64,000 nt of DNA. It comes from Bolinopsis microptera. Lineage: Eukaryota; Ctenophora; Tentaculata; Lobata; Bolinopsidae. The stretch covers positions 22,098,270 to 22,162,269 of the forward strand of contig NC_087073.1 of the NCBI RefSeq assembly GCF_026151205.1, read 5' to 3'. The stretch's first letter is position 1. Every line of letters begins with the position of its first letter. This document shows, in pieces, positions 1-64,000 of this stretch. Below the pieces are notes generated by a model. It did no database searches, was not told where the DNA came from, and saw nothing but the letters and a program-made list of their open reading frames with translations. The translations under genes were made by a program, and so were the position numbers.

Positions 1-218
1 TGTACAATCCAGCGAAATTCCGAAGAATCATTCCAGTAGACTAGGCGCATTGCAACCACAGCCACGGAAATACTTATGAGTATTGCTGAAAGCACAGTGT
101 AAGGCCTACACGGACCGCCTCTAACTAGCCAATCCCTGTTTACATGCCGTGTAGCAGGGGACTAGAAAGAGATAAACTAGTAAGCGGGGCATAGCCAATA
201 CACTATACTTCCATCATT

Positions 219-269
219 GAGTATATTACCAACCAACAGGAAAATTTCCTGTTGGTTGGTAATATACTC
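219..269. repeat. Perfect 25-bp inverted repeat with 1-nt spacer
   Basis: Positions 219-243 are the exact reverse complement of 245-269, with a single A between them. The arms run from GAGTATATTACC to the matching GGTAATATACTC. The sequence could extrude as a cruciform or form an RNA hairpin. No flanking duplication or coding frame was found, so it is not assigned to a transposon family. Confidence 0.95.
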
Positions 270-1629
270 GGCGAGCATACATGTAATGTTGGCTCGCCGT
301 TGGAATGTTCCCAGATCGAGAATATTCCTCTTTAGTCTTTACCAAAATACGGGCGTATGGTGCAAGTTACAGGATCATGAGGTTGATAATTTGTCCGCGT
401 GACCGTTTGGCGTGCGGTGTGCACGTGGGCCCATGGGAAATTTCTGATACATCATGTGTTAATTCCGTTGTCTGTACTTAGATCACTAACAGTATAAAGT
501 ATGACTTTATATGCGAAATTGAAGAAATAAAACTAGCGGGAAAATGGGCGATTAGGTTTGGCCTCTATACGGCCACTATACGGCCTCTATATAGATTTTA
601 TACAGCCACTATACGGCCTTTATACGGCCTTTATACGGCCACTATACGGCCACTTAAAAAATATTTTACATGGCCTTTATAGTTCGGAATATGGGTCTAA
701 TGAGTAACTAACAATTAAATAATTAAGTTAATTAATCGTGATGATTGGAAATTATTCCGATTAAATTTAACTTGTAGTTGTGGCCTTTACAATTATTGGG
801 CAATTAAAACTTCATGAAGGTCACGGGTGCTAAGCGACAAAAGTTGCGGGCAACAATTTCCTGAAGGCTAGTGAAAAACCCGTGACAATCAGATGTTTGC
901 AAGCAGAGCTAGACGCTGTGTTCTAACTGCGGTCGCATACGACCCACTTGTCCGGGTCGCAAACGCCCATCAAGTTTAACCACGTCATTAATAGAATTAG
1001 ATTAATTATCAGTACCAATATCATTCGGTGGCTAACCACTAGGTCCCATGAGATCCGTGGTCTCACGCAGTGGCGTAACGTTGCCTGTTGGCGCCGAAAA
1101 AGCACCCCCCTGTTTGCACCCCCTCCCCTTTTGGAGCCCCTCCATAAAATTGAACAAAGTAGGTGATTTTACAGGTGTTTTAGCTTTTTAGAGGATACGC
1201 CGGTAAAATCTCTAAAATAGTTTGTAATTGTATCTAGAGCAAAACGCACAATTTTGCTAGTAGTAGTACTTTAGTTAAGTTTTCGAAATTGTCCCACATT
1301 CAAACGACGACCCAGGAAATCTTACTGGTAGTGGTAGGCGCCTAACTTCGAAAATAAAAGAGATAGGAACGTTTGGTTTTTAACAAAATATTCGCCTTGT
1401 AGTTGTAAAAATAACGTTTCCTCCTCATATCAGGAGGAAAATTCAAAACAATGTAGATTTTGAATTATCGCGAAAAGTCATATTTTAGGCCTTATAAAAC
1501 TGCGCAGCTTTAACTTTGCGGATTCTTGTTATCAGATTGGCTGAATGTGGTACGTGGTTGAATTGCATTCTTGGAATAATTGAAGCGTGCAAATGCAATG
1601 AACTAACGAGCGCGCGCGGAGTTCAACAA
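270..1629. other. Intergenic sequence with a short TATACGGCC minisatellite
   Basis: No gene is supported here. About 565-655 holds eight or so degenerate 12-bp units built on TATACGGCC followed by ACT, TTT or TCT. The rest is unremarkable AT-rich DNA with some C-rich stretches near 1100-1140. Open frames here are short and show no recognisable domain. Confidence 0.6.
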
Positions 1630-1638
1630 GCTGTGAAG

Positions 1639-1718
1639 TTACTGGGCCGCGCTCAGCCTGTCATTCCGCCTAATCTTTATTATGTTAATGAACATAATAG
1701 TCTGGGGTCCCCAGGTAA
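1639..1718 (+). mobile_element. Small hAT-like MITE, family A, copy 1
   Basis: This 80-bp element begins TTACTGGGCCGCGC and ends TCCCCAGGTAA. It is flanked by the direct duplication GCTGTGAAG at 1630-1638 and 1719-1727. Inside are two near-palindromes, one around ATGTTAATGAACAT and one around CTGGGGTCCCCAG. Its ends form a short imperfect inverted repeat (TTACTGGG versus TTACCTGGG). An 8-9 bp duplication is typical of hAT-superfamily insertion, but there is no coding capacity, so the superfamily is inferred. Confidence 0.85.
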
Positions 1719-2172
1719 GCTGTGAAGGGGCGATCACCTGTAGTAATATCGCCAGCCAGTAAGGTCTGCTGGGCCTTGTATTTCTCCGATTTGTACATCA
1801 CAAAACCACGCCAACAGTAAAACAAGTTATCACTGTGATAACAGATAAGTAACAGATAAACGAGCTACAACGTATTGAAAAGTGTTATTATTGAATTGAA
1901 TGTAATTGTAATTACCTTACTGTAAATATATATTCATACATTTACTTCACGACAATCTGTCAAAAAAATAAAAAATAAAACCCGTTTCCCGGTACTTAAC
2001 CAGTTATATTTATATATAATACTAAACTCCCAGCACTTAACTCCCGAAACTTGATTTTGTTTGCCATCGATTTGGTCATAAGATTTAGACGCGTTGCAAA
2101 TTGCGCGTCTCAAATAGACTTAGAGTATACCCTAGTTGTAAAACTAAACATATGTGCATATGATATTTTTGA

Positions 2173-2252
2173 TTTACCTGGGGACCACAGGCTATTATGT
2201 TCATAAACATTTAAAAATTCGGCGGAATGACAGGCTGAGCGCCGCCCAGTAA
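2173..2252 (-). mobile_element. Small hAT-like MITE, family A, copy 2
   Basis: This is a reverse-orientation copy, starting TTTACCTGGGGACC and ending GCCGCCCAGTAA. The flanks ATTTTTGA and ATTTTTGT match at 7 of 8 positions, which suggests a slightly decayed duplication. Confidence 0.75.
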
Positions 2253-2269
2253 ATTTTTGTAGGTTTACA

Positions 2270-2350
2270 ACCTACCAGGACGCGCGCCGAGTTGGACTCG
2301 TCGATGGTCCAGTATATGGAACAGATATTTTACGAGTATCACCCGTTAAG
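2270..2350 (+). repeat. Dispersed repeat family F, copy 1
   Basis: The segment runs from AACCTACCAGGACGCGCG through GAGTTGGACTCGTCGA to TACGAGTATCACCCGTTA. It recurs in reverse complement at about 61495-61577 inside an intron of the peroxiredoxin gene, with partial copies at about 2830-2880 and 3070-3118. AAATTTTTG lies on both sides and may be a target duplication. It is probably another small non-autonomous DNA transposon. Confidence 0.6.
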
Positions 2351-2406
2351 TAAATTTTTGATGTCATGTCTTCAGCCGTCGTTCGGATTCTGAAACAATA
2401 TTTTGG

Positions 2407-2532
2407 TTACCTGGGGACCTCATGCAGGCTATACATGTTCATAATTAAAAATAAAATAGAGATTACAGATTATGCGGAATGACAGATTGGGCGACATTTG
2501 TCCGCCAGCGACAGGCTGAGCGCGGCCCAGTC
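2407..2532 (-). mobile_element. MITE family A, copy 3, with internal expansion
   Basis: The 126-bp element begins TTACCTGGGGACCTC and ends GCGCGGCCCAGTC. It is flanked by a perfect 9-bp duplication, ATATTTTGG, at 2398-2406 and 2533-2541. It is about 45 bp longer than its relatives because the AGCGGAATGACAG part appears partly duplicated inside. Confidence 0.85.
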
Positions 2533-2655
2533 ATATTTTGGTAGTCTGTATGCTATTTTATACTTTTACTCATCACTGACCATACTTTATTCAGCTGGCC
2601 CAGTAAACAACGTGATGGTTACCAAACGCGCGCACTAGTGACTTGGCTCTGGATG

Positions 2656-2776
2656 TTGACCATTGTTAATGATCTGGCCCGGCGCGCGCTACTTCGTAGC
2701 ACTTGCCATCGGGCCATTTCGAGAAGAAAGCGGCGCGCGCTACTTCGAAGAAATTTAGACGAGTAACATCCGTCAA
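2656..2776 (+). mobile_element. Small MITE, family E, copy 1
   Basis: The 121-bp element starts TTGACCATTG and ends CATCCGTCAA, so its ends are the inverted pair TTGAC/GTCAA. The duplication CTCTGGATG flanks it at 2647-2655 and 2777-2785. Two GCGCGCGCTACTTCG hairpin arms lie inside. A partial relative is at about 51490-51561. Confidence 0.8.
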
Positions 2777-2982
2777 CTCTGGATGTGGTCATTTTTTCCA
2801 CCCATTGATGTTCACTTTTTTGTAATTTTATAACCTACCAAAAAGCGCTCCGAGTAGAAGTCGTCGACGCAACGTTGATACATATTTCGTATCCAAATAT
2901 CAGAGATATTTGGATATTTCCGCCTTCGGCGACGCGCGCTTCGCGCGCGAAAAGTGGCATGCAACGTATATCAAACGCGACG

Positions 2983-3061
2983 TTCCCTGGGGACCCAGGC
3001 TAATTATGTTCATTAACATATAGAGATTAGGCGGCATGACAGGCTGAGCGCGGCCCAGTAA
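2983..3061 (-). mobile_element. MITE family A, copy 4
   Basis: This element starts TTCCCTGGGGACCC and ends GCGCGGCCCAGTA. It is flanked by AACGCGACG at 2974-2982 and 3061-3069 (or ACGCGACG as an 8-bp duplication). The clean duplication indicates a fairly recent insertion. Confidence 0.85.
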
Positions 3062-3118
3062 ACGCGACGGTATTCGATATTTGAAACAACTATTTTACAA
3101 GTATCACCCGTTATCACT

Positions 3119-3224
3119 TTGTATCACGTTGCGACCCCCACGGTCGTTTCACTATGTGGGGGTCTTCGACGCTACAGGGGGAGCCGCGCACTTCGTGCGC
3201 GGCGGGTCATACAACGTATGACAA
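3119..3224 (+). mobile_element. MITE family B, copy 1
   Basis: The 106-bp element begins TTGTATCACGTTGCGACCC and ends GGGTCATACAACGTATGACAA. Its ends are imperfect inverted repeats of about 20 bp. It carries the hairpin GCCGCGCACTTCGTGCGCGGC. The 8-bp duplication TTATCACT is at 3111-3118 and 3225-3232. hAT-like, non-autonomous. Confidence 0.87.
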
Positions 3225-3231
3225 TTATCAC

Positions 3232-3326
3232 TTGTATCACGTTGCGACCCCCACGGTCGTTTCACTCCTGACGATACAGGGGGTGCCGCGCACTTCGTGC
3301 GCGGCGGGTCATACAACGTATGACAA
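3232..3326 (+). mobile_element. MITE family B, copy 2
   Basis: This 95-bp copy abuts copy 1, sharing one base with its right duplication. Its flanks are ATTATCAC and GTTATCAC (7 of 8). It lacks the central GTAGCGTCTTCGACGCTAC hairpin seen in longer copies. Confidence 0.8.
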
Positions 3327-3385
3327 GTTATCACCCGTTAATAATAATACCTTTTTGGAGTATAAATTTAAGTTTGACATGTAAC

Positions 3386-3490
3386 TTGTATCACGTTGCG
3401 ACCCCCACGGTCGTTTCACTATGTAGCGTCTTCGACGCTACAGGGGGAGCCGCGCACTTCGTGCGCGGCGGGTCATACAACGTATGACAA
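3386..3490 (+). mobile_element. MITE family B, copy 3
   Basis: The 105-bp element is flanked by a perfect 8-bp duplication, CATGTAAC, at 3378-3385 and 3491-3498. It contains both the GTAGCG/CGCTAC hairpin and the GCCGCGC/GCGCGGC hairpin. Confidence 0.88.
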
Positions 3491-3633
3491 CATGTAACTA
3501 CACACATGTTAAACTACATAGCAGGTAAACCACAAATTTTGGCACTCAACATTTAAATCTCAGCAACGCAAAGTTACATCATTTTGTAATTTTTCTCATT
3601 TGTTCATCACCAGCAGCTCTATCACATAATTGT

Positions 3634-3735
3634 TTGCTCTATCCAGAGCCCTTGCGCTTGCAGTAGCGCGCGCCCGCCTCTTGACTTGTGAAACAAGCGC
3701 GCCCGCAGGGGCGCGAAAGCACATGGTTAGGTGAA
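3634..3735 (+). mobile_element. MITE family C, copy 1, nested in a family B element
   Basis: The element runs from TTGCTCTATCCAGAGCCC to GGTTAGGTGAA. The duplication CATAATTGT lies at 3625-3633 and 3736-3744. The last four bases of that duplication (TTGT) are the first bases of the family B element at 3741-3863, so family C inserted into its end. Confidence 0.85.
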
Positions 3736-3740
3736 CATAA

Positions 3741-3863
3741 TTGTCATACGTTGTATGACCCGCCGCGCACGAGTGCGCGGCTCCCCTGTATCGTAGAAAC
3801 TCTACTATTACTCTACTATATCATATATAGTGAAACAACGATGAGGGTCACGACGTGATACAA
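3741..3863 (-). mobile_element. MITE family B, copy 4, interrupted at its end by family C
   Basis: A reverse copy of family B, from TTGTCATACGTTG to CGTGATACAA. Its 8-bp duplication, TCACATAA, lies at 3864-3871 on the right. On the left it lies beyond the family C insertion, at about 3622-3629. The duplication becomes perfect only when the nested element is removed. Confidence 0.85.
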
Positions 3864-3871
3864 TCACATAA

Positions 3872-4903
3872 TATCTTTATTGTTTTAACTAGACATTTAT
3901 TTGACATTTTCTTAAATGTTTAAGCCTGAAAAATACTGTTAAAATTATGTTTATGTATTATATACTGTTTAGTTAGGGTGCCCAAATCTTCACAGACATT
4001 TAAAGACCTTTAATTTTTTAGAATGTAGTGCCATTCGATCTTAAACACAGATTTGAAAGTCACATTAATCAAGTTTTTATTTTAAAAGTAACATAGGGGT
4101 GTATTAAAAACCTATCGAATTGTGAATCATGCCTATTTACCTCTTTCGACTTGAATGTGATCAATAATGCCTCTTCAAATGCTTTTCCCCAAAGTTTATC
4201 AAATTGACCGTAGCCAATAGGTTCAAGTGATGTTCCCTGAACCAGTTGTGAATTGTATCCTGCTTAATGAAAGACTTAAGCCCGTTACAAATGTTGTAAA
4301 TAAATGTGCTGGTAAGTTAAAGTCTAATGGTTCTTTAAATAATAATTTTAAATGGTTATAATGTGAGCACTAATGGGTGTAGTATTTTTAACGATCCTCA
4401 ATTCGACCAAAAATTTCATTTTTTAGGCTTTAGTTGAGAGGTTTCTGCTCAATAAAGCTTTATATGTAATATGTATATCGTATAATTAGCATGAAGTTGA
4501 AAATATTTGGTATTTTGAAATTTGTATTTGTTAAGATGTGTTATCCCATCTTAGAAGTATACCTTGTTGTGTAGTCGAAGTTGTAGTTGCTCTGCTGAAA
4601 TGCTAATTTAATAACAACTCTTTTTTTTCTGACTCTAGAGTCTAGATAACTCACCTGCCTGATACCCTACCTTTTGCTTTCACACAGTACATCAATAATA
4701 AGATGCTCTTAAATGTTTTTCAATTGATCGCACGATTACTAAGTTGTTATACAATATGATGGCAGGTAAACCTGTTCATCCTTTAATTTATCTGTCACCA
4801 AATAAAATTAGGTTATTTCTTATTTTTCTTTCATTTTTGTTCACATTTTTTGCTTTTGTTATTTTTTAAATTGCTCCAAAAAATTAAGTCTAGACCTTAG
4901 GCA
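3872..4903. other. AT-rich intergenic sequence upstream of ANAPC11
   Basis: No gene, repeat or RNA could be supported here. The sequence is AT-rich and presumably contains the promoter and 5' leader of the downstream gene, but no specific element was recognised. Confidence 0.5.
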
Positions 4904-5215
4904 ATGAAAGTGAAAATCAAGCGATGGACAACAGTAGCTGCATGGCACTGGGTTGCTAATGATGACTCCTGTGGGATATGTCGAACTCTATTTGATGGAT
5001 GTTGCACAGATTGCACTTTACCAGGGGACAACTGTCCCATTGTTTGGGGGGAGTGTTCACATTGTTTCCACATGCACTGTATCATTAAGTGGATATCTTC
5101 AAACACAAACAAGCAGCAATGTCCCATGTGTAGGCGGGACTGGGCATTTAAAGAAAGTGATAACAATCCGCCCATCACCCAACAACAGACTCCCACTCAG
5201 AGCAATGATAGTTAG
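4904..5215 (+). CDS. ANAPC11: Anaphase-promoting complex subunit 11 (RING-H2)
   Basis: A 103-residue, single-exon reading frame. The family is the catalytic RING subunit of the anaphase-promoting complex/cyclosome; with the cullin-like APC2 it recruits ubiquitin-loaded E2 to mitotic substrates. The start MKVKIKRW matches the family N-terminus, which fixes the ATG. All expected zinc ligands are visible: Cys23, Cys26, Cys34, Cys37, Cys44, Cys51, His53, His56, His58, Cys59, Cys73 and Cys76. The usual protein ends soon after the WxFKE motif (human 84 aa). This one continues for about 19 polar Q/T/S-rich residues. The frame appears intact. Confidence 0.95.
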   Translation: MKVKIKRWTTVAAWHWVANDDSCGICRTLFDGCCTDCTLPGDNCPIVWGECSHCFHMHCIIKWISSNTNKQQCPMCRRDWAFKESDNNPPITQQQTPTQSNDS

Positions 5216-6562
5216 TTTCCTGGTAAGTTTAGATTTTGAAAACACAACATTTAATTGCATATACAGTATAACCTTAACTCACCATTTGGGTTGAATGAAT
5301 ATTGTACAACAAATTAGGTTCCAGCCAGATCACATGCACGGTAATGATTTCCAATCAGGCATTATGACAAATGAGCACTTGGTTAAGAGATAAATAGGGA
5401 AAGTATCGCGCCAGAAATAAATAAATAAATAAATAAATAAAGTCAATTTTTACAGCACAGCAATATATATCTAAATATCAGATCCTCTGTAATCATAATG
5501 TATAAAAAAAGGAGCTTTTCTCTGTGCTGAAGGATGAATCAAGGCAGATCATGGTTCTGTTAGCAGGCCACCCTAGTTATGGACAATACATATATATAAA
5601 ATAATTAAATTATAATTTTAAAATTGTGTCAAGATTGAACTAAAACATAACTCAGGGTAAAATAGAACGACTTACATCATGGTCTCATTTTTATAATTCA
5701 ATTATTTTACAAGCTATATGTATGTTATGATCATTACTTGGTCATTCAAGGAAAATCCAGTAAAAACAGAAAGCTGAAATTTGGAAATGTCCTATCGGTA
5801 GGACATTTGCAAAATGTTCATTCCATCAAAGTTTTTTCCTGGATGTACACCTTCCAGGACCTTGATGGCCACTTGTGTCACTGTCAACGGCCTCACTGAT
5901 TGGTTAACAGCAGAAAAGCTTCTCTTCTTAAATCTTCCAAAATCTCTTCTTATATTCTGATGATTTTCCATTTATCAAAGCTTTCTTAGGGAATAACACT
6001 TTGAGTACCCCAATCGTGTCTTGTGCCATCTTAAGTGACCTTGGTAGATGGTCATTCAAGAAAAATTCAGTCAAAACAGTGAAATTTGAATTGCAGAAAG
6101 CTAAAATTTGAAAATGTCCTACCTATTAGGACATTTTCAAAATGTTCATTCCATCAAAGTTGTTTCCAGATATACAGCTTTCAGTACCTTGATGGCGACT
6201 TGTGTCACTGTCACCCACCTCACTGATTGGTCGATGGTCAAAAATTCAGTCAAGGAGATGGCAGAAAAGCTTCTCTTCAAAAATCTTCCAATATCTCTTC
6301 TTACATTCTGATGATTTTCCGTTTATCAAAGCTTTCTTTGGGAATAGAACTTTCAGAACCTCAATCGTGTGTTGTACTTTCTACAGTGAACTCATTAAAT
6401 TGTGTTAATAATAGACAATTTTTTTAAAACGTTTTTAAAAACGTTGGAGGAATGGCAAGTGGTGAGATTATCATTCACACCACCACCTTATTTGACATTT
6501 CATTTGTAATAACACCATGTGTGTTGGTGGTGTTTGTTTTAGTTGTCAACTAGCAATGTAAT
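5216..6562. repeat. Intergenic region with an imperfect 300-bp tandem duplication
   Basis: About 5741-6020 and 6048-6376 are diverged copies of one segment, from GGTCATTCAAG to CTTTCTT.GGGAATA and the following AATCGTGT. Both contain a small hairpin around TGTCCTA...TAGGACA. No protein similarity was recognised in either copy. A short (AAAT)n run lies near 5420-5440. The 5' exon(s) of the following FAAP24-like gene should lie in 5216-7094 but could not be identified. Confidence 0.7.
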
Positions 6563-6740
6563 GGGGCTAGGTGGCCTAGTGGCTAGAGCATCCGCCTTCT
6601 GTGCAGAAGTTTCAGAGTTCGAATCCCAGGATCTATGCAATTTCCTCAGTCGACTTAGCCGAATGATAAGAAACTTAATTGAGGGATAAATGAGGAGGGG
6701 TACCTGTTAAAAGTTCAAGAAACTTCATAGGATACCCCTT
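6563..6740 (+). mobile_element. tRNA-derived SINE head
   Basis: An A-box match, TGGCCTAGTGG (6572-6582), and a B-box match, GAGTTCGAATCCC (6615-6627), have normal tRNA-like spacing. The remainder does not fold into a proper tRNA acceptor stem. The sequence continues into non-tRNA DNA, as in tRNA-derived SINEs. The 3' boundary is approximate. Confidence 0.6.
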
Positions 6741-7094
6741 AAGTGCATACTGCAACTGTAAACATAGTACTATAAACTATTACTATATGTAATGAGGATG
6801 ATGACTAATCTCATCACTATTAAATATGTAATCTATGTATCACTACACCCTGTAGTAGACATCAGATGACAGATCTCATTAAAGCTTATCGGAAAGATGG
6901 AAATGACAATGTAAACACACTACACATCACATGCATGATATCGATTGGATCCTGACCTAGAACTTTTTCAGCCTAACCCATGCAAATTTTACCTTTCAAA
7001 AATTGAATTTACTTAAAAATCGTTGAAACTACAGCAAAATATTTTCTTAGCTTAAATCAGTAAATCAATTTTTAACAGAAAATATTTATTTCAG

Positions 7095-7615
7095 AGTGCT
7101 GCAAAAGTTGCCATATAATCTACTCTACATCATTAGATTACGTTGATGCGCTGCTAAGTGACGATTCTAAGCTTTGTCTAGTTGAGTCTCAGGAAAGATT
7201 AGTTCAACTACTCTCAGCACCACTCAACCATCACCAGCTTTCAGTCTACATCATTAAGACATTGTATAATGACAAGGGAGTGAAGGATAGTTTGGCTACT
7301 ATTTATACAAAGTTCCTTTCAGTAATTCAGATAGTTTCTTTAGCACAGTTTGGTGAAATAACAGCTAAATGTGCCCTGCAGCTAAAGGATGTTTCTAAAC
7401 GACACCACAACGGAGCAATAGCTTCTCCGAACACTAATAATTGTGCTGACATTACTAAAACCCTGCAGACTGTCCCGGGACTTGGTCCCAAACAGGCCAG
7501 AAAGCTACTGGCACACTTTGGCAGCTTATTTAATGTAGTGAATGCGAGTTTAGTTGATTTAGAAGGAGTTGTTAGCCAGACTCTTGCTATGACAGTTTAT
7601 CAATTCCTTCATTGA
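7095..7615 (+). CDS. FAAP24: FAAP24-like protein, C-terminal exon (partial)
   Basis: A single exon with acceptor TTATTTCAG before 7095 and stop TGA at 7613-7615. It is phase-compatible with a missing 5' exon. The first two bases complete a codon, then about 172 residues follow. FAAP24 binds DNA with FANCM in the Fanconi anaemia core pathway. The C-terminal part (LQTVPGLGPKQARKLL, then NASLVDLEGVV and VYQF) resembles the tandem helix-hairpin-helix tail of FAAP24. The preceding part resembles its degenerate nuclease fold. The related ERCC1 was considered, but the NASxxxLExVVxQxxA pattern fits FAAP24 better. The upstream exon(s) were not found. Confidence 0.7.
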
Positions 7616-7760
7616 TTTAAACTGCAACGTATGGAAGTGTGTTATAAGATAGTTGCTCAAGTCACATAACAATTATGCCTTATATTTGTGTTGCTAAATT
7701 AAGCCTTTTAATGATGCTGTTTTTAAAATAGCTCATTAATCTTACTATATATATATATAT

Positions 7761-8650
7761 AAAGCGAGACGATATATATATATTTTGTAGCTGTACTCCT
7801 ACACATTAAAAGTCGGTGTTGATTAGATCTTCGAAATAAGTCTTTGCATCATTTTATTAAACATCGTTATCTCAAATTATTTGTTATATAGTAGTGTTGA
7901 AAGTATTAAAACTCCTATATATATATTTATCTGTGCCATTTTACTGACACCACGGCATCAACTTTAACACAACTTTCCTCAAAAACCGTAAAAGATAGTT
8001 AAATTAACTAGCAGGAACCCGTTTAACCCTAAAGTGGTGTCAAGACTCAAGAGACTAAAATAATTATTACCTATTTAATTCGCGTTTTTGACACCACTTG
8101 GGGGTCCAAATTTTGGGCTCTAAAACTCCTATTTCGTGGCCAATTTTTTATTTTTTCATGCTGATTTGAAGGCCATTAAAGCATTTGACCCAGTCAAACA
8201 TCGTTATCTCAAATTATTTGTTATATAGTAGTGTTGAAAGTATTAAAACTCCTATATATATATTTATCTGTGCCATTTTACTGACACCACGGCATCAACT
8301 TTAACACAACTTTCCTCAAAAACCGTAAAAGATAGTTAAATTAACTAGCAGGAACCCGTTTAACCCTAAAGTGGTGTCAAGACTCAAGAGACTAAAATAA
8401 TTATTACCTATTTAATTCGCGTTTTTGACACCACTTGGGGGTCCAAATTTTGGGCTCTAAAACTCCTATTTCGTGGCCAATTTTTTATTTTTTCATGCTG
8501 ATTTGAAGGCCATTAAAGCATTTGACCCAGTCAAAAAAGTTTCAGTTGTATATCTTTTACGGTTTTTGCGGAAAGTCGTGTTAAAGTTGATGCCGTGGTG
8601 TCAGTAAAATGGCACGGATAAATAAATATATATATATATCGTCTCGCTTT
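7761..8650. mobile_element. Inverted-repeat (MITE-like) element with internal tandem duplication
   Basis: The ends are inverted copies: AAAGCGAGACGATATATATA at the left and TATATATATCGTCTCGCTTT at the right. Inside, a block of about 336 bp is repeated in tandem (about 7863-8198 and 8199-8534). Part of it (CTGACACCACGGCATCAAC) returns in inverted orientation at about 8545-8620. No open frame of note. Probably a non-autonomous DNA transposon; no clean target duplication could be set because the flanks are (AT)n. Confidence 0.75.
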
Positions 8651-9112
8651 TTTCTTGTTTTTCCCTTCATCTTATAATTGTATTATTGTTAAGGCTCTGT
8701 TAATGTTTTGTAACCTTTAATCATACAAATACTTTTTTCCCTTTTTTTGTGTTCAGGGAGCAGGCTTGCCACATAGGTCCGGTAGTTCCGAACGTTTAGG
8801 CAGGGTGCTAGGTTGTGGTACACACTCAACTAGGTAGTTTGAGAGTCCGAAAATCTCCAAAAGGAGATGTCATCAGAGTGTGATCCACTGCCTGACTAAC
8901 CTTTGGATAGAGTTTGCTAGACTCTATAATTATGGCAGGTAGTATCTTCTGTGTGTTGTTGAGATCCTGAGTATCCATTGACCAGGGTACCAATTACCGT
9001 CTTTTGGTGTAGGTAGTAAAGGGTCAAGGGTGGTGGGTAGTAGGAGGGTCATCAAATCAGAAAAGGCAGACATGAGTTGATAGCAAGTGTACTTGTAACT
9101 GTCCATCCTCAA

Positions 9113-9425
9113 TCTGGTATCCCTATACGTTGTCTCAGTCTAGCTAATGTCCGTCATTCTTTCATATCTCCTGCTGAAATTATCCCGTCTCCGATGTTGG
9201 GGATTGATCCAGTAGCGGTCTTGTAGTCGTCTTTAACACAGTCGAGCCAAGACTTTAGAGGTCTATCACTGGATCTTTTTCCATGTGCTGGTTTCCACTG
9301 CAGTAATTTATTGGGCAGCCGTTCTTAAGGCATTCCTGTCACGTGTCCAAACCACTGTACTCTGTTGCTAGAGATGAAGGTTGCAACATCTGTTTTAGCA
9401 GCACGCTGTAGCTAAATTTATGAAG
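9113..9425 (-). pseudogene. Decayed LINE reverse-transcriptase C-terminus
   Basis: On the minus strand a single frame reads QWFGHVTGMP, a stop, then KRSSDRPLKSWLDCVKDD and onward. The WFGHV and RP.KSWLDCVK.D motifs are typical of the C-terminal end of non-LTR retrotransposon ORF2. One in-frame stop and loss of the upstream RT domain show it is a dead fragment. Part of 8750-9112 may be the 3' part of the same element. Confidence 0.7.
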
Positions 9426-9604
9426 AGCTAAAAACTATAAACGACTAACCAGTAACCATGCCTCAAGATATAACAAAATGCGAGGGTCTCATTATCCAAG
9501 TGTGCTGCAAATTAAACAGTAAAAACAATAATAGATATAAGGAATAAATACCTTGACTGGAATAGTGAATGTCTCTGAATAAGGAGAGACAATAAATACA
9601 CGAT

Positions 9605-9690
9605 ACTGTGCACTGTGCCCACAGAGTGCACTGTGCACACAGAGTGCACTGTGCACACAGAGTGCACTGTGCACACAGAGTGCACTGGTT
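9605..9690. repeat. 17-bp tandem repeat of ACAGAGTGCACTGTGCA
   Basis: About four and a half units of a 17-bp repeat. Each unit is built from the overlapping palindromes AGTGCACT and TGTGCACA. Open frames across it are artefacts of the repeat. Confidence 0.9.
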
Positions 9691-9984
9691 GTGTTAATAA
9701 CACGCCCAATTTAATGTTTTGAAGAAGTATCTCGTTCATTCTTCAAATGACATATTATTATTTTCTTAACCCGACCACTATTTTAGCTAAGAACAGCTCA
9801 GAATATTCGCAGTTCCATTTCACATACCTCTCAAGTGAGTCATTTGAAATATTATCATTATATATTAGCACAGTCCTGAGATTTATTAAATTATCGTTAC
9901 AATGACACAAAATATATTACAAAGCACCATGATTTAAAGTAAAATACAGCGTAACTTTTACTGTACCACTAATAATTCATCAAC

Positions 9985-10400
9985 AAGTGAGATATCACTT
10001 CAAACACAAGAAAATATCCCAAATCGGTGGTAGGCAGTGGCACATAGAAAATCGCCCCAATGTTTTTGATCAGATTATTAGGATTATAGCCATCTACCTA
10101 TATGGAAAGTTTAAAGAAAATCGTATAGTAGGATCAAAAATAGGAACAACCTCAATGTGCGAGTTTGGGCGAATTTCTATGTGCCAAACTTGAGATATCA
10201 CTTCAAACACAAGAAAATATCTAGAAATCGGTAAAATATTTGGCACAGAAATTTGCCCAAACTTGCACAGGTTGTTCCTATTATAGTAATATCCTAAACT
10301 ATAAGAAAATTTATCAACACGATCTCGTAATAAATGCCTTGGTACCACTCGAAACCACCAATTTGGAGATATTTTCTTGTGTTTGAATACCTTGACTTGA
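9985..10400. repeat. Diverged satellite monomers in mixed orientation
   Basis: Old copies of the 171-bp satellite unit are visible (CTTCAAACACAAGAAAATAT, GGCACATAG, GGAAAGTTTAAAGAAAAT), some forward and some reversed, with substitutions and gaps. They mark the decayed edge of the array that follows. Confidence 0.8.
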
Positions 10401-10730
10401 CTTGGGGGTGGGTTTTGGAAAATTCCGCCATATTTTTCCCGGTCATTAATTTTCCCAGTCATAAATTAACCCGCTTTAATGTTCCCGACTAAGGTAAACT
10501 AATAGTAATACATTTTGATGCTTGGTGGGTTTTGGAAAATTCCGCCATATTTTTCCCGGTCATTAATTTTCCCAGTCATAAATTAACCCGCTATAATATT
10601 CCAGAGTAAGGTAAACTAATAGTAATACATTTTGATGCTTGGTGGGTTTTGGAAAATTCCGCCATATTTTTCCCGGTCATTAATTTTCCCAGTCATAAAT
10701 TAACCCGCTATAATATTCCAGAGTAAGGTA
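10400..10730 (+). repeat. Three tandem copies of a 117-bp unit
   Basis: The unit GGTGGGTTTTGGAAAATTCC through TTCCCAGTCATAAATTAACC is repeated three times with a period of about 117 bp. It sits between the old and the homogeneous satellite and is not related to the 171-bp monomer. Confidence 0.85.
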
Positions 10731-13504
10731 TGAGTTGGACTTTCTGTTCCGTATGTTCCGCGGAACAATATTTGACGAAAGTCGATTATCTTGAGATCCT
10801 ACTGATAAATTTTCTTTAAACTTTTCAGATAGTTGTATGGCTATGAGACGGATATTCTGTGCGATTTTGGGCGAATTTCTATGTGCCAAACCTGAGATAT
10901 GACTTCAAACACAAGAAAATATCTCAAAATGGCGGTTTCTAGCGGAACGCAGGCACATATTTCGAGATCCTACTGATAAATTTTCTTTAAACTTTCCAGA
11001 TAGTTGTATGGCTGTGAGACGGATATTCTGTGCGATTTTGGGCGAATTTCTATGTGCCAAACCTGAGATATGACTTCAAACACAAGAAAATATCTCAAAT
11101 TGGCGCGTTCTAGCGGAACGCAGGCACATATTTCGAGATCCTACTGATAAATTTTCTTTAAACTTTCCAGATAGTTGTATGGCTGTGAGACGGATATTAT
11201 GTGCGATTTTGGGCGAATTTCTATGTGCCAAACCTGAGATATGACTTCAAACACAAGAAAATATCTCAAATTGGCGGTTTCTAGCGGAACGCAGGCACAT
11301 ATTTCGAGATCCTACTGATAAATTTTCTTCAAATTTTCCAGATAGTTGTATGGCTATGAGACGGATATTCTGTGCGATTTTGGGCGAATTTCTATGTGCC
11401 AAACCTGAGATATGACTTCAAACACAAGAAAATATCTCAAAATGGCGGTTTCTAGCGGAACGCAAGGCACATATTTCGAGATCCTACTGATAAATTTTCT
11501 TTAAACTTTCCAGATAGTTGTATGACTGTGAGACGATAATCTGAGCAAGTTTGGGCGAATTTCTATGTGCCAAAATTGAGATATGACTTCAAACTCATGA
11601 AAACATCTCAAATTGGCGGTTTCGGAACGATATTTGACGAAAGTCGATTATTTCGAGATCCTACTGATAAATTTTCTTCAAATTTTCCAGATAGTTGTAT
11701 GGCTATGAGACGGATATTATGTGCAATTTTGGGCGAATTTCTATGTGCCAAACCTGAGATATGACTTCAAACACAAGAAAATATCTCAAATTGGCGCGTT
11801 CTAGCGGAACGCAGGCACATATTTCGAGATCCTACTGATAAATTTTCTTTAAACTTTCCAGATAGTTGTATGGCTATGAGACGGATATTCTGTGCGATTT
11901 TGGGCGAATTTCTATGTGCCAAACCTGAGATATGACTTCAAACACAAGAAAATATCTCAAAATGGCGGTTTCTAGCGGAACGCAGGCACATATTTCGAGA
12001 TCCTACTGATAAATTTTCTTTAAACTTTCCAGATAGTTGTATGGCTATGAGACGGATATTCTGTGCGATTTTGGGCGAATTTCTATGTGCCAAACCTGAG
12101 ATATGACTTCAAACACAAGAAAATATCTCAAAATGGCGGTTTCTAGCGGAACGCAGGCACATATTTCGAGATCCTACTGATAAATTTTCTTTAAACTTTC
12201 CAGATAGTTGTATGGCTATGAGACGGATATTATGTGCAATTTTGGGCGAATTTCTATGTGCCAAACCTGAGATATGACTTCAAACACAAGAAAATATCTC
12301 AAATTGGCGCGTTCTAGCGGAACGCAGGCACATATTTCGAGATCCTACTGATAAATTTTCTTTAAACTTTCCAGATAGTTGTATGGCTATGAGACGGATA
12401 TTATGTGCGATTTTGGGCGAATTTCTATGTGCCAAACCTGAGATATGACTTCAAACACAAGAAAATATCTCAAAATGGCGGTTTCTAGCGGAACGCAGGC
12501 ACATATTTCGAGATCCTACTGATAAATTTTCTTTAAACTTTCCAGATAGTTGTATGGCTATGAGACGGATATTCTGTGCGATTTTGGGCGAATTTCTATG
12601 TGCCAAACCTGAGATATGACTTCAAACACAAGAAAATATCTCAAATTGGCGCGTTCTAGCGGAACGCAGGCACATATTTCGAGATCCTACTGATAAATTT
12701 TCTTTAAACTTTCCAGATAGTTGTATGGCTGTGAGACGGATATTATGTGCGATTTTGGGCGAATTTCTATGTGCCAAACCTGAGATATGACTTCAAACAC
12801 AAGAAAATATCTCAAATTGGCGCGTTCTAGCGGAACGCAGGCACATATTTCGAGATCCTACTGATAAATTTTCTTCAAACTTTCCAGATAGTTGTATGGC
12901 TATGAGACGGATATTCTGTGCGATTTTGGGCGAATTTCTATGTGCCAAACCTGAGATATGACTTCAAACACAAGAAAATATCTCAAAATGGCGGTTTCTA
13001 GCGGAACGCAAGCACATATTTCGAGATCCTACTGATAAATTTTCTTTAAACTTTCCAGATAGTTGTATGACTGTGAGACGGATAATCTGAGCAAGTTTGG
13101 GCGAATTTCTATGTGCCAAAATTGAGATATGACTTCAAACTCATGAAAACATCTCAAATTGGCGGTTTCGGAACGATATTTGACGAAAGTCGATTATTTC
13201 GAGATCCTACTGATAAATTTTCTTCAAATTTTCCAGATAGTTGTATGGCTATGAGACGGATATTATGTGCAATTTTGGGCGAATTTCTATGTGCCAAACC
13301 TGAGATATGACTTCAAACACAAGAAAATATCTCAAATTGGCGCGTTCTAGCGGAACGCAGGCACATATTTCGAGATCCTACTGATAAATTTTCTTTAAAC
13401 TTTCCAGATAGTTGTATGGCTATGAGACGGATATTCTGTGCGATTTTGGGCGAATTTCTATGTGCCAAACCTGAGATATGACTTCAAACACAAGAAAATA
13501 TCTC
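10731..13504 (+). repeat. 171-bp satellite array, forward arm
   Basis: About 16 tandem monomers. The phrase GAGATCCTACTGATAAATTT recurs at 10793, 10964, 11135, 11306, 11478, 11655, 11826 and 11997, a period of 171 bp. A variant monomer (11.48-11.66 kb) returns at 13.03-13.20 kb, so a nine-monomer block of 1546 bp has been duplicated as a higher-order unit. Monomers carry short open frames in both orientations, with no sign of a real protein. Confidence 0.95.
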
Positions 13505-13510
13505 AATTTG

Positions 13511-15275
13511 GAGATATTTTCTTGTGTTTGAAGTCATATCTCAAGTTTGGAACATAGAAATTCGCCCAAACTTGCTCAGATCATCTGTCTCATAGCCATA
13601 CAACTATCTGGAAAGTTTAAAGAAAATTTGTCAGTAGGATCTCGAAATATGTGCCTGCGTTCCGCTAGAACGCGCCAATTTGAGATATTTTCTTGTGTTT
13701 GAAGTCATATCTCAAGTTTGGCACATAGAAATTCGCCCAAACTTGCTCAGATTATCCGTCTTATAGCCATGAAACTATCTGGAAAGTTTAAAGAAAATTT
13801 ATCAGTAGGATCTCGAAATATGTGCCTGCGTTCTGCTAGAACGCGCCAATTTGAGATATTTTCTTGTGTTTGAAGTCATATCTCGAGTTTGGCACATAGA
13901 AATTCGCCCAAACTTGCTCAGATTATACGTCTCATAGCCATACAACTATCTGGAAAGTTTAAAGAAAATTTATCAGTAGGATCTCGAAATATGTGCCTGT
14001 GTTCCGCTAGAACCCGCCAATTTGGAGATATTCTCTTGTGTTTGAAGTCATATCTCAAGTTTGGCACATAGAAATTCGCCCAAACTTGCTCAGATTGTCC
14101 GTCTCATAGCCATACAACTATCTGGAAAGTTTAAAGAAAATTTATCAGTAGGATCTCGAAATATGTGCCTGTGTTCCGCTAGAACCCGCCAATTTGGAGA
14201 TATTCTCTTGTGTTTGAAGTCATATCTCAAGTTTACCACATAGAAACTCACCCAAAATCGCACAGATCATCCGTCTGATAGCCATACAACTATCTGGAAA
14301 GTTTAAAGAAAATCTATCATTCAGATCTCTAAATATATACCTGTGTTCCGCTAGAACCCGCCAATTTGGAGATATTCTCTTGTGTTTGAAGTCATATCTA
14401 AAGTTTGGCACATAGAAATTCGCCCAAACTTGCTCAGATTATCCGTCTCATAGCCATACAACTATCTGGAAAGTTTAAAGAAAATTTATCAGTAGGATCT
14501 CGAAATATGTGCCTGTGTTCCGCTAGAACCCGCCAATTTGGAGATATTCTCTTGTGTTTGAAGTCATATCTCAAGTTTACCACATAGAAAGATAGAAACT
14601 CACCCAAAATCGCACAGATTATCCGTCTGATAGCCATACAACTATCTGGAAAGTTTAAAGAAAATTTATCAGTAGGATCTCGAAATATGTGCCTGCGTTC
14701 CGCTAGAAACCGCCATTTTGAGATATTTTCTTGTGTTTGAAGTCATATCTCAGGTTTGGCACATAGAAATTCACCCAAAATCGCACAGATCATCCGTCTG
14801 ATAGCCATACAACTATCTGGAAAGTTTAAAGAAAATCTATCATTCAGATCTCTAAATATATACCTGTGTTCCGCTAGAACCCGCCAATTTGGAGATATTC
14901 TCTTGTGTTTGAAGTCATATCTAAAGTTTGGCACATAGAAATTCGCCCAAACTTGCTCAGATTATCCGTCTCATAGCCATACAACTATCTGGAAAGTTTA
15001 AAGAAAATTTATCAGTAGGATCTCGAAATATGTGCCTGTGTTCCGCTAGAACCCGCCAATTTGGAGATATTCTCTTGTGTTTGAAGTCATATCTCAAGTT
15101 TACCACATAGAAAGATAGAAACTCACCCAAAATCGCACAGATTATCCGTCTGATAGCCATACAACTATCTGGAAAGTTTAAAGAAAATCTATCATTCAGA
15201 TCTCTAAATATATACCTGTGTTCCGCTAGAACCCGCCAATTTGGAGATATTTTCTTGTGGTTGAAGTCATATCTC
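13511..15275 (-). repeat. 171-bp satellite array, inverted arm
   Basis: From 13511 the same monomer runs in the opposite direction for about ten units. The junction is a perfect 33-bp arm palindrome around a 6-nt spacer at 13505-13510. The inverted arm has its own higher-order period of about 523 bp, three monomers: 14220-14411 recurs at 14743-14934 and 14434-14637 recurs at 14957-15160. Confidence 0.95.
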
Positions 15276-15283
15276 CATTTTGG

Positions 15284-18143
15284 GGGGGGGTGTCACGTCC
15301 GTCTATGTCCGCTTGTCTCATAGAATCCAAAAAGGACAGGACATAGGCGGACATAGGCGGACATAGACGGACATAGGCGGACATAGGCGGACATAGACGG
15401 ACATAGGCGGACATAGGCGGACATAGGCGGACATTAATGGACACCTAAATTGCTAAATAAAATGTTCAATTTTTGCTGTTATAGGGGGATCATGTTTTTT
15501 GTCCGTTCGGTACCCTATATTTTCAAAACGGACAAAAAATAGAGCGGACAAAAACGGACAAAAATGGACAAAAACGGACAAAAATGGAAATAACATTAAG
15601 ATGCTTCCTCCTCCTACTCTTCCTCCTCCCCCTGGGTCTTCCTGATCGTTCTCAGTCCTCTTCCTCCTCCCCTCCTCAGTCCTCCTCCTCCTCCTCGTCC
15701 TCAGTCCTCTCATCAGTCCTCAACAGTCCTCCTCCTCCCCAGTCCTCCTCCTCCTCCTGAGCTCCCTCCTGGGTCCTCCTCCTCCTCTTCATCCTCCTCC
15801 TCTTCCTCCTCAGTCCTCAGTCCTCAGTCCTCCTCCTCATCCTTCTCCTCAGTCCTCCATCCTCCTCCTCAGTCCTCCCCCAGTCCCCCTCCTCCTCCTC
15901 CTATTCAGTCCTCCTCCTCCTCCTCCTCCTCCTTCTCAGTCCTCCTCAGTCCTCCTCCTCCTCCTCCTCCTCCTCCTCTTCCCTCTCATTCATCCTCCTC
16001 AGCCATCCTCCTCAGTCCTCCTCAGTCCTCCTCAGTCCTCCTCCTCAGTCCTCCTCCTCCTGGGTCCTCCTCCTCCTCTTCATCCTCCTCCTGTTCCTCC
16101 TCGGTCCTCAGTCCTCCTCCTCCTGGGTCCTCCTCCTCATCCTTCTCATCAGTCCTCCTCCTCCCCAGTCCTCTCCCAGTCCCCTCCTTCTCCTCCTATT
16201 CAGTCCTCCTCCTCCTCCTCAGTTCTCCTCAGTCCTCCTTCTCATTTCTCCTAAGTCCTCCTCCTGAGTCCTCCTCCTGAGTCCTCCTCCTGAGTCCTCC
16301 TCCTCCCTCTCAGTCATCCTCCTCAGTCATCCTCCTCAGCCATCCTCCCCAGCCATCCTCCTCAGCCATCCTCCTCAGTACTCCTCAGTCCTCCTCCTTC
16401 TCAGTCATCGTCAGTCCTCCTCCTCAGTCCTCCTCAGTCCTCCTCCTCCTCCTGGGTCCTCCTCCTCCTCCTGGGTCCTCCTGGGTCTTCCTGATCCTCC
16501 CCAGTCCTCTTCCTTCTCCCCTCCTCAGTCCTCCTCCTACTCTTCCTCCTCGTCCTCAGTCCTCCTCATCAGTCCTCTACAGTTATCCTCCTCCCCAGTC
16601 CTCCTCCTCCTCCTGGGGCCTTTTCCTGGGTCCTCCTGGGTCCTCCTCCTCCTGGGTCCTCCTCCTCCTGGGTCCTCCTTCTCCTCCTCAGTCCTTCTCC
16701 TCCTCCTCCTCAGTCCTCTTCCTCCTCTTCCTCCTCCTCCTCCCTCTCAGTCATCCTCCTCATCCTTCTCCTCAGTCCTCCATCCTCCTCCTCAGTCCTC
16801 CCCCAGTCCCCCTCCTCCTCCTCCTATTCAGTCCTCCTCCTCCTCCTCCTCCTTCTCAGTCCTCCTCAGTCCTCCTCCTCCTCCTCCTCCTCTTCCCTCT
16901 CAGTCATCCTCCTCAGCCATCCTCCTCAGTCCTCCTCCTCAGTCCTCCTCCTCAGTCCTCCTCCTCCTGGGTCCTCCTCCTCCTCTTCATCCTCCTCCTG
17001 TTCCTCCTCGGTCCTCAGTCCTCCTCCTCCTGGGTCCTCCTCCTCATCCTTCTCATCAGTCCTCCTCCTCCCCAGTCCCCTCCTTCTCCTCCTATTCAGT
17101 CCTCCTCCTCCTCCTCCTCCTCAGTTCTCCTCAGTCCTCCTTCTCATTTCTCCTAAGTCCTCCTCCTGAGTCCTCCTCCTCCCTCTCAGTCATCCTCCTC
17201 AGTCATCCTCCTCAGCCATCCTCCCCAGCCATCCTCCTCAGCCATCCTCCTCAGTACTCCTCAGTCCTCCTCCTTCTCAGTCATCGTCAGTCCTCCTCCT
17301 CAGTCCTCCTCAGTCCTCCTCCTCCTCCTGGGTTCTCCTCCTCCTCCTCCTCCTGGGTCCTCCTGGGTCTTCCTGATCCTCCCCAGTCCTCTTCCTTCTC
17401 CCCTCCTCAGTCCTCCTCCTACTCTTCCTCCTCGTCCTCAGTCCTCCTCATCAGTCCTCAACAGTTCTCCTCCTCCCCAGTCCTCCTCCTCCTCCTGGGG
17501 CCTTCTCCTGGGTCCTCCTCCTCCTGGGTCCTACTCCTCCTGGGTCCTCCTTCTCCTCCTCAGTCCTTCTCCTCCTCCTCCTCAGTCCTCTTCCTCCTCT
17601 TCCTCCTCCTCCTCCCTCTCAGTCATCCTCCTCAGCCATCCTCCCCAGTCCTCCTTCTCAGTCCTCCTCAGTCCTCCTCCTGAGTCCTCCTCCTCCTCAG
17701 TCATCCTCCTCAGTTCTCCTCCTCCTCCTAGGTCCTCCTTCTGGGTCCTCCTCCTCCTCCTCCTCCTGGGTCTTCCTGATCCTTCTCCTCCCTCTCAGTC
17801 ATCCTCCTCAGTCATCCTCCTCAGTCATCCTCCTCAGCCATCCTCCTCAGCCATCCTTCTCAGCCATCCTCCTCAGTACTCTTCAGTACTCTTCAGTACT
17901 CTTCAGTCCTCAAAATGTTTGTCCGCTAATGTCCACCAATGTCCGCTAATGTCCACCAATGTCCATCCAAGTCCGCCAATGTCCGTCCGGGTCCGCCAAT
18001 GTCCGTCCGAGTCCGCCAATGTCCGTCCGAGTCCGCCAATGTCCGTCCGTGTCCGCCAATGTCCCAAAAAACACGTCCGTTGTCTCATAGAATCCAAAAA
18101 GGACAGGACATAGGCGGACATAGACGGACATGACACCCCCCCC
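15284..18143. mobile_element. Foldback-like element made of minisatellites, inserted in the satellite
   Basis: A 2860-bp insertion interrupts a satellite monomer. The left end reads GGGGGGGTGTCACGTCCGTC. The right end is its complement, GACGGACATGACACCCCCCCC. CATTTTGG is duplicated on both sides (15276-15283 and 18144-18151). Terminal regions consist of tandem units of GGACATAGGC/GTCCGCCAAT type (about 15296-15435 and 17918-18130). The motif TCATAGAATCCAAAAAGGAC occurs near both ends in the same orientation. The middle, 15600-17910, is almost pure pyrimidine on the plus strand. No coding sequence was found. Confidence 0.8.
15600..17912 (+). repeat. 2.3-kb CCT/CAGTCCT pyrimidine tract
   Basis: Units of TCC mixed with CAGTCC, TGGGTCC and CAGCCATCC continue for about 2.3 kb with extreme strand asymmetry. 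Larger blocks also recur: sequence near 15840-16490 is repeated near 16760-17380. Such tracts can form triplex DNA. Confidence 0.95.
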
Positions 18144-18151
18144 CATTTTGG

Positions 18152-18250
18152 CATATAGAAATTCTCCCAAACTCTTACACATTATCTGTCATATAGCCAT
18201 CTAACTATCTGGAAAGTTTAAAGAAAATCTATCAGTCAGATCTTGAGAAA
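18152..18250 (-). repeat. Satellite remnant right of the foldback insertion
   Basis: The sequence after the duplicated CATTTTGG resumes the reversed monomer (CATATAGAAATTC, then TATCTGGAAAGTTTAAAG). This shows that the insertion split a pre-existing array. It ends about 330 bp before the PRPF3 start codon. Confidence 0.85.
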
Positions 18251-18581
18251 ATCAAAATTATATTCTAAGATATTCACTAAAACACTCGATTTTCGATCTT
18301 TTTATTTGGAACAGATTTGTCGAAAGTCCTTCTGAAGGTATATATTTATATACTGTTCGTGGCCGCCGCGATAACATTCGTGTAAGGCAAGTGCTTTTCC
18401 GCGCGCACGCTTATTTAAATGATGTACGTACGTACGTACGTATCTACGTACGATATATACATATTTCACGAAGGAGCGTTTGCACGAACGATATTATATT
18501 AAATATCATTATATTACATATATCTACATTCTACAGATGTATTTTACTTGAAATAATCAGCTACTAATTGTTACAGGAGAC

Positions 18582-21500
18582 ATGTCTGTGGAAACCCTTG
18601 GAAAAAGCAGAACAGAACAGTTGAGGTTTTGGGCGGGGAACAAAGTCAAAGATTTGCTCGGCTATTCTGAAGACACTGTAGTAACAGCTGCTATCGCATG
18701 TCTCGGTAAATAATTACACTTCAGTTTAATGACTGCAACTGTAATTAAACCTAGTATACCTCTTGTATTGGTAGTGTTCTTTTCTCACGCGTTATATTTC
18801 AGGTCGTAGACTGACTGAGGGGCAGACGAAGGAGCAGCTCAACCCTTTGTTAGAGGAGGAAACTGGGAAATTTGTGGAGGAGCTCTATCTCAGACATCAG
18901 CAGGTACTTGACAGATAAGGGAGATTATGGTCAGTGAGAATGTGAGATGTGGTTAAATAGGGTCTCAGTGCTGTGATCAGAAGATGATTTGTATTTTTGG
19001 GTGACATTTCGCGAATAGATTAACACAGAAAATTTCAGCTTCTCGAAGACAAGAAGTACGACACGAAGGAAATAGCTACAATTCAACAACAGCCAAAAAT
19101 AAAAAAACGAGGTAGGTTTGTGTGAGGTGGTATTATATGTTAGAAATTGTGTGAGATATTTCACTGTAACAAAGCAAAGATTGCTCGTCATTTAGTTACG
19201 CAGCAATTCGTAGCTTAAATATGTTAATTGCTGAAGGTATCTGCTCTCGTAATAGTTAGACGGTGGGAGCTGGTTGCTATGAGGAGAGAGCTGGTTGCTA
19301 TGAGGAGAGAGCTGGTTGCTATGAGGAGGGAGCTGGTTGCTATGAGGAGGGAGCTGGTTGCTATGAGGAGGGAGCTGGTTGCTATGAGGAGGGAGCTGGT
19401 TGCTATGAGGAGAGAGCTGGTTGCTATGAGGAGAGAGCTGGTTGCTATGAGGAGAGAGCTGGTTGCTATGAGGAGAGAGCTGGTTGCTATGAGGAGAGAG
19501 CTGGTTGCTATGAGGAGAGAGCTGGTTGCTATGAGGAGGGAGCTGGTTGCTATGAGGAGCGAGCTGGTTGCTATGAGGAGAGAGCTGGTTGCTATGAGGA
19601 GGGTTCTGAATGGGATTTCCTTTTTTGGGTCTACACTGCTTATTTAAATTATTCGTAATCTTGTTTCAGGAATAGAAGATGTGTTTGGTGACGATGTAGA
19701 AGATAGCATGGACTACAGTTCCAGGAAGGTCTCCAAGATGAGGCTACCGCACGAACAAGAGGAGGAGACTAGGCTCATACAGACGGATCTTACTCCTGCT
19801 GAGGTATTTCTACCAACTCTTACTTTATCAATATGTAAAACTTTTCTAAACATGTAACATCTCACCAATTTGGCTGTTAAATTTAAACTGCTGAATTGGC
19901 GGGCTAGAGGGCGAACAACCCGCGGTGGTATGTTAACAATTTTTATATCCATTGCTTCAACAATGATGCGTCTTACATTTGCAGCAAAGGGCGTTTGATG
20001 AAATGGCGATGAAACAGATCAACAAATTGCGGGAGAAGGTGCAGAAAGATGAGGATAGGAAGCGATCGAAGGACTCAATAAACAAGGACGGGGCTAAAGC
20101 CTACCTCACTGAAGCCATGGGTTAGTGAATCAATTTAACGTCCACTTGCTAAGATTAACTTTCAGTTTCCCTCCTTTTTAATGTAGGTCCTGAATGAATG
20201 AATGGGAAATATTATCATTTAATGGCGACTCAGCCTTAGACTTTTACTCTAACGAGTGCGTACTATTCACATTTCACACCATGGTGAGTGGTGACGTCAT
20301 CATGGTGACGGCCGGTTCCAAACTGCTACCTAAGACAGACGGAACACCCACTGAAACTATGAATCTATCGTATTGTGTATATTTTACTTAAACTTCCCAA
20401 TTTAATCTATAAACCAAATTATTTAGATGGCTCGAATAATGACCCGTTTAATTTTCAGCGAGTAAAGACCGGGCCTCAGTGCTTCAAGCCAAAATAAGCC
20501 AGCGAATGGCGACCCTGAATTTACCTGGCATAGCCAAAGCTCCTGTCCTGGATAAAGAAGGGAGAACATTGGACTCTTCTGGAAAAGCTATTTCTGTAAT
20601 CAAACATGAACCTACTCTCAAGGTAAAAGAGCCAAATTTCTGTGTCTTGAACTCATTTATACGCTTAAACCTACTGAAAACCTATACAAGACAGTGATTA
20701 TGTATACTTGATGTAAAATTTACTCAAGAACGTTCTGCTCAGGTTAATCTTCGAGAGTCAAAGAGGAAAAACTTCAAGATGGAAAAACCAGACGATAATT
20801 TGACTGTCACTAACCCATACTTTGATCCTCGAATGAGGTAGAGTTTTTTTTGTTGTTCACGGAATTTTATTTTTATAAATTCTTATTAAATCTGAAAAAG
20901 GTGGAAAATAAGTATATTTCGACTTTTGAAGATAACTCTTAGTGCAAAAAACCTCGATGTATGCATGATATATAAATTTTATCTATATATATTCATTATG
21001 TAATCCTCAGAATCAAAGGAGCTACTCGTCAGCCAAAAGCCATGAAGTTTAATGAGTCTGGGAAATATATCCAGTTAGCACAGAAGCAGCGCGCCCACAG
21101 CAAGTTGGAGGAACTGCAGAAACAAATCGCTGCTACCGCTAAAAAGACCGGTATCTCCACCGTTGCTAAACGCGTTATGCTTAGTGACAATAACCTTTCG
21201 GTGAATATTATAATTACTATAATTACCTTATAATTACTTTTTTCAACTTCTTGTGATTTAGGACGTTCGAAGCTAATCTTTTAGCCTCTTTCATTCCTGT
21301 TGATCAATGTAATGCTTCAATTAATAATTCTTTTAATTAAAATCATTGGCTGGATTGCCTATCTGTAACTAAGAGTGATAACACCCCAGAAAGAAGACCC
21401 TGTCCCGGAGGTAGAATGGTGGGACAAGTTCATCCTGGTGTCCGAGAACTACGAGAACTGCGAAACTCCAGTCTCTCAAGAGGAACTCACTAGATCTGTA

Positions 21501-23205
21501 GCGTCTCCTAAGTACAGGGAGATAACGCATCTCATCGAACACCCCTTATCTAAACCCCCACCAGGTACACCCCTTATCTAAACCCCCACCAGGTACACCC
21601 CCTATCTAAACCCCCACCAGGTACCCTATTGTAATCCAATAATAATCTATTGTCTAGTGTGTAGCGGCAGATATGTGAATATTTGGCAAAAGTGCCTCAA
21701 TGCCGAATATCACACAAAAATAACTTTTGCGAATATGTTACCATTACCATAGCAACTAAACCACCGGCGACGACCGTGCGGTGTGAAAACAAGCTCACAT
21801 ATACAAAAAACCTCTTTCGCTAACTCTTGTCCTTGACTCTTTTGGGCTTACGGGAACAATTAATAAAGTTCCATTTTGTGCGACCTCCCGAACAAGATAT
21901 TTTCAGGGGCAGCTGAAACTGCGCCACCCTTGTCTGTTGTGCTGACGAAAAAAGAGAGGAGGAAACTGAGAACTCAGAGGAGGTTGGAGCGACAGAGAGA
22001 AGAGCAGGAGAAGATTCGACTGGGTCTCATGCCACCACCACCTCCCAAAGGTACACTTAAAATAACCTCTTTTATCGACAATAATTAAAATAAGTTCCAG
22101 TCTATGACATGATCTGTAAGAAGATTCCTCTTTTTCTGGAGCCTTTCTAACATTGTTAACAGAATCAATTCTACAACAGTGCGTATTGCAAACCTGATGA
22201 GAGTCCTGTGCTCGGAAGCAGTGCAAGATCCCACAAAAGTGGAGGCCACAGTCCGTGCACAAGCTGCCGAACGTCAGAAAAAACATCAGAAAGCAAATTC
22301 TGAGCGACAACTGACAAAGGAACAACGCGGTGCCAAGAAGATGGCTAAACTTTCTGAAGATACTTCTCAAGGCGTCCATATAGCAGTTTTCAGGTAAATA
22401 TTGTAACTTGTTAATCGTGAGATTGATTAGACATATTGTTTGGTTAACTGAGCCTATACAATAGACTAAAAACTTTCATTTTCCTTCTTATCTCTCTTTA
22501 CATTCTTTATTGAGCTGGTTCTTAACAAAGCTATAATTTTCAGGATAGACAATCTGAGTAATCCGCAGCACAAGTACAAGGTAGAAACTAACGCTACACA
22601 GTTCATGTTTACTGGCCTCATGCTGCTTTCCAAGGATAACAATATTGTTATCATCGAGGGTGGGCCCAAAGGTCTCCGCAAGTTCAAACGCTTAATGATG
22701 ATCAGGATGAAGTGGGATGAGGACGTGCGAAACAGAAAAAGTGATTTTATAATTTTTTATTTGGGTATCTAACTCCCTTACTTTGAAACTTGAATTTGAT
22801 GTGTACCATTTATTTCTAATAATATCTAATGGAAATTTATAATTGGTAATGTACTTATTTTTTTACAATGATGAACGTTCAGATCAAGACGATGATAAAA
22901 GGCCGAAGAATAAGTGCAAGCTAATTTGGGAGGTAAATATTTGGATTCTAGTTTTTATTGCCGTGAGAAGAACCAAGGTTATGACTAATGTCGAATCTAC
23001 GTAATCCAATATCATAACTTTCCTTCATCCCTGTTTTAATATCCTGTCCTTGCAGGGAACTCGAAAGACTAGATTTTTTTCAAAATTCGCCACTAAACTT
23101 ATCACTGGTGATCCGTCCGCTGCCAAAGAGTACCTCGCCAAATACAACTGTCAAAACTTTTGGGACCTCGCCGTGTGCGAAAGTATTGTTTCCGAAGAAG
23201 TTTGA
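18582..23205 (+). CDS. PRPF3: U4/U6 small nuclear ribonucleoprotein Prp3
   Basis: A complete 14-exon gene of 647 aa (human about 683). Exons: 18582-18705, 18803-18903, 19039-19111, 19670-19803, 19985-20120, 20459-20622, 20743-20837, 21011-21183, 21376-21564, 21907-22050, 22180-22393, 22544-22740, 22883-22932, 23056-23205. All junctions are GT/AG and the summed length is a multiple of three. Prp3 holds the U4/U6 duplex in the tri-snRNP. The N-terminal 75 residues are PWI-like. The middle contains VEWWDKF and the basic [13 protein letters not shown] region, followed by [11 protein letters not shown]. The C-terminal part ([36 protein letters not shown]) is the conserved PRP3/DUF1115 region. The donor of exon 9 lies in a triplicated 28-bp repeat. 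Exon 8 was ended at 21183 because that restores the family sequence. Confidence 0.96.
19264..19603 (+). repeat. 21-bp minisatellite in PRPF3 intron 3
   Basis: About 16 copies of GCTGGTTGCTATGAGGAGRGA lie 65 bp before exon 4. The period is a multiple of three with no stop, so long open frames appear. They are not coding, because the exons on either side join correctly without them. Confidence 0.95.
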
Positions 23206-23682
23206 GGCTTAATTGCTGGAGTTATGACAAGAATGGATCCCATTTCTGATTTATTACGAACGCTGTGGACCATGAGATCAAGCTATCGTTTTCTTGGAAG
23301 ATTCTAGGATTTAGTGTTTAACCGTCCATTAAATGGTTACGTATTTTTGTGCTACCCTTAAATTTGCCAAGAGTTTCATATACTGCAAGGCAAAATTTTG
23401 ATTTGCGACGAGCTGAACATGAACTATTTATATTTTACACATTTATGACTTCTTACATTCAGAATTACAATCTATGATTAAAATGTGATATGTTGTGATT
23501 TCATCACAAGGCTTAATTTATTTCTATTTCATTTAGTACTACTAAATATAATTGAAATGCAAAATGTATCGCAATAGAATAAGATGGCATTTAAGAATAA
23601 GATTTGATTAAAAAATACACAAAATTGAAAAAAAGCAAAGATGTCACATTCAAAATTGACATAACACAATAGGTTTCTCCAA

Positions 23683-24879
23683 TCATTTTAGGACTTTAAA
23701 AACAATTTTCTTTGGTGTAAAATCATAATAACTTGTAAAATTTCGTTTATATTCAGTTGACCACGAATCAGTGTCTCTCGGCTTGTTTTGAGTGCACAGA
23801 GCATCGCGAAACATTTTCATGGACATCGGAGGCTGTTTGATCATTAGTGGCTTCTTCTCAACTTCTTTACGGAAACTTTGTAGCCTTTCCCGCTCTTTCT
23901 TTGCTCGCAAAGCTGAGGAGTGAACCTCCTTACAATTTGGCTTCACATTATACGTATGGCGTATTCCTTTGTCGTTTCCACCATACATCGCAAACGGAGG
24001 ATGTTTTTTTGTAATTTGGCTTGTCTGCAAATTGTTAGCTTCATGTGTAGAAGTACTTTGTTGAGCATTCTGCCAAACTACTGGACCTGTGTATTTAGAG
24101 ATTTGGTGTTTAATGTTGGGCTTAGGTCTCACTGGAGGTACTGATCTTATCATGGGTCGTATCAGTCTCTTCACTATCAGAGACCTTCGTGCATCCTCCG
24201 ATAACGAATCTTTTGCTCCAGTTTTTAGCGATTCTGAACTTTGTTCTTCGGTCGTAGAGGGAGCTTCAGTCTGTTGCCTATTCTTTTTTTTTCCTTTCGC
24301 CGACGATGACTTCTTGTCAATTTCTGATACAGTGGCTACGGTTGCTTCTTTGTTGATCCTTTCAGTCGTGACTTTTATTGTTTGAACATCATTGCAATTT
24401 TTATTGACTTTTTTCTCTGGGTCAAAATCTATATGAACCAACCATTCACCCGATTTTTGGGTAGAAGACGAACTTACCACATTCCGTGGCGAAAGATTGG
24501 AAAAGCTCTTTTGACAACACTTACAGCTTGGGTCAGAAGCTTGGGATCCTTTTTTGTTGTGATTGACTTCCGAGGCTGAATGAGATTTAGGTACCTGATC
24601 TCTGCTCCTTGCTGAGAACTCTCGATCCATATTTACAACAACTTTAGTTGGACTTGGAGGCGGTGATGTTGTACTGTTCGTTCTTACTGCACCATCGATT
24701 TTGTTCACATGTAGAACCTTGGGCTCCCAGTTAATTGGCTGATGCCGCATTCCATTCAAAACTCTGTCCTTGCGCTGGTTTGCCAATTGGTGAAAGTTTT
24801 TCCGTGCCTCTCCGCTCCATAGAAGTCGTCCAAAATTAGATTCATACTCTGATGTCGCTCTTTCTTTCGAAATAGACAT
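23683..24879 (-). CDS. CCSAP: CCSAP-like centriole/cilia/spindle-associated protein, paralog 1
   Basis: A single-exon frame of 398 aa, convergent with PRPF3. Vertebrate CCSAP binds microtubules at centrioles, cilia and spindles. Three family blocks are visible: an N-terminal box at residues 10-52 (SEYESNFGRLLW to PINWE); PFAMYGG at 295-301 followed by KEVHSSALRAKKERERL at 317-333; and a final STEYKRNF at 374-381. The middle is a low-complexity polar region, with a Cys cluster (CKCCQ) at 119-123 and a lysine-rich stretch near 196-200. It is longer than my recollection of the vertebrate protein. The start MSISKE gives the conserved box right at the N-terminus. The family assignment rests on remembered motifs, not on a search. 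Confidence 0.75.
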   Translation of the reverse strand: MSISKERATSEYESNFGRLLWSGEARKNFHQLANQRKDRVLNGMRHQPINWEPKVLHVNKIDGAVRTNSTTSPPPSPTKVVVNMDREFSARSRDQVPKSHSASEVNHNKKGSQASDPSCKCCQKSFSNLSPRNVVSSSSTQKSGEWLVHIDFDPEKKVNKNCNDVQTIKVTTERINKEATVATVSEIDKKSSSAKGKKKNRQQTEAPSTTEEQSSESLKTGAKDSLSEDARRSLIVKRLIRPMIRSVPPVRPKPNIKHQISKYTGPVVWQNAQQSTSTHEANNLQTSQITKKHPPFAMYGGNDKGIRHTYNVKPNCKEVHSSALRAKKERERLQSFRKEVEKKPLMIKQPPMSMKMFRDALCTQNKPRDTDSWSTEYKRNFTSYYDFTPKKIVFKVLK

Positions 24880-25734
24880 TTATGAATAAATTCTGTTAAC
24901 TACTTTATTATCACGATGACCAATGACAGGTCCCTTAGACTTAATAAAACGATACAAGCGTGTGATACGGTTGGCATAGACGAATTTTATGCCAAATTAA
25001 AGTGAATAAATCGATAAACTCTTCATGATGAAGTAATATAGATACAACAAAAACCTAACGAACGTGCGTATGTACACAACTTGCCTGCAGATTTTATTAC
25101 ATACAGCTGCTCCTTCATAAATCTCAGTACTCTGAGTCTGATTCGGCCGCTGAATTTCAATGAAACTGATACGAATTGAAATGCAATCAAAATATTTCAT
25201 TTAAATCATTTCGTGACGATCCAGGATTGAAATTATTAATTTAACTTTAAGTTTAGTGAAATGTTATTTTTACGATTTCTGTCAGCTAGAGAGTATATAT
25301 GATATAATTATATTTATATATAGTAGAGCTGTCGCGCGCACAAAATCAAATATCACCTGAATTTGTGACCTGCTCCGGTTTTTAGTTGATTGATGATTGA
25401 TGATGTCAACCCTTTCAGATTGCGCGCATACCCATATAATATTCATAACCTCTGTAAAGCACGCGACCTTGCAGTTGCCCTGAACACTTAACTGCACAAT
25501 TAAGCGGTTCTTTTACGCCCACTTTTCACTTTTGTAATTGTATTTGTATATCTCAATCAGCGTTTAATTGTTAGGATGATGATTAAATTTAACAACCGCA
25601 TTCAGTGTTATTGGTTATACTTATACGTATACTTATAGTTATATTTATACTTATAGTTATATTATAAAGAAGGACTACTTTTTTACTGTTAGTGTTTAAT
25701 GACAAATAAAAGAAATATCTTATGAATATGAAAT
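24880..25734. other. AT-rich spacer between CCSAP-like paralog 1 and the 25.7-26.3 kb transposon cluster
   Basis: Presumed promoter/5' leader side of the 24879 gene. No RNA gene, protein or clear repeat was recognised. Confidence 0.5.
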
Positions 25735-25841
25735 TTGCTCTAATCAAAGCCCTTTCTCTTGCATGTTGCAGTTGCAGTAGCGGCACACTCACTGGATTTT
25801 ATTATTTTACGCAGTACGCGTAGACTCATGGCTATGTGAAA
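25735..25841 (+). mobile_element. MITE family C, copy 2
   Basis: It starts TTGCTCTAATCAAAGCCC and ends ATGGCTATGTGAAA. Flanks TATGAAAT and TAAGAAAT agree at 7 of 8 bases. Confidence 0.8.
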
Positions 25842-25990
25842 TAAGAAATCATTATAAATAACTTTCATTGTCGTAATATAAATAAGTACAAAGTAGCATC
25901 ATCAAAACTTTGTCATTTTTGGGGTCGTTCACATATATTTATAATATTACGAAATCACTTTTTGGACAATTTTAACCCCCTCCCACCTCC

Positions 25991-26114
25991 TTGTATCACG
26001 TGGTGACCCCACGGTCGCTTCACTATATATATACGGTCGCTTCACTGTAGCGTCTTCGACGCTACAGGGGGAGCCGCGCACTTCGTGCGCGGCGGGTCAT
26101 ACAACGTATGACAA
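25991..26114 (+). mobile_element. MITE family B, copy 5
   Basis: The 124-bp element is flanked by the perfect 8-bp duplication CCACCTCC (25983-25990 and 26115-26122). It carries both internal hairpins of the family. Confidence 0.88.
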
Positions 26115-26276
26115 CCACCTCCGTAATCAGTTTTAAACATAGCTTTTGCATATTGTGTCAAAATTACACTATCCTAATCATTTGAAAAGCCCTCCCCATC
26201 TGCTGATTACGTTGTACGTAATATGTCAATGTGAACTGTGAACGACCCCTTACCAGTACCACTCACAAGCTTTGAA

Positions 26277-26341
26277 TTACTGGGCCGCGCTCAGCCTGTC
26301 ATTCCGCCGAATGAACATGATAGCCTGAGGTCCCCAGGTAT
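26277..26341 (+). mobile_element. MITE family A, copy 5 (65 bp)
   Basis: The shortest family A copy. It is flanked by the perfect 8-bp duplication GCTTTGAA (26269-26276 and 26342-26349). The central ATGTTCAT palindrome is half deleted, yet the element still has the two ends. Confidence 0.88.
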
Positions 26342-26826
26342 GCTTTGAAATAATCGGTATCAAAAAAATAAAATAGGAAAATGCTTGTTTTCTCCCACAA
26401 CAATTTACAAATTCAGTACTCTGGCGTGAAACTGAACGACGGTTGAAATAATGAATAAAATTAAAATCACATTTCTGCATTCTGGCTCCTTTTTTACTCC
26501 TTTCAAATATACGTGAACAACCAAAAACAAATTTGTCTTACATATAATATATGTAACATATTATTATTAGATGGAATATTGGAGACGTATCACTATCAGC
26601 AATCAGTATCACCATTCACCGCGTAGAACTAGAAGTAGAACTAGAACCAATATGCAATAGTAATAGTAATACCAAATACTACAGCCAAATAGTATTAATA
26701 TTATTTATTATTAATATTATTAATATTAATATTTATTGTACTAAAAGACAAAATCTCTGAAAGTTTAAAAATCAATTTAGTTTAGCGCTTATCCTTAAAT
26801 CGAAGTAAGACTAAGACTTATCAAAA

Positions 26827-27855
26827 TCATTTTATTGGATTAAAATGCTTAAAATTTCCTTGGTATTCGGTGACCCACAATCGAATGTCTCTTGGTAAGT
26901 CTGTAGCGTCTACATCTTCTTTTTTAAGCTCGCTGGACCCTACTTTTTGAAATCCTATTCCCATACCTTTGGCAGCATTTTTTACTCTATGGTCCCTCAG
27001 TTCATGACTTCGAGCAGTTTCACTTTCGCCGCCATATAATGCAAAAGGAGCAAAAGCTTGCTTAGTCGTGACTCCTTTCTTGCACATTTTGGATCCCGTT
27101 CTGACCTGAACGTCAGATGACGATATCGGCAATTTGGTGTATTTACGAGAGGCAGAGCTGTGGAATGTGTCACTCGTACTTGGTCTACTTGTCCCATAAC
27201 TACTTCCAGTTCCGCCAGTGTTAGGTCTACTCCTACCAGTACTTGGTATGATATCTGAAGTCCGACTTGGGGGGCGACTGTAATCCTTGTGTCCACTTAA
27301 TCTACAACTGGAGGCTGATTTTGGTCTACAAATTGATGATGCTCTGGTATCTGATCTCGAGCCACTACCAGGTTTTCTAAGCCTCTTTCTATCGTCTTCA
27401 CAAGCACTTGCCGGAGTTGGACTCCTTTGGTTACTAGAACGCTTTAGACTGAGTGAGCTGTCCCTGCCATTATGGTTATCTGCTTCTCTTATGTCGAGAA
27501 CAACGAAATCAGATGATTGACTTTGCGATCGAGATGGTTTTCCACACCAAGCAGATTTAATCCTACTCGGAGGTTCTGGCCGTTTAACTCCAACCTTCCG
27601 ATCGGTTAACTGTTTGGATGAATTCTGATCCTGACAACAGCACTTGGGCAGATATTCAGATGATATGCTCTGAATGTCGTCACTTTCTCCGTCCTTACTA
27701 TGGTCCCAGTGAATAGGTGCATGTTTGGCCGCTTGGAGCATACGTGTTCTCCTGTCCTTACTCAATTGGAAATAATGCGATCGAGTTGCACTGTCCCAGA
27801 GCTGACGGTTATACTTGTTATTATACTCTGTAGAATAGTTGGACACAGGCTTCAT
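26827..27855 (-). CDS. CCSAP: CCSAP-like protein, paralog 2
   Basis: A single-exon frame of 342 aa from the ATG at 27855. The frame is open further upstream, and ATGs at 27888 or 28074 are possible. The start was placed here because the first paralog also begins just before its conserved box. It shares the layout of the gene at 23683-24879: STEYNNKYNRQLWD to APIHWD at 8-51, a Cys cluster CCC at 72-74, FAPFALYGG at 268-276, and a final WVTEYQGNF at 327-335. The centre is Ser/Arg-rich with repeated RPS/RSRP motifs. The KEVHSSALRAK block of paralog 1 is not evident. It probably arose by tandem duplication, followed by strong divergence. Confidence 0.72.
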   Translation of the reverse strand: MKPVSNYSTEYNNKYNRQLWDSATRSHYFQLSKDRRTRMLQAAKHAPIHWDHSKDGESDDIQSISSEYLPKCCCQDQNSSKQLTDRKVGVKRPEPPSRIKSAWCGKPSRSQSQSSDFVVLDIREADNHNGRDSSLSLKRSSNQRSPTPASACEDDRKRLRKPGSGSRSDTRASSICRPKSASSCRLSGHKDYSRPPSRTSDIIPSTGRSRPNTGGTGSSYGTSRPSTSDTFHSSASRKYTKLPISSSDVQVRTGSKMCKKGVTTKQAFAPFALYGGESETARSHELRDHRVKNAAKGMGIGFQKVGSSELKKEDVDATDLPRDIRLWVTEYQGNFKHFNPIK

Positions 27856-28611
27856 TATGTCAACTTTATCTAAAACATAGCTAGTCATTGTCGTGGTCAA
27901 AGATAAAATTAGAAAAACTGATACTCCCATGGAAGCCGACCTTGTTATCAGTGATGAAAGGAAACAGAGTTGCTCCTTCGTAAACTTCCACATTGAAATC
28001 GAAATAGGGTGGTCATAAAACAGATGGTTGAGCCGCGCGATGCACAAAGGATAGGAGCCGTACCAGTTATACATTCACCGGTGGGATCATCCAGCTGACA
28101 TACCAACGGCTAGGCATGGTCATTCTGAACGATGAGTCCTAATCAGTCATTACTTTTCTGCTCTCATTGGGTATCCCTGCACTGGGCTACCTATACTAGA
28201 CCGACTGGTAGAGCATATTTCCACTAAATCTCAGAAGGATGGTACGTGAGCGCGAAATTTATCTAAAATTTTGCTGCGCACCTCTTACTTGAGATGACGC
28301 TGTGTCTTATTTTGCTAGTACCTAAAGATGTTACGAACTAGGACATGTTCCAGGATTCGACGTCACGAATTATTGCTATATGATTTAAAACAAATGAAGT
28401 TACATTATTAATTGATCTGCCATTATAGCAATTGCATTATCAAGATACATCCATACTGATATCAAACCTAAATATTATTCACGAAAATTCGTTAAACTAT
28501 TTACAGCTGATATTTTAAAACAAAATAGACAAATTCAAATTAAGATTGAAAAAATATTAAAACATGTCAACATCACATCAATTAAGTTTTAGTTTAGATC
28601 ATGATCAGTTC

Positions 28612-28680
28612 AGAAAAACAAACATCAGGCGTGCTTCTGTCAGTGACTTTCGAGAGCAGCCGTCATCAAATCATTTTCCA
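28612..28680 (-). promoter_or_regulatory. Candidate SECIS element in the C18orf32 3' UTR
   Basis: Read on the minus strand, starting right after the TGA stop at 28683-28681. It has GAAAA (helix I), an internal loop, ATGA at 28666-28663, GGCTGCTCT, then CGAAA with the AA(A) at 28650-28648. Next come a mini-stem GTC-ACT-GAC, AGAAGCACGCC, TGA at 28627-28625, and TTTTC closing helix I. GGCTGCTCT pairs with AGAAGCACGCC with one bulged C and one bulged A. The 12-nt distance from ATGA to the AA is that expected of eukaryotic SECIS elements. The mini-stem would make it form 2. Not folded by program. Confidence 0.6.
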
Positions 28681-29000
28681 TCACTGAGTCTTGACTTTAT
28701 CCCCCTCCTGAAAAGATTAAAACATTTTATTAACTATCTTAACTACGGCCTGTGTTATTGGCACTAATATATTAATTGTAATACTTTGATTTTAAGGCAG
28801 TAAAATTACATGAAACTACTGAAAAATTCAAAGATTTTCACCTCCTCTACTGGAAAATCGTTAGTTTTCTCCGAACCGATAGCTTTGTCAGGGGCCGTCT
28901 CCTCCACGGCAGGCCTCCAGTAGCGATCAACTAACGGTTTGATAAACTTAGCGTAGATCCATAGGAATAAAGGGATAACAATACACGATATTCAAACCAT
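28681..29000 (-). CDS. C18orf32: UPF0729/C18orf32-like ER membrane protein with in-frame TGA at codon 3
   Basis: Two exons: 29000-28842 and 28707-28681. The junction is GT/AG, phase 0, giving 62 codons including the stop. The human protein (76 aa, ER and lipid droplets) begins MVCIPCIVIP. Here the frame reads M, V, TGA (28994-28992), I, S, C, IVIP, followed by the conserved LFLWIYAKFIKP. The TGA therefore falls exactly on the first Cys of the CxxC motif. Everything else is intact: hydrophobic N-terminal segment at 7-19, polar tail, and a C-terminal KVKTQ matching the KxKxx ER-retrieval pattern. No acceptor AG lies between the ATG and the TGA, so splicing cannot remove it. Possible readings are a Sec codon (favoured by the hairpin after the stop), a recent nonsense mutation, or a sequence error. 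This gene is too small for ordinary ORF calling. Confidence 0.8.
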
Positions 29001-29548
29001 CTTCCGTAATCGGTAGGTCTCTGCCCCTTCTCTAAGCGAGGGTTATTCTTGATTTCTTGGCTAAGTGGCAGCGACATCATTAATATTTAGTTAGAAACTT
29101 AACAGAATTTGGTAGAAAACATTAACAAGGAATTTATGAACAGATTTAGTAACAATGAAAATATCCGACAATGCATTGAGTAGAGACGCAGAGTTGTATT
29201 TCCAATATTGGGGATTCTCTTTAAAAAACTAGGTCGTTTCAATAAAACAAGGATGTAACATTTAAATAAAGAGGTAAAATATGTTCAAACAAAGTAATCA
29301 TTATTTGTACAATATGTAGGCTCGGTCATTTCGTATGATTATTAGTAATTGATTAAGAAATAATATCATAAGCACGAAAACATCTCTCATTTCATTTTCA
29401 TCACCATTTTTGCATTTCGTCATTTCAATACTGGGAGTTTTACTCGAATCTTTAACATCAAATTTGGACTTATGTCACAGCGGCCGGTCAGAAAAGCTCA
29501 AAGTTAACTTAGCACTGAATATTAAAATAAAGTAAAACTCTGAAACTC
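29001..29548. other. Spacer between C18orf32-like gene and SNRNP200 3' end
   Basis: It probably holds the 5' leader of the C18orf32-like gene (an upstream ATGATG at 29078 opens an overlapping short frame) and the 3' UTR of SNRNP200. No repeat or RNA was recognised. Confidence 0.5.
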
Positions 29549-32500
29549 TCAATCTCCCTCACTGCTGCTCTCTGAAGACTCGACTCCCTCGTTGACACCG
29601 AGCTTGAACCCGTATTCCTGATCACATCCCATATACGAGTCGCACATGAAGAACAGCGTGTAGTCATGTGATCCTGGTTCAGGTGCCATGAACTCCAGCT
29701 TCACACTTGCCTTCTGATATAACGTGATACGTTTAATTGAGGTCAAAGTGTTCGTTTTGGTGTCTCCAATTACCACCCACCAGCCCTCCTCTCGTTTTGT
29801 TGGAAAGAAAGGAGCGATCACGTGACCAACGACTTCGTCCTCTCTTTCTAGGTCTACTGTTACTGTGACCGGGCCACCGGACTTGATATTGTCCTTGTCT
29901 TGAATCTTGTACACTAACTCAATGTTAGGGTAGCGGTTACAGTACCGAGCTAGATCCTGATAGAAGATTATTTTCAGTTAAATCGAACCGGCTAGGTCAA
30001 ATAACTAAATAATAAAGCAAACAATCACCTTTATTGGGGAAATACAATACACATAAACGATTAGCTGATTAGAAACCCCAGATTCTAAGTTCTAACCTGC
30101 ATCTTGTTATCAGGTAGCTGAAGAAGTTCATTCCTCTCATCATCCTCCAGATCCATAATATCAAACACACTCTCTACTTCTTTAGTTTCACACCTGAAAC
30201 AGTTTGTAATCAACATGATATTTCATAATTCATCTGAAGTGAAAGTAACAAATATAGAAGGAATTCGGAGTAGGTATAACCGCCGTTTGAGTGATCGTGT
30301 AATTTCTAACCGTTTGATCATTTCGTCAGTGAAATGAGGGAGTTGTTTGAGGTAACTGTCCTTCTTCCACATGGCTTGAGTGCACATCTGTGAGAGCTCC
30401 ATGGCCGCCAGGGCTGGTCCCAACCAGCCGCTACTTGACAATACGTCTACACACGCCTAAAGACAAAGGAGGGTTTGACTTTTATCATGATAGGAAATGT
30501 TGAGATCAAATGCTACCTTAAATAACCACAAGGTAGAAAACTTGAGCTATCACTTGATCATCTATATATTTTTCCATTGGAGAATCCAGATCCAGTTACA
30601 AATAACTTGAGATGATAAAAGATGGCCAAATTAGTATTTCTTGAAGACCTTTTTCCTACATAATTACCTGGATGAGTCGGACAGTTCGTTTGAGGATATC
30701 ATCCTTATCACTCTGTAACTCAGTAGGCAGTATGATTCTAGATAAGTGAGACTGAAGGAGCAGGTTAGCTTTGCAGTGAGGGTCATTGAACTTGTGTCCC
30801 TCAGGAAGTTTCTGTGGTATTCTGTTGCTCAGTTGTTTTAAAATGTTCTCCTCGTGATGACGAACTGATAAGGAACTGTATTCTGCTGCCGCTGATATTA
30901 TCTCTATTATACCTGCAAACACCGAGATGTTGTTAGACTATTTGGGGATATCATAAATAACGAATTAAATAACAGATGCAGACGAATGATAAACATCATT
31001 ACATTCTGGCTTAATCGAAACGTCAAGATCATATTTTTGAGAATGACAGAAACCTTTCATTTTAGTTTTAGGAGTGAGAGAAAGAGAGAAGAGTTCGATG
31101 GTAGTGTAGTTGATGTAATAGTATGCAGCGATCATGCCCAGATTGAGTGGTGTAGTGTCCATGTCGTCCTCGATAGCCAGACACATAGACTGTTCCAGAT
31201 CATTGAGTGTGTTCTCCACTAGATCAGATAAATGATCCGAAAAGTGGCGATGTGAGGAGCCCTGGTAGAATAATTAGAAGATAATTAGTGAGTAGTATAG
31301 ACGCTGAGCTCAAACTAATACAAATAACAATACCTCTTATACAAACGCTCTTATCAAAATTTACTCAAATAAAAAAAATTAACCTGTAAGTTGTAGTAAT
31401 TAGGGTTTTGAGTAAGTCTCCTGTACAAGAAGGTCCAGGTAAGATAGTCCACAGCGTCCTGTTTGTTCTCCACCGTCTTGGTGACCACCTCCGCGTTGAA
31501 ATGATCATGTAACACGTGATCAAGATGTGACTCAACTGGTAGAGGTTCGTAAAGGAACTTCCTGAAGAACTCCTTTTTGGATCCCTGGCACATTACCACA
31601 CATACTCCGTTCTGGTCGTGAAGAGGTCTGTTAGCGCGGCCCACCATTTGTAACATGTCAGTTATAGGATAATCCACATAACGGTGCTCTTTGCCGTCGT
31701 AGTATTGGGTATCCATGACGACCACCAGGTGGGAGGAGATGGGACTACCCCAGGCAAGCTGTCTGGTGCTCACCATCACCTGAACTGCTCCGATATCAAA
31801 CAACTTGTCCACAATACTCCGCTCTGTTTCGGGCAGACCTTCGTGCGCGTACGCTACACCATGGGACAGAGTCTCGCACAGAGTCTTATCAGTAAGCTGG
31901 TCCAGGTATGGCTTCAAATCGTCTTCTGAACAGTGCAGGAACTTCTTGGGACTTCCTTCTGCAGCTGCAAAAGTAAGTACGTCTATAGCTGTGAGACGGG
32001 CTTGTTTTCGGGACGGTACGTAGACTATGACGGGTTTGGTGGGGGAATGTTTGCAGATGGCGTTGTAGACAGGTTTCATCATGCAGAGCAGGCGTGACTG
32101 CGCATGTGTGATATGGAACCCGTTAATGTGGAGCTCTAGTGGAACTGGCCGGACGTTGGGGTGGAAGTTGAAGATAGAGTTGGTGTGACAACCCAGCCAT
32201 TCTCCTATATCCTTAGCATTAGCTAGGGAGGATGACAATGCCACAATACGGATATTCTTCTCAATTTGAGCGCTCATATACCTCATCCTAGTGCAAACAA
32301 CTTCTAACACAGGACCAACATCACCTCCGATCAGATGAACATCGTCAACAATGAACAGGTCCACATTCTGAACATTCTTCCTCTGCTTCCAACGACGAGA
32401 CAGAATGTCCCACTTCTCAGCAGTACTTAGGATAATGTTCCCCTTGGCTAAAAGCTTTAGATCTACACTGGTCTCCCCAGTCAAGACTACCACCTTCTTG

Positions 32501-35500
32501 TCAAGCTGAGATCCGAACTTGTGGCTCCAGTCTGAGTACACTTGATCCACTATATACTGCAGAGGAGCGACATACACGCACCGTGGCTCCTCCTTATTGG
32601 AGCACAGACGCAGGATTGCGATCTCTGCACATAACGTCTTGCCTGATCCAACGGGGGCGCCAATAAACGCATTATCATCTGTGTTGTAGAGGGAGTTAAA
32701 TACTTGTGTCTGAATGGGGTTGAGGTAAGAGAAACTATCTTTGTAAAGGTTCTCAAACTCTGGATTTCTGAAAACTCCCACAGGGAGAGGTTGAAGATCT
32801 AGCAGTTCTGTGGGGGGAAGGTTCTTCTCTGGTAGGATGAGATGTCTGAAGGAAACAGGGAGTTGTGTTTCTGCGTGGAGCCACTTATCTGACACGATTC
32901 TGATGAAATAATGAGGGGGCAGGGGTTCAAAAACTGGCACAAAGAACTCCACGATATGGTCCTCTCCGACGTACTTAGATTTGAGCAGGAAATACTCGCT
33001 GTGAAGGATGATCTCGTTATCACAGTCTTCTACCATAATCCAGAACGCTTCAGACATACCATGGACCTTCTCCTCCCACTGGAAGTCAGGGGTGATAGTT
33101 AGCTCGACTCGGAGAGTGGACCTGGTAATTGGTTGAATGTGAGTTGATAACTCCATCTTTGGAAACAAGTGGACTAGCTTGTGGATGTTGTTGCCAAGTT
33201 TTGGCATCCTGATCAATTCGCCTAGCTCGGCTGGTGTCAGATCGTAAAATCTGGAAAAAGTGAAATACTTCTTCTCAATCTTCTTCACCACTTCGTCTGG
33301 CAGTTTCTTGAACTGTCTGAGAGGAGTCATACTCAGCCACATTCTCTTCTCTACCATCTTACAGAGGTTGAGAGCGTGTTCAGCGAGCTGCGCCCACCCT
33401 CTGTGCAGCACTATCTCGTAGATAGCTCTCATGAGACGGTTAGCAGAGCTTGTTATGTAGACCATGTCCGTGGCCAGGGAGAAGCCCTCTAGTTTCAATT
33501 GAGAGATGTGGGATTGTAGCAACACGTTCACTTTACCACTTGGCTCCTCGATACTTTCTTTGATGGGAATAGGAACTCTTTCAATGAGTTTAGCTAGCTC
33601 TAACTTCTCCTCCTCACGCACTTGAATGTGTCTAAACTCGCTGCTCAGGGAGAAAACTCTGAACAGCTCGATTTGACTGAGAGTGGATTTGAGTAGACTG
33701 TTGTAAGTAGCAATGCTGTCGTTGGTTATATAATAATGACTGGCTATTCTGCCGAGATCAGTAACCATGAAGTTACCAGATCTCCTGTCGTACTTGACAA
33801 GGTTGTTTTTGTCCAGCAGAGCGGCAGCCGTGTGAATCAGATCAGCGCGACGCTGTTCCAATGTAGGGTCGTCTTTGAGAACATCCTCAGTCATACCGTA
33901 CAGGGTGGGGTTCCTTAACATACGAATGTAGAGGTAGGTGTATCCTAACCAGTGTACCGCTTCCTTGGCGTTCCTGATCGTACCCAACACGATCTCAGCG
34001 TTCAGATTGTCAGCTAGTTTCTTGATAAACTGACTCTCAATAGGAAGCTGCTGGTTGAGAAGTGAGAGGTAGTACTGCAGCTCATTATGACTTGTGATCA
34101 ATGTTCCCTGACCTCTGGAGTCGTGCTGAGGTCGCCCAGCTCGTCCGAACATCTGCAGGATATCTAGAGCTCCTAACTCTACCCATTTACCCTTCTCAGG
34201 ACTGTAGATCTGGGTTCCTTTGATGATGACAGTGTGAGCAGGCAGATTCACTCCCCAAGCTAGGGTCGAGGTGGACACTAGAACCTGAATATGACGGTCA
34301 TCAAACAGATCCTCTACTAAAGTACGATCTATCCTGGTGAGGCCGGCGTGATGAATAGCAAATCCGTAGGGCAGGATATCTTTCAGATCAGGACTCTTAC
34401 ATCCCTCCGCTTCAGTTCTCAATACCTCAGTGCTGGCAGAACCCTCTCTTAGGAACATTCCGATCGTGTCATTCTCCAGCGCCATGTCTCTCAATGCTTT
34501 GGCTGTTTTGGCGGTCTCTTTTCGAGAATGGACGAACACGAGAACCTGATGTTTCCCTGCGTTTTCCATCACCTTTTCATATAACGTATCATTCACCAGC
34601 TTCCATTTCTTAACAGCCTTCTTCTCTGTCACTCCAATGAAGGTTTGATCAAGAGGAACAGGTCGGAAGCTATTATCAAAGTAATGGAGCCCAGTCTCGA
34701 GGTTCACTCTCAAGAAAGCGGCCACATCCTCATAATTGGGCAATGTAGCAGATAGACCGACTAGTCTAACCAACTCCTGAGTACTCTCTATCTGCCTGAT
34801 GGTACGAGCCACAATGGACTCCAACACCGGACCTCTGTCGTCGTGAAGTAGATGGATCTCGTCCATGATGATGAGAGACACCAGCTGAGTGTAGGTCCTT
34901 TCTCCGGCTTTCCTTGTGACAATGTCCCATTTCTCCGGGGTGCAGACTATAACCTGCAATGAGAGGCAGTTGTCAGAGTTGAGTTTACGGGAAAGTGTGA
35001 AAAGTATGCCCAGTTTAGCAGCTTAATAATGCTCGAGCCAAAGAAAAAAGATTACAAATATTTTAGAGTAAGCCTAAAATGGCGACCAAACAGTCAATTT
35101 GTTCGAAATCAAGTTAAGGATTGAGATTCATTTACCCTCATTTAGAAAGAAGACGGTATAAAGATGAGCAAGCCAAAAGAAGTAGTTTTACTGGGCGGTA
35201 AACTGGGCACACTTACTTTCGAATAGAAAACTCAACAGTTTAGTTGAGAAGATTTGACTTTTCAGCATTCAACTAATGTTCATTTCACCTGAAATCAGAT
35301 AAAACGTAAAATTTAAAAATGGATCCATTTTCCTGCTCCATATGAAAGACACATAGTGTTTGTGCTCAAACCTTTAAAGAGTAAAATCTACTAGACAACA
35401 TAATATGTTAACAGTTTGTTCAAGCCTTCATTACTGAAAGAGGAATGTAGTCCTGAATCAGTCCAAGGAGGTTAATTTGTTGTAGGCTGACTTTGATATG

Positions 35501-38500
35501 GATTACCCGATAAGATAACCCACTCAGAGGTACAGCCAATTTGGGCGATTTAATTTTTTAAATAAGTTTTTGAAAACGTATAATATAATCAATAGAGCAA
35601 TCTCTCCACTGCACCTGTGTTTCATTAATCTGCTCCCGGCTGAGGTTGTGATCTCCGGTCAGCTCGTTCACTTGAATCCCGTAGGGTTCGAGAGCTTTAC
35701 CAAAATTGCCAACCATCTCTTGCACCAGAGATCTCATGGGCGCGATGTAGACAATCTTAAACTCGTCTTTACGGATGGTGCCGTCTGTGTTCATGTGTTT
35801 GCCGATCTCCCGCACCATAGTCAGAACAGCTATGTTAGTTTTACCTGCACCAGTGGGAGCACAAATCAGCAGGTTCTCATCTCTCTCCAGCGCTGCCTCC
35901 TTCAGTCGACTTTGTATTCTATTGAGTGCCGAAAATCTTCTGAACGGTTTTTGAGCCCAACTTGGTAACTCCTCTATTTTGACTAGCTTCTCGCCGTCAG
36001 AAAATGGTTTTGGCTTGTAAGCTGGAACATGAATTTCTTCGTATCCTTTTTTCTGTTTACGGAAACTACCGTCTGGTAGAAGGCACTTCTTATTTGCCAT
36101 CAGGTGAGAGCCTTGTTCGAATGACAAATCTTTAAGGTCGAGCACAGCTTTGGGTTTGATCGCTGAGGAGAGATCCTCGTCCATATCTACATCCTCTTCT
36201 TTTTTTCCCTCTTTTTTCGTCTGCCTTTTAACGACCTTGAAAATAATGGGAGAATGAGAAGATATAAAACAGGAGATATATTCTTAGCTGAACTTAATGC
36301 GAATAATAAAACAACTTATTGTTGACCCCACTTTTAAACGTACATTTGTCTTGCTGCTATCACCCAACAGCTCGTCTAGAATTGTAGATCCAGCAGGCGT
36401 GGATCTCATCTCCTCCTCGATCTCGTGACGCTCTTTCTCCGTCTCTGCACGTGCGCGCAGTGTGCAGTACAAGATTAGCTGCTTGTTCTGTCGCACTAAC
36501 TTGATCACATTGAAGAGATCGTATCCTAGTAACAGGACCAGCTTTGTTTCACACTCGCGGTCGTCTGTTGTGGTTTTGAGAATGTTCAACACACGCTCTG
36601 CTTTTTCCTGAAAACATCTTAAATTAGTTAAGCTGCGTAGGATTTAGCCTCTGACATTCAAATTTCAACAGCTCAATGTTAAGAAAATGTTAAAGCCTTC
36701 ATTACTGAAAGAGGAATGTAGTCCCAAATCAGTCCAAGGAGGTTAATTTGTTGTAGGCTGACTTTGATATGGATTACCCGATAAGATAACCCACTCAGAG
36801 GTACAGCCAAAATCGAACAGTTCACAGCTTCAGGTGCATACCTGGGAAATATCAGCGTCATTGTAGTGTTTATTTAGGACCCTCTGGAGCCAGAAGGCAT
36901 CAACATCGCTAGGCTTAACAGTCTCCGCAGACCCACCCTCACTACCTTCCAGAGCTGACAGATTAGCTCCATCTTTCGCAGTGTCCAACATTGGCTGTTC
37001 GTCATCCGAACCTGCTGCTTCGTCCTGTAATATAATTCTCGTAATATCTCCAGACCAGTGAACAATTTAACGAACGAACGAACAATTGAACGAACAATTG
37101 AACGAACGAACGAACGAACGAACGAACGAACGAACGTGCCAAAATGGGCAAGCTTCTCTCCTCACTTAAGATCTCCACATCATTTTACTAACCTGAACCT
37201 CGTCGAGTTGCGCATCTTTATCCTCATCCTCGTCAAACACAACAGCTACTCCGTACATCTCATCGATAGCATCTTCTGTCTTGTCCTCTTTTGTACCGTA
37301 GTCTGTTAACTTCTCCACAAGATTCTCTAGCACTGAATACCTGGGAAAACATTGTATTTGTGCTCAAACCTTTAAAGAGTAAAATCTACTACAACATATG
37401 TTAATATTTTGTTAAAGCCTTCATTACTGAAAAAGGAATTTAGTCCTGAATCAGTCCAAGGAGGTTAATTTGTTGTAGGCTGACTTTGATATGGATTACC
37501 CGATAAGATAACCCACTCAGAGGTACAGCCAATTTTAATGAACATTTCTGCACAGCCACCTATATTGGGTCGTATTTTCTTCCAAAACACAGTTAGTACT
37601 TTTGTACGAAGTAGTGGGAATGCTGTCATTTCCCAGAATAAACAGTTAGTACATGGTACTAAGGGGGGTGTCGTGTCCAACCCCAAAAAACCCATTTTAC
37701 CTCAAATTTCAATTTTTATCTAATTCGACTACATTGAAAACAAAACCCCTACTAAATAGTGGGTATAATTTGCCCATTTTCCAATGTTTAATGAGCTGTT
37801 TAAACTTTTAAAGCAACTTATGGGTGGGTATCTTATTTTACATACCAAGAAACAGTTAGAACCGCAAAAGCCGGCAAAAGTGGTGGGTGTCTTAATTATT
37901 ATCAGAAAAAACAGTTAGTACCGCAGGCGGTGTGTGGGTCTTTTGAAAAATTCCAAAATTACACTTAGTCGACGTCACGTCCAAAACTAAGTACCAGACC
38001 CCTCTCCCCCCCCCCCCCCCCCCCCCCCCAGGTCAAGATTCATGCGAGATGGCGAGCTAGGCTCATCGCACAAAATTTGTAAATAAACACAGAACAAAAT
38101 TAACAAGAAAATAAATAAGAAAACAGAAAAAGTTGAATTTAAAAGTTGAGGGACACAATAATTAGGTACTTAACATGACGTGCGATCATGTGTATTTTAT
38201 CACTTGTTTATATTGCAATTGTGAAAACTTCAACGTAACGGCGCGCAAGTTTTGTGCGAGATTTTTGCCAGTTTCGTTTAAATCTCATCGCTAGGCTCAC
38301 GATATCGCGAGCCTAGACGCGAGATTTAGGCATGCTTTTCAGCACTGTAAAATTAGCAGAAACGCGCGAGTATAAGTATATAAATATTACATCACTGCAT
38401 ATGACCACATGGCGTGGCTGGCTAGCACGTCAACTGAGAGGCTGAAGGTCAAGAGTTCGAACCTCACCGAAGCTATTTGAACGCCAGTTTTTTAAAAACA

Positions 38501-41500
38501 ATTATGAAGAACTAATAATTCCTCGGAGCTCGGTAATATAATCAGCAAAGCATAATACAGTAAGGTATGGGATTTAGGATGACACATTTTCCGGCCGTTT
38601 AAAAAATATATATACTCCTTACATACTGGACACCTAGTCACTTTTAAACTTTATGCCATGGGAATTTTATTGGTCATTGATCTTTTGGTCTTGATTGTTT
38701 CTAATTATTGCATCTAACAAGCCAGCGAGACCGATTGAATGTTAACAAAGCCAGCTCTAGGTCCCTTGTATGCAGTTGTCTAACTTAGACAGTGCAGAAA
38801 ATATGGGCACGAAAATGCAAATTTGTTGAAATCAAAAGAGGCCTATTTTTATGACCATCGACCTTTATATTGAAGAAATATGGTGGTTGGAGGCCCAGAA
38901 ACTCGATTTTCGGCATTTACCCGCCTGTTTTCGGAGGGCGGGAGGGTCATTTTTGACTGTTTTTACCGAAAAATGGCCTAATTTGTATCATTATAATCTA
39001 TAAAACCCTAATGAATGTTGATTATAATTGACAATATAGGTAGGATAAATGATTTCAGACATCTAAAGATTATCTGGAGAACCCCAGGGTGCCCGTATCC
39101 ATGGAGACGGGCCGTTTTGAAAAAATGAAAATAAATTTAGCTAAAATTTGACCTTTTACCCCTTTTAACCATACAAACACCCTACCTATATTGTTCTACC
39201 TATATTGTCAATATAATAATCATCATTCATCAGTAACAATAGGGTTTATAGAGATTATAATGATACAAATTAGGCCATTTTTCGGTAAAAACAGTCAAAA
39301 ATGACCCTCCCGCCCTCCAAAAACAGGCAGGGAAATGCCGAAAAAAATGGGCCTTTTCTGATTTAATGACATGGCCCAAAAATATTATCATTCTTGCACC
39401 CCTAACCTTGACTATAATGCAAGGATGGTAAATGCGTTTTGGGGAGACTACGCGTAGGTACTACGCATACGTATTTCCCGATGATAAATTACGTATTTCA
39501 AATTAAGTTGCAGTAACGCGCGAAGATCTATATATAAATATTACATTACAGTATATGGAATCGTGGCCTAATTGGTTAATACGCTAGCTCCATATCATCA
39601 GATTGCGAGTGCGAGACTCGGATAGGATCATTTTTTCCCATACTTTTTGGCAATTATGAATAACTAATGAATAACTAAAAATACCTCTGTAATATAACTA
39701 GCAAGGTGAAATGAAATCGTCATCCGGCCGAAAAATTTATTATAGCCGTTTTAAAAGTTTATTATAGCCGTTTTTTCTTTCCAGGCTGGATTCCTAGTCA
39801 CTTTTTAAACTTATGCCACTGGGAAGTCCGTGTTAATCCGGTAACCGGTTTCAAAATTCAAGCAAGAGAGACTTGTGATCTTAGTCTGCGAATATTGTAA
39901 TAGATAAAAATGCACTGGAACTGGGTCTCGGTTGAAAGTCTATTCCTCGAGGGAGGCATAACTGCTTTATAACCTGAGATTTGAGAAGCTCTGCTCTGCA
40001 GCAGACTGACTGATTGGTTGGTTCAGCATAAGAATAGCAAGTCGCTGCAGCGTTTTCATTCGAGCACCGTGAAGTCTCCAAAACGACTGTCAGTATTGCT
40101 ATATTAATATACAACTGTATTGGGCCAGCGACGCACGCGCAAATATCACTAATCTGTAATCACGTATTTCGAAAGAGATACGCGCGTATTTTGAAAAATT
40201 TTACCATCAAAGAATTTAAGCGCCAAATTTTGCCGTATTTCACGTATTTCTTAGAATTTTTGAATACGGCGTATTTACAGGCGATTTTTTGACGTATTTA
40301 CCATCGATGCTATAATGACCTGCTAACTTTTAATACCCAGGATATGCTCATGCAATCACTTTATACAAAATAAGTATTTTTCGCCACTGCACGTGACACG
40401 TGACAATCGCACTTTCAAATGGCCAAAATCCAGTCTCATCGCACTTTCTCAGGAATCTTGATAGGCCCCCCCCCCCACCGATCAAACAGAGTTCAGTTAC
40501 CCGATAAGGCTCCTCGAAATCTTTTGCATTCTACAATAATAATAATTTTTATCAACATAAAGCCTGGACTAGAGTTGGATATCTCAGACACGAAACTAAC
40601 CATCTCACTGCCCCCGGCCCCCCCCCCCCCCCCACCCCCTCCCCCGGCTCCCCTTTATCTGTCTTCCACCTTACCTGTCTTCGGTAACGTCTCCCAGGAG
40701 CTCCTTAATCTCATCAACTTTCTCCGCTTTGGAATTGTTCATCTGCTTCATACTGATCAGAACCTCATCAGCTGCCCCTAGGAGGATATCTCGAGGCTGC
40801 TCACCGATATACGACTGGACGAAACTCAGAACCACCTGCAACAACATGTGTGACACTGTGTATGTATGTGATTTTAACTACTGTTTATTGGGCGAACACC
40901 TCCGTAAGAAAGTTAACACAGAGTTAGCAAGTTAACACAGAGTTAGCAAGTTAACACAGAGTTAGCAAGTTAACACAGTGTCGGAATTTCTCAACCTCCT
41001 TCCCCCTTATCGGTACTGATGAAAAATCGCTGAGTTTCATTTTAGAGTTCTACTTTACAAACCTCGAACACCCCTTTAGTTTCTCTAGTTTTGGGATGAT
41101 AAGATAGCCCAGTGAAGTCTGACTCATCTACAGTGGAAAGTAAACCAGTTGCCATAGCAGCGAGTTCTTTCTCATCTTCGTCTCTTTTCTGTCTCTTTGC
41201 TGCCTATGATTTTGTTTAGTTAGTAACAAGCCGGAGGGGTTCAGGACTTGTCAAAATAAAGCACTCTAACCAATGCAATAGACTTCAGAAACTATTGATA
41301 AGATTGTTAAAGCCTTCATTACTGAAAGAGGTTTGTAGTCCTGAATCAGTCCAAGGAGGTTAATTTGTTGTAGGCTGACTTTGATATGGATTACCCGATA
41401 AGATAACCCACTCAGAGGTACAGCCAATTTTAATGCATATTTCTGCACAGCTACCTATGCTGGGTTTCCACTAAAGCACTTATTTACAGCCATGGTGAGC

Positions 41501-41738
41501 CACGTAATAAGGTGTAACATAGCTGGGTAGTTACCTTCTCAGAGGAGATTTCTGGAGCAGTGGTTCTCATGAACCTATCACCCATTTTAGAGGTGTGAAG
41601 TTTGCCGACCAGGGACAGAACCTCGCCGGTAGCCTCATCCCTACCTCGGCGCTCTATCAAGGACCGGTCAGCTTGGAGTACAAGGTTAGAGTTAGCCTTG
41701 TACTCATATTGAAGCGACCTGGCAGTTTCGTCTGCCAT
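29549..41738 (-). CDS. SNRNP200: U5 snRNP 200 kDa helicase (Brr2)
   Basis: A complete gene of 13 exons, 2131 aa (human 2136). Exons: 41738-41535, 41203-41063, 40835-40675, 37340-37193, 37024-36842, 36607-36344, 36235-35615, 34953-31384, 31261-31054, 30912-30668, 30456-30311, 30193-30097, 29956-29549. The sum is 6396 bp, in frame, with GT/AG junctions. Brr2 unwinds U4/U6 to activate the spliceosome. The N-terminus [19 protein letters not shown] fixes the start. The active first cassette has APTGAGKT (about 493-500) and DEIH (605-608), followed by IHHAGLTR and GRAGRPQ. The second cassette has GAPVGSGKT (about 1339) and DDVH (about 1444), where human has DEVH. This cassette is a regulatory pseudo-helicase in the family. 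Each cassette is followed by Sec63-like modules, and the protein ends in an acidic SSESSSEGD tail. Exon 8 alone is 3.57 kb. Confidence 0.98.
35356..35542 (-). repeat. SNRNP200 intron repeat, copy 1
   Basis: A core of about 117 bp (minus-strand reading TTGGCTGTACCTCTGAGTGG to CAGTAATGAAGGCTT), plus about 65 bp of extra shared sequence (GTGCTCAAACCTTTAAAGAG). The same sequence occurs in three other introns of this gene, all in the same orientation. No tRNA promoter boxes and no terminal inverted repeat were seen. Confidence 0.85.
36683..36811 (-). repeat. SNRNP200 intron repeat, copy 2
   Basis: The core unit lies within 31 bp of the 3' end of exon 5. It reads CCCAAATCAG where other copies have CCTGAATCAG. 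The left extension of copies 1 and 3 is absent. Confidence 0.85.
37353..37575 (-). repeat. SNRNP200 intron repeat, copy 3
   Basis: The longest copy, with both the left extension (TTTGTGCTCAAACC) and a right extension (AATTTTAATG.ACATTTCTGCACAGC) shared with copy 4. It begins 13 bp upstream of exon 4. Confidence 0.85.
37576..38359. other. Intronic sequence with a long C homopolymer
   Basis: This lies within the 3.3-kb SNRNP200 intron 3. A phrase around ACAGTTAGTACCG..GTGGG is repeated several times (about 37590-37930). A run of about 20 C lies at about 38007-38030. Open frames here are not coding. Confidence 0.6.
38360..38690 (+). mobile_element. tRNA-like SINE, copy 1
   Basis: A tRNA-like head (GTGGCTGGCTAGCACG, B-box-like GAGTTCGAACC at 38453-38463) is followed by a unique tail ending near CCTAGTCACTTTTAAACTTTATGCC. 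The same unit recurs at about 39510-39835, with homology starting upstream at ATAAATATTACAT. The two lie as direct repeats around the inverted-repeat element at 38828-39370. Confidence 0.65.
38828..39370. mobile_element. Long inverted repeat (MITE-like)
   Basis: The left arm (38886-39050: TTTTCGGCATTT, GGAGGGTCATTTTTGACTG, AAATGGCCTAATTTGTATCA) is repeated in inverted orientation at 39181-39350. Outer ends ATCAAAAGAGGCC and GGCCTTTTCTGAT also pair. A 130-bp loop separates the arms. The transcript of the host gene would fold into an extended hairpin here. Confidence 0.85.
39510..39835 (+). mobile_element. tRNA-like SINE, copy 2
   Basis: The head has an A-box-like TGGCCTAATTGG (39564-39575). 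The tail matches copy 1 (CCTAGTCACTTTTTAAACTTATGCCA). The B box is degenerate, so a functional tRNA is excluded. Confidence 0.65.
39836..40674. other. Remainder of SNRNP200 intron 3
   Basis: AT-rich with poly-C tracts at about 40467-40475 and 40618-40634. No feature beyond repeated ACGTATTTC motifs near 40160-40300. Frames here are not coding. Confidence 0.5.
41306..41465 (-). repeat. SNRNP200 intron repeat, copy 4
   Basis: Core unit plus the right extension (TTTCTGCACAGCTACC) in intron 1, in the same orientation as the others. Confidence 0.85.
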
Positions 41739-41927
41739 TTGGCCTATTGTTAGGTAGGATAGGTTAGTAAGGTTAACTGTGAACAATATCAATTTAGATA
41801 TCATGTATGGAATAAGTGTATTTATTAGTGTACAAATTTCGGGAATTTAAATTCGTTTGTCATTTTCCAGATTAGTGATAAAGAAAGAAACAAGAGATTT
41901 CTCATAAATAAAATAAAAAACATCACA

Positions 41928-42359
41928 TTATTCAGCAGCCATAGCTTCCTCCTCTGTAATTTTACCCTTGTCTGTCTTCTTCTTTGACCTGTCTTTCCTT
42001 TCGAGGATTGCTCGTCTGTCCTTATCAAGCTTCAGTTTTGAAATTTCGACTTTGGAAGCACTAATACCAACAGGCACTGTTGTTCCGTTAGCCTTTTCTC
42101 GCTGGACTCGCTCAACATAGATAACCCATCGTTTTCTGTATACACTGATAACTTTAGCTAACTGCTGGCTTTTGTACTGACCACGGGTAATCTGGACCTC
42201 ATCATCTTTTCGAATAGGCATGCTCCTCACGTTGTATTTCTGTCTGAGTTCCTTAGACAATGGAGCAGTCATTAACTTTCTCCTGATGCTTGATGGCGCA
42301 CAAAAGTGGGCTTTCCTTTGCTTCCTCCTGGAGCTTGAGACATGAGCATTGAACTTCAT
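41928..42359 (-). CDS. RPL26: 60S ribosomal protein L26
   Basis: 143 aa in one coding exon. The start [16 protein letters not shown] matches the family N-terminus. An upstream in-frame extension exists but is rejected, because TTTCAG at 42369-42374 looks like the acceptor of an intron in the 5' UTR. The protein contains [10 protein letters not shown], the KOW-type [13 protein letters not shown], and the highly conserved [15 protein letters not shown]. It binds 28S rRNA near the peptide exit tunnel. It ends with an acidic EEEAMAAE. It lies head-to-tail with SNRNP200, about 190 bp upstream of that gene's start codon. Confidence 0.96.
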
Positions 42360-42479
42360 AATGCTACCTGAAATTATGTAATTAATATCATTTGCCAAAA
42401 AGTTGTTTGACATAATGTACAAGTCATACAATTTCATTAGAAATTGTGCTTTAGATATAAAATAAATTATCTCTTCCAA

Positions 42480-42762
42480 ACAGAAAGTTGTAGATAAGAA
42501 CCAAAGAAATGGAGCTGGATATTACAGGGTGCCCACAAGTTCGTTTGCTAATGTTTGGGCTTATAATCTAGCAATTTTACATGTATTAAACTTGTTTTTG
42601 CTTTACACGAATGGCATACTTTCACATTCAATTCTAGATTATTGGACACCCAAATTTGCATATGACCAAACAAACTTTTTCCCCGGCAACGCTGGTCCAG
42701 CACGCAACTGCCAATAAAATGATAAGCTAAATATAAAAAAGTTGGTTTGCATCACAGCACAT
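42480..42762. other. Upstream region of RPL26
   Basis: It probably holds the RPL26 promoter and noncoding first exon. No specific element was recognised. It is followed by the first of the long direct repeats that flank a LINE. Confidence 0.4.
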
Positions 42763-42763
42763 T

Positions 42764-42963
42764 GAAATAAATTTTCGTGCACATACAGAATGAATGGTTA
42801 ATAATTTAATATATATGTAGACCAAGCTCTGTGCACGGGATGCTTCCTGGAAGAATCCAGTTCTTTTAGCGGGGCACCCTACCTAAAGCCAAATTGCGAT
42901 ATAATAATCATATTCCTAGGGAAATAATCAGAAATCGAATACCAATCAAATAATATGATATAA
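42764..42963 (+). repeat. Long direct repeat flanking LINE 1 (left copy)
   Basis: About 200 bp, from ATTGAAATAAATTTTCGTGC to AATAATATGATATA, recurs at 45903-46103 with only a handful of differences. The LINE lies exactly between, with its (ATT)n tail touching this copy. The pair is best explained as a long target-site duplication. Confidence 0.85.
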
Positions 42964-45902
42964 ATAATAATAATAATTTAAACTTATAGATTATAGTGGC
43001 ACAACAACTTAAAATGCACAGGTGTGCCACGAAAACAAGTCAGGATACAAGAAAACCTGAAAAGCAATCCACATTTAGGTTCCAAACCATAGAAAATTGT
43101 AAAGACTTGATACACTAAATTACAAGGTTAAGGGTATGCACTTAACAGTAGAAACGTTGAAAAAATAGTAAATTAATTAATATCAAAAGCCCGTTTAAAA
43201 AGAAACGTTTTCAGATACACTTTAAAAGATTCCAGTGACATGCAATTCTTGATTTCAAGAGGCAGCTCATTCCATAATTTAGGGCCAACTTTCTGAAACG
43301 ATCTTTCTCCATACTGTGAATATACTCTAGGTTCAGTCAAATAGATAAGATGATTATAATTGGCATATTTAAACATATCAATTAAATAATCTGGTCCCAT
43401 ACCATTAAGACATTTATAGACAAGAAGCAATAACTTATATTGAATTCTGTAACTAATAGGCAGCCAATGAAGGTCTTTCAGAGTGTCTCCTAGATGATCA
43501 TATTTATATAGTCCTACTATAGCTTTAGCAGCTGCATTCTGAACGAGTTGGAGTTGGTGGATGAGGTTGTCACTAATTCCATAATAAAGAGCATTGCAGT
43601 AGTCCAATTTGCAGACAATGATGCTGTTAATCATAAGCTTGAGCTGAGCTTTACTAAAGAGATATTTTCTCCTTATTACATTCCTAAGGAGTCTGAAACA
43701 ATGCTTTTTGAGGGACATGATTCGAGGCTCAAAAGTAAGATGATGGTCAATTTGAACACCAAGGTTCTTTGTTGTGCTGACAAATCTGATACAGGTATCA
43801 TTTGATAGCTTAACTCCCCCTATACTGACCTGGTTTAGAACTTGAGGTGAGGCGATGATAAGTATTTGTGTTTTTCCAGGATTAAGTTGAAGGCAATATT
43901 CAACCATCCAGCGCTGTATGGTCCTAGCGCAATTCACAATTTGGATGCCCAGAACATTTACCTGATCACAAGGTTTGAAAGTTTTATATACCTGGTGGTC
44001 ATCTGCATGTCCTTGCACATTGAATCCAGATTTCTCGATGGTCCTATACAGAGATCTGATGTATATGTTGAATAGCACCGGTCCTAACACAGAACCTTGA
44101 GGTACACCAAATTCTAGAATGATCGTATCACTAGTAGAAGAGCCTATTCTGGTTCTTTGAGTGCGGCCTACCAGGAAACTCTTGAACCATTTAAGAGCAG
44201 TACCTCCGATATGGATCTCTTCAGAAAGAATTTTGAGTAATTTTCTGTGTTCCACTGTGTCAAAGGCTGCAGATAAATCGAGCATCATGAGAACAGTGGA
44301 GGATTTGCTATCACATGCCAGCAGTAGGTCATTTGTTACTTTTAACAAGATGGTCTCAGTAGAATGGAACTTCTTATAGGCAGATTGCTGTGGAACATTG
44401 AGATCATTTTTAGCCAGATGTTCATTTAACCTTTTCAGCACAACTCTTTCGATGAGTTTACCCAGAAAAGAGAGGTTAGATATAGGTCGATAGCTCTTGA
44501 AGTCATTTGGATCAAGTTTGTGGTCCTTGATGGTAGGAATAATGTCAGCAGTCTTCAAACCGTCGAATGTGCCCTTAGCTAGAGACTGGTTGACCAGTTT
44601 GCACAAGACAGGAATGAAACTTGTGATATTGTCTTTGAGGACAGTTGTTGGAAGAAAATCAGATGGTGCACACTTGATTCCACTTTCTTTGATTATTTCA
44701 GACAGCTCATCCTCTGTGCATGGTTCAAATTCATATAACCGACCTTCACAGTTAGAATTGTTCTGTTGATTCATAATGTGTTTATCAACATCAAAATCTT
44801 CTATGCTGGGGAAATCTTTCCTAATGTTCTTGATCTTTTCATTGAAATAGTGATTAAAATCACTGCAAAGTTTTGAAACATCTTCTGATTCTGGGAGAGG
44901 AGTATTCTGATGTCTGTCAAGCTCACGATTGACAATGCTATATATAGCTTTAACATCATGTTGATTTTTGTCAAGTAAACCTTTATAATATTGCTGTTTT
45001 TTAAGATTAGCCATGTTTGTTGTTTCATCTCGGATCTCTTCAAAGAGTATCCTGTTCTCCTCACTTTCATGCTTAGTTCTCTCGGCTTTCCTTCTAAGTT
45101 TCCTTTGATCTTTGTACTCAGAATCAAACCAGGGAGCATGGGGAACAAAGCTTATAGTCTTTTGGACCAAAGGTGCATGTTCATCGAGGACACTACTAAA
45201 AATTGTTCACAAGATTCAACAAAGCAGTCTGCCAATTCATAGTCAGAGGAACACATCAGTAAATCAATTGCCAACTGATCACAATCCACGGTTTTAAGCT
45301 GTCTAGTGTTGATTGTTTTAGGAGCTTTGAGGTTAGTTTGAAACTTCTTGGTGGAAAATATGATGGGGAAGTGATCACTCAGGGTACAGTTTTTCAGGAT
45401 TTCAATTGTAGACATTTCAATCAAGTTACTCTGGTCAAAGAGCAGGTCAATAGTTCCCCCACTCATGTGGGTCGGATTTTCAATAAGTTGCTTGAAACCA
45501 TAAGATGAGGTGGTCTGCAGCAGTTCAGTTGAGTTTACAGTAATTGACTCTGTGTGAATATTGAAATCTCCTCCAATTATTAAGTCACTTTTCAGACTTG
45601 CAGAACCCAATAAGTCATCGAGTTCCTCAAAGAACTTCTTTGAGACAGGGCCAGTTCGATAGATGCATAGGACAAGGATCTTCATGTCAGGAGTGCACTT
45701 TATAGATCCAGCGATGAATTCAAAGGTTGTCAGGTTCGGAACTTTCAAATTAACAACAGAGAAATGTAATGCCATGTTGTAAATCAGAGCGGTGCCACCA
45801 CCTCTGTTGTTTGCTCTGAAATCATGAACAATACTGTAGCCATATGATTTTATAACTGCTGTTGTAGTATTGGCTTGGTCAGATAACCATGTTTCAGTTT
45901 TG
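42964..45902 (-). mobile_element. 5'-truncated L2/CR1-like LINE with broken ORF2
   Basis: The minus-strand ORF2 has the C-terminal half of an AP endonuclease domain (ETWLSD, IIGGDFNIH, SDHFPI; 45900-45200), then reverse transcriptase (45170-43173). The RT motifs are LSAAFDTVEH and GVPQGSVLGPVLFNIYI, with the catalytic motif reading HADD instead of the usual Y/FADD. The C-terminal LHWLPISYRIQYKLLLLVYK and RSFQKVGPKLWNELP motifs fit the L2/CR1 group. A frameshift in a T run near 45205 separates the endonuclease and RT frames. The 5' end is cut at the TETWL motif. The 3' end carries an (ATT)n tail. ORF1 is absent. The element is not autonomous. Confidence 0.9.
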
Positions 45903-46103
45903 ATTGAAATAAATTTTCGTGCACATACAGAATGAATGGTTAATAATTTAATATATATGTAGACCAAGGTCTGTGCACGGGATGCTTCCTGGAAGAATCC
46001 AGTTCTTTTAGCGGGGCACCCTACCTAAAGCCAAATTGAGATATAATAATCATATTCCTAAGAAATAATCAGAAATCGAATACCAATCAAATAATATGAT
46101 ATA
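45903..46103 (+). repeat. Long direct repeat flanking LINE 1 (right copy)
   Basis: Matches 42764-42963 over its whole length, with a few substitutions such as CCAAGG for CCAAGC. It abuts the direct repeat of the second LINE. Confidence 0.85.
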
Positions 46104-46300
46104 TATGAGTAGTAACCATATTTACTATGCAAAATGCCCCAACCACATAGTGTAAATTTATATAGAATTCAAATTCCATATCATCATTAAACCTCAATAC
46201 CTAGTCAATATAATAGCCCAAGCAAAATTAAATAACTTCTTATGTACCTTACTGTCATACTACAAATTAATTAAACATTTGAAATCTGTTGACCAGAGAA
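46104..46300 (+). repeat. Long direct repeat flanking LINE 2 (left copy)
   Basis: From GAGTAGTAACCATATTTACT to TTGACCAGAGA. The same 195-bp segment, with more differences than the LINE 1 pair, lies at about 49311-49499. Confidence 0.8.
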
Positions 46301-49300
46301 TAAATTTCTAAGCCTAATGCAAGTGAAATAATTTAGATGCAATAATGAATGCCTAATGTGAGTATCATTTGTCAATGTCCTTGTAAAAAAGTCTGTACAA
46401 GAGATATGAGTAACTAATATAGAAGAAAAAACAGGAAGTTGTCGTCTGTTGTAAAATAAATAAAATATCTAGAATATAAATTAGAATATAAAATAACATT
46501 CAGTCAATGTGTCGTCAATAAACTGTACAATTATCAAATGTTAAAACTGGGTGATACAGTCACCAAAAATAAATACTAAGTATGATAAGTTAATAAATTA
46601 AATGTGGTCTATAAAACTACCACTAAGTATAATAGGTCAATAAATTAAAAGTGGTTTATAAAACTACCACTGTGGGAACCCCTTCTCCAGTTAAAACATG
46701 TCAGTCATGTGCAAAATCAATCAGAATGGTAAGGTGGTAAAAAAGGGAATATCTTTTCGATACATCAATTATATAATATGCCTCAGATTTAAAAGAATTA
46801 GAAGTTACTTAGTTATCGTCGACTATGATTGCAGTGTAAAATTTGTCATATGAATTGTCGACGGTATAATTAGGGTCTGTTGTTATAGATGATAGTAGCT
46901 GTTTCTTATACGAATCACTAAAGCTTTTAACATCGGGCAGATTTCGTAGATCTGTTGGAACATTATTCCAACATTTTGCCCCCAAGTATTGAAAGTTTTT
47001 ATGTGATGTTGATCTATTGACATAAAGGTTGCAGCTTTCGCCGCTCCTACTACCTCCTGATATGTAACTAAATTTGTTCATAAAGTTTGTAGGACAATTG
47101 TCATGGATGATTCTAAACATATAATTTGACAGATGGAGTTGCCGTCTAAGATGGAGTGGTAACCATTTCATGTCTCTATAAACATTAAGGCTGCTCTCTG
47201 TTTTTGGAACGTTGAGAGCTATTTTGGCTACCTTTTTGTACAGAGTGTCAAGTTCAGCAAGTTTTGTCTTGCCAGCTCTACAATAGATCGTGTCTAAATA
47301 ATCGAATTGTGGCAACATGAGTGCATTGGCAAACATTTTCCTATATTTAATGGGTAGCAGTGCTTTACTTCTATACATGGCACCAATTCTCTTCATGACC
47401 TTCCTAATAATATAATCTACATGGCTTTTGAAGTTTAATTTACTATCTAGAATGAGGCCAAGATATTTTGTCTCTTTGCACTCCTTGATTGTGAAAGTTA
47501 CCTCATTACAATCAATGGTTATTTCATCATGTTGGTCAACAGAATCAAACAATAGGAATTCAGTCTTATTTTCATTGAGTGATAATTTATTAACACTGAG
47601 CCATTTAAAGATTGTCATAAGTTCTATTTTCATGTTTATAAATGTGCTTCTGCAGGTTTGATCAAAGAATAGTGCACCATCATCTGCAAATAGAAAGGGC
47701 TTAGATAGGTTACAGGCATAAATGATGTCATTTATGAAGATACTAAATAATATAGGCCCAATGATGCTTCCTTGTGGTACACCACTCAGAACTTCTAAAA
47801 ATGAGCTTAGATTGCCATTGATCCTAGTGCATTGATATCTACAAGATAAGAAGTTCTTAAACCAGGTTAAAGCAATGCCACCAATTCCATAATATGCCAA
47901 TTTTTGAAGCAATATTTCATGATTCACTGTGTCAAAGGCCTTCTTAAGATCAAGAAAGATGATTCCTGGTTTATAAGACTTAGATTTACTCATATATATT
48001 TCGTCCATCAGATCGTACATCAGATAAGTTGTGGAGTGATTTTTCCGAAAGCCATATTGATGCCGGATGAAAAGAAAAGTTACAATAGCAACGTCTACAT
48101 CATGGTCTTGAAGTAAGCACATAATGTCGTCACACTTATTATTAAGACTTCTAGCATTCCAGATCATATATCGAAGTTGATGCAATTTCTTTGGTTTGGA
48201 GGAAACTAGTTTTTTGAATAATAAGATAGGGAGGCTTTAAGTTTCTCTTGCTGAACCCGGTAAGAAGGACACTCAGTAGAAAATGCAGCATGTTTACATA
48301 AATCATCAGGTGAGCCAGACTTTTTGCAGTTGATACAACAGTATGTGGGCATTAGATCATTTTTCTCCTCTGAATTGTTGTCCTGATTATCACATTGTTG
48401 AGTTTCATGTCCAGGGGCAGCGCAGAAACCACAATACACTTCGTTTTTACAAGTCTTAGAATAGTGACTTAAGCCTTGACACTTGTTACATCTCTTTATG
48501 TAAAGTTGGTCATACACTTGGCAAGACAGTAAACCGAAGAACAACCTGTTATTATTATCTCGTATAGCAATTCTAATATTATCACTCGACCTTATGATGG
48601 CTTGTTTGATATTTTGGTTTGCACGGAGAGGTTTCACAGACAGAACATCAAACAGTGAAGAGTCTGCTTCGAGGCAGTGAGAAATGTAAGGATTTTGCTT
48701 CAGGATGGTGTTCCTTATCTCTTCTTTGTGATCTCTATTAAAATCCTTAGGTAGACCAACAACTGAGATAGTGGGATATCTTTGCTTTGGTTCTTTCAGT
48801 TGATTAGCAGCTATACCTGATAATATCAGCTCTGTCTTCAGATTATCTCGTGAAGCTTGGGTTGGTAATATGAGTACTTGATCACCATTACTATAAACAT
48901 ATTGCTTATGAACCTGGATTCCATTATCAACCACTGTTTTTTCTAGATCTTTACATGGAACATTAGCACCTTTTGCAACAACCAGCAAGGATTTTGTTCT
49001 TATTTCATCGAGCCACACGTTCTCACCCTGATCAGTAGCTGGTTTCAAGGTACACTGTGCTTTGGCTATCGAGATGAGATTATCAACAGGGGAATGGTTA
49101 ATAGATTTCCCAGCAATTACATTCTCCAATAATTTCTTAATCTCTGTGACATCACTAGCTAAGTGAGTTACTCGGTTGTCAAGTACCTGAACATGATCAT
49201 TAGTTGTGCTAGTCTGCTTCACTTGATGATGTGTAAAGCAAGGATCACACATAGTCATAAAGAGAAAGTTTCCCATATGTTGTTCTTTACTTTTGTTAGA

Positions 49301-49310
49301 ACTGTTATAT
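46301..49310 (-). mobile_element. Jockey/CR1-like LINE with ORF1 and internally deleted ORF2
   Basis: ORF1 (49280-48206, minus) has three zinc knuckles: CNKCQGLSHYSKTC, CGFCAAPGHETQQC, and a third CINCKK..H..C. ORF2 (48185-46809, minus) opens with the endonuclease start MIWNARSLNNKCDDI. It then jumps in frame to reverse transcriptase (QYGFRKNHST, LDLKKAFDTVNHEIL, GVPQGSIIGPILF, FADD, SVNKLSLNENKTEFL). Most of the endonuclease and the N-terminal RT part are missing at about 48078. The first 30 codons of the ORF1 frame belong to the flanking repeat, so the element is 5' truncated. Confidence 0.88.
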
Positions 49311-49499
49311 ATAGGAGTAGTAACCATATTTACTATGCAAAATGCCCCAACCTCATAGTGTAAATTTATATAAAATTCAAATTCCATACCACCACTAAAC
49401 CCCAACAGTCAACACAACAGCCCAAGCAAAATTAAATAACTTCTTATATACTGTCATACTACAAATTAATTAAACATTTGAAATCTGTTAACCAGAGAA
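49311..49499 (+). repeat. Long direct repeat flanking LINE 2 (right copy)
   Basis: The partner of 46104-46300, with small deletions in the middle. The open frame that crosses it into ORF1 is fortuitous. Confidence 0.8.
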
Positions 49500-51054
49500 A
49501 AATATAAGTCGCCAAGCTAAATATTTCAAAGAAATCGGACATGGCTTGGAGTCTTCGATAAGTCAGTCAACGAAACGATTATGTCACTATGAAAGATATA
49601 GTGAGGCAAAGACACAAATGAGGAAAAGTGTAAGATTTGACCTATTGAAAACAAAAATTATTGCTCTTAGTGTAGTCAAAATAGCAGATTTAAAATGAAT
49701 TAAGAATCAGTACGTTGAAGTGTCATTTTGCTACTTTTACTGTAAATGTTTTTGTAAATGTTACTCAGTTTTAAACTTTTTTACTCAGTTAACAGTGCAA
49801 TATCATTTGTCGCAAATCAGAATAATCAGAAACTATTTGGAAAACCCAAAAACTGTCAGTTTTAAAAGATTAATTCATTTCTAATTTTGTTACTTAGATC
49901 TCTACTCAATTTAAATTTAAATTTAAACTAATTTATCGACAGAAGTTTACTTTTGGGTGTCTAACCTTATAGTTAGACAATTACCATTGCTAAATTTATT
50001 AGTGCATATTGTTTGAATAAAATGATTATGTTTCTACTACAAATTAAAGCACCTACAGGGAGCATTTCTACTAAATGTAGATGCTAGATCTAAGTTGACC
50101 AAGGTTTCACTGAGATGTGTAATGATGACTGGTGTAGTACTATATTTACAATACACTACAGTGTAGTATAGCAGATATCATATGGTCTTTTGGTAGGTCT
50201 TCATTTAACTCTCCATCACATTTTCGATTATTTATCTGAGTCGACCGAGGAGACACAATTCATTATTCGATAGATCCCTCAGTACATACTTAAATTAAAG
50301 TTTAGGGGGGGTCCAAGGGTAACTTTGGGTAATTTTGGGAACTTCAGGGAACCTGGGGGACTTTCCCAAAGTTCCCCAGGTACACCGCCATCACTAACAA
50401 CTCACTCTTTCAATTGGATCTACAAAAAGATTCGGACCAGGAGTGATCGGAGGACCTACTAGGTGATGTTGTTCAGAAGTGATCCCTGTTAAACATAAGT
50501 TACCTAATGTACAGTTTAAGAACATAAATATGATTCAACTTTAAATTGGAAAAACTTGCATAGATCAAGACCCAAATCCGAAAATCAAGGATAGAGTTTT
50601 TCAAGGAGAGAAAAGATGAGGTTACAAAAGACCTGGATGAAACCCAAAATTTACAATGAGATCTTACATCAGAGAATGTGGCAAGTTTTTGGCTTTCATC
50701 ACTCCCGCTCAAATCATATGGACTCTGTCTCAACAAGCAAAAAATTCAATGACGCCTTAGCCCTAAGGTACAACTTTGGAATTAAAGATGCTGCAAGAAG
50801 ATTGTATGTGGTAGTGACAACTCAATAGATCACTCTTTTTTAATACAATTTTTATTTTCCACAGAAGAATCAATACATATTGAATTATAAATATCCGATA
50901 ATTTCATTAACAATCATTAGAAGTTGCTTTGTAAAATCAAAAACGAAAAGCCGTACGCTGAACGCGCGCGGCATCTTATCGTCAGCTGCCTAACATGTAG
51001 CCGCCACATCAAAGCCACCGCGCGCGCCAAGTGCAGGGTGCATTCTCATAGTCA
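49500..51054. other. Intergenic sequence without recognisable genes
   Basis: AT-rich. A patch at 50308-50390 has repeated GGGTAA/GGGAAC and a small inverted repeat around CTGGGGGACTTTCCC. Short frames at 50500-50830 resemble no known protein. Confidence 0.5.
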
Positions 51055-51062
51055 ATTAAACT

Positions 51063-51145
51063 TTACCTGGGGACCCCAGGCTATTATGTTCATAAACATA
51101 ATGATAAAGATTCAGCGGAATGACAGGCTGAGCGCCGCCTAGTAA
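51063..51145 (-). mobile_element. MITE family A, copy 6
   Basis: The 83-bp element TTACCTGGGGACCCC...CCGCCTAGTAA is flanked by the perfect 8-bp duplication ATTAAACT (51055-51062 and 51146-51153). Confidence 0.9.
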
Positions 51146-51489
51146 ATTAAACTTGGTCAAAGATATTTATATACAATTCCTAAATTAAATCATTAATCAT
51201 GTAGATATGAGTATTCAACACTTTTTTATTTGAAAATTCAATTAATTATTATATGTATAAATCAAGCGTTACATTTCAGCCATGCAAAATTACAATGACA
51301 TATTTTGATATACTAATTGATAAATGGAACTGCTATGCAATATAAGTTGCTTAATGTTTGGCCGGATGACAACTAACTAAAAGAGAAAAATAAACTTGAT
51401 TACATAATAATTAATTCGGCTGAGCCAACACATAGCAAGAGCCACATTAACGTTGGGGCCGTCGACAACAAATATTTGTTGGCCCATCG

Positions 51490-51561
51490 AAGATTCAGTC
51501 TAGTCGAGAAGAAAGCTGCGCGCGCTACTTCGAAGAAATTTAGAAGAGTAACATCCGTCAA
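51490..51561 (+). repeat. MITE family E, partial copy
   Basis: Shares CGAGAAGAAAGC.GCGCGCGCTACTTCGAAG and the end CATCCGTCAA with the copy at 2656-2776. The left end is different and no duplication was found. Confidence 0.65.
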
Positions 51562-51635
51562 ACGATGACACCACCAGCAGCCTTTAATTGATAAGACCAT
51601 GGGATAAAATAAGATTAGTAATTTCATATTGATTA

Positions 51636-51800
51636 TTGCTCTAACCAGAGCCCTCTCGCTTGCAGTAGCGCGCGACCGCCGAAGGCGGCACAGGATATAT
51701 TCTACTTGTGAAACAAGCGCGTCACGCAGTACGCGTATACACATGGTTGTAGCGCGATGCGCTACTGTGCCGCGCCGAGCTGAGATGAATTGACATCGTC
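51636..51800 (+). mobile_element. Composite of MITE families C and D
   Basis: A family C element (TTGCTCTAACCAGAGCCCTC, GACCGCCGAAGGCGG hairpin) runs to ACATGG at 51746. It is then replaced by a family D sequence (TTGTAGCGCGATGCGCTACTG...GACATCG). The normal family C end is missing. Confidence 0.65.
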
Positions 51801-51804
51801 AATT

Positions 51805-51881
51805 TTACTGGGCCGCGCTCAGCCTGTCATTTCGCCTAATCTCTATGTTTATGAACATGATAGCCTGAGGTCCCCAGGTAA
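51805..51881 (+). mobile_element. MITE family A, copy 7
   Basis: Flanked by the perfect 8-bp duplication CGTCAATT (51797-51804 and 51882-51889). It sits directly behind the family C/D composite. Confidence 0.9.
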
Positions 51882-52007
51882 CGTCAATTAAACACATGGC
51901 TAGGCTATGTGAAGTGATTCGGAATCAGCGTCCGAAAATACATTGGTCGAAGTTGGTTTCAACTGTCGGGGGCCCTTTAAGAACAATCTCGAAGATCGAC
52001 TGTAGAT

Positions 52008-52108
52008 TTGCTCTAACCAGAGCCCTCTCGCTTGCAGTTGCAGTAGAACGCGACCGCTTGTGAAACAAGCGCGTCACGCAGTACGCGTATACACATGGCT
52101 ATGTGAAA
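52008..52108 (+). mobile_element. MITE family C, copy 4
   Basis: The 101-bp element TTGCTCTAACCAGAGCCC...ATGGCTATGTGAAA is flanked by the perfect 8-bp duplication CTGTAGAT (52000-52007 and 52109-52116). Confidence 0.9.
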
Positions 52109-52220
52109 CTGTAGATTAAAGTGATTTAGCACGCTCGTACAAAATTTTCGAGTCCATGAATGACCGAGTCAATAAAACTGATCGATTTTACTGTTCACTG
52201 TGACTTAACTTTGTAAAAGC

Positions 52221-52286
52221 TTGTAGCGCGATGCATTACTGGGCCGCGCCGAGCTGCGCGGAAGAATTGCAGACATCGTTAATTAA
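52221..52286 (+). mobile_element. MITE family D
   Basis: The 66-bp element runs from TTGTAGCGCGATGC to GACATCGTTAATTAA. It is flanked by TGTAAAAGC at 52212-52220 and 52287-52295. A shorter relative (TTGTAGCGCGATGCACTACTG) starts near 52313. Confidence 0.75.
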
Positions 52287-52463
52287 TGTAAAAGCTTTTC
52301 ACTTTTGTTTTGTAGCGCGATGCACTACTGCGCGCATCCAATAATGCTTCTTGCAACCACTTCAGTAGATCGGCAAAATGCACCATTGGGCCTTTCCGAG
52401 TTGCTAAGGATTGTCAACGTGAACAGTGAAGCAAACTTTTATCCAGTTGTAATGATGATTGAT

Positions 52464-52557
52464 TTGCTCTAACCAGAGCCCGCTTTCGCTTGCAGTAGCG
52501 CGCGACCACCGAAGGCGGCAAAGTATATTATACGCGTATACACATGGCTATGTGAAA
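52464..52557 (+). mobile_element. MITE family C, copy 5
   Basis: The 94-bp element is flanked by the perfect 8-bp duplication TGATTGAT (52456-52463 and 52558-52565). Confidence 0.9.
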
Positions 52558-53055
52558 TGATTGATCACTCTACACTGGACTATCACGTGACTTTTTCAAC
52601 TTGTTCTCTTGCTGGCCCCTAAACGAATATTCGAAACCGAAAACCTTAATCCTTTAATTTGATCCCAACCATAATCCTAACCCATCCTGATCCATAATAA
52701 AAGCAAACGCTGAAACTCTAACCTTAACAAGAAATTATACCAACTTTATTTTACGGTTATATCGCATGGTATTCAAAACATTTGATCACCTAACTTGATA
52801 TTATTTCGCTCGGTTCACATAGACTGTATGCAAGAAGCCCGAAAAGAGCACCACGCACAGGGACAGGTGCGCCTGGTAAAAAATTCGATTACTATTCATT
52901 TCACATTTGTGGTGTTATTTGCATACAATGCTATTGCTACAACTGCATGTATGATGGCCGAGGAGGCTCATTTTAAAAATAAAAACAATATGACGATAAA
53001 ATGAGTCTCCTTTCGGCCATTTCGGTCACAAATCGGAGCTTAAATTGAGTTTATT

Positions 53056-53125
53056 TTACTGGGCCGCGCTCAGCCTGTCATTCCGCCAAATCTAATGAAC
53101 ATAATAGCCTGGGGTCCTCAGGTAA
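53056..53125 (+). mobile_element. MITE family A, copy 8
   Basis: The 70-bp element is flanked by the perfect 8-bp duplication AGTTTATT (53048-53055 and 53126-53133). Confidence 0.9.
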
Positions 53126-53264
53126 AGTTTATTGCACGCGCGGTGGACAAATTGTGTGAAAACAACTGTGCTGTCACAGACATTGCGCGTTATAGAGGTG
53201 ACCAATAAAATCACGTCATTAAAAACACGTGATAGCGCGCTGGCGAGTGAATTAGTAAAATCCC

Positions 53265-53410
53265 CTCGGCCATGGCCGAGCAGTATCAAACAATATGACG
53301 AAAAAACGATTCTCCTCGGCCATGGCCGAGCAGTACCAAACAATATGACGGGAAAAATTAGTCTCCTCGGCCATGGCCGAGCAGTATCAAAGTCAAACAA
53401 TATGACGGGA
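53265..53410. repeat. 50-bp tandem repeat with a CTCGGCCATGGCCGAG palindrome
   Basis: Three units with a period of about 50 bp. Each has a perfect 16-bp palindrome at 53265-53280, 53315-53330 and 53366-53381, followed by CAGTA.CAAACAATATGACG. A diverged unit (GGCCGAGGAGGCTC, AATATGACG) lies near 52955-53020. Confidence 0.9.
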
Positions 53411-53576
53411 AAATGGTGTACAGCGTATTACTATTACGTAATGTTACTGGCGGGGCCTTTGTAATTAGTGTAATTTTACGTTCCATGTGGAAGCTATATT
53501 GGGTGTAACTTGATTAGTATGTCCTGTTCATTGTTTAATGTTCACGATACTATTAGTATTACTACATACTATGGTC

Positions 53577-53673
53577 TTTCACCTTAGCCATGAGTCTGCG
53601 CGTACTGCGTGACGTGCTTGTTTCACTGCGTCTGCAAGCGAGAGGGCTCTGGTTAGACTTAGAGTTAGAGCAA
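53577..53673 (-). mobile_element. MITE family C, copy 6
   Basis: A reverse copy from TTTCACCTTAGCCATG to GGTTAGACTTAGAGTTAGAGCAA, with a small duplication at its TTAGAG end. It is flanked by the perfect 8-bp duplication CTATGGTC (53569-53576 and 53674-53681). Confidence 0.88.
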
Positions 53674-53933
53674 CTATGGTCTTATCGTGTCTCAATATTA
53701 CCGGATTAGAGTTGGTCAACGTGAAGTAATAATGTGCCACCAGCAAGCTGTCCTTATCTTATAGATCACTTGAGTGACTCATTTAATCGTTTTTAGTGAT
53801 TTATAACTAATTGATGCCGTTAAAAGTAAACAAATGATTCGTAACTGGTTGGAAAATAAATGGAAATGAACTAGTTTTATTAAGAATAACATTAACTGAA
53901 TATTTTTTTTACACGATACACATACATTTCGAT

Positions 53934-55604
53934 TTACGCCCCATCATGGTTGCTGTACTGGCCGGAAATATGAGAGGGGGAAGGAAGCGTTGTAGAGTAG
54001 GTAGGTGGGACAGTGGGAGCAGGTGTAAAAACAGATTCACCAGGTGATAAGGTGAGAGGAGCTGCAGGGTGAGACTTGTGAGATTCTGGTTGGTTACTGG
54101 AGAAGGAACTGGTAGGTAAGCTGGAACTGGAAAGAAAGGTGTCAGCGAGGTTCAGGGGCTTAACAAATGTTAGAGACTTTACGAAAGGTAGAGGCTTAAC
54201 AAAAATAGGTCCTTTAACACTACCGTTTTGGAAGTAATTCGAAGCCTGATCGTTTTCATGAAAAAAATGTGAGTTTTTTCCTATATCATTTCGCTGATAC
54301 GGTTTTTTGCCGATGTGTGTCATCTGCGTCACTAGGTTTGATTTTTGGTTTGAAATGTAGGAGTATTCAGAGCATTTGTACGGTTTTGCACTGGTATGAG
54401 TCATCTGATGGTTAGCTAGGTATGATTTTCGGCTTGAACTGTAGGAACATTCAGAGCATTTATATAACGGTTTTTCACCGGTATGTATCATCTGATGGCA
54501 AACCAGGGCTGATTTCCAGCCGCTACTAAAGGAACATTTTGAGCATTTATACTTTTTTTCACCAGTATGAGTCATCTGATGGTTAATTAGGTGTAATTTT
54601 CGGCTTGAACTGTAGGAACATTCAGAGCATTTATACTGTTTTTCACCGGTGTGAATAATCTGATGGCGAACTAGGGCTGATTTCCAGCCAGTACTGTAGG
54701 AACATTCAGAGCATTTATGTGGTTTTTCACCGGTATGAGTCATCTGATGGTTAATTAGGTGTGATTTCCGGCTTGAACTGTAGGAACATTCAGAGCATTT
54801 ATTCGGTTTTTCACTGGTATGAGTCCACTGATGGCGAACTAGGTTTAATTTTCGGCTTGAACTGTGGGAACATTCAGAGCATTTATACGGTTTTTCACTG
54901 GTATGAGTCCGCTGATGGCGAACTAGGTGCGATTTTTGGATTGCACTGTAGGAACATTCAGAGCATTTATACGGTTTTTCACCGGTATGAGTCCGCTGAT
55001 GGCAAACCAGTGTTGATTTTTGGCATGAACTGTAGGAACATTCAGAGCATTTATACGGTTTTTCACTGGTATGAGTCCGCTGATGGCGAACTAGGTGCGA
55101 TTTTTGGATTGCACTGTAGGAACATTCAGAGCATTTATACGGTTTTTCACCGGTATGAGTCCGCTGATGGTAAACCAGGTTTGATTTTTGGCTTGCACTG
55201 TAGGAACATTCAGAGCATTTATACGGTTTTTCACTGGTATGAGTCCACTGATGGCGAACTAGGTGCGATTTTTGGATTGCACTGTAAGAACATTTGGAGC
55301 ATTTATACGGTTTTTCACCGGTATGAGTTCGCTGATGTGAAACTAAAGCTGTTTTTTTGCCTGCATTGTAGGAACATTCAGTGCGAACGTAAGCATTTTC
55401 ATCGGGATGAACCCACTGGTGGCGAAGCAATGCTGATTCCTGGTTGGGACAATCCAACTGAAAAACTGCATTCGAATACACTTCTGATTTAACAACAAAA
55501 TTATCTTCCTCCTGCTTAATCTCTGTCTTGATCAATTCCGGTGAAGTACTTTCTTCTTCCATCTTCATCTCATCTTTAAAGTCTGGTAAATTTCGCTGCT
55601 CCAT
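53934..55604 (-). CDS. C2H2 zinc-finger protein with 11 intact fingers
   Basis: A single-exon frame of 556 aa, predicted to be a nuclear DNA-binding protein. The N-terminus is acidic and holds three SUMO-type motifs (IKTE, IKQE, VKSE at about 25-39). Then follows a run of C2H2 fingers of the form YKCSECSYS..KS.LV.HQ.TH with TGEKPY or TSEKPY linkers. Eleven have all four ligands. Two degenerate fingers precede the run (the second has lost its first Cys) and one follows it (ECSY changed to EYSY, spacing altered). The C-terminal ~100 residues are Ser/Pro-rich and lack a known domain. The target is unknown. Codons are very uniform between fingers, indicating recent internal duplication. The start at 55604 (MEQRNLP) is the first ATG of the frame. 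Confidence 0.88.
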   Translation of the reverse strand: MEQRNLPDFKDEMKMEEESTSPELIKTEIKQEEDNFVVKSEVYSNAVFQLDCPNQESALLRHQWVHPDENAYVRTECSYNAGKKTALVSHQRTHTGEKPYKCSKCSYSAIQKSHLVRHQWTHTSEKPYKCSECSYSASQKSNLVYHQRTHTGEKPYKCSECSYSAIQKSHLVRHQRTHTSEKPYKCSECSYSSCQKSTLVCHQRTHTGEKPYKCSECSYSAIQKSHLVRHQRTHTSEKPYKCSECSHSSSRKLNLVRHQWTHTSEKPNKCSECSYSSSRKSHLINHQMTHTGEKPHKCSECSYSTGWKSALVRHQIIHTGEKQYKCSECSYSSSRKLHLINHQMTHTGEKKYKCSKCSFSSGWKSALVCHQMIHTGEKPLYKCSECSYSSSRKSYLANHQMTHTSAKPYKCSEYSYISNQKSNLVTQMTHIGKKPYQRNDIGKNSHFFHENDQASNYFQNGSVKGPIFVKPLPFVKSLTFVKPLNLADTFLSSSSLPTSSFSSNQPESHKSHPAAPLTLSPGESVFTPAPTVPPTYSTTLPSPSHISGQYSNHDGA

Positions 55605-55723
55605 TTTACTAAAACGGTAACAACCTTACAGAAGTTGCCGCTAAACAATCGTCACTAGAAAACAAAATGAATATAAGTTCGAGATCTAAATGTCAGTGTT
55701 TATTTGAGAGCTTTTTGCAGTAT

Positions 55724-57280
55724 GGTGGCTCAGACCGCCATCGTTTTGAAATTGATATGGGAAAAAACCAATGTCAAATCAATTTCGATTATGATATTTA
55801 ATTGTGAATGTGGGTGAAAATGGGTCCAAGTTACTGCGGACATAGTTCACTATGTGTTTACCGTGTTTGGGTGCCCATCATATTTTACAGATGGGGGCGA
55901 TATTTTGAACGATTCTATTTTATATTCATCTATTGCTGTACTCTGTAAAATTTGAAAAGTATTTAATTTAAAAAAAATTGGAATTTCATACTCATAGCTC
56001 AAACCCGCCATCGTTTTCTATTTTAATATTGAATCGGAAGTTCATGGCTCAAACCCGCCATGTGGTTTTATATTAAGGGAGGGGGGGGGGGGGGGGGGGG
56101 GGGCTGACTGAGTTGTGAGTCAAAAACCATAAATTGGTCAAATATCAATATTTTTGAATGAGATTTAAATGTGGATACTAAGACGAAAATACCCCAAAAA
56201 ATGAACAAAATTACCCGTATCTTCGTTCGCGATGTTCGCGGAATTGATTTCATTAATTTGGAAATAACTCAATCAGTTTTCAAAATTTTTGCATGAAATT
56301 TTCGGAATCGACTCTAAATCGCATTTTCACCTTTTGCACTTGGAGGCCTAAATCAAAAATCGGCTTCCTAGAATAAGGTGGAAATGTGATCCCCCGCCCC
56401 CCCCCCCCCCCCCCCCCCATCCACACACAGACACCCCTCCCCCTTCCGTCATCAAAGGCAACCCCCCCACCTCCGCCTCCCCTACTCCGGCCGATCATGA
56501 CGTAATAAGGTAATATGTGAACGACCCCATATTTTTTTTAAAACGATGGCGGGTTTGAGCCATGAAATTCCGGCTGCCAGACAGTTGCGGCCAATCTAGA
56601 TCTAGCTTAAGCTACCGTGGGAAGATGACGAATCAAAACCAATTAAAAAACTGCTTGATCACAGATCAGATACGACAGTTGCGCCCAATCGATATTGAAA
56701 TCTCCCAATTATAATAAAAAGTAAACTTTATTCAATCAAAAAATCGTACGATCATAACGATAGACGCAAAGCTACGAAATAAAATGGAAAAGCCGTTAAG
56801 ATTCTTGAGCAAGTATCGTGGCTTCATGTAAAAGCTGAGTCGTGGCATCCTGTATAAATATAATTACATTTAGGATGGAATCATCGTTCATTATTATGTA
56901 GCACGTACACATAGTGAATTACCGAGGATAATATGCGAAGAGATACTGAATGTATGCATTCTTCAGGGCGGACTGTAATATAGTATTCATCCGAACTTTA
57001 TTTTTAGATTTTGCAAATTTAATTTGTAATTTTACCCCCCTCTCAACCGAATGTTAATCTGATCACGACACTGATTGGGAACCTGTTAATGGCCTGTTAA
57101 GGTGTGGGAAACTGGCGCAACTGTCGGTAGGCCGAAATTCCAATTCAATATCAAAATAGAAAATGGTTTGACATTGGTTTTTTTTTTTCAAATCAATTTT
57201 TGAACGGCATGGCGGATTTGAGCTATGAAATTCCGATTCAATATTAAAATAGAAAACGATGGCGGGCCTGAGCCACCGTA
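55724..57280. mobile_element. Foldback-like inverted-repeat element
   Basis: The ends are inverted: GGTGGCTCAGACCGCCATCG at the left and CGATGGCGGGCCTGAGCCACC at the right. About 75 bp at 55985-56062 (GCTCAAACCCGCCATCG, TTTAATATTGAATCGG) is repeated inverted at 57205-57277. A second arm segment (ACCAATGTCAAA) pairs with 57165-57185, and a further partial copy lies near 56541-56575. The interior contains long G and C homopolymers. No coding sequence. Confidence 0.75.
56079..56420. repeat. Opposed poly-G and poly-C tracts
   Basis: A run of 24 G ends at about 56103, preceded by a short G-rich stretch. An almost pure C run lies at 56392-56419. They are complementary and about 290 bp apart. Homopolymer lengths should be treated as uncertain. 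Confidence 0.9.
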
Positions 57281-57701
57281 GACCACCCCTCAGTCGTTTC
57301 GCAGAGCAGAGAGAATTTGGAGGAAAAGTCTCCGGAGAAAAAGCAGCTTAACAATGTTTGTACTTGTTTACAATTTGTTGGCTCACATTTCTAACAAGTT
57401 GTTTGACGTTTGTATCATGTTCTTTTAGTTTTACTGTACTGGTCAATGATCGCTCGTAATATGAGCAATTTTAAATTTTCTGTACAAAAAACCTAAGTTA
57501 CCATGTCTCAAGTTATAACTCGTTAAAATCGTTTATCCTGTTCCGTTCTTTATTTCAAACGGCTTTTAGGAAAATTCTTTTAAAAAACTTCAAAAGATAG
57601 CTCATGTAGATAATTTCCTGAATTATGAACACGACCGACTTTCTTCTAATAAAAGTTAAATTTGTCTATCCAATGACTATTAACATCATGATGCAGTACT
57701 G

Positions 57702-60700
57702 ATGGGTGGTAAGAAGAAGAAAAAGGAAAGGAAAGGAGATAAGAACACTATAGTAACATTTGCCGACCAGTATGATGACGATGAGCTGCTGAGACCCTTT
57801 AAGAGTGGGGTTCCACCTTTAGATCAACTACCCAAGAAGAGTAACCTCAAAGATAAACATCAAAGCTCAGGTTTTCTAAAGACCATCCCAGTATTTTAAG
57901 CTTTCCAATGAAAGTGAAACGTTTCTCAAGTAATATACAGATTTTAATTATTTCTTTGAGCGTACTAATTCGTGAGTCAATGTGAAAATGTTTCCTATCC
58001 ACAATTCTCGGTTATTGTGTAGCATATTGAAAGATAAAGCATTCTAAACTTATCCAATAACAAAAGAAGCTACAGACTTCAACAGAAACAAAACGTTTAT
58101 GAATACGCGTAAATGAAAATATGCGTTGAAATACTGAATGTATGCATTCTTCAGGGCGGACTGTAATATAGTATTCGTCCGAACTTTATTTTTAGATTTT
58201 TAATTTTACTCCCTCCCAACCGAATGTTAATTCCACAAGTTGCAAGAGGGTCTGTGGCTTTATACCAAAGCTTAGACGTAGCATCCTGGGTAGTGGGTGT
58301 CCTCCACGAACAGTTTATGGTGTATTGTTGTATGACTTAAGTACACATTTAAGTACACCTCTTCGTTTGTCATCCACGAACTGAGTCTGAAGTACAAATT
58401 TGTACTAAAGTTGCATGATTTAAGTTCACCCTTCAATATTTAAGTTCATATCTTGAGCCACTTGAGCCACTTTACAGGAGGTCCCCTGATATTTTGGGAA
58501 CTAGGGTAGTCTGTGGTCTGTAGTCTGTGGTCTGTGGTCTGTGGTCTGTGGTCTGTGGTCTGTGGTCTGTGGTCTGTGGTCTGTGGTCTGTGGTCTGTGG
58601 TCTGTGGTCTGTGGTCTGTAGTCTGTAGTCTGTAGTCTGTGGTCTGTGGTCTGTAGTCTGTAGTCTGTAGTCTGTAGTCTGTGGTCTGTAGTCTGTGGTC
58701 TGTAGTCTGTAGTCTGTAGTCTGTAGTCTGTAGTCTGTAGTCTGTAGTCTGTGGTCTGTAGTATGTAGTCTGTAGTCTGTGGTCTGTAGCTTAATATTCT
58801 TGAACTATTTTATAGGAGGTCCGCTGAGGTACGTGGATCACACTGCTGACGATAGGAGAGCTCCAGTAGCTAAGCAACAGCAGGTCAGAGCAGAGAGTCC
58901 TATTGATGGAGCGAGGATGCCTTATCTTACCAATACTGAACACAACGAGCACCAAATCAGGGTAATTATTGGCGGGTAATTACAAATTAATTACCTTATC
59001 GGTCATGATTATCACGAACATTACTTTCACGCTGAAGACCTTAGCGTGAATAATTAAGTCCGTGAAAATAATGTCTGTGGCATTAAGGTCCGTGAATAAT
59101 AAAGTGCGGTAATTATTTCCATTAATTTTATAGTGTGTTTGTCCCTACATATAATAATAATATGTTTTAATATTAATTTCAACACTACTATATAACAAAT
59201 AATTTGAGGAGGTAATTTATGAACAAGTAAAATTTGACCTTTACATTGGACTACCTCATGAAGTCCCCTCACTCTCAGGTTCTGATTTTTAAGCAAACTT
59301 GAAATTTCCAAATATGGCGTTTTTCTCTTCCAATCGATAGCTTTAAATCCGAATCATTCTAATCCCAGTGTCGACTGCAATTATTCAAAATTAGCAGTTT
59401 TTTGTATCCCATATTCTATTTCGGTCACTTAATACAAACCACACTTGCTATCTAACATAAAAAAAAACTTTACTTAGAAGCCGGTTGTAGCAGCTCATAT
59501 ATGTAGCAATATAGTGATTGTTAGGGCGGTAGTGCACGGTGTGTTGTGATTGTTGGATGTCAGTGATAAGCCTGAGGAGCAGCAAACCGAGCTGATAGGG
59601 GCTGCCAGGACCCTGACCCTTCATACTTGTCAATATTGTTATAATTACAACATTTGGGGCCAGAGAATCTAGAAGGAGGGTCAAGAGTGAGGAGGGTCGT
59701 TTGGTTACAGTCTGTCTTTGATCAAGAATCTTAGCAGACTCTAAGGCTGTGGCATGATGATAAATATTTACGATTAAAAATGTAGGGCTTCAGATCCTTA
59801 AATAAGAAATGATTGCTTTGGTGCATAATATCTATTAAAATTCTTGATAATAGCACTGTAAATCACAACACTGGCTACTATCCAACCATTCCCTATGGTA
59901 ACTATGGTAACTATGGTAACTATGGTAACTATGGTAACTATGGTAACTATGGTAACTATGGTAACTATGGTAACTATGGTAACTATGGTAACTATGGTAA
60001 CTATGGTAACTATGGTAACTATGGTAACTATGGTAACTATGGTAACTATGGTAACTATGGTAACTATGGTAACTATGGTAACTATGGTAACTATGGTAAC
60101 TATGATAACTATGGTAACTATGGTAACTATGGTAACTATGGTAACTATGGTAACTATGGTAACTATGGTAACTATGGTAACTATGGTAACTATGGTAACT
60201 ATGGTAACTATGGTAACTATGATAACTATGGTAACTATGGTAACTATGGTAACTATGGTAACTATGGTAACTATGGTAACTATGGTAACTATGGTTACTA
60301 TGGTAACTATGGTAACTATGGTTACTATGGTAACTATGGTAACTATGGTAACTATGGTAACTATGGTGACTATGGTAACACCTGTATTCTCAGATAGGAC
60401 AGACAATCCCACCGGTAATAGTCTACGAGAACTGTGCCCCTCCAATACCTGTAAATGTAAGGGACCTGTTCGTGAACGCTAGACTTGGCATTTTGTTCGG
60501 ACTTCCTGGAGCTTTTACTCCCGTCTGCTCAACGGTTAGTTTTAATTCTTATCTCTATCAGATTTAAATAGTTAGTCTATAATTAGCCAAACTTCAATAT
60601 TTAGCATATCATTGGTTGGAGCAGCAAAATTCATAAGAAAACACATTTCAACTGTTTAAACTAAACCAACTAAAACCTAAACCTCCAGAACCACCTGCCT

Positions 60701-62797
60701 AGTTTCTTAAAAGATCACGACAAGTTCAAACATCGTGGTGTTGAGATAGTAGCCTGTGTGTCAGTAAACGACCCCTACGTTACCACAGCTTGGGGCTACT
60801 ACCAGAACGCCGATAAGAAGGTGAGGTACTGATTAACTTTATATAATATCCTATTGAGGCTCATGCCAGCCCATTACGGGTTTACTACTACTTCATGATG
60901 CCCATATAAGCAGATGTACTTACACCCCTTCGTGATGCCCATATAAGGAGATTTTACTTCAGGGATCTTCGTGGTGAAGTCTAGCCCTGTTATACCGCCC
61001 TTATTTCCCTCTACTTTCGTTTACTATTATTTCCAAAATGGTTTCCTTTCACTGCCTAATGAGTAATTTAAGTTCGGCACTGTAAAATTTATTGATTGAG
61101 CTATTAATTGCTTAATTACTTAATTAATTAATTGGCAGGTAAAAATGTTATCAGACGTGCTGTGTGAGTTTACTAAAAGTATTGGGATGGAAACTAACAT
61201 GTACGCGCAATTAGGGGGTAAGCTGTTACAATCCTTTATGAGAAATTTGTTATTTTAAGCGACATCCAAGCTGTGGTGCGCCTAAACTGCTAAAGAGAAG
61301 CACTTATTTCACAGCTGGACCTGCAGCTAAAATAATGAAAGGCGATTGCTACTGCAATAATCAATATCTGATCGAATTGCAAAGATTATTGGATAGCAGT
61401 CTGGGCCTCTCATCTTCAGCTGAAATAATAAATTTGTCCACTTGACAAATTTCTCCAATAAATTTAACGGAAGCAGGCGAGTGGGTAATAAGTTAACGGG
61501 TGATACTCGTAAAATATTTGTTCCAAATATTAAACCGTCGACGAGTCCAACTCGGCGCGCGTCTTGGTAGGTTATAAAGCTACAACAATAAATCTGTTAA
61601 TTCCCAGGTATAAGATCCAAGAGGTTCGCTATGATTTTAGAGAACGGAGTAGTTAAGTACCTCACAGTAGAAGATAACCCTCAGAAGACGTCTTGTACCA
61701 TGGCTGGACATGTACTGGAAGCTCTGGGTGAGAGATATTATACTTTATGCAATATCCGGATAGGAACATTATTTATGAGTCGCATCGTTGTTATGTTTCT
61801 GATAAATTTCTGTTAAATCCGCATACGTGACCTATACTATTACTAGGGAAAATCATGAAGGGAGCATTTCCCCTTGCTCATTATTATTAATGTTTTTCAT
61901 ACAAAGTTACAACAAAGTCTTCATGTTATGCATCCTGGGTTTGGACAATGGACAGGATATTACCCGCTTATAATAATTGCATCGCGTTACATAATATTGA
62001 AATATAATATATTTACAATAAATTATGCTATCACAACATTATGATCAACAAAATAAATTTAATCACAGAATCTCAGATAGAAGTAATCATAAATTAAGCA
62101 CAAAAACAAATTAAACATTAAAATGATAAATGAATATAGTGACTAATTTATAAGACACAAATAATAAATTAATACAAATTAATCACATATAATAAAATAA
62201 TTAATTTAAACAAAAGGTAAATTTATAACTGAAAAACAATATATTTCGATACAAATTACAAAATAATATCAGGTGATTGAAACATTTGATTTTAAATTAT
62301 CAGAAATTTATTAAAAACCTTATTACTTTATTTTGTACAGACTACAGTTCAGTGCTTCCGATTTCAGATGAGTTTTATATATTTAACGTAATATCTGTTT
62401 TGATATAAATAACAGATTAACAGTTACAAACTTAACTGATGTATAAAAAGTACCGGTCGATCATAGATATATTCAGCACTTTATCTCTATCACTTTATCT
62501 CTATCATGTACAATGTACATTGTATAAAGTATAAAGTATAAACCATCATTAGGCACACTTCTGCTGTGGCCGATAGGTTTCGAAACCTTTCAGTCAATTT
62601 GGTCGGAAATGTAGAAAATCTTATCCTTTCAAAACTAACTTACGCTAATTTAGTAAGTTAACTCTATTTATAAAGACAGCTCTATCTTACGGAGGTTTAT
62701 TTCAGATAATCGTTACCACGACGCCAGTGAGGATCACCCTTTAGCAGCGTGGTATCACCACGGTAAAAAGATAAGTTTCCCCCTCCTCGGAAACTAG
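57702..62797 (+). CDS. PRDX5: Peroxiredoxin-5-type peroxidase with N-terminal extension
   Basis: Seven exons: 57702-57870, 58816-58961, 60394-60534, 60689-60820, 61139-61217, 61608-61727, 62706-62797. Junctions are GT/AG, and the sum of 879 bp gives 292 aa. Residues 106-262 form the Prx5 domain, a thiol peroxidase that reduces H2O2 and organic peroxides. It shows IPPVIVYE, PGAFTPVCS with peroxidatic Cys150, VACVSVNDPYVTTAWG, KRFAMILENGVVKYL, and TSC with Cys252 at the resolving position. The first 105 residues (lysine-rich MGGKKKKKERK start, polar, charged) are not a mitochondrial presequence and match nothing I know. The 30-residue C-terminal tail is also unusual. The two N-terminal exons join in phase, but whether they belong to the same mRNA needs transcript evidence. 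Confidence 0.85.
58507..58789 (+). repeat. 7-bp minisatellite TCTGTGG/TCTGTAG
   Basis: About 40 units in intron 1 of the peroxiredoxin gene, ending 27 bp before exon 2. Two unit types alternate in blocks. Confidence 0.97.
58990..59892. other. Intronic sequence, peroxiredoxin intron 2
   Basis: AT-rich with no recognised element. Frames on the minus strand are not supported by any motif. Confidence 0.5.
59893..60380 (+). repeat. 9-bp minisatellite TATGGTAAC
   Basis: About 54 nearly perfect units in intron 2 of the peroxiredoxin gene, ending 14 bp before exon 3. The unit contains GGTAAC, which resembles a donor site, and has no stop in several frames. Those long frames are artefacts. Confidence 0.97.
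61490..61577 (-). repeat. Dispersed repeat family F, copy 2
   Basis: The reverse complement of 2270-2350: TTAACGGGTGATACTCGTAAAATAT, GACGAGTCCAACTCGGCGCGCG, TTGGTAGGTTATA. It lies in intron 5, about 30 bp before exon 6. It shows that the family is dispersed into gene introns. Confidence 0.7.
61728..62705. other. Peroxiredoxin intron 6
   Basis: Very AT-rich, with runs of TAATAAATTAAT type. No element recognised. Confidence 0.5.
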
Positions 62798-63360
62798 AGA
62801 TCTACACGACTACACCAGTGAGTTACTATAGTAGTAGTAAACTAGTGAACTAAACTATCTGTATCCAAATGAAATGGAGGGACTAACATTGGCACTTGGT
62901 CACATATGATTATTCGTATGAACATTGAACGGTGGGATCTGTAAATATTGTTGAAGAAGTTGGTGCGACTGTTGATGTTGAAAATTTAATCGTTATATTT
63001 TAAAACGTGTTATCACTGTCTCCAATAAACGGATTTTAACATTGCACCGCTACTTTGAAACAATGAAAAGGGAGTATAGACGGAGATATCTGAGTTGAGG
63101 AAAGCTTGTTTCTTTATCCCTATGCAGGAGAAAAATAAAAAAGGACTTGGTGACCGAGAGAGTTTAGAGGGATTAGACTTTGAGAGGAGAGGGTGGCCGA
63201 GGGGTAGCAAATGTAGGTTTTATATGTGACCTGACTTTAACTGGCCACCACTTTTCTTTGGGGCTTTTTAATTTTATGGATAGTCCCAAAGTTTTTATGA
63301 AAAGCTCCAAAGTTAAAAAAAATTCAAGTTGGTAAAAAGGAGAGGTAATAGTGGTATTGA
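62798..63360. other. Downstream region of the peroxiredoxin gene
   Basis: Presumed 3' UTR and spacer. No gene or repeat recognised. Confidence 0.4.
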
Positions 63361-63364
63361 GCCG

Positions 63365-63932
63365 CTATCACGACACAACTGGTTGCTATCACGACACATC
63401 TGGTTGCTATCACGACACATCTGGTTGCTATCACGACACATCTGGTTGCTATCACGACACATCTGGTTGCTATTACGACACAACTGGTTGCTATCACAAC
63501 ACATCTGGTTGCTATCACGACACAACTGGTTGCTATCACAACACAACTGGTTGCTATCACGACACAACTGGTTGTTATTACGACACAGCTGGTTGCTATC
63601 ACGACACATCTGGTTGCTATTACGACACAACTGGTTGCTATCACAACACATCTGGTTGCTATCACGACACATCTGGTTGCTATCACGACACATCTGGTTG
63701 CTATCACGACACATCTGGTTGCTATCACAACACATCTGGTTGCTATCACGACACAACTGGTTGCTATCACAACACATCTGGTTGCTATCACGACACAACT
63801 GGTTGCTATTACGACACAGCTGGTTGCTATTACGACACAGCTGGTTGCTATCACGACACATCTGGTTGCTATTACGACACATCTGGTTGCTATTACGACA
63901 CAGCTGGTTGCTATCACGACACAACTGGTTAA
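63365..63932 (+). repeat. 21-bp minisatellite CTGGTTGCTATCACGACACA(T/A)
   Basis: About 27 units. It is open in four frames because the unit is a multiple of three without stops. Variants (TATTACGAC, ATCACAAC, CACAGC/CACATC/CACAAC) are intermixed. The 11-nt core CTGGTTGCTAT is the same as in the 21-bp array of PRPF3 intron 3. Confidence 0.97.
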
Positions 63933-64000
63933 TATAACATATCACGACACTGTTTCTTGGGTGACGCTTTCCTAACCTCCGATCATATTAAAATGAAGGG

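Follow-up and report, generated by a model that had tools for sequence, protein, structure and literature searches.

The window analyzed here, i.e. the whole 64-kb stretch of Bolinopsis microptera DNA, carries on its minus strand, at positions 28681-29000, a two-exon homolog of the C18orf32 gene, which is intact except for a TGA at its third codon (Table 1). This TGA is the sole in-frame stop ahead of the terminal stop codon, which is a TGA as well. The predicted product, encoded by 61 codons, reads MV(TGA)ISCIVIPLFLWIYAKFIKPLVDRYWRPAVEETAPDKAIGSEKTNDFPVEE/EGDKVKTQ (the slash marks the exon junction), and it contains no later Met that could serve as a restart site. From the GT...AG borders we infer that the two exons are joined by splicing, which would generate a C-terminus, KVKTQ, that fits the KxKxx pattern; a C-terminus of the KxKxx/KKxx type is presumably the ER signal of the C18orf32 family. 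The open frame, the splice sites and this C-terminus bear out the sequence-only reading, which had described an intact two-exon minus-strand gene with the codon-3 TGA as its only defect.

Table 1. Predicted features of the C18orf32 homolog (positions in the 64-kb window).
Feature	Position	Strand	Basis
Exon 1 (codons 1-53), opening with the ATG at 29000-28998	28842..29000	-	Translation and Pfam
In-frame TGA, putatively read as selenocysteine (U3 of U-I-S-C), at the first Cys of the family CxxC	28992..28994	-	Sequence and Pfam profile
Intron of 134 nt (GTGAAA...TTTTCAG), phase 0	28708..28841	-	Sequence; predicted splice
Exon 2, EGDKVKTQ and stop TGA (28683-28681), with the KxKxx C-terminus	28681..28707	-	Sequence
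Predicted SECIS element in the 3'UTR	28614..28675	-	Rfam RF00031, descriptor, fold and alignment with GPX SECIS

On its strand, the C18orf32 homolog is preceded at a distance of about 550 bp by SNRNP200 (frames 29549-29977 and 31354-35022, with Pfam matches to Sec63 and SNRNP200_wHTH), and a frame located further downstream (26830-27855) gave no Pfam match. Elsewhere in the window, partial reverse-transcriptase-like frames were recognized between genes by reading the frames (43173-49408, minus strand), and positions 15600-18113, 59800-60480 and 63313-63987 are occupied by long tracts of tandem repeats, in which many frames are open. Matches to microRNA families at 59898-60376 look like chance matches and fall under their gathering scores.

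With an X at position 3, the product scored 47.3 bits (cut-off 27) against the Pfam profile PF14975 (DUF4512), which we take to be the C18orf32/UPF0729 family. The conservation of the cysteines was judged from the PF14975 scores of 10 variants. A Cys at position 3 raised the score to 52.6 bits, i.e. about 5 bits above that obtained with Ser (47.7), Ala (47.8), Trp (46.9), Arg (46.9) or X, and the replacement of Cys6 by Ser or Ala had a similar 5-bit cost (from 52.6 to 47.3 and 47.5 bits, respectively). Both Cys positions (3 and 6) are strongly expected by the family profile and, judging from these scores, the codon-3 TGA aligns with a Cys conserved in the PF14975 family, exactly at the first Cys of CxxC, where the sequence-only reading had placed it. 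A Pro at position 5 would lift the score to 56.5 bits; the profile prefers C-x-P-C, and the human protein presumably starts with M-V-C-I-P-C.

The N-terminus of the Bolinopsis protein, M-V-U-I-S-C, is followed by a hydrophobic stretch (mean hydropathy of 2.23 for residues 2-20). The predicted structure (exon 1 only, Cys in place of U, one sequence; mean pLDDT 70.2, pTM 0.36) consists of a single helix spanning residues 4-35, and in this moderate-confidence model U3 stands just ahead of the helix and C6 within its first turn. A PDB search with the protein returned nothing meaningful, its one match (E 0.73) being an unrelated membrane subunit, and no relatives were found in the viral_contigs and genome_contigs scans, which include no other animal genomes.

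Past the terminal stop, the SECIS_1 model (RF00031) matched with 26.6 bits and an E of 0.013 (1301 bases, 28000-29300, searched against 4227 families), and this match is the only one in the window up to E 5. As its genome-wide E is 0.635 and its score is under the curated (gathering) Rfam score of 35 bits, this match counts solely by its location. Four control SECIS matches from the same genome scored 30.2 and 23.4 bits (GPX), 29.7 bits (SelenoO) and 29.0 bits (SelenoH), a range that includes the value of the C18orf32 hairpin. The hairpin displays an AUGA core (28666-28663), the facing UGAU (28627-28624), an apical AAA and a GUC/GAC mini-stem as in form 2 SECIS. Its core, ATGACGG...TGATG, has the same letters as both GPX SECIS, and so is its AUGA-UGA spacing, 39 nt, identical to that of both GPX, as compared with 42 nt for SelenoO and 43 nt for SelenoH; the apical AA occurs 12 nt past the AUGA. 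The AUGA core starts 14 nt past the stop, as compared with 23 nt in SelenoH, which has an equally compact 3'UTR, and it is 191 nt away from the codon-3 UGA in the predicted spliced mRNA.

In a descriptor-plus-fold analysis of the 600 nt that form the 3' flank, the observed energy was reached by 5 of 2000 dinucleotide shuffles, and only one other place on either strand of the window, with no SECIS_1 match, was as good. When folded freely, the 108 nt of the 3' stretch show no exceptional stability (z -1.13), an equally good fold being obtained with 26 of 200 shuffles. Based on these sequence features, we regard the hairpin as a SECIS, in line with the earlier claim that a hairpin past the stop favors the Sec reading: its score is typical for this genome, though below 35 bits.

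The genome search with SECIS_1, in which 150 of 5435 candidates were scored, gave at least 43 matches, a list from which the first GPX SECIS (30.2 bits) is absent. Twenty-one of these 43 matches were examined: three belong to SelenoO, SelenoH and GPX, one to C18orf32 and 17 to the 5' parts of non-LTR retrotransposons (loci L005-L019, L022 and L025, L019 being only weakly similar, with 32% over 90 residues and E 6.7e-5), i.e. every examined match that is not in a retrotransposon is in a selenoprotein gene or in C18orf32. Among the other 22 matches, one (C17:88362) belongs by its DNA to that repeat family and 14 share the score of L025, 27.1. The non-LTR retrotransposon L024:3310-6363 (G000:C12) has an open frame with endonuclease and reverse transcriptase domains (Pfam), and the hairpin at the 5' end of this frame (about L024:3389-3450) reaches 42.7 bits against RF00031, above the curated cut-off. 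The retrotransposon hairpins follow the pattern AUGA...AAA...CUGAU with an apical mini-stem, and a 122-bp probe covering that of L024 matched 18 places, one of them partially.

In an alignment of six such hairpins (L012, L015, L016 and L022, which match the L024 probe, and L019 and L025, which are related by protein only), 92.2% of the 77 cells pair and 8 of the 13 pairs show changes on both sides; none of 500 shuffles reached either value, and sliding the partners lowered both. The structure of the retrotransposon hairpin, which shows compensatory changes between diverged families, looks to be under selection, though at the frame start rather than in a 3'UTR; our guess is that a protein of the SBP2 or L7Ae type binds it as a kink-turn, or that it has a regulatory function at the 5' end. 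Among the papers listed (the best 8 of 15), none deals by its title with SECIS and retrotransposons.

These hairpins at the 5' end of retrotransposon frames, together with the unexceptional free folding of the C18orf32 hairpin, could be invoked in favor of a UGA readthrough other than Sec insertion (e.g. by a near-cognate tRNA), the SECIS-like hairpin having another role. We regard this explanation as extremely improbable: the TGA falls at a conserved Cys, the SECIS core is complete with its apical AA, and the genome possesses both the Sec machinery and other selenoprotein genes. In addition, an origin of the C18orf32 SECIS from a mobile element was considered, since most of the SECIS_1 matches examined are in retrotransposons, and rejected: the 3' flank (28301-28720) did not resemble any of the retrotransposon loci with which it was compared, its best match being a 22-nt chance match (E 0.47) in a locus without the retrotransposon hairpin.

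Several components of the Sec machinery, the presence of which the sequence-only reading had proposed to verify, were found in the genome. A tRNA-Sec with the anticodon TCA scored 70.7 bits, over the cut-off, and the 19 other matches to this family, out of 20, were under the cut-off (41.2-44.6 bits), the one that was read being a tRNA-Ser with the anticodon GCT. SepSecS was represented by six matched stretches in one place, EEFSEC by a domain scoring 114.6 bits, and selenophosphate synthetase by a match of 221.9 bits (locus L028; G000:C7, near 14429844). One of the SepSecS stretches (G000:C2:20900251-20900427) reports a TGA inside, which may be a genuine in-frame codon or may belong to intron sequence covered by the match. 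The profile PF08433, which is common to PSTK and KTI12, matched two loci in the genome, which were not told apart. The upstream exon of the selenophosphate synthetase gene reads ...KMKG-U-GCKV, UGC being located in the active site; this exon was identified by eye and has no Pfam match. Since its locus gave no SECIS_1 match up to E 3, SECIS_1 is not a complete detector in the genome of Bolinopsis microptera; the SECIS of selenophosphate synthetase may be further away or divergent.

Other selenoprotein genes with an in-frame TGA were also recognized. Two tandem GPX genes (locus L023; G000:C10:14057600-14063100) each possess an in-frame TGA (VASF-U-GLCLE) and their own SECIS_1 match; one GPX fragment scored 74.4 bits against the Pfam GSHPx profile (cut-off 27) and the Sec-bearing fragment 24.8 bits, under the cut-off. 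A SelenoO fragment scored 24.4 bits against SelO (cut-off 22.8), with a weak match to SelO structures (E 0.0011); the protein ends with VT-U-SS, an end that was named by eye and has neither a Pfam nor an NCBIfam match, and its terminal stop is TAG. SelenoH, with its CKS-U motif, scored 38.3 bits against the CxxU SelT/W/H model TIGR02174 (cut-off 34.2) and has no Pfam match; its stop is TAA. Two glutamate receptors of the genome were also compared with the PDB: the best solved relative of L027 is ML032222a, a Mnemiopsis protein, in keeping with a ctenophore, and L026 is nearest to the kainate receptors of vertebrates, which is uninformative in this respect.

A second intact copy of the gene, which had been named as a point to verify, was not found: the search of 232 genome contigs with the C18orf32 protein gave a single match, i.e. 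its own locus with one TGA inside, though masked or missing stretches could conceal another. This result bears on two explanations in which the TGA would not be a Sec codon. The TGA might stem from an error in the assembly or the reads, or represent a rare allele, the real gene coding for Cys, and it is one base away from TGC or TGT. Such an error would require, besides a substitution at this very codon, an unrelated SECIS match at this place (5/2000 shuffles; Rfam E 0.013), and it sits beside a SNRNP200 frame that runs for 1222 codons without a stop; together with the single match, these observations make an error very improbable. Alternatively, the gene could be a fresh pseudogene with a nonsense mutation at codon 3, the rest being still undecayed and the hairpin occurring by chance, as might be suggested by the single nonsense codon, the lack of a Met for restart and the absence of any other copy among those contigs. 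Against this view, which we consider very improbable, the frame, the splice sites and the C-terminal signal look intact; of the 61 codons the stop falls on that of a conserved Cys; the SECIS that follows it shares its core letters with other SECIS of this genome; and losing the sole copy of a broadly conserved gene would presumably be costly.

Because its TGA occurs at a conserved Cys and is followed by a SECIS signal, the C18orf32 homolog is very probably a selenoprotein, and we regard it as highly probable that it is a functional one, which depends on its SECIS for reading the TGA as Sec. The proposal of a Sec-containing C18orf32, first made from the letters of the gene, finds support in the profile that expects Cys, the SECIS_1 match, the Sec machinery, the other selenoprotein genes with in-frame TGA and the occurrence of a single copy. 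Several points can be raised against it, namely the low SECIS_1 score with its genome-wide E, the ordinary free folding, the SECIS-like hairpins of retrotransposons, the incomplete detection by SECIS_1, the unusual stretch between U and C, where the profile prefers Pro at position 5, the very early position of Sec, and the use of UGA as the terminal stop, as opposed to TAG in SelenoO and TAA in SelenoH.

The mechanism that we propose is as follows. First, the ribosome would start at the ATG at 29000 and meet the UGA at codon 3. Second, the downstream SECIS would recruit the complex of SBP2, EEFSEC and Sec-tRNA, so that Sec would be inserted at codon 3 and translation would continue to the terminal UGA. 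Third, this terminal UGA should still act as a stop, because the 14 nt that separate it from the SECIS core are less than the minimum UGA-SECIS spacing, which is about 50-110 nt in mammalian work, closer recoding being a failure; by the same rule, the 191 nt between the Sec UGA and the SECIS would be enough. One mRNA could in this way use UGA with both meanings, the terminal UGA being within the distance where recoding fails. Fourth, the 61-residue product would possess a single hydrophobic helix, with the U-x-x-C pair at its start, on the membrane face, and would end with the retrieval signal KxKxx. Fifth, as UxxC and CxxU motifs form a reversible selenenylsulfide in other selenoproteins, and as the Cys or Sec residues of redox proteins have a lower pKa when they stand at the start of a helix, the U-x-x-C pair may form such a reversible bond and, at the ER membrane, operate as a redox switch between selenenylsulfide and selenol. 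The Sec insertion, the membrane location and the redox role are all inferred at this stage from the gene and its predicted product.

Similarly to the members of the C18orf32/UPF0729/DUF4512 family, the Bolinopsis protein matches the family profile and has an N-terminal hydrophobic helix, a CxxC-type start and a KxKxx-type C-terminus, whereas in its gene a TGA replaces the codon of the first Cys and the 3'UTR contains a putative SECIS; we know of no Sec-containing member of this family. SelenoK and SelenoS, which are small single-pass ER selenoproteins with Sec near the C-terminus, resemble it, when compared by description, as tiny ER-membrane proteins with one helix and one Sec near an end, but in the present case the Sec would be near the N-terminus, at codon 3, i.e. 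to our knowledge earlier than in any known selenoprotein. The SelenoW/T/H family (TIGR02174) has a thioredoxin-like fold and the C-x-x-U order, and is SECIS-dependent. It shares with the C18orf32 homolog the two-residue distance between Sec and Cys and the proposed SECIS dependence, whereas here the order is U-x-x-C and, in the moderate-confidence model, the pair is found where a lone helix begins.

The human C18orf32 has been named as a protein of lipid droplets that is controlled by ERAD (PMC9213792), and it has been placed among the genes of GPI-anchored protein biosynthesis that are mutated in neurodevelopmental disease (PMC10940682); the RPL17-C18orf32 read-through gene is treated in PMC10986529, the available part of which has nothing on the chemistry of the protein. 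Among the papers listed from the open-licence literature, which is no proof of absence, none was found on C18orf32/UPF0729 as a selenoprotein or on a ctenophore selenoproteome, and none was found on DUF4512 in that literature; nor is the C18orf32 family named in the accessible parts of the selenoproteome papers PMC3473315, PMC5330540 and PMC7539508. A survey of six marine invertebrates counted 178 selenoprotein genes in 21 families, one of them named as new to eukaryotes (PMC3473315), and GPX has been reported in Mnemiopsis.

Altogether, C18orf32 is very probably a new selenoprotein family working by a known mechanism. We also think it likely that this family is a new metazoan one, the Sec form of which was kept in ctenophores, that its Sec is encoded earlier (codon 3) than in any other selenoprotein known to us, and that UGA is used twice with opposite meanings. 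New families of animal selenoproteins are rare. Should the Sec form be ancestral, vertebrates and insects would have replaced it later by the Cys at this site, and C18orf32 would have, in its CxxC, a redox center at the ER membrane. A Sec form suggests a catalytic residue, and the N-terminal CxxC encoded by C18orf32, which in humans is a disease gene, would accordingly have a redox function. The present case would open the way to the ctenophore selenoproteome, and it may serve to test how close to the start of an mRNA the insertion of Sec is possible.
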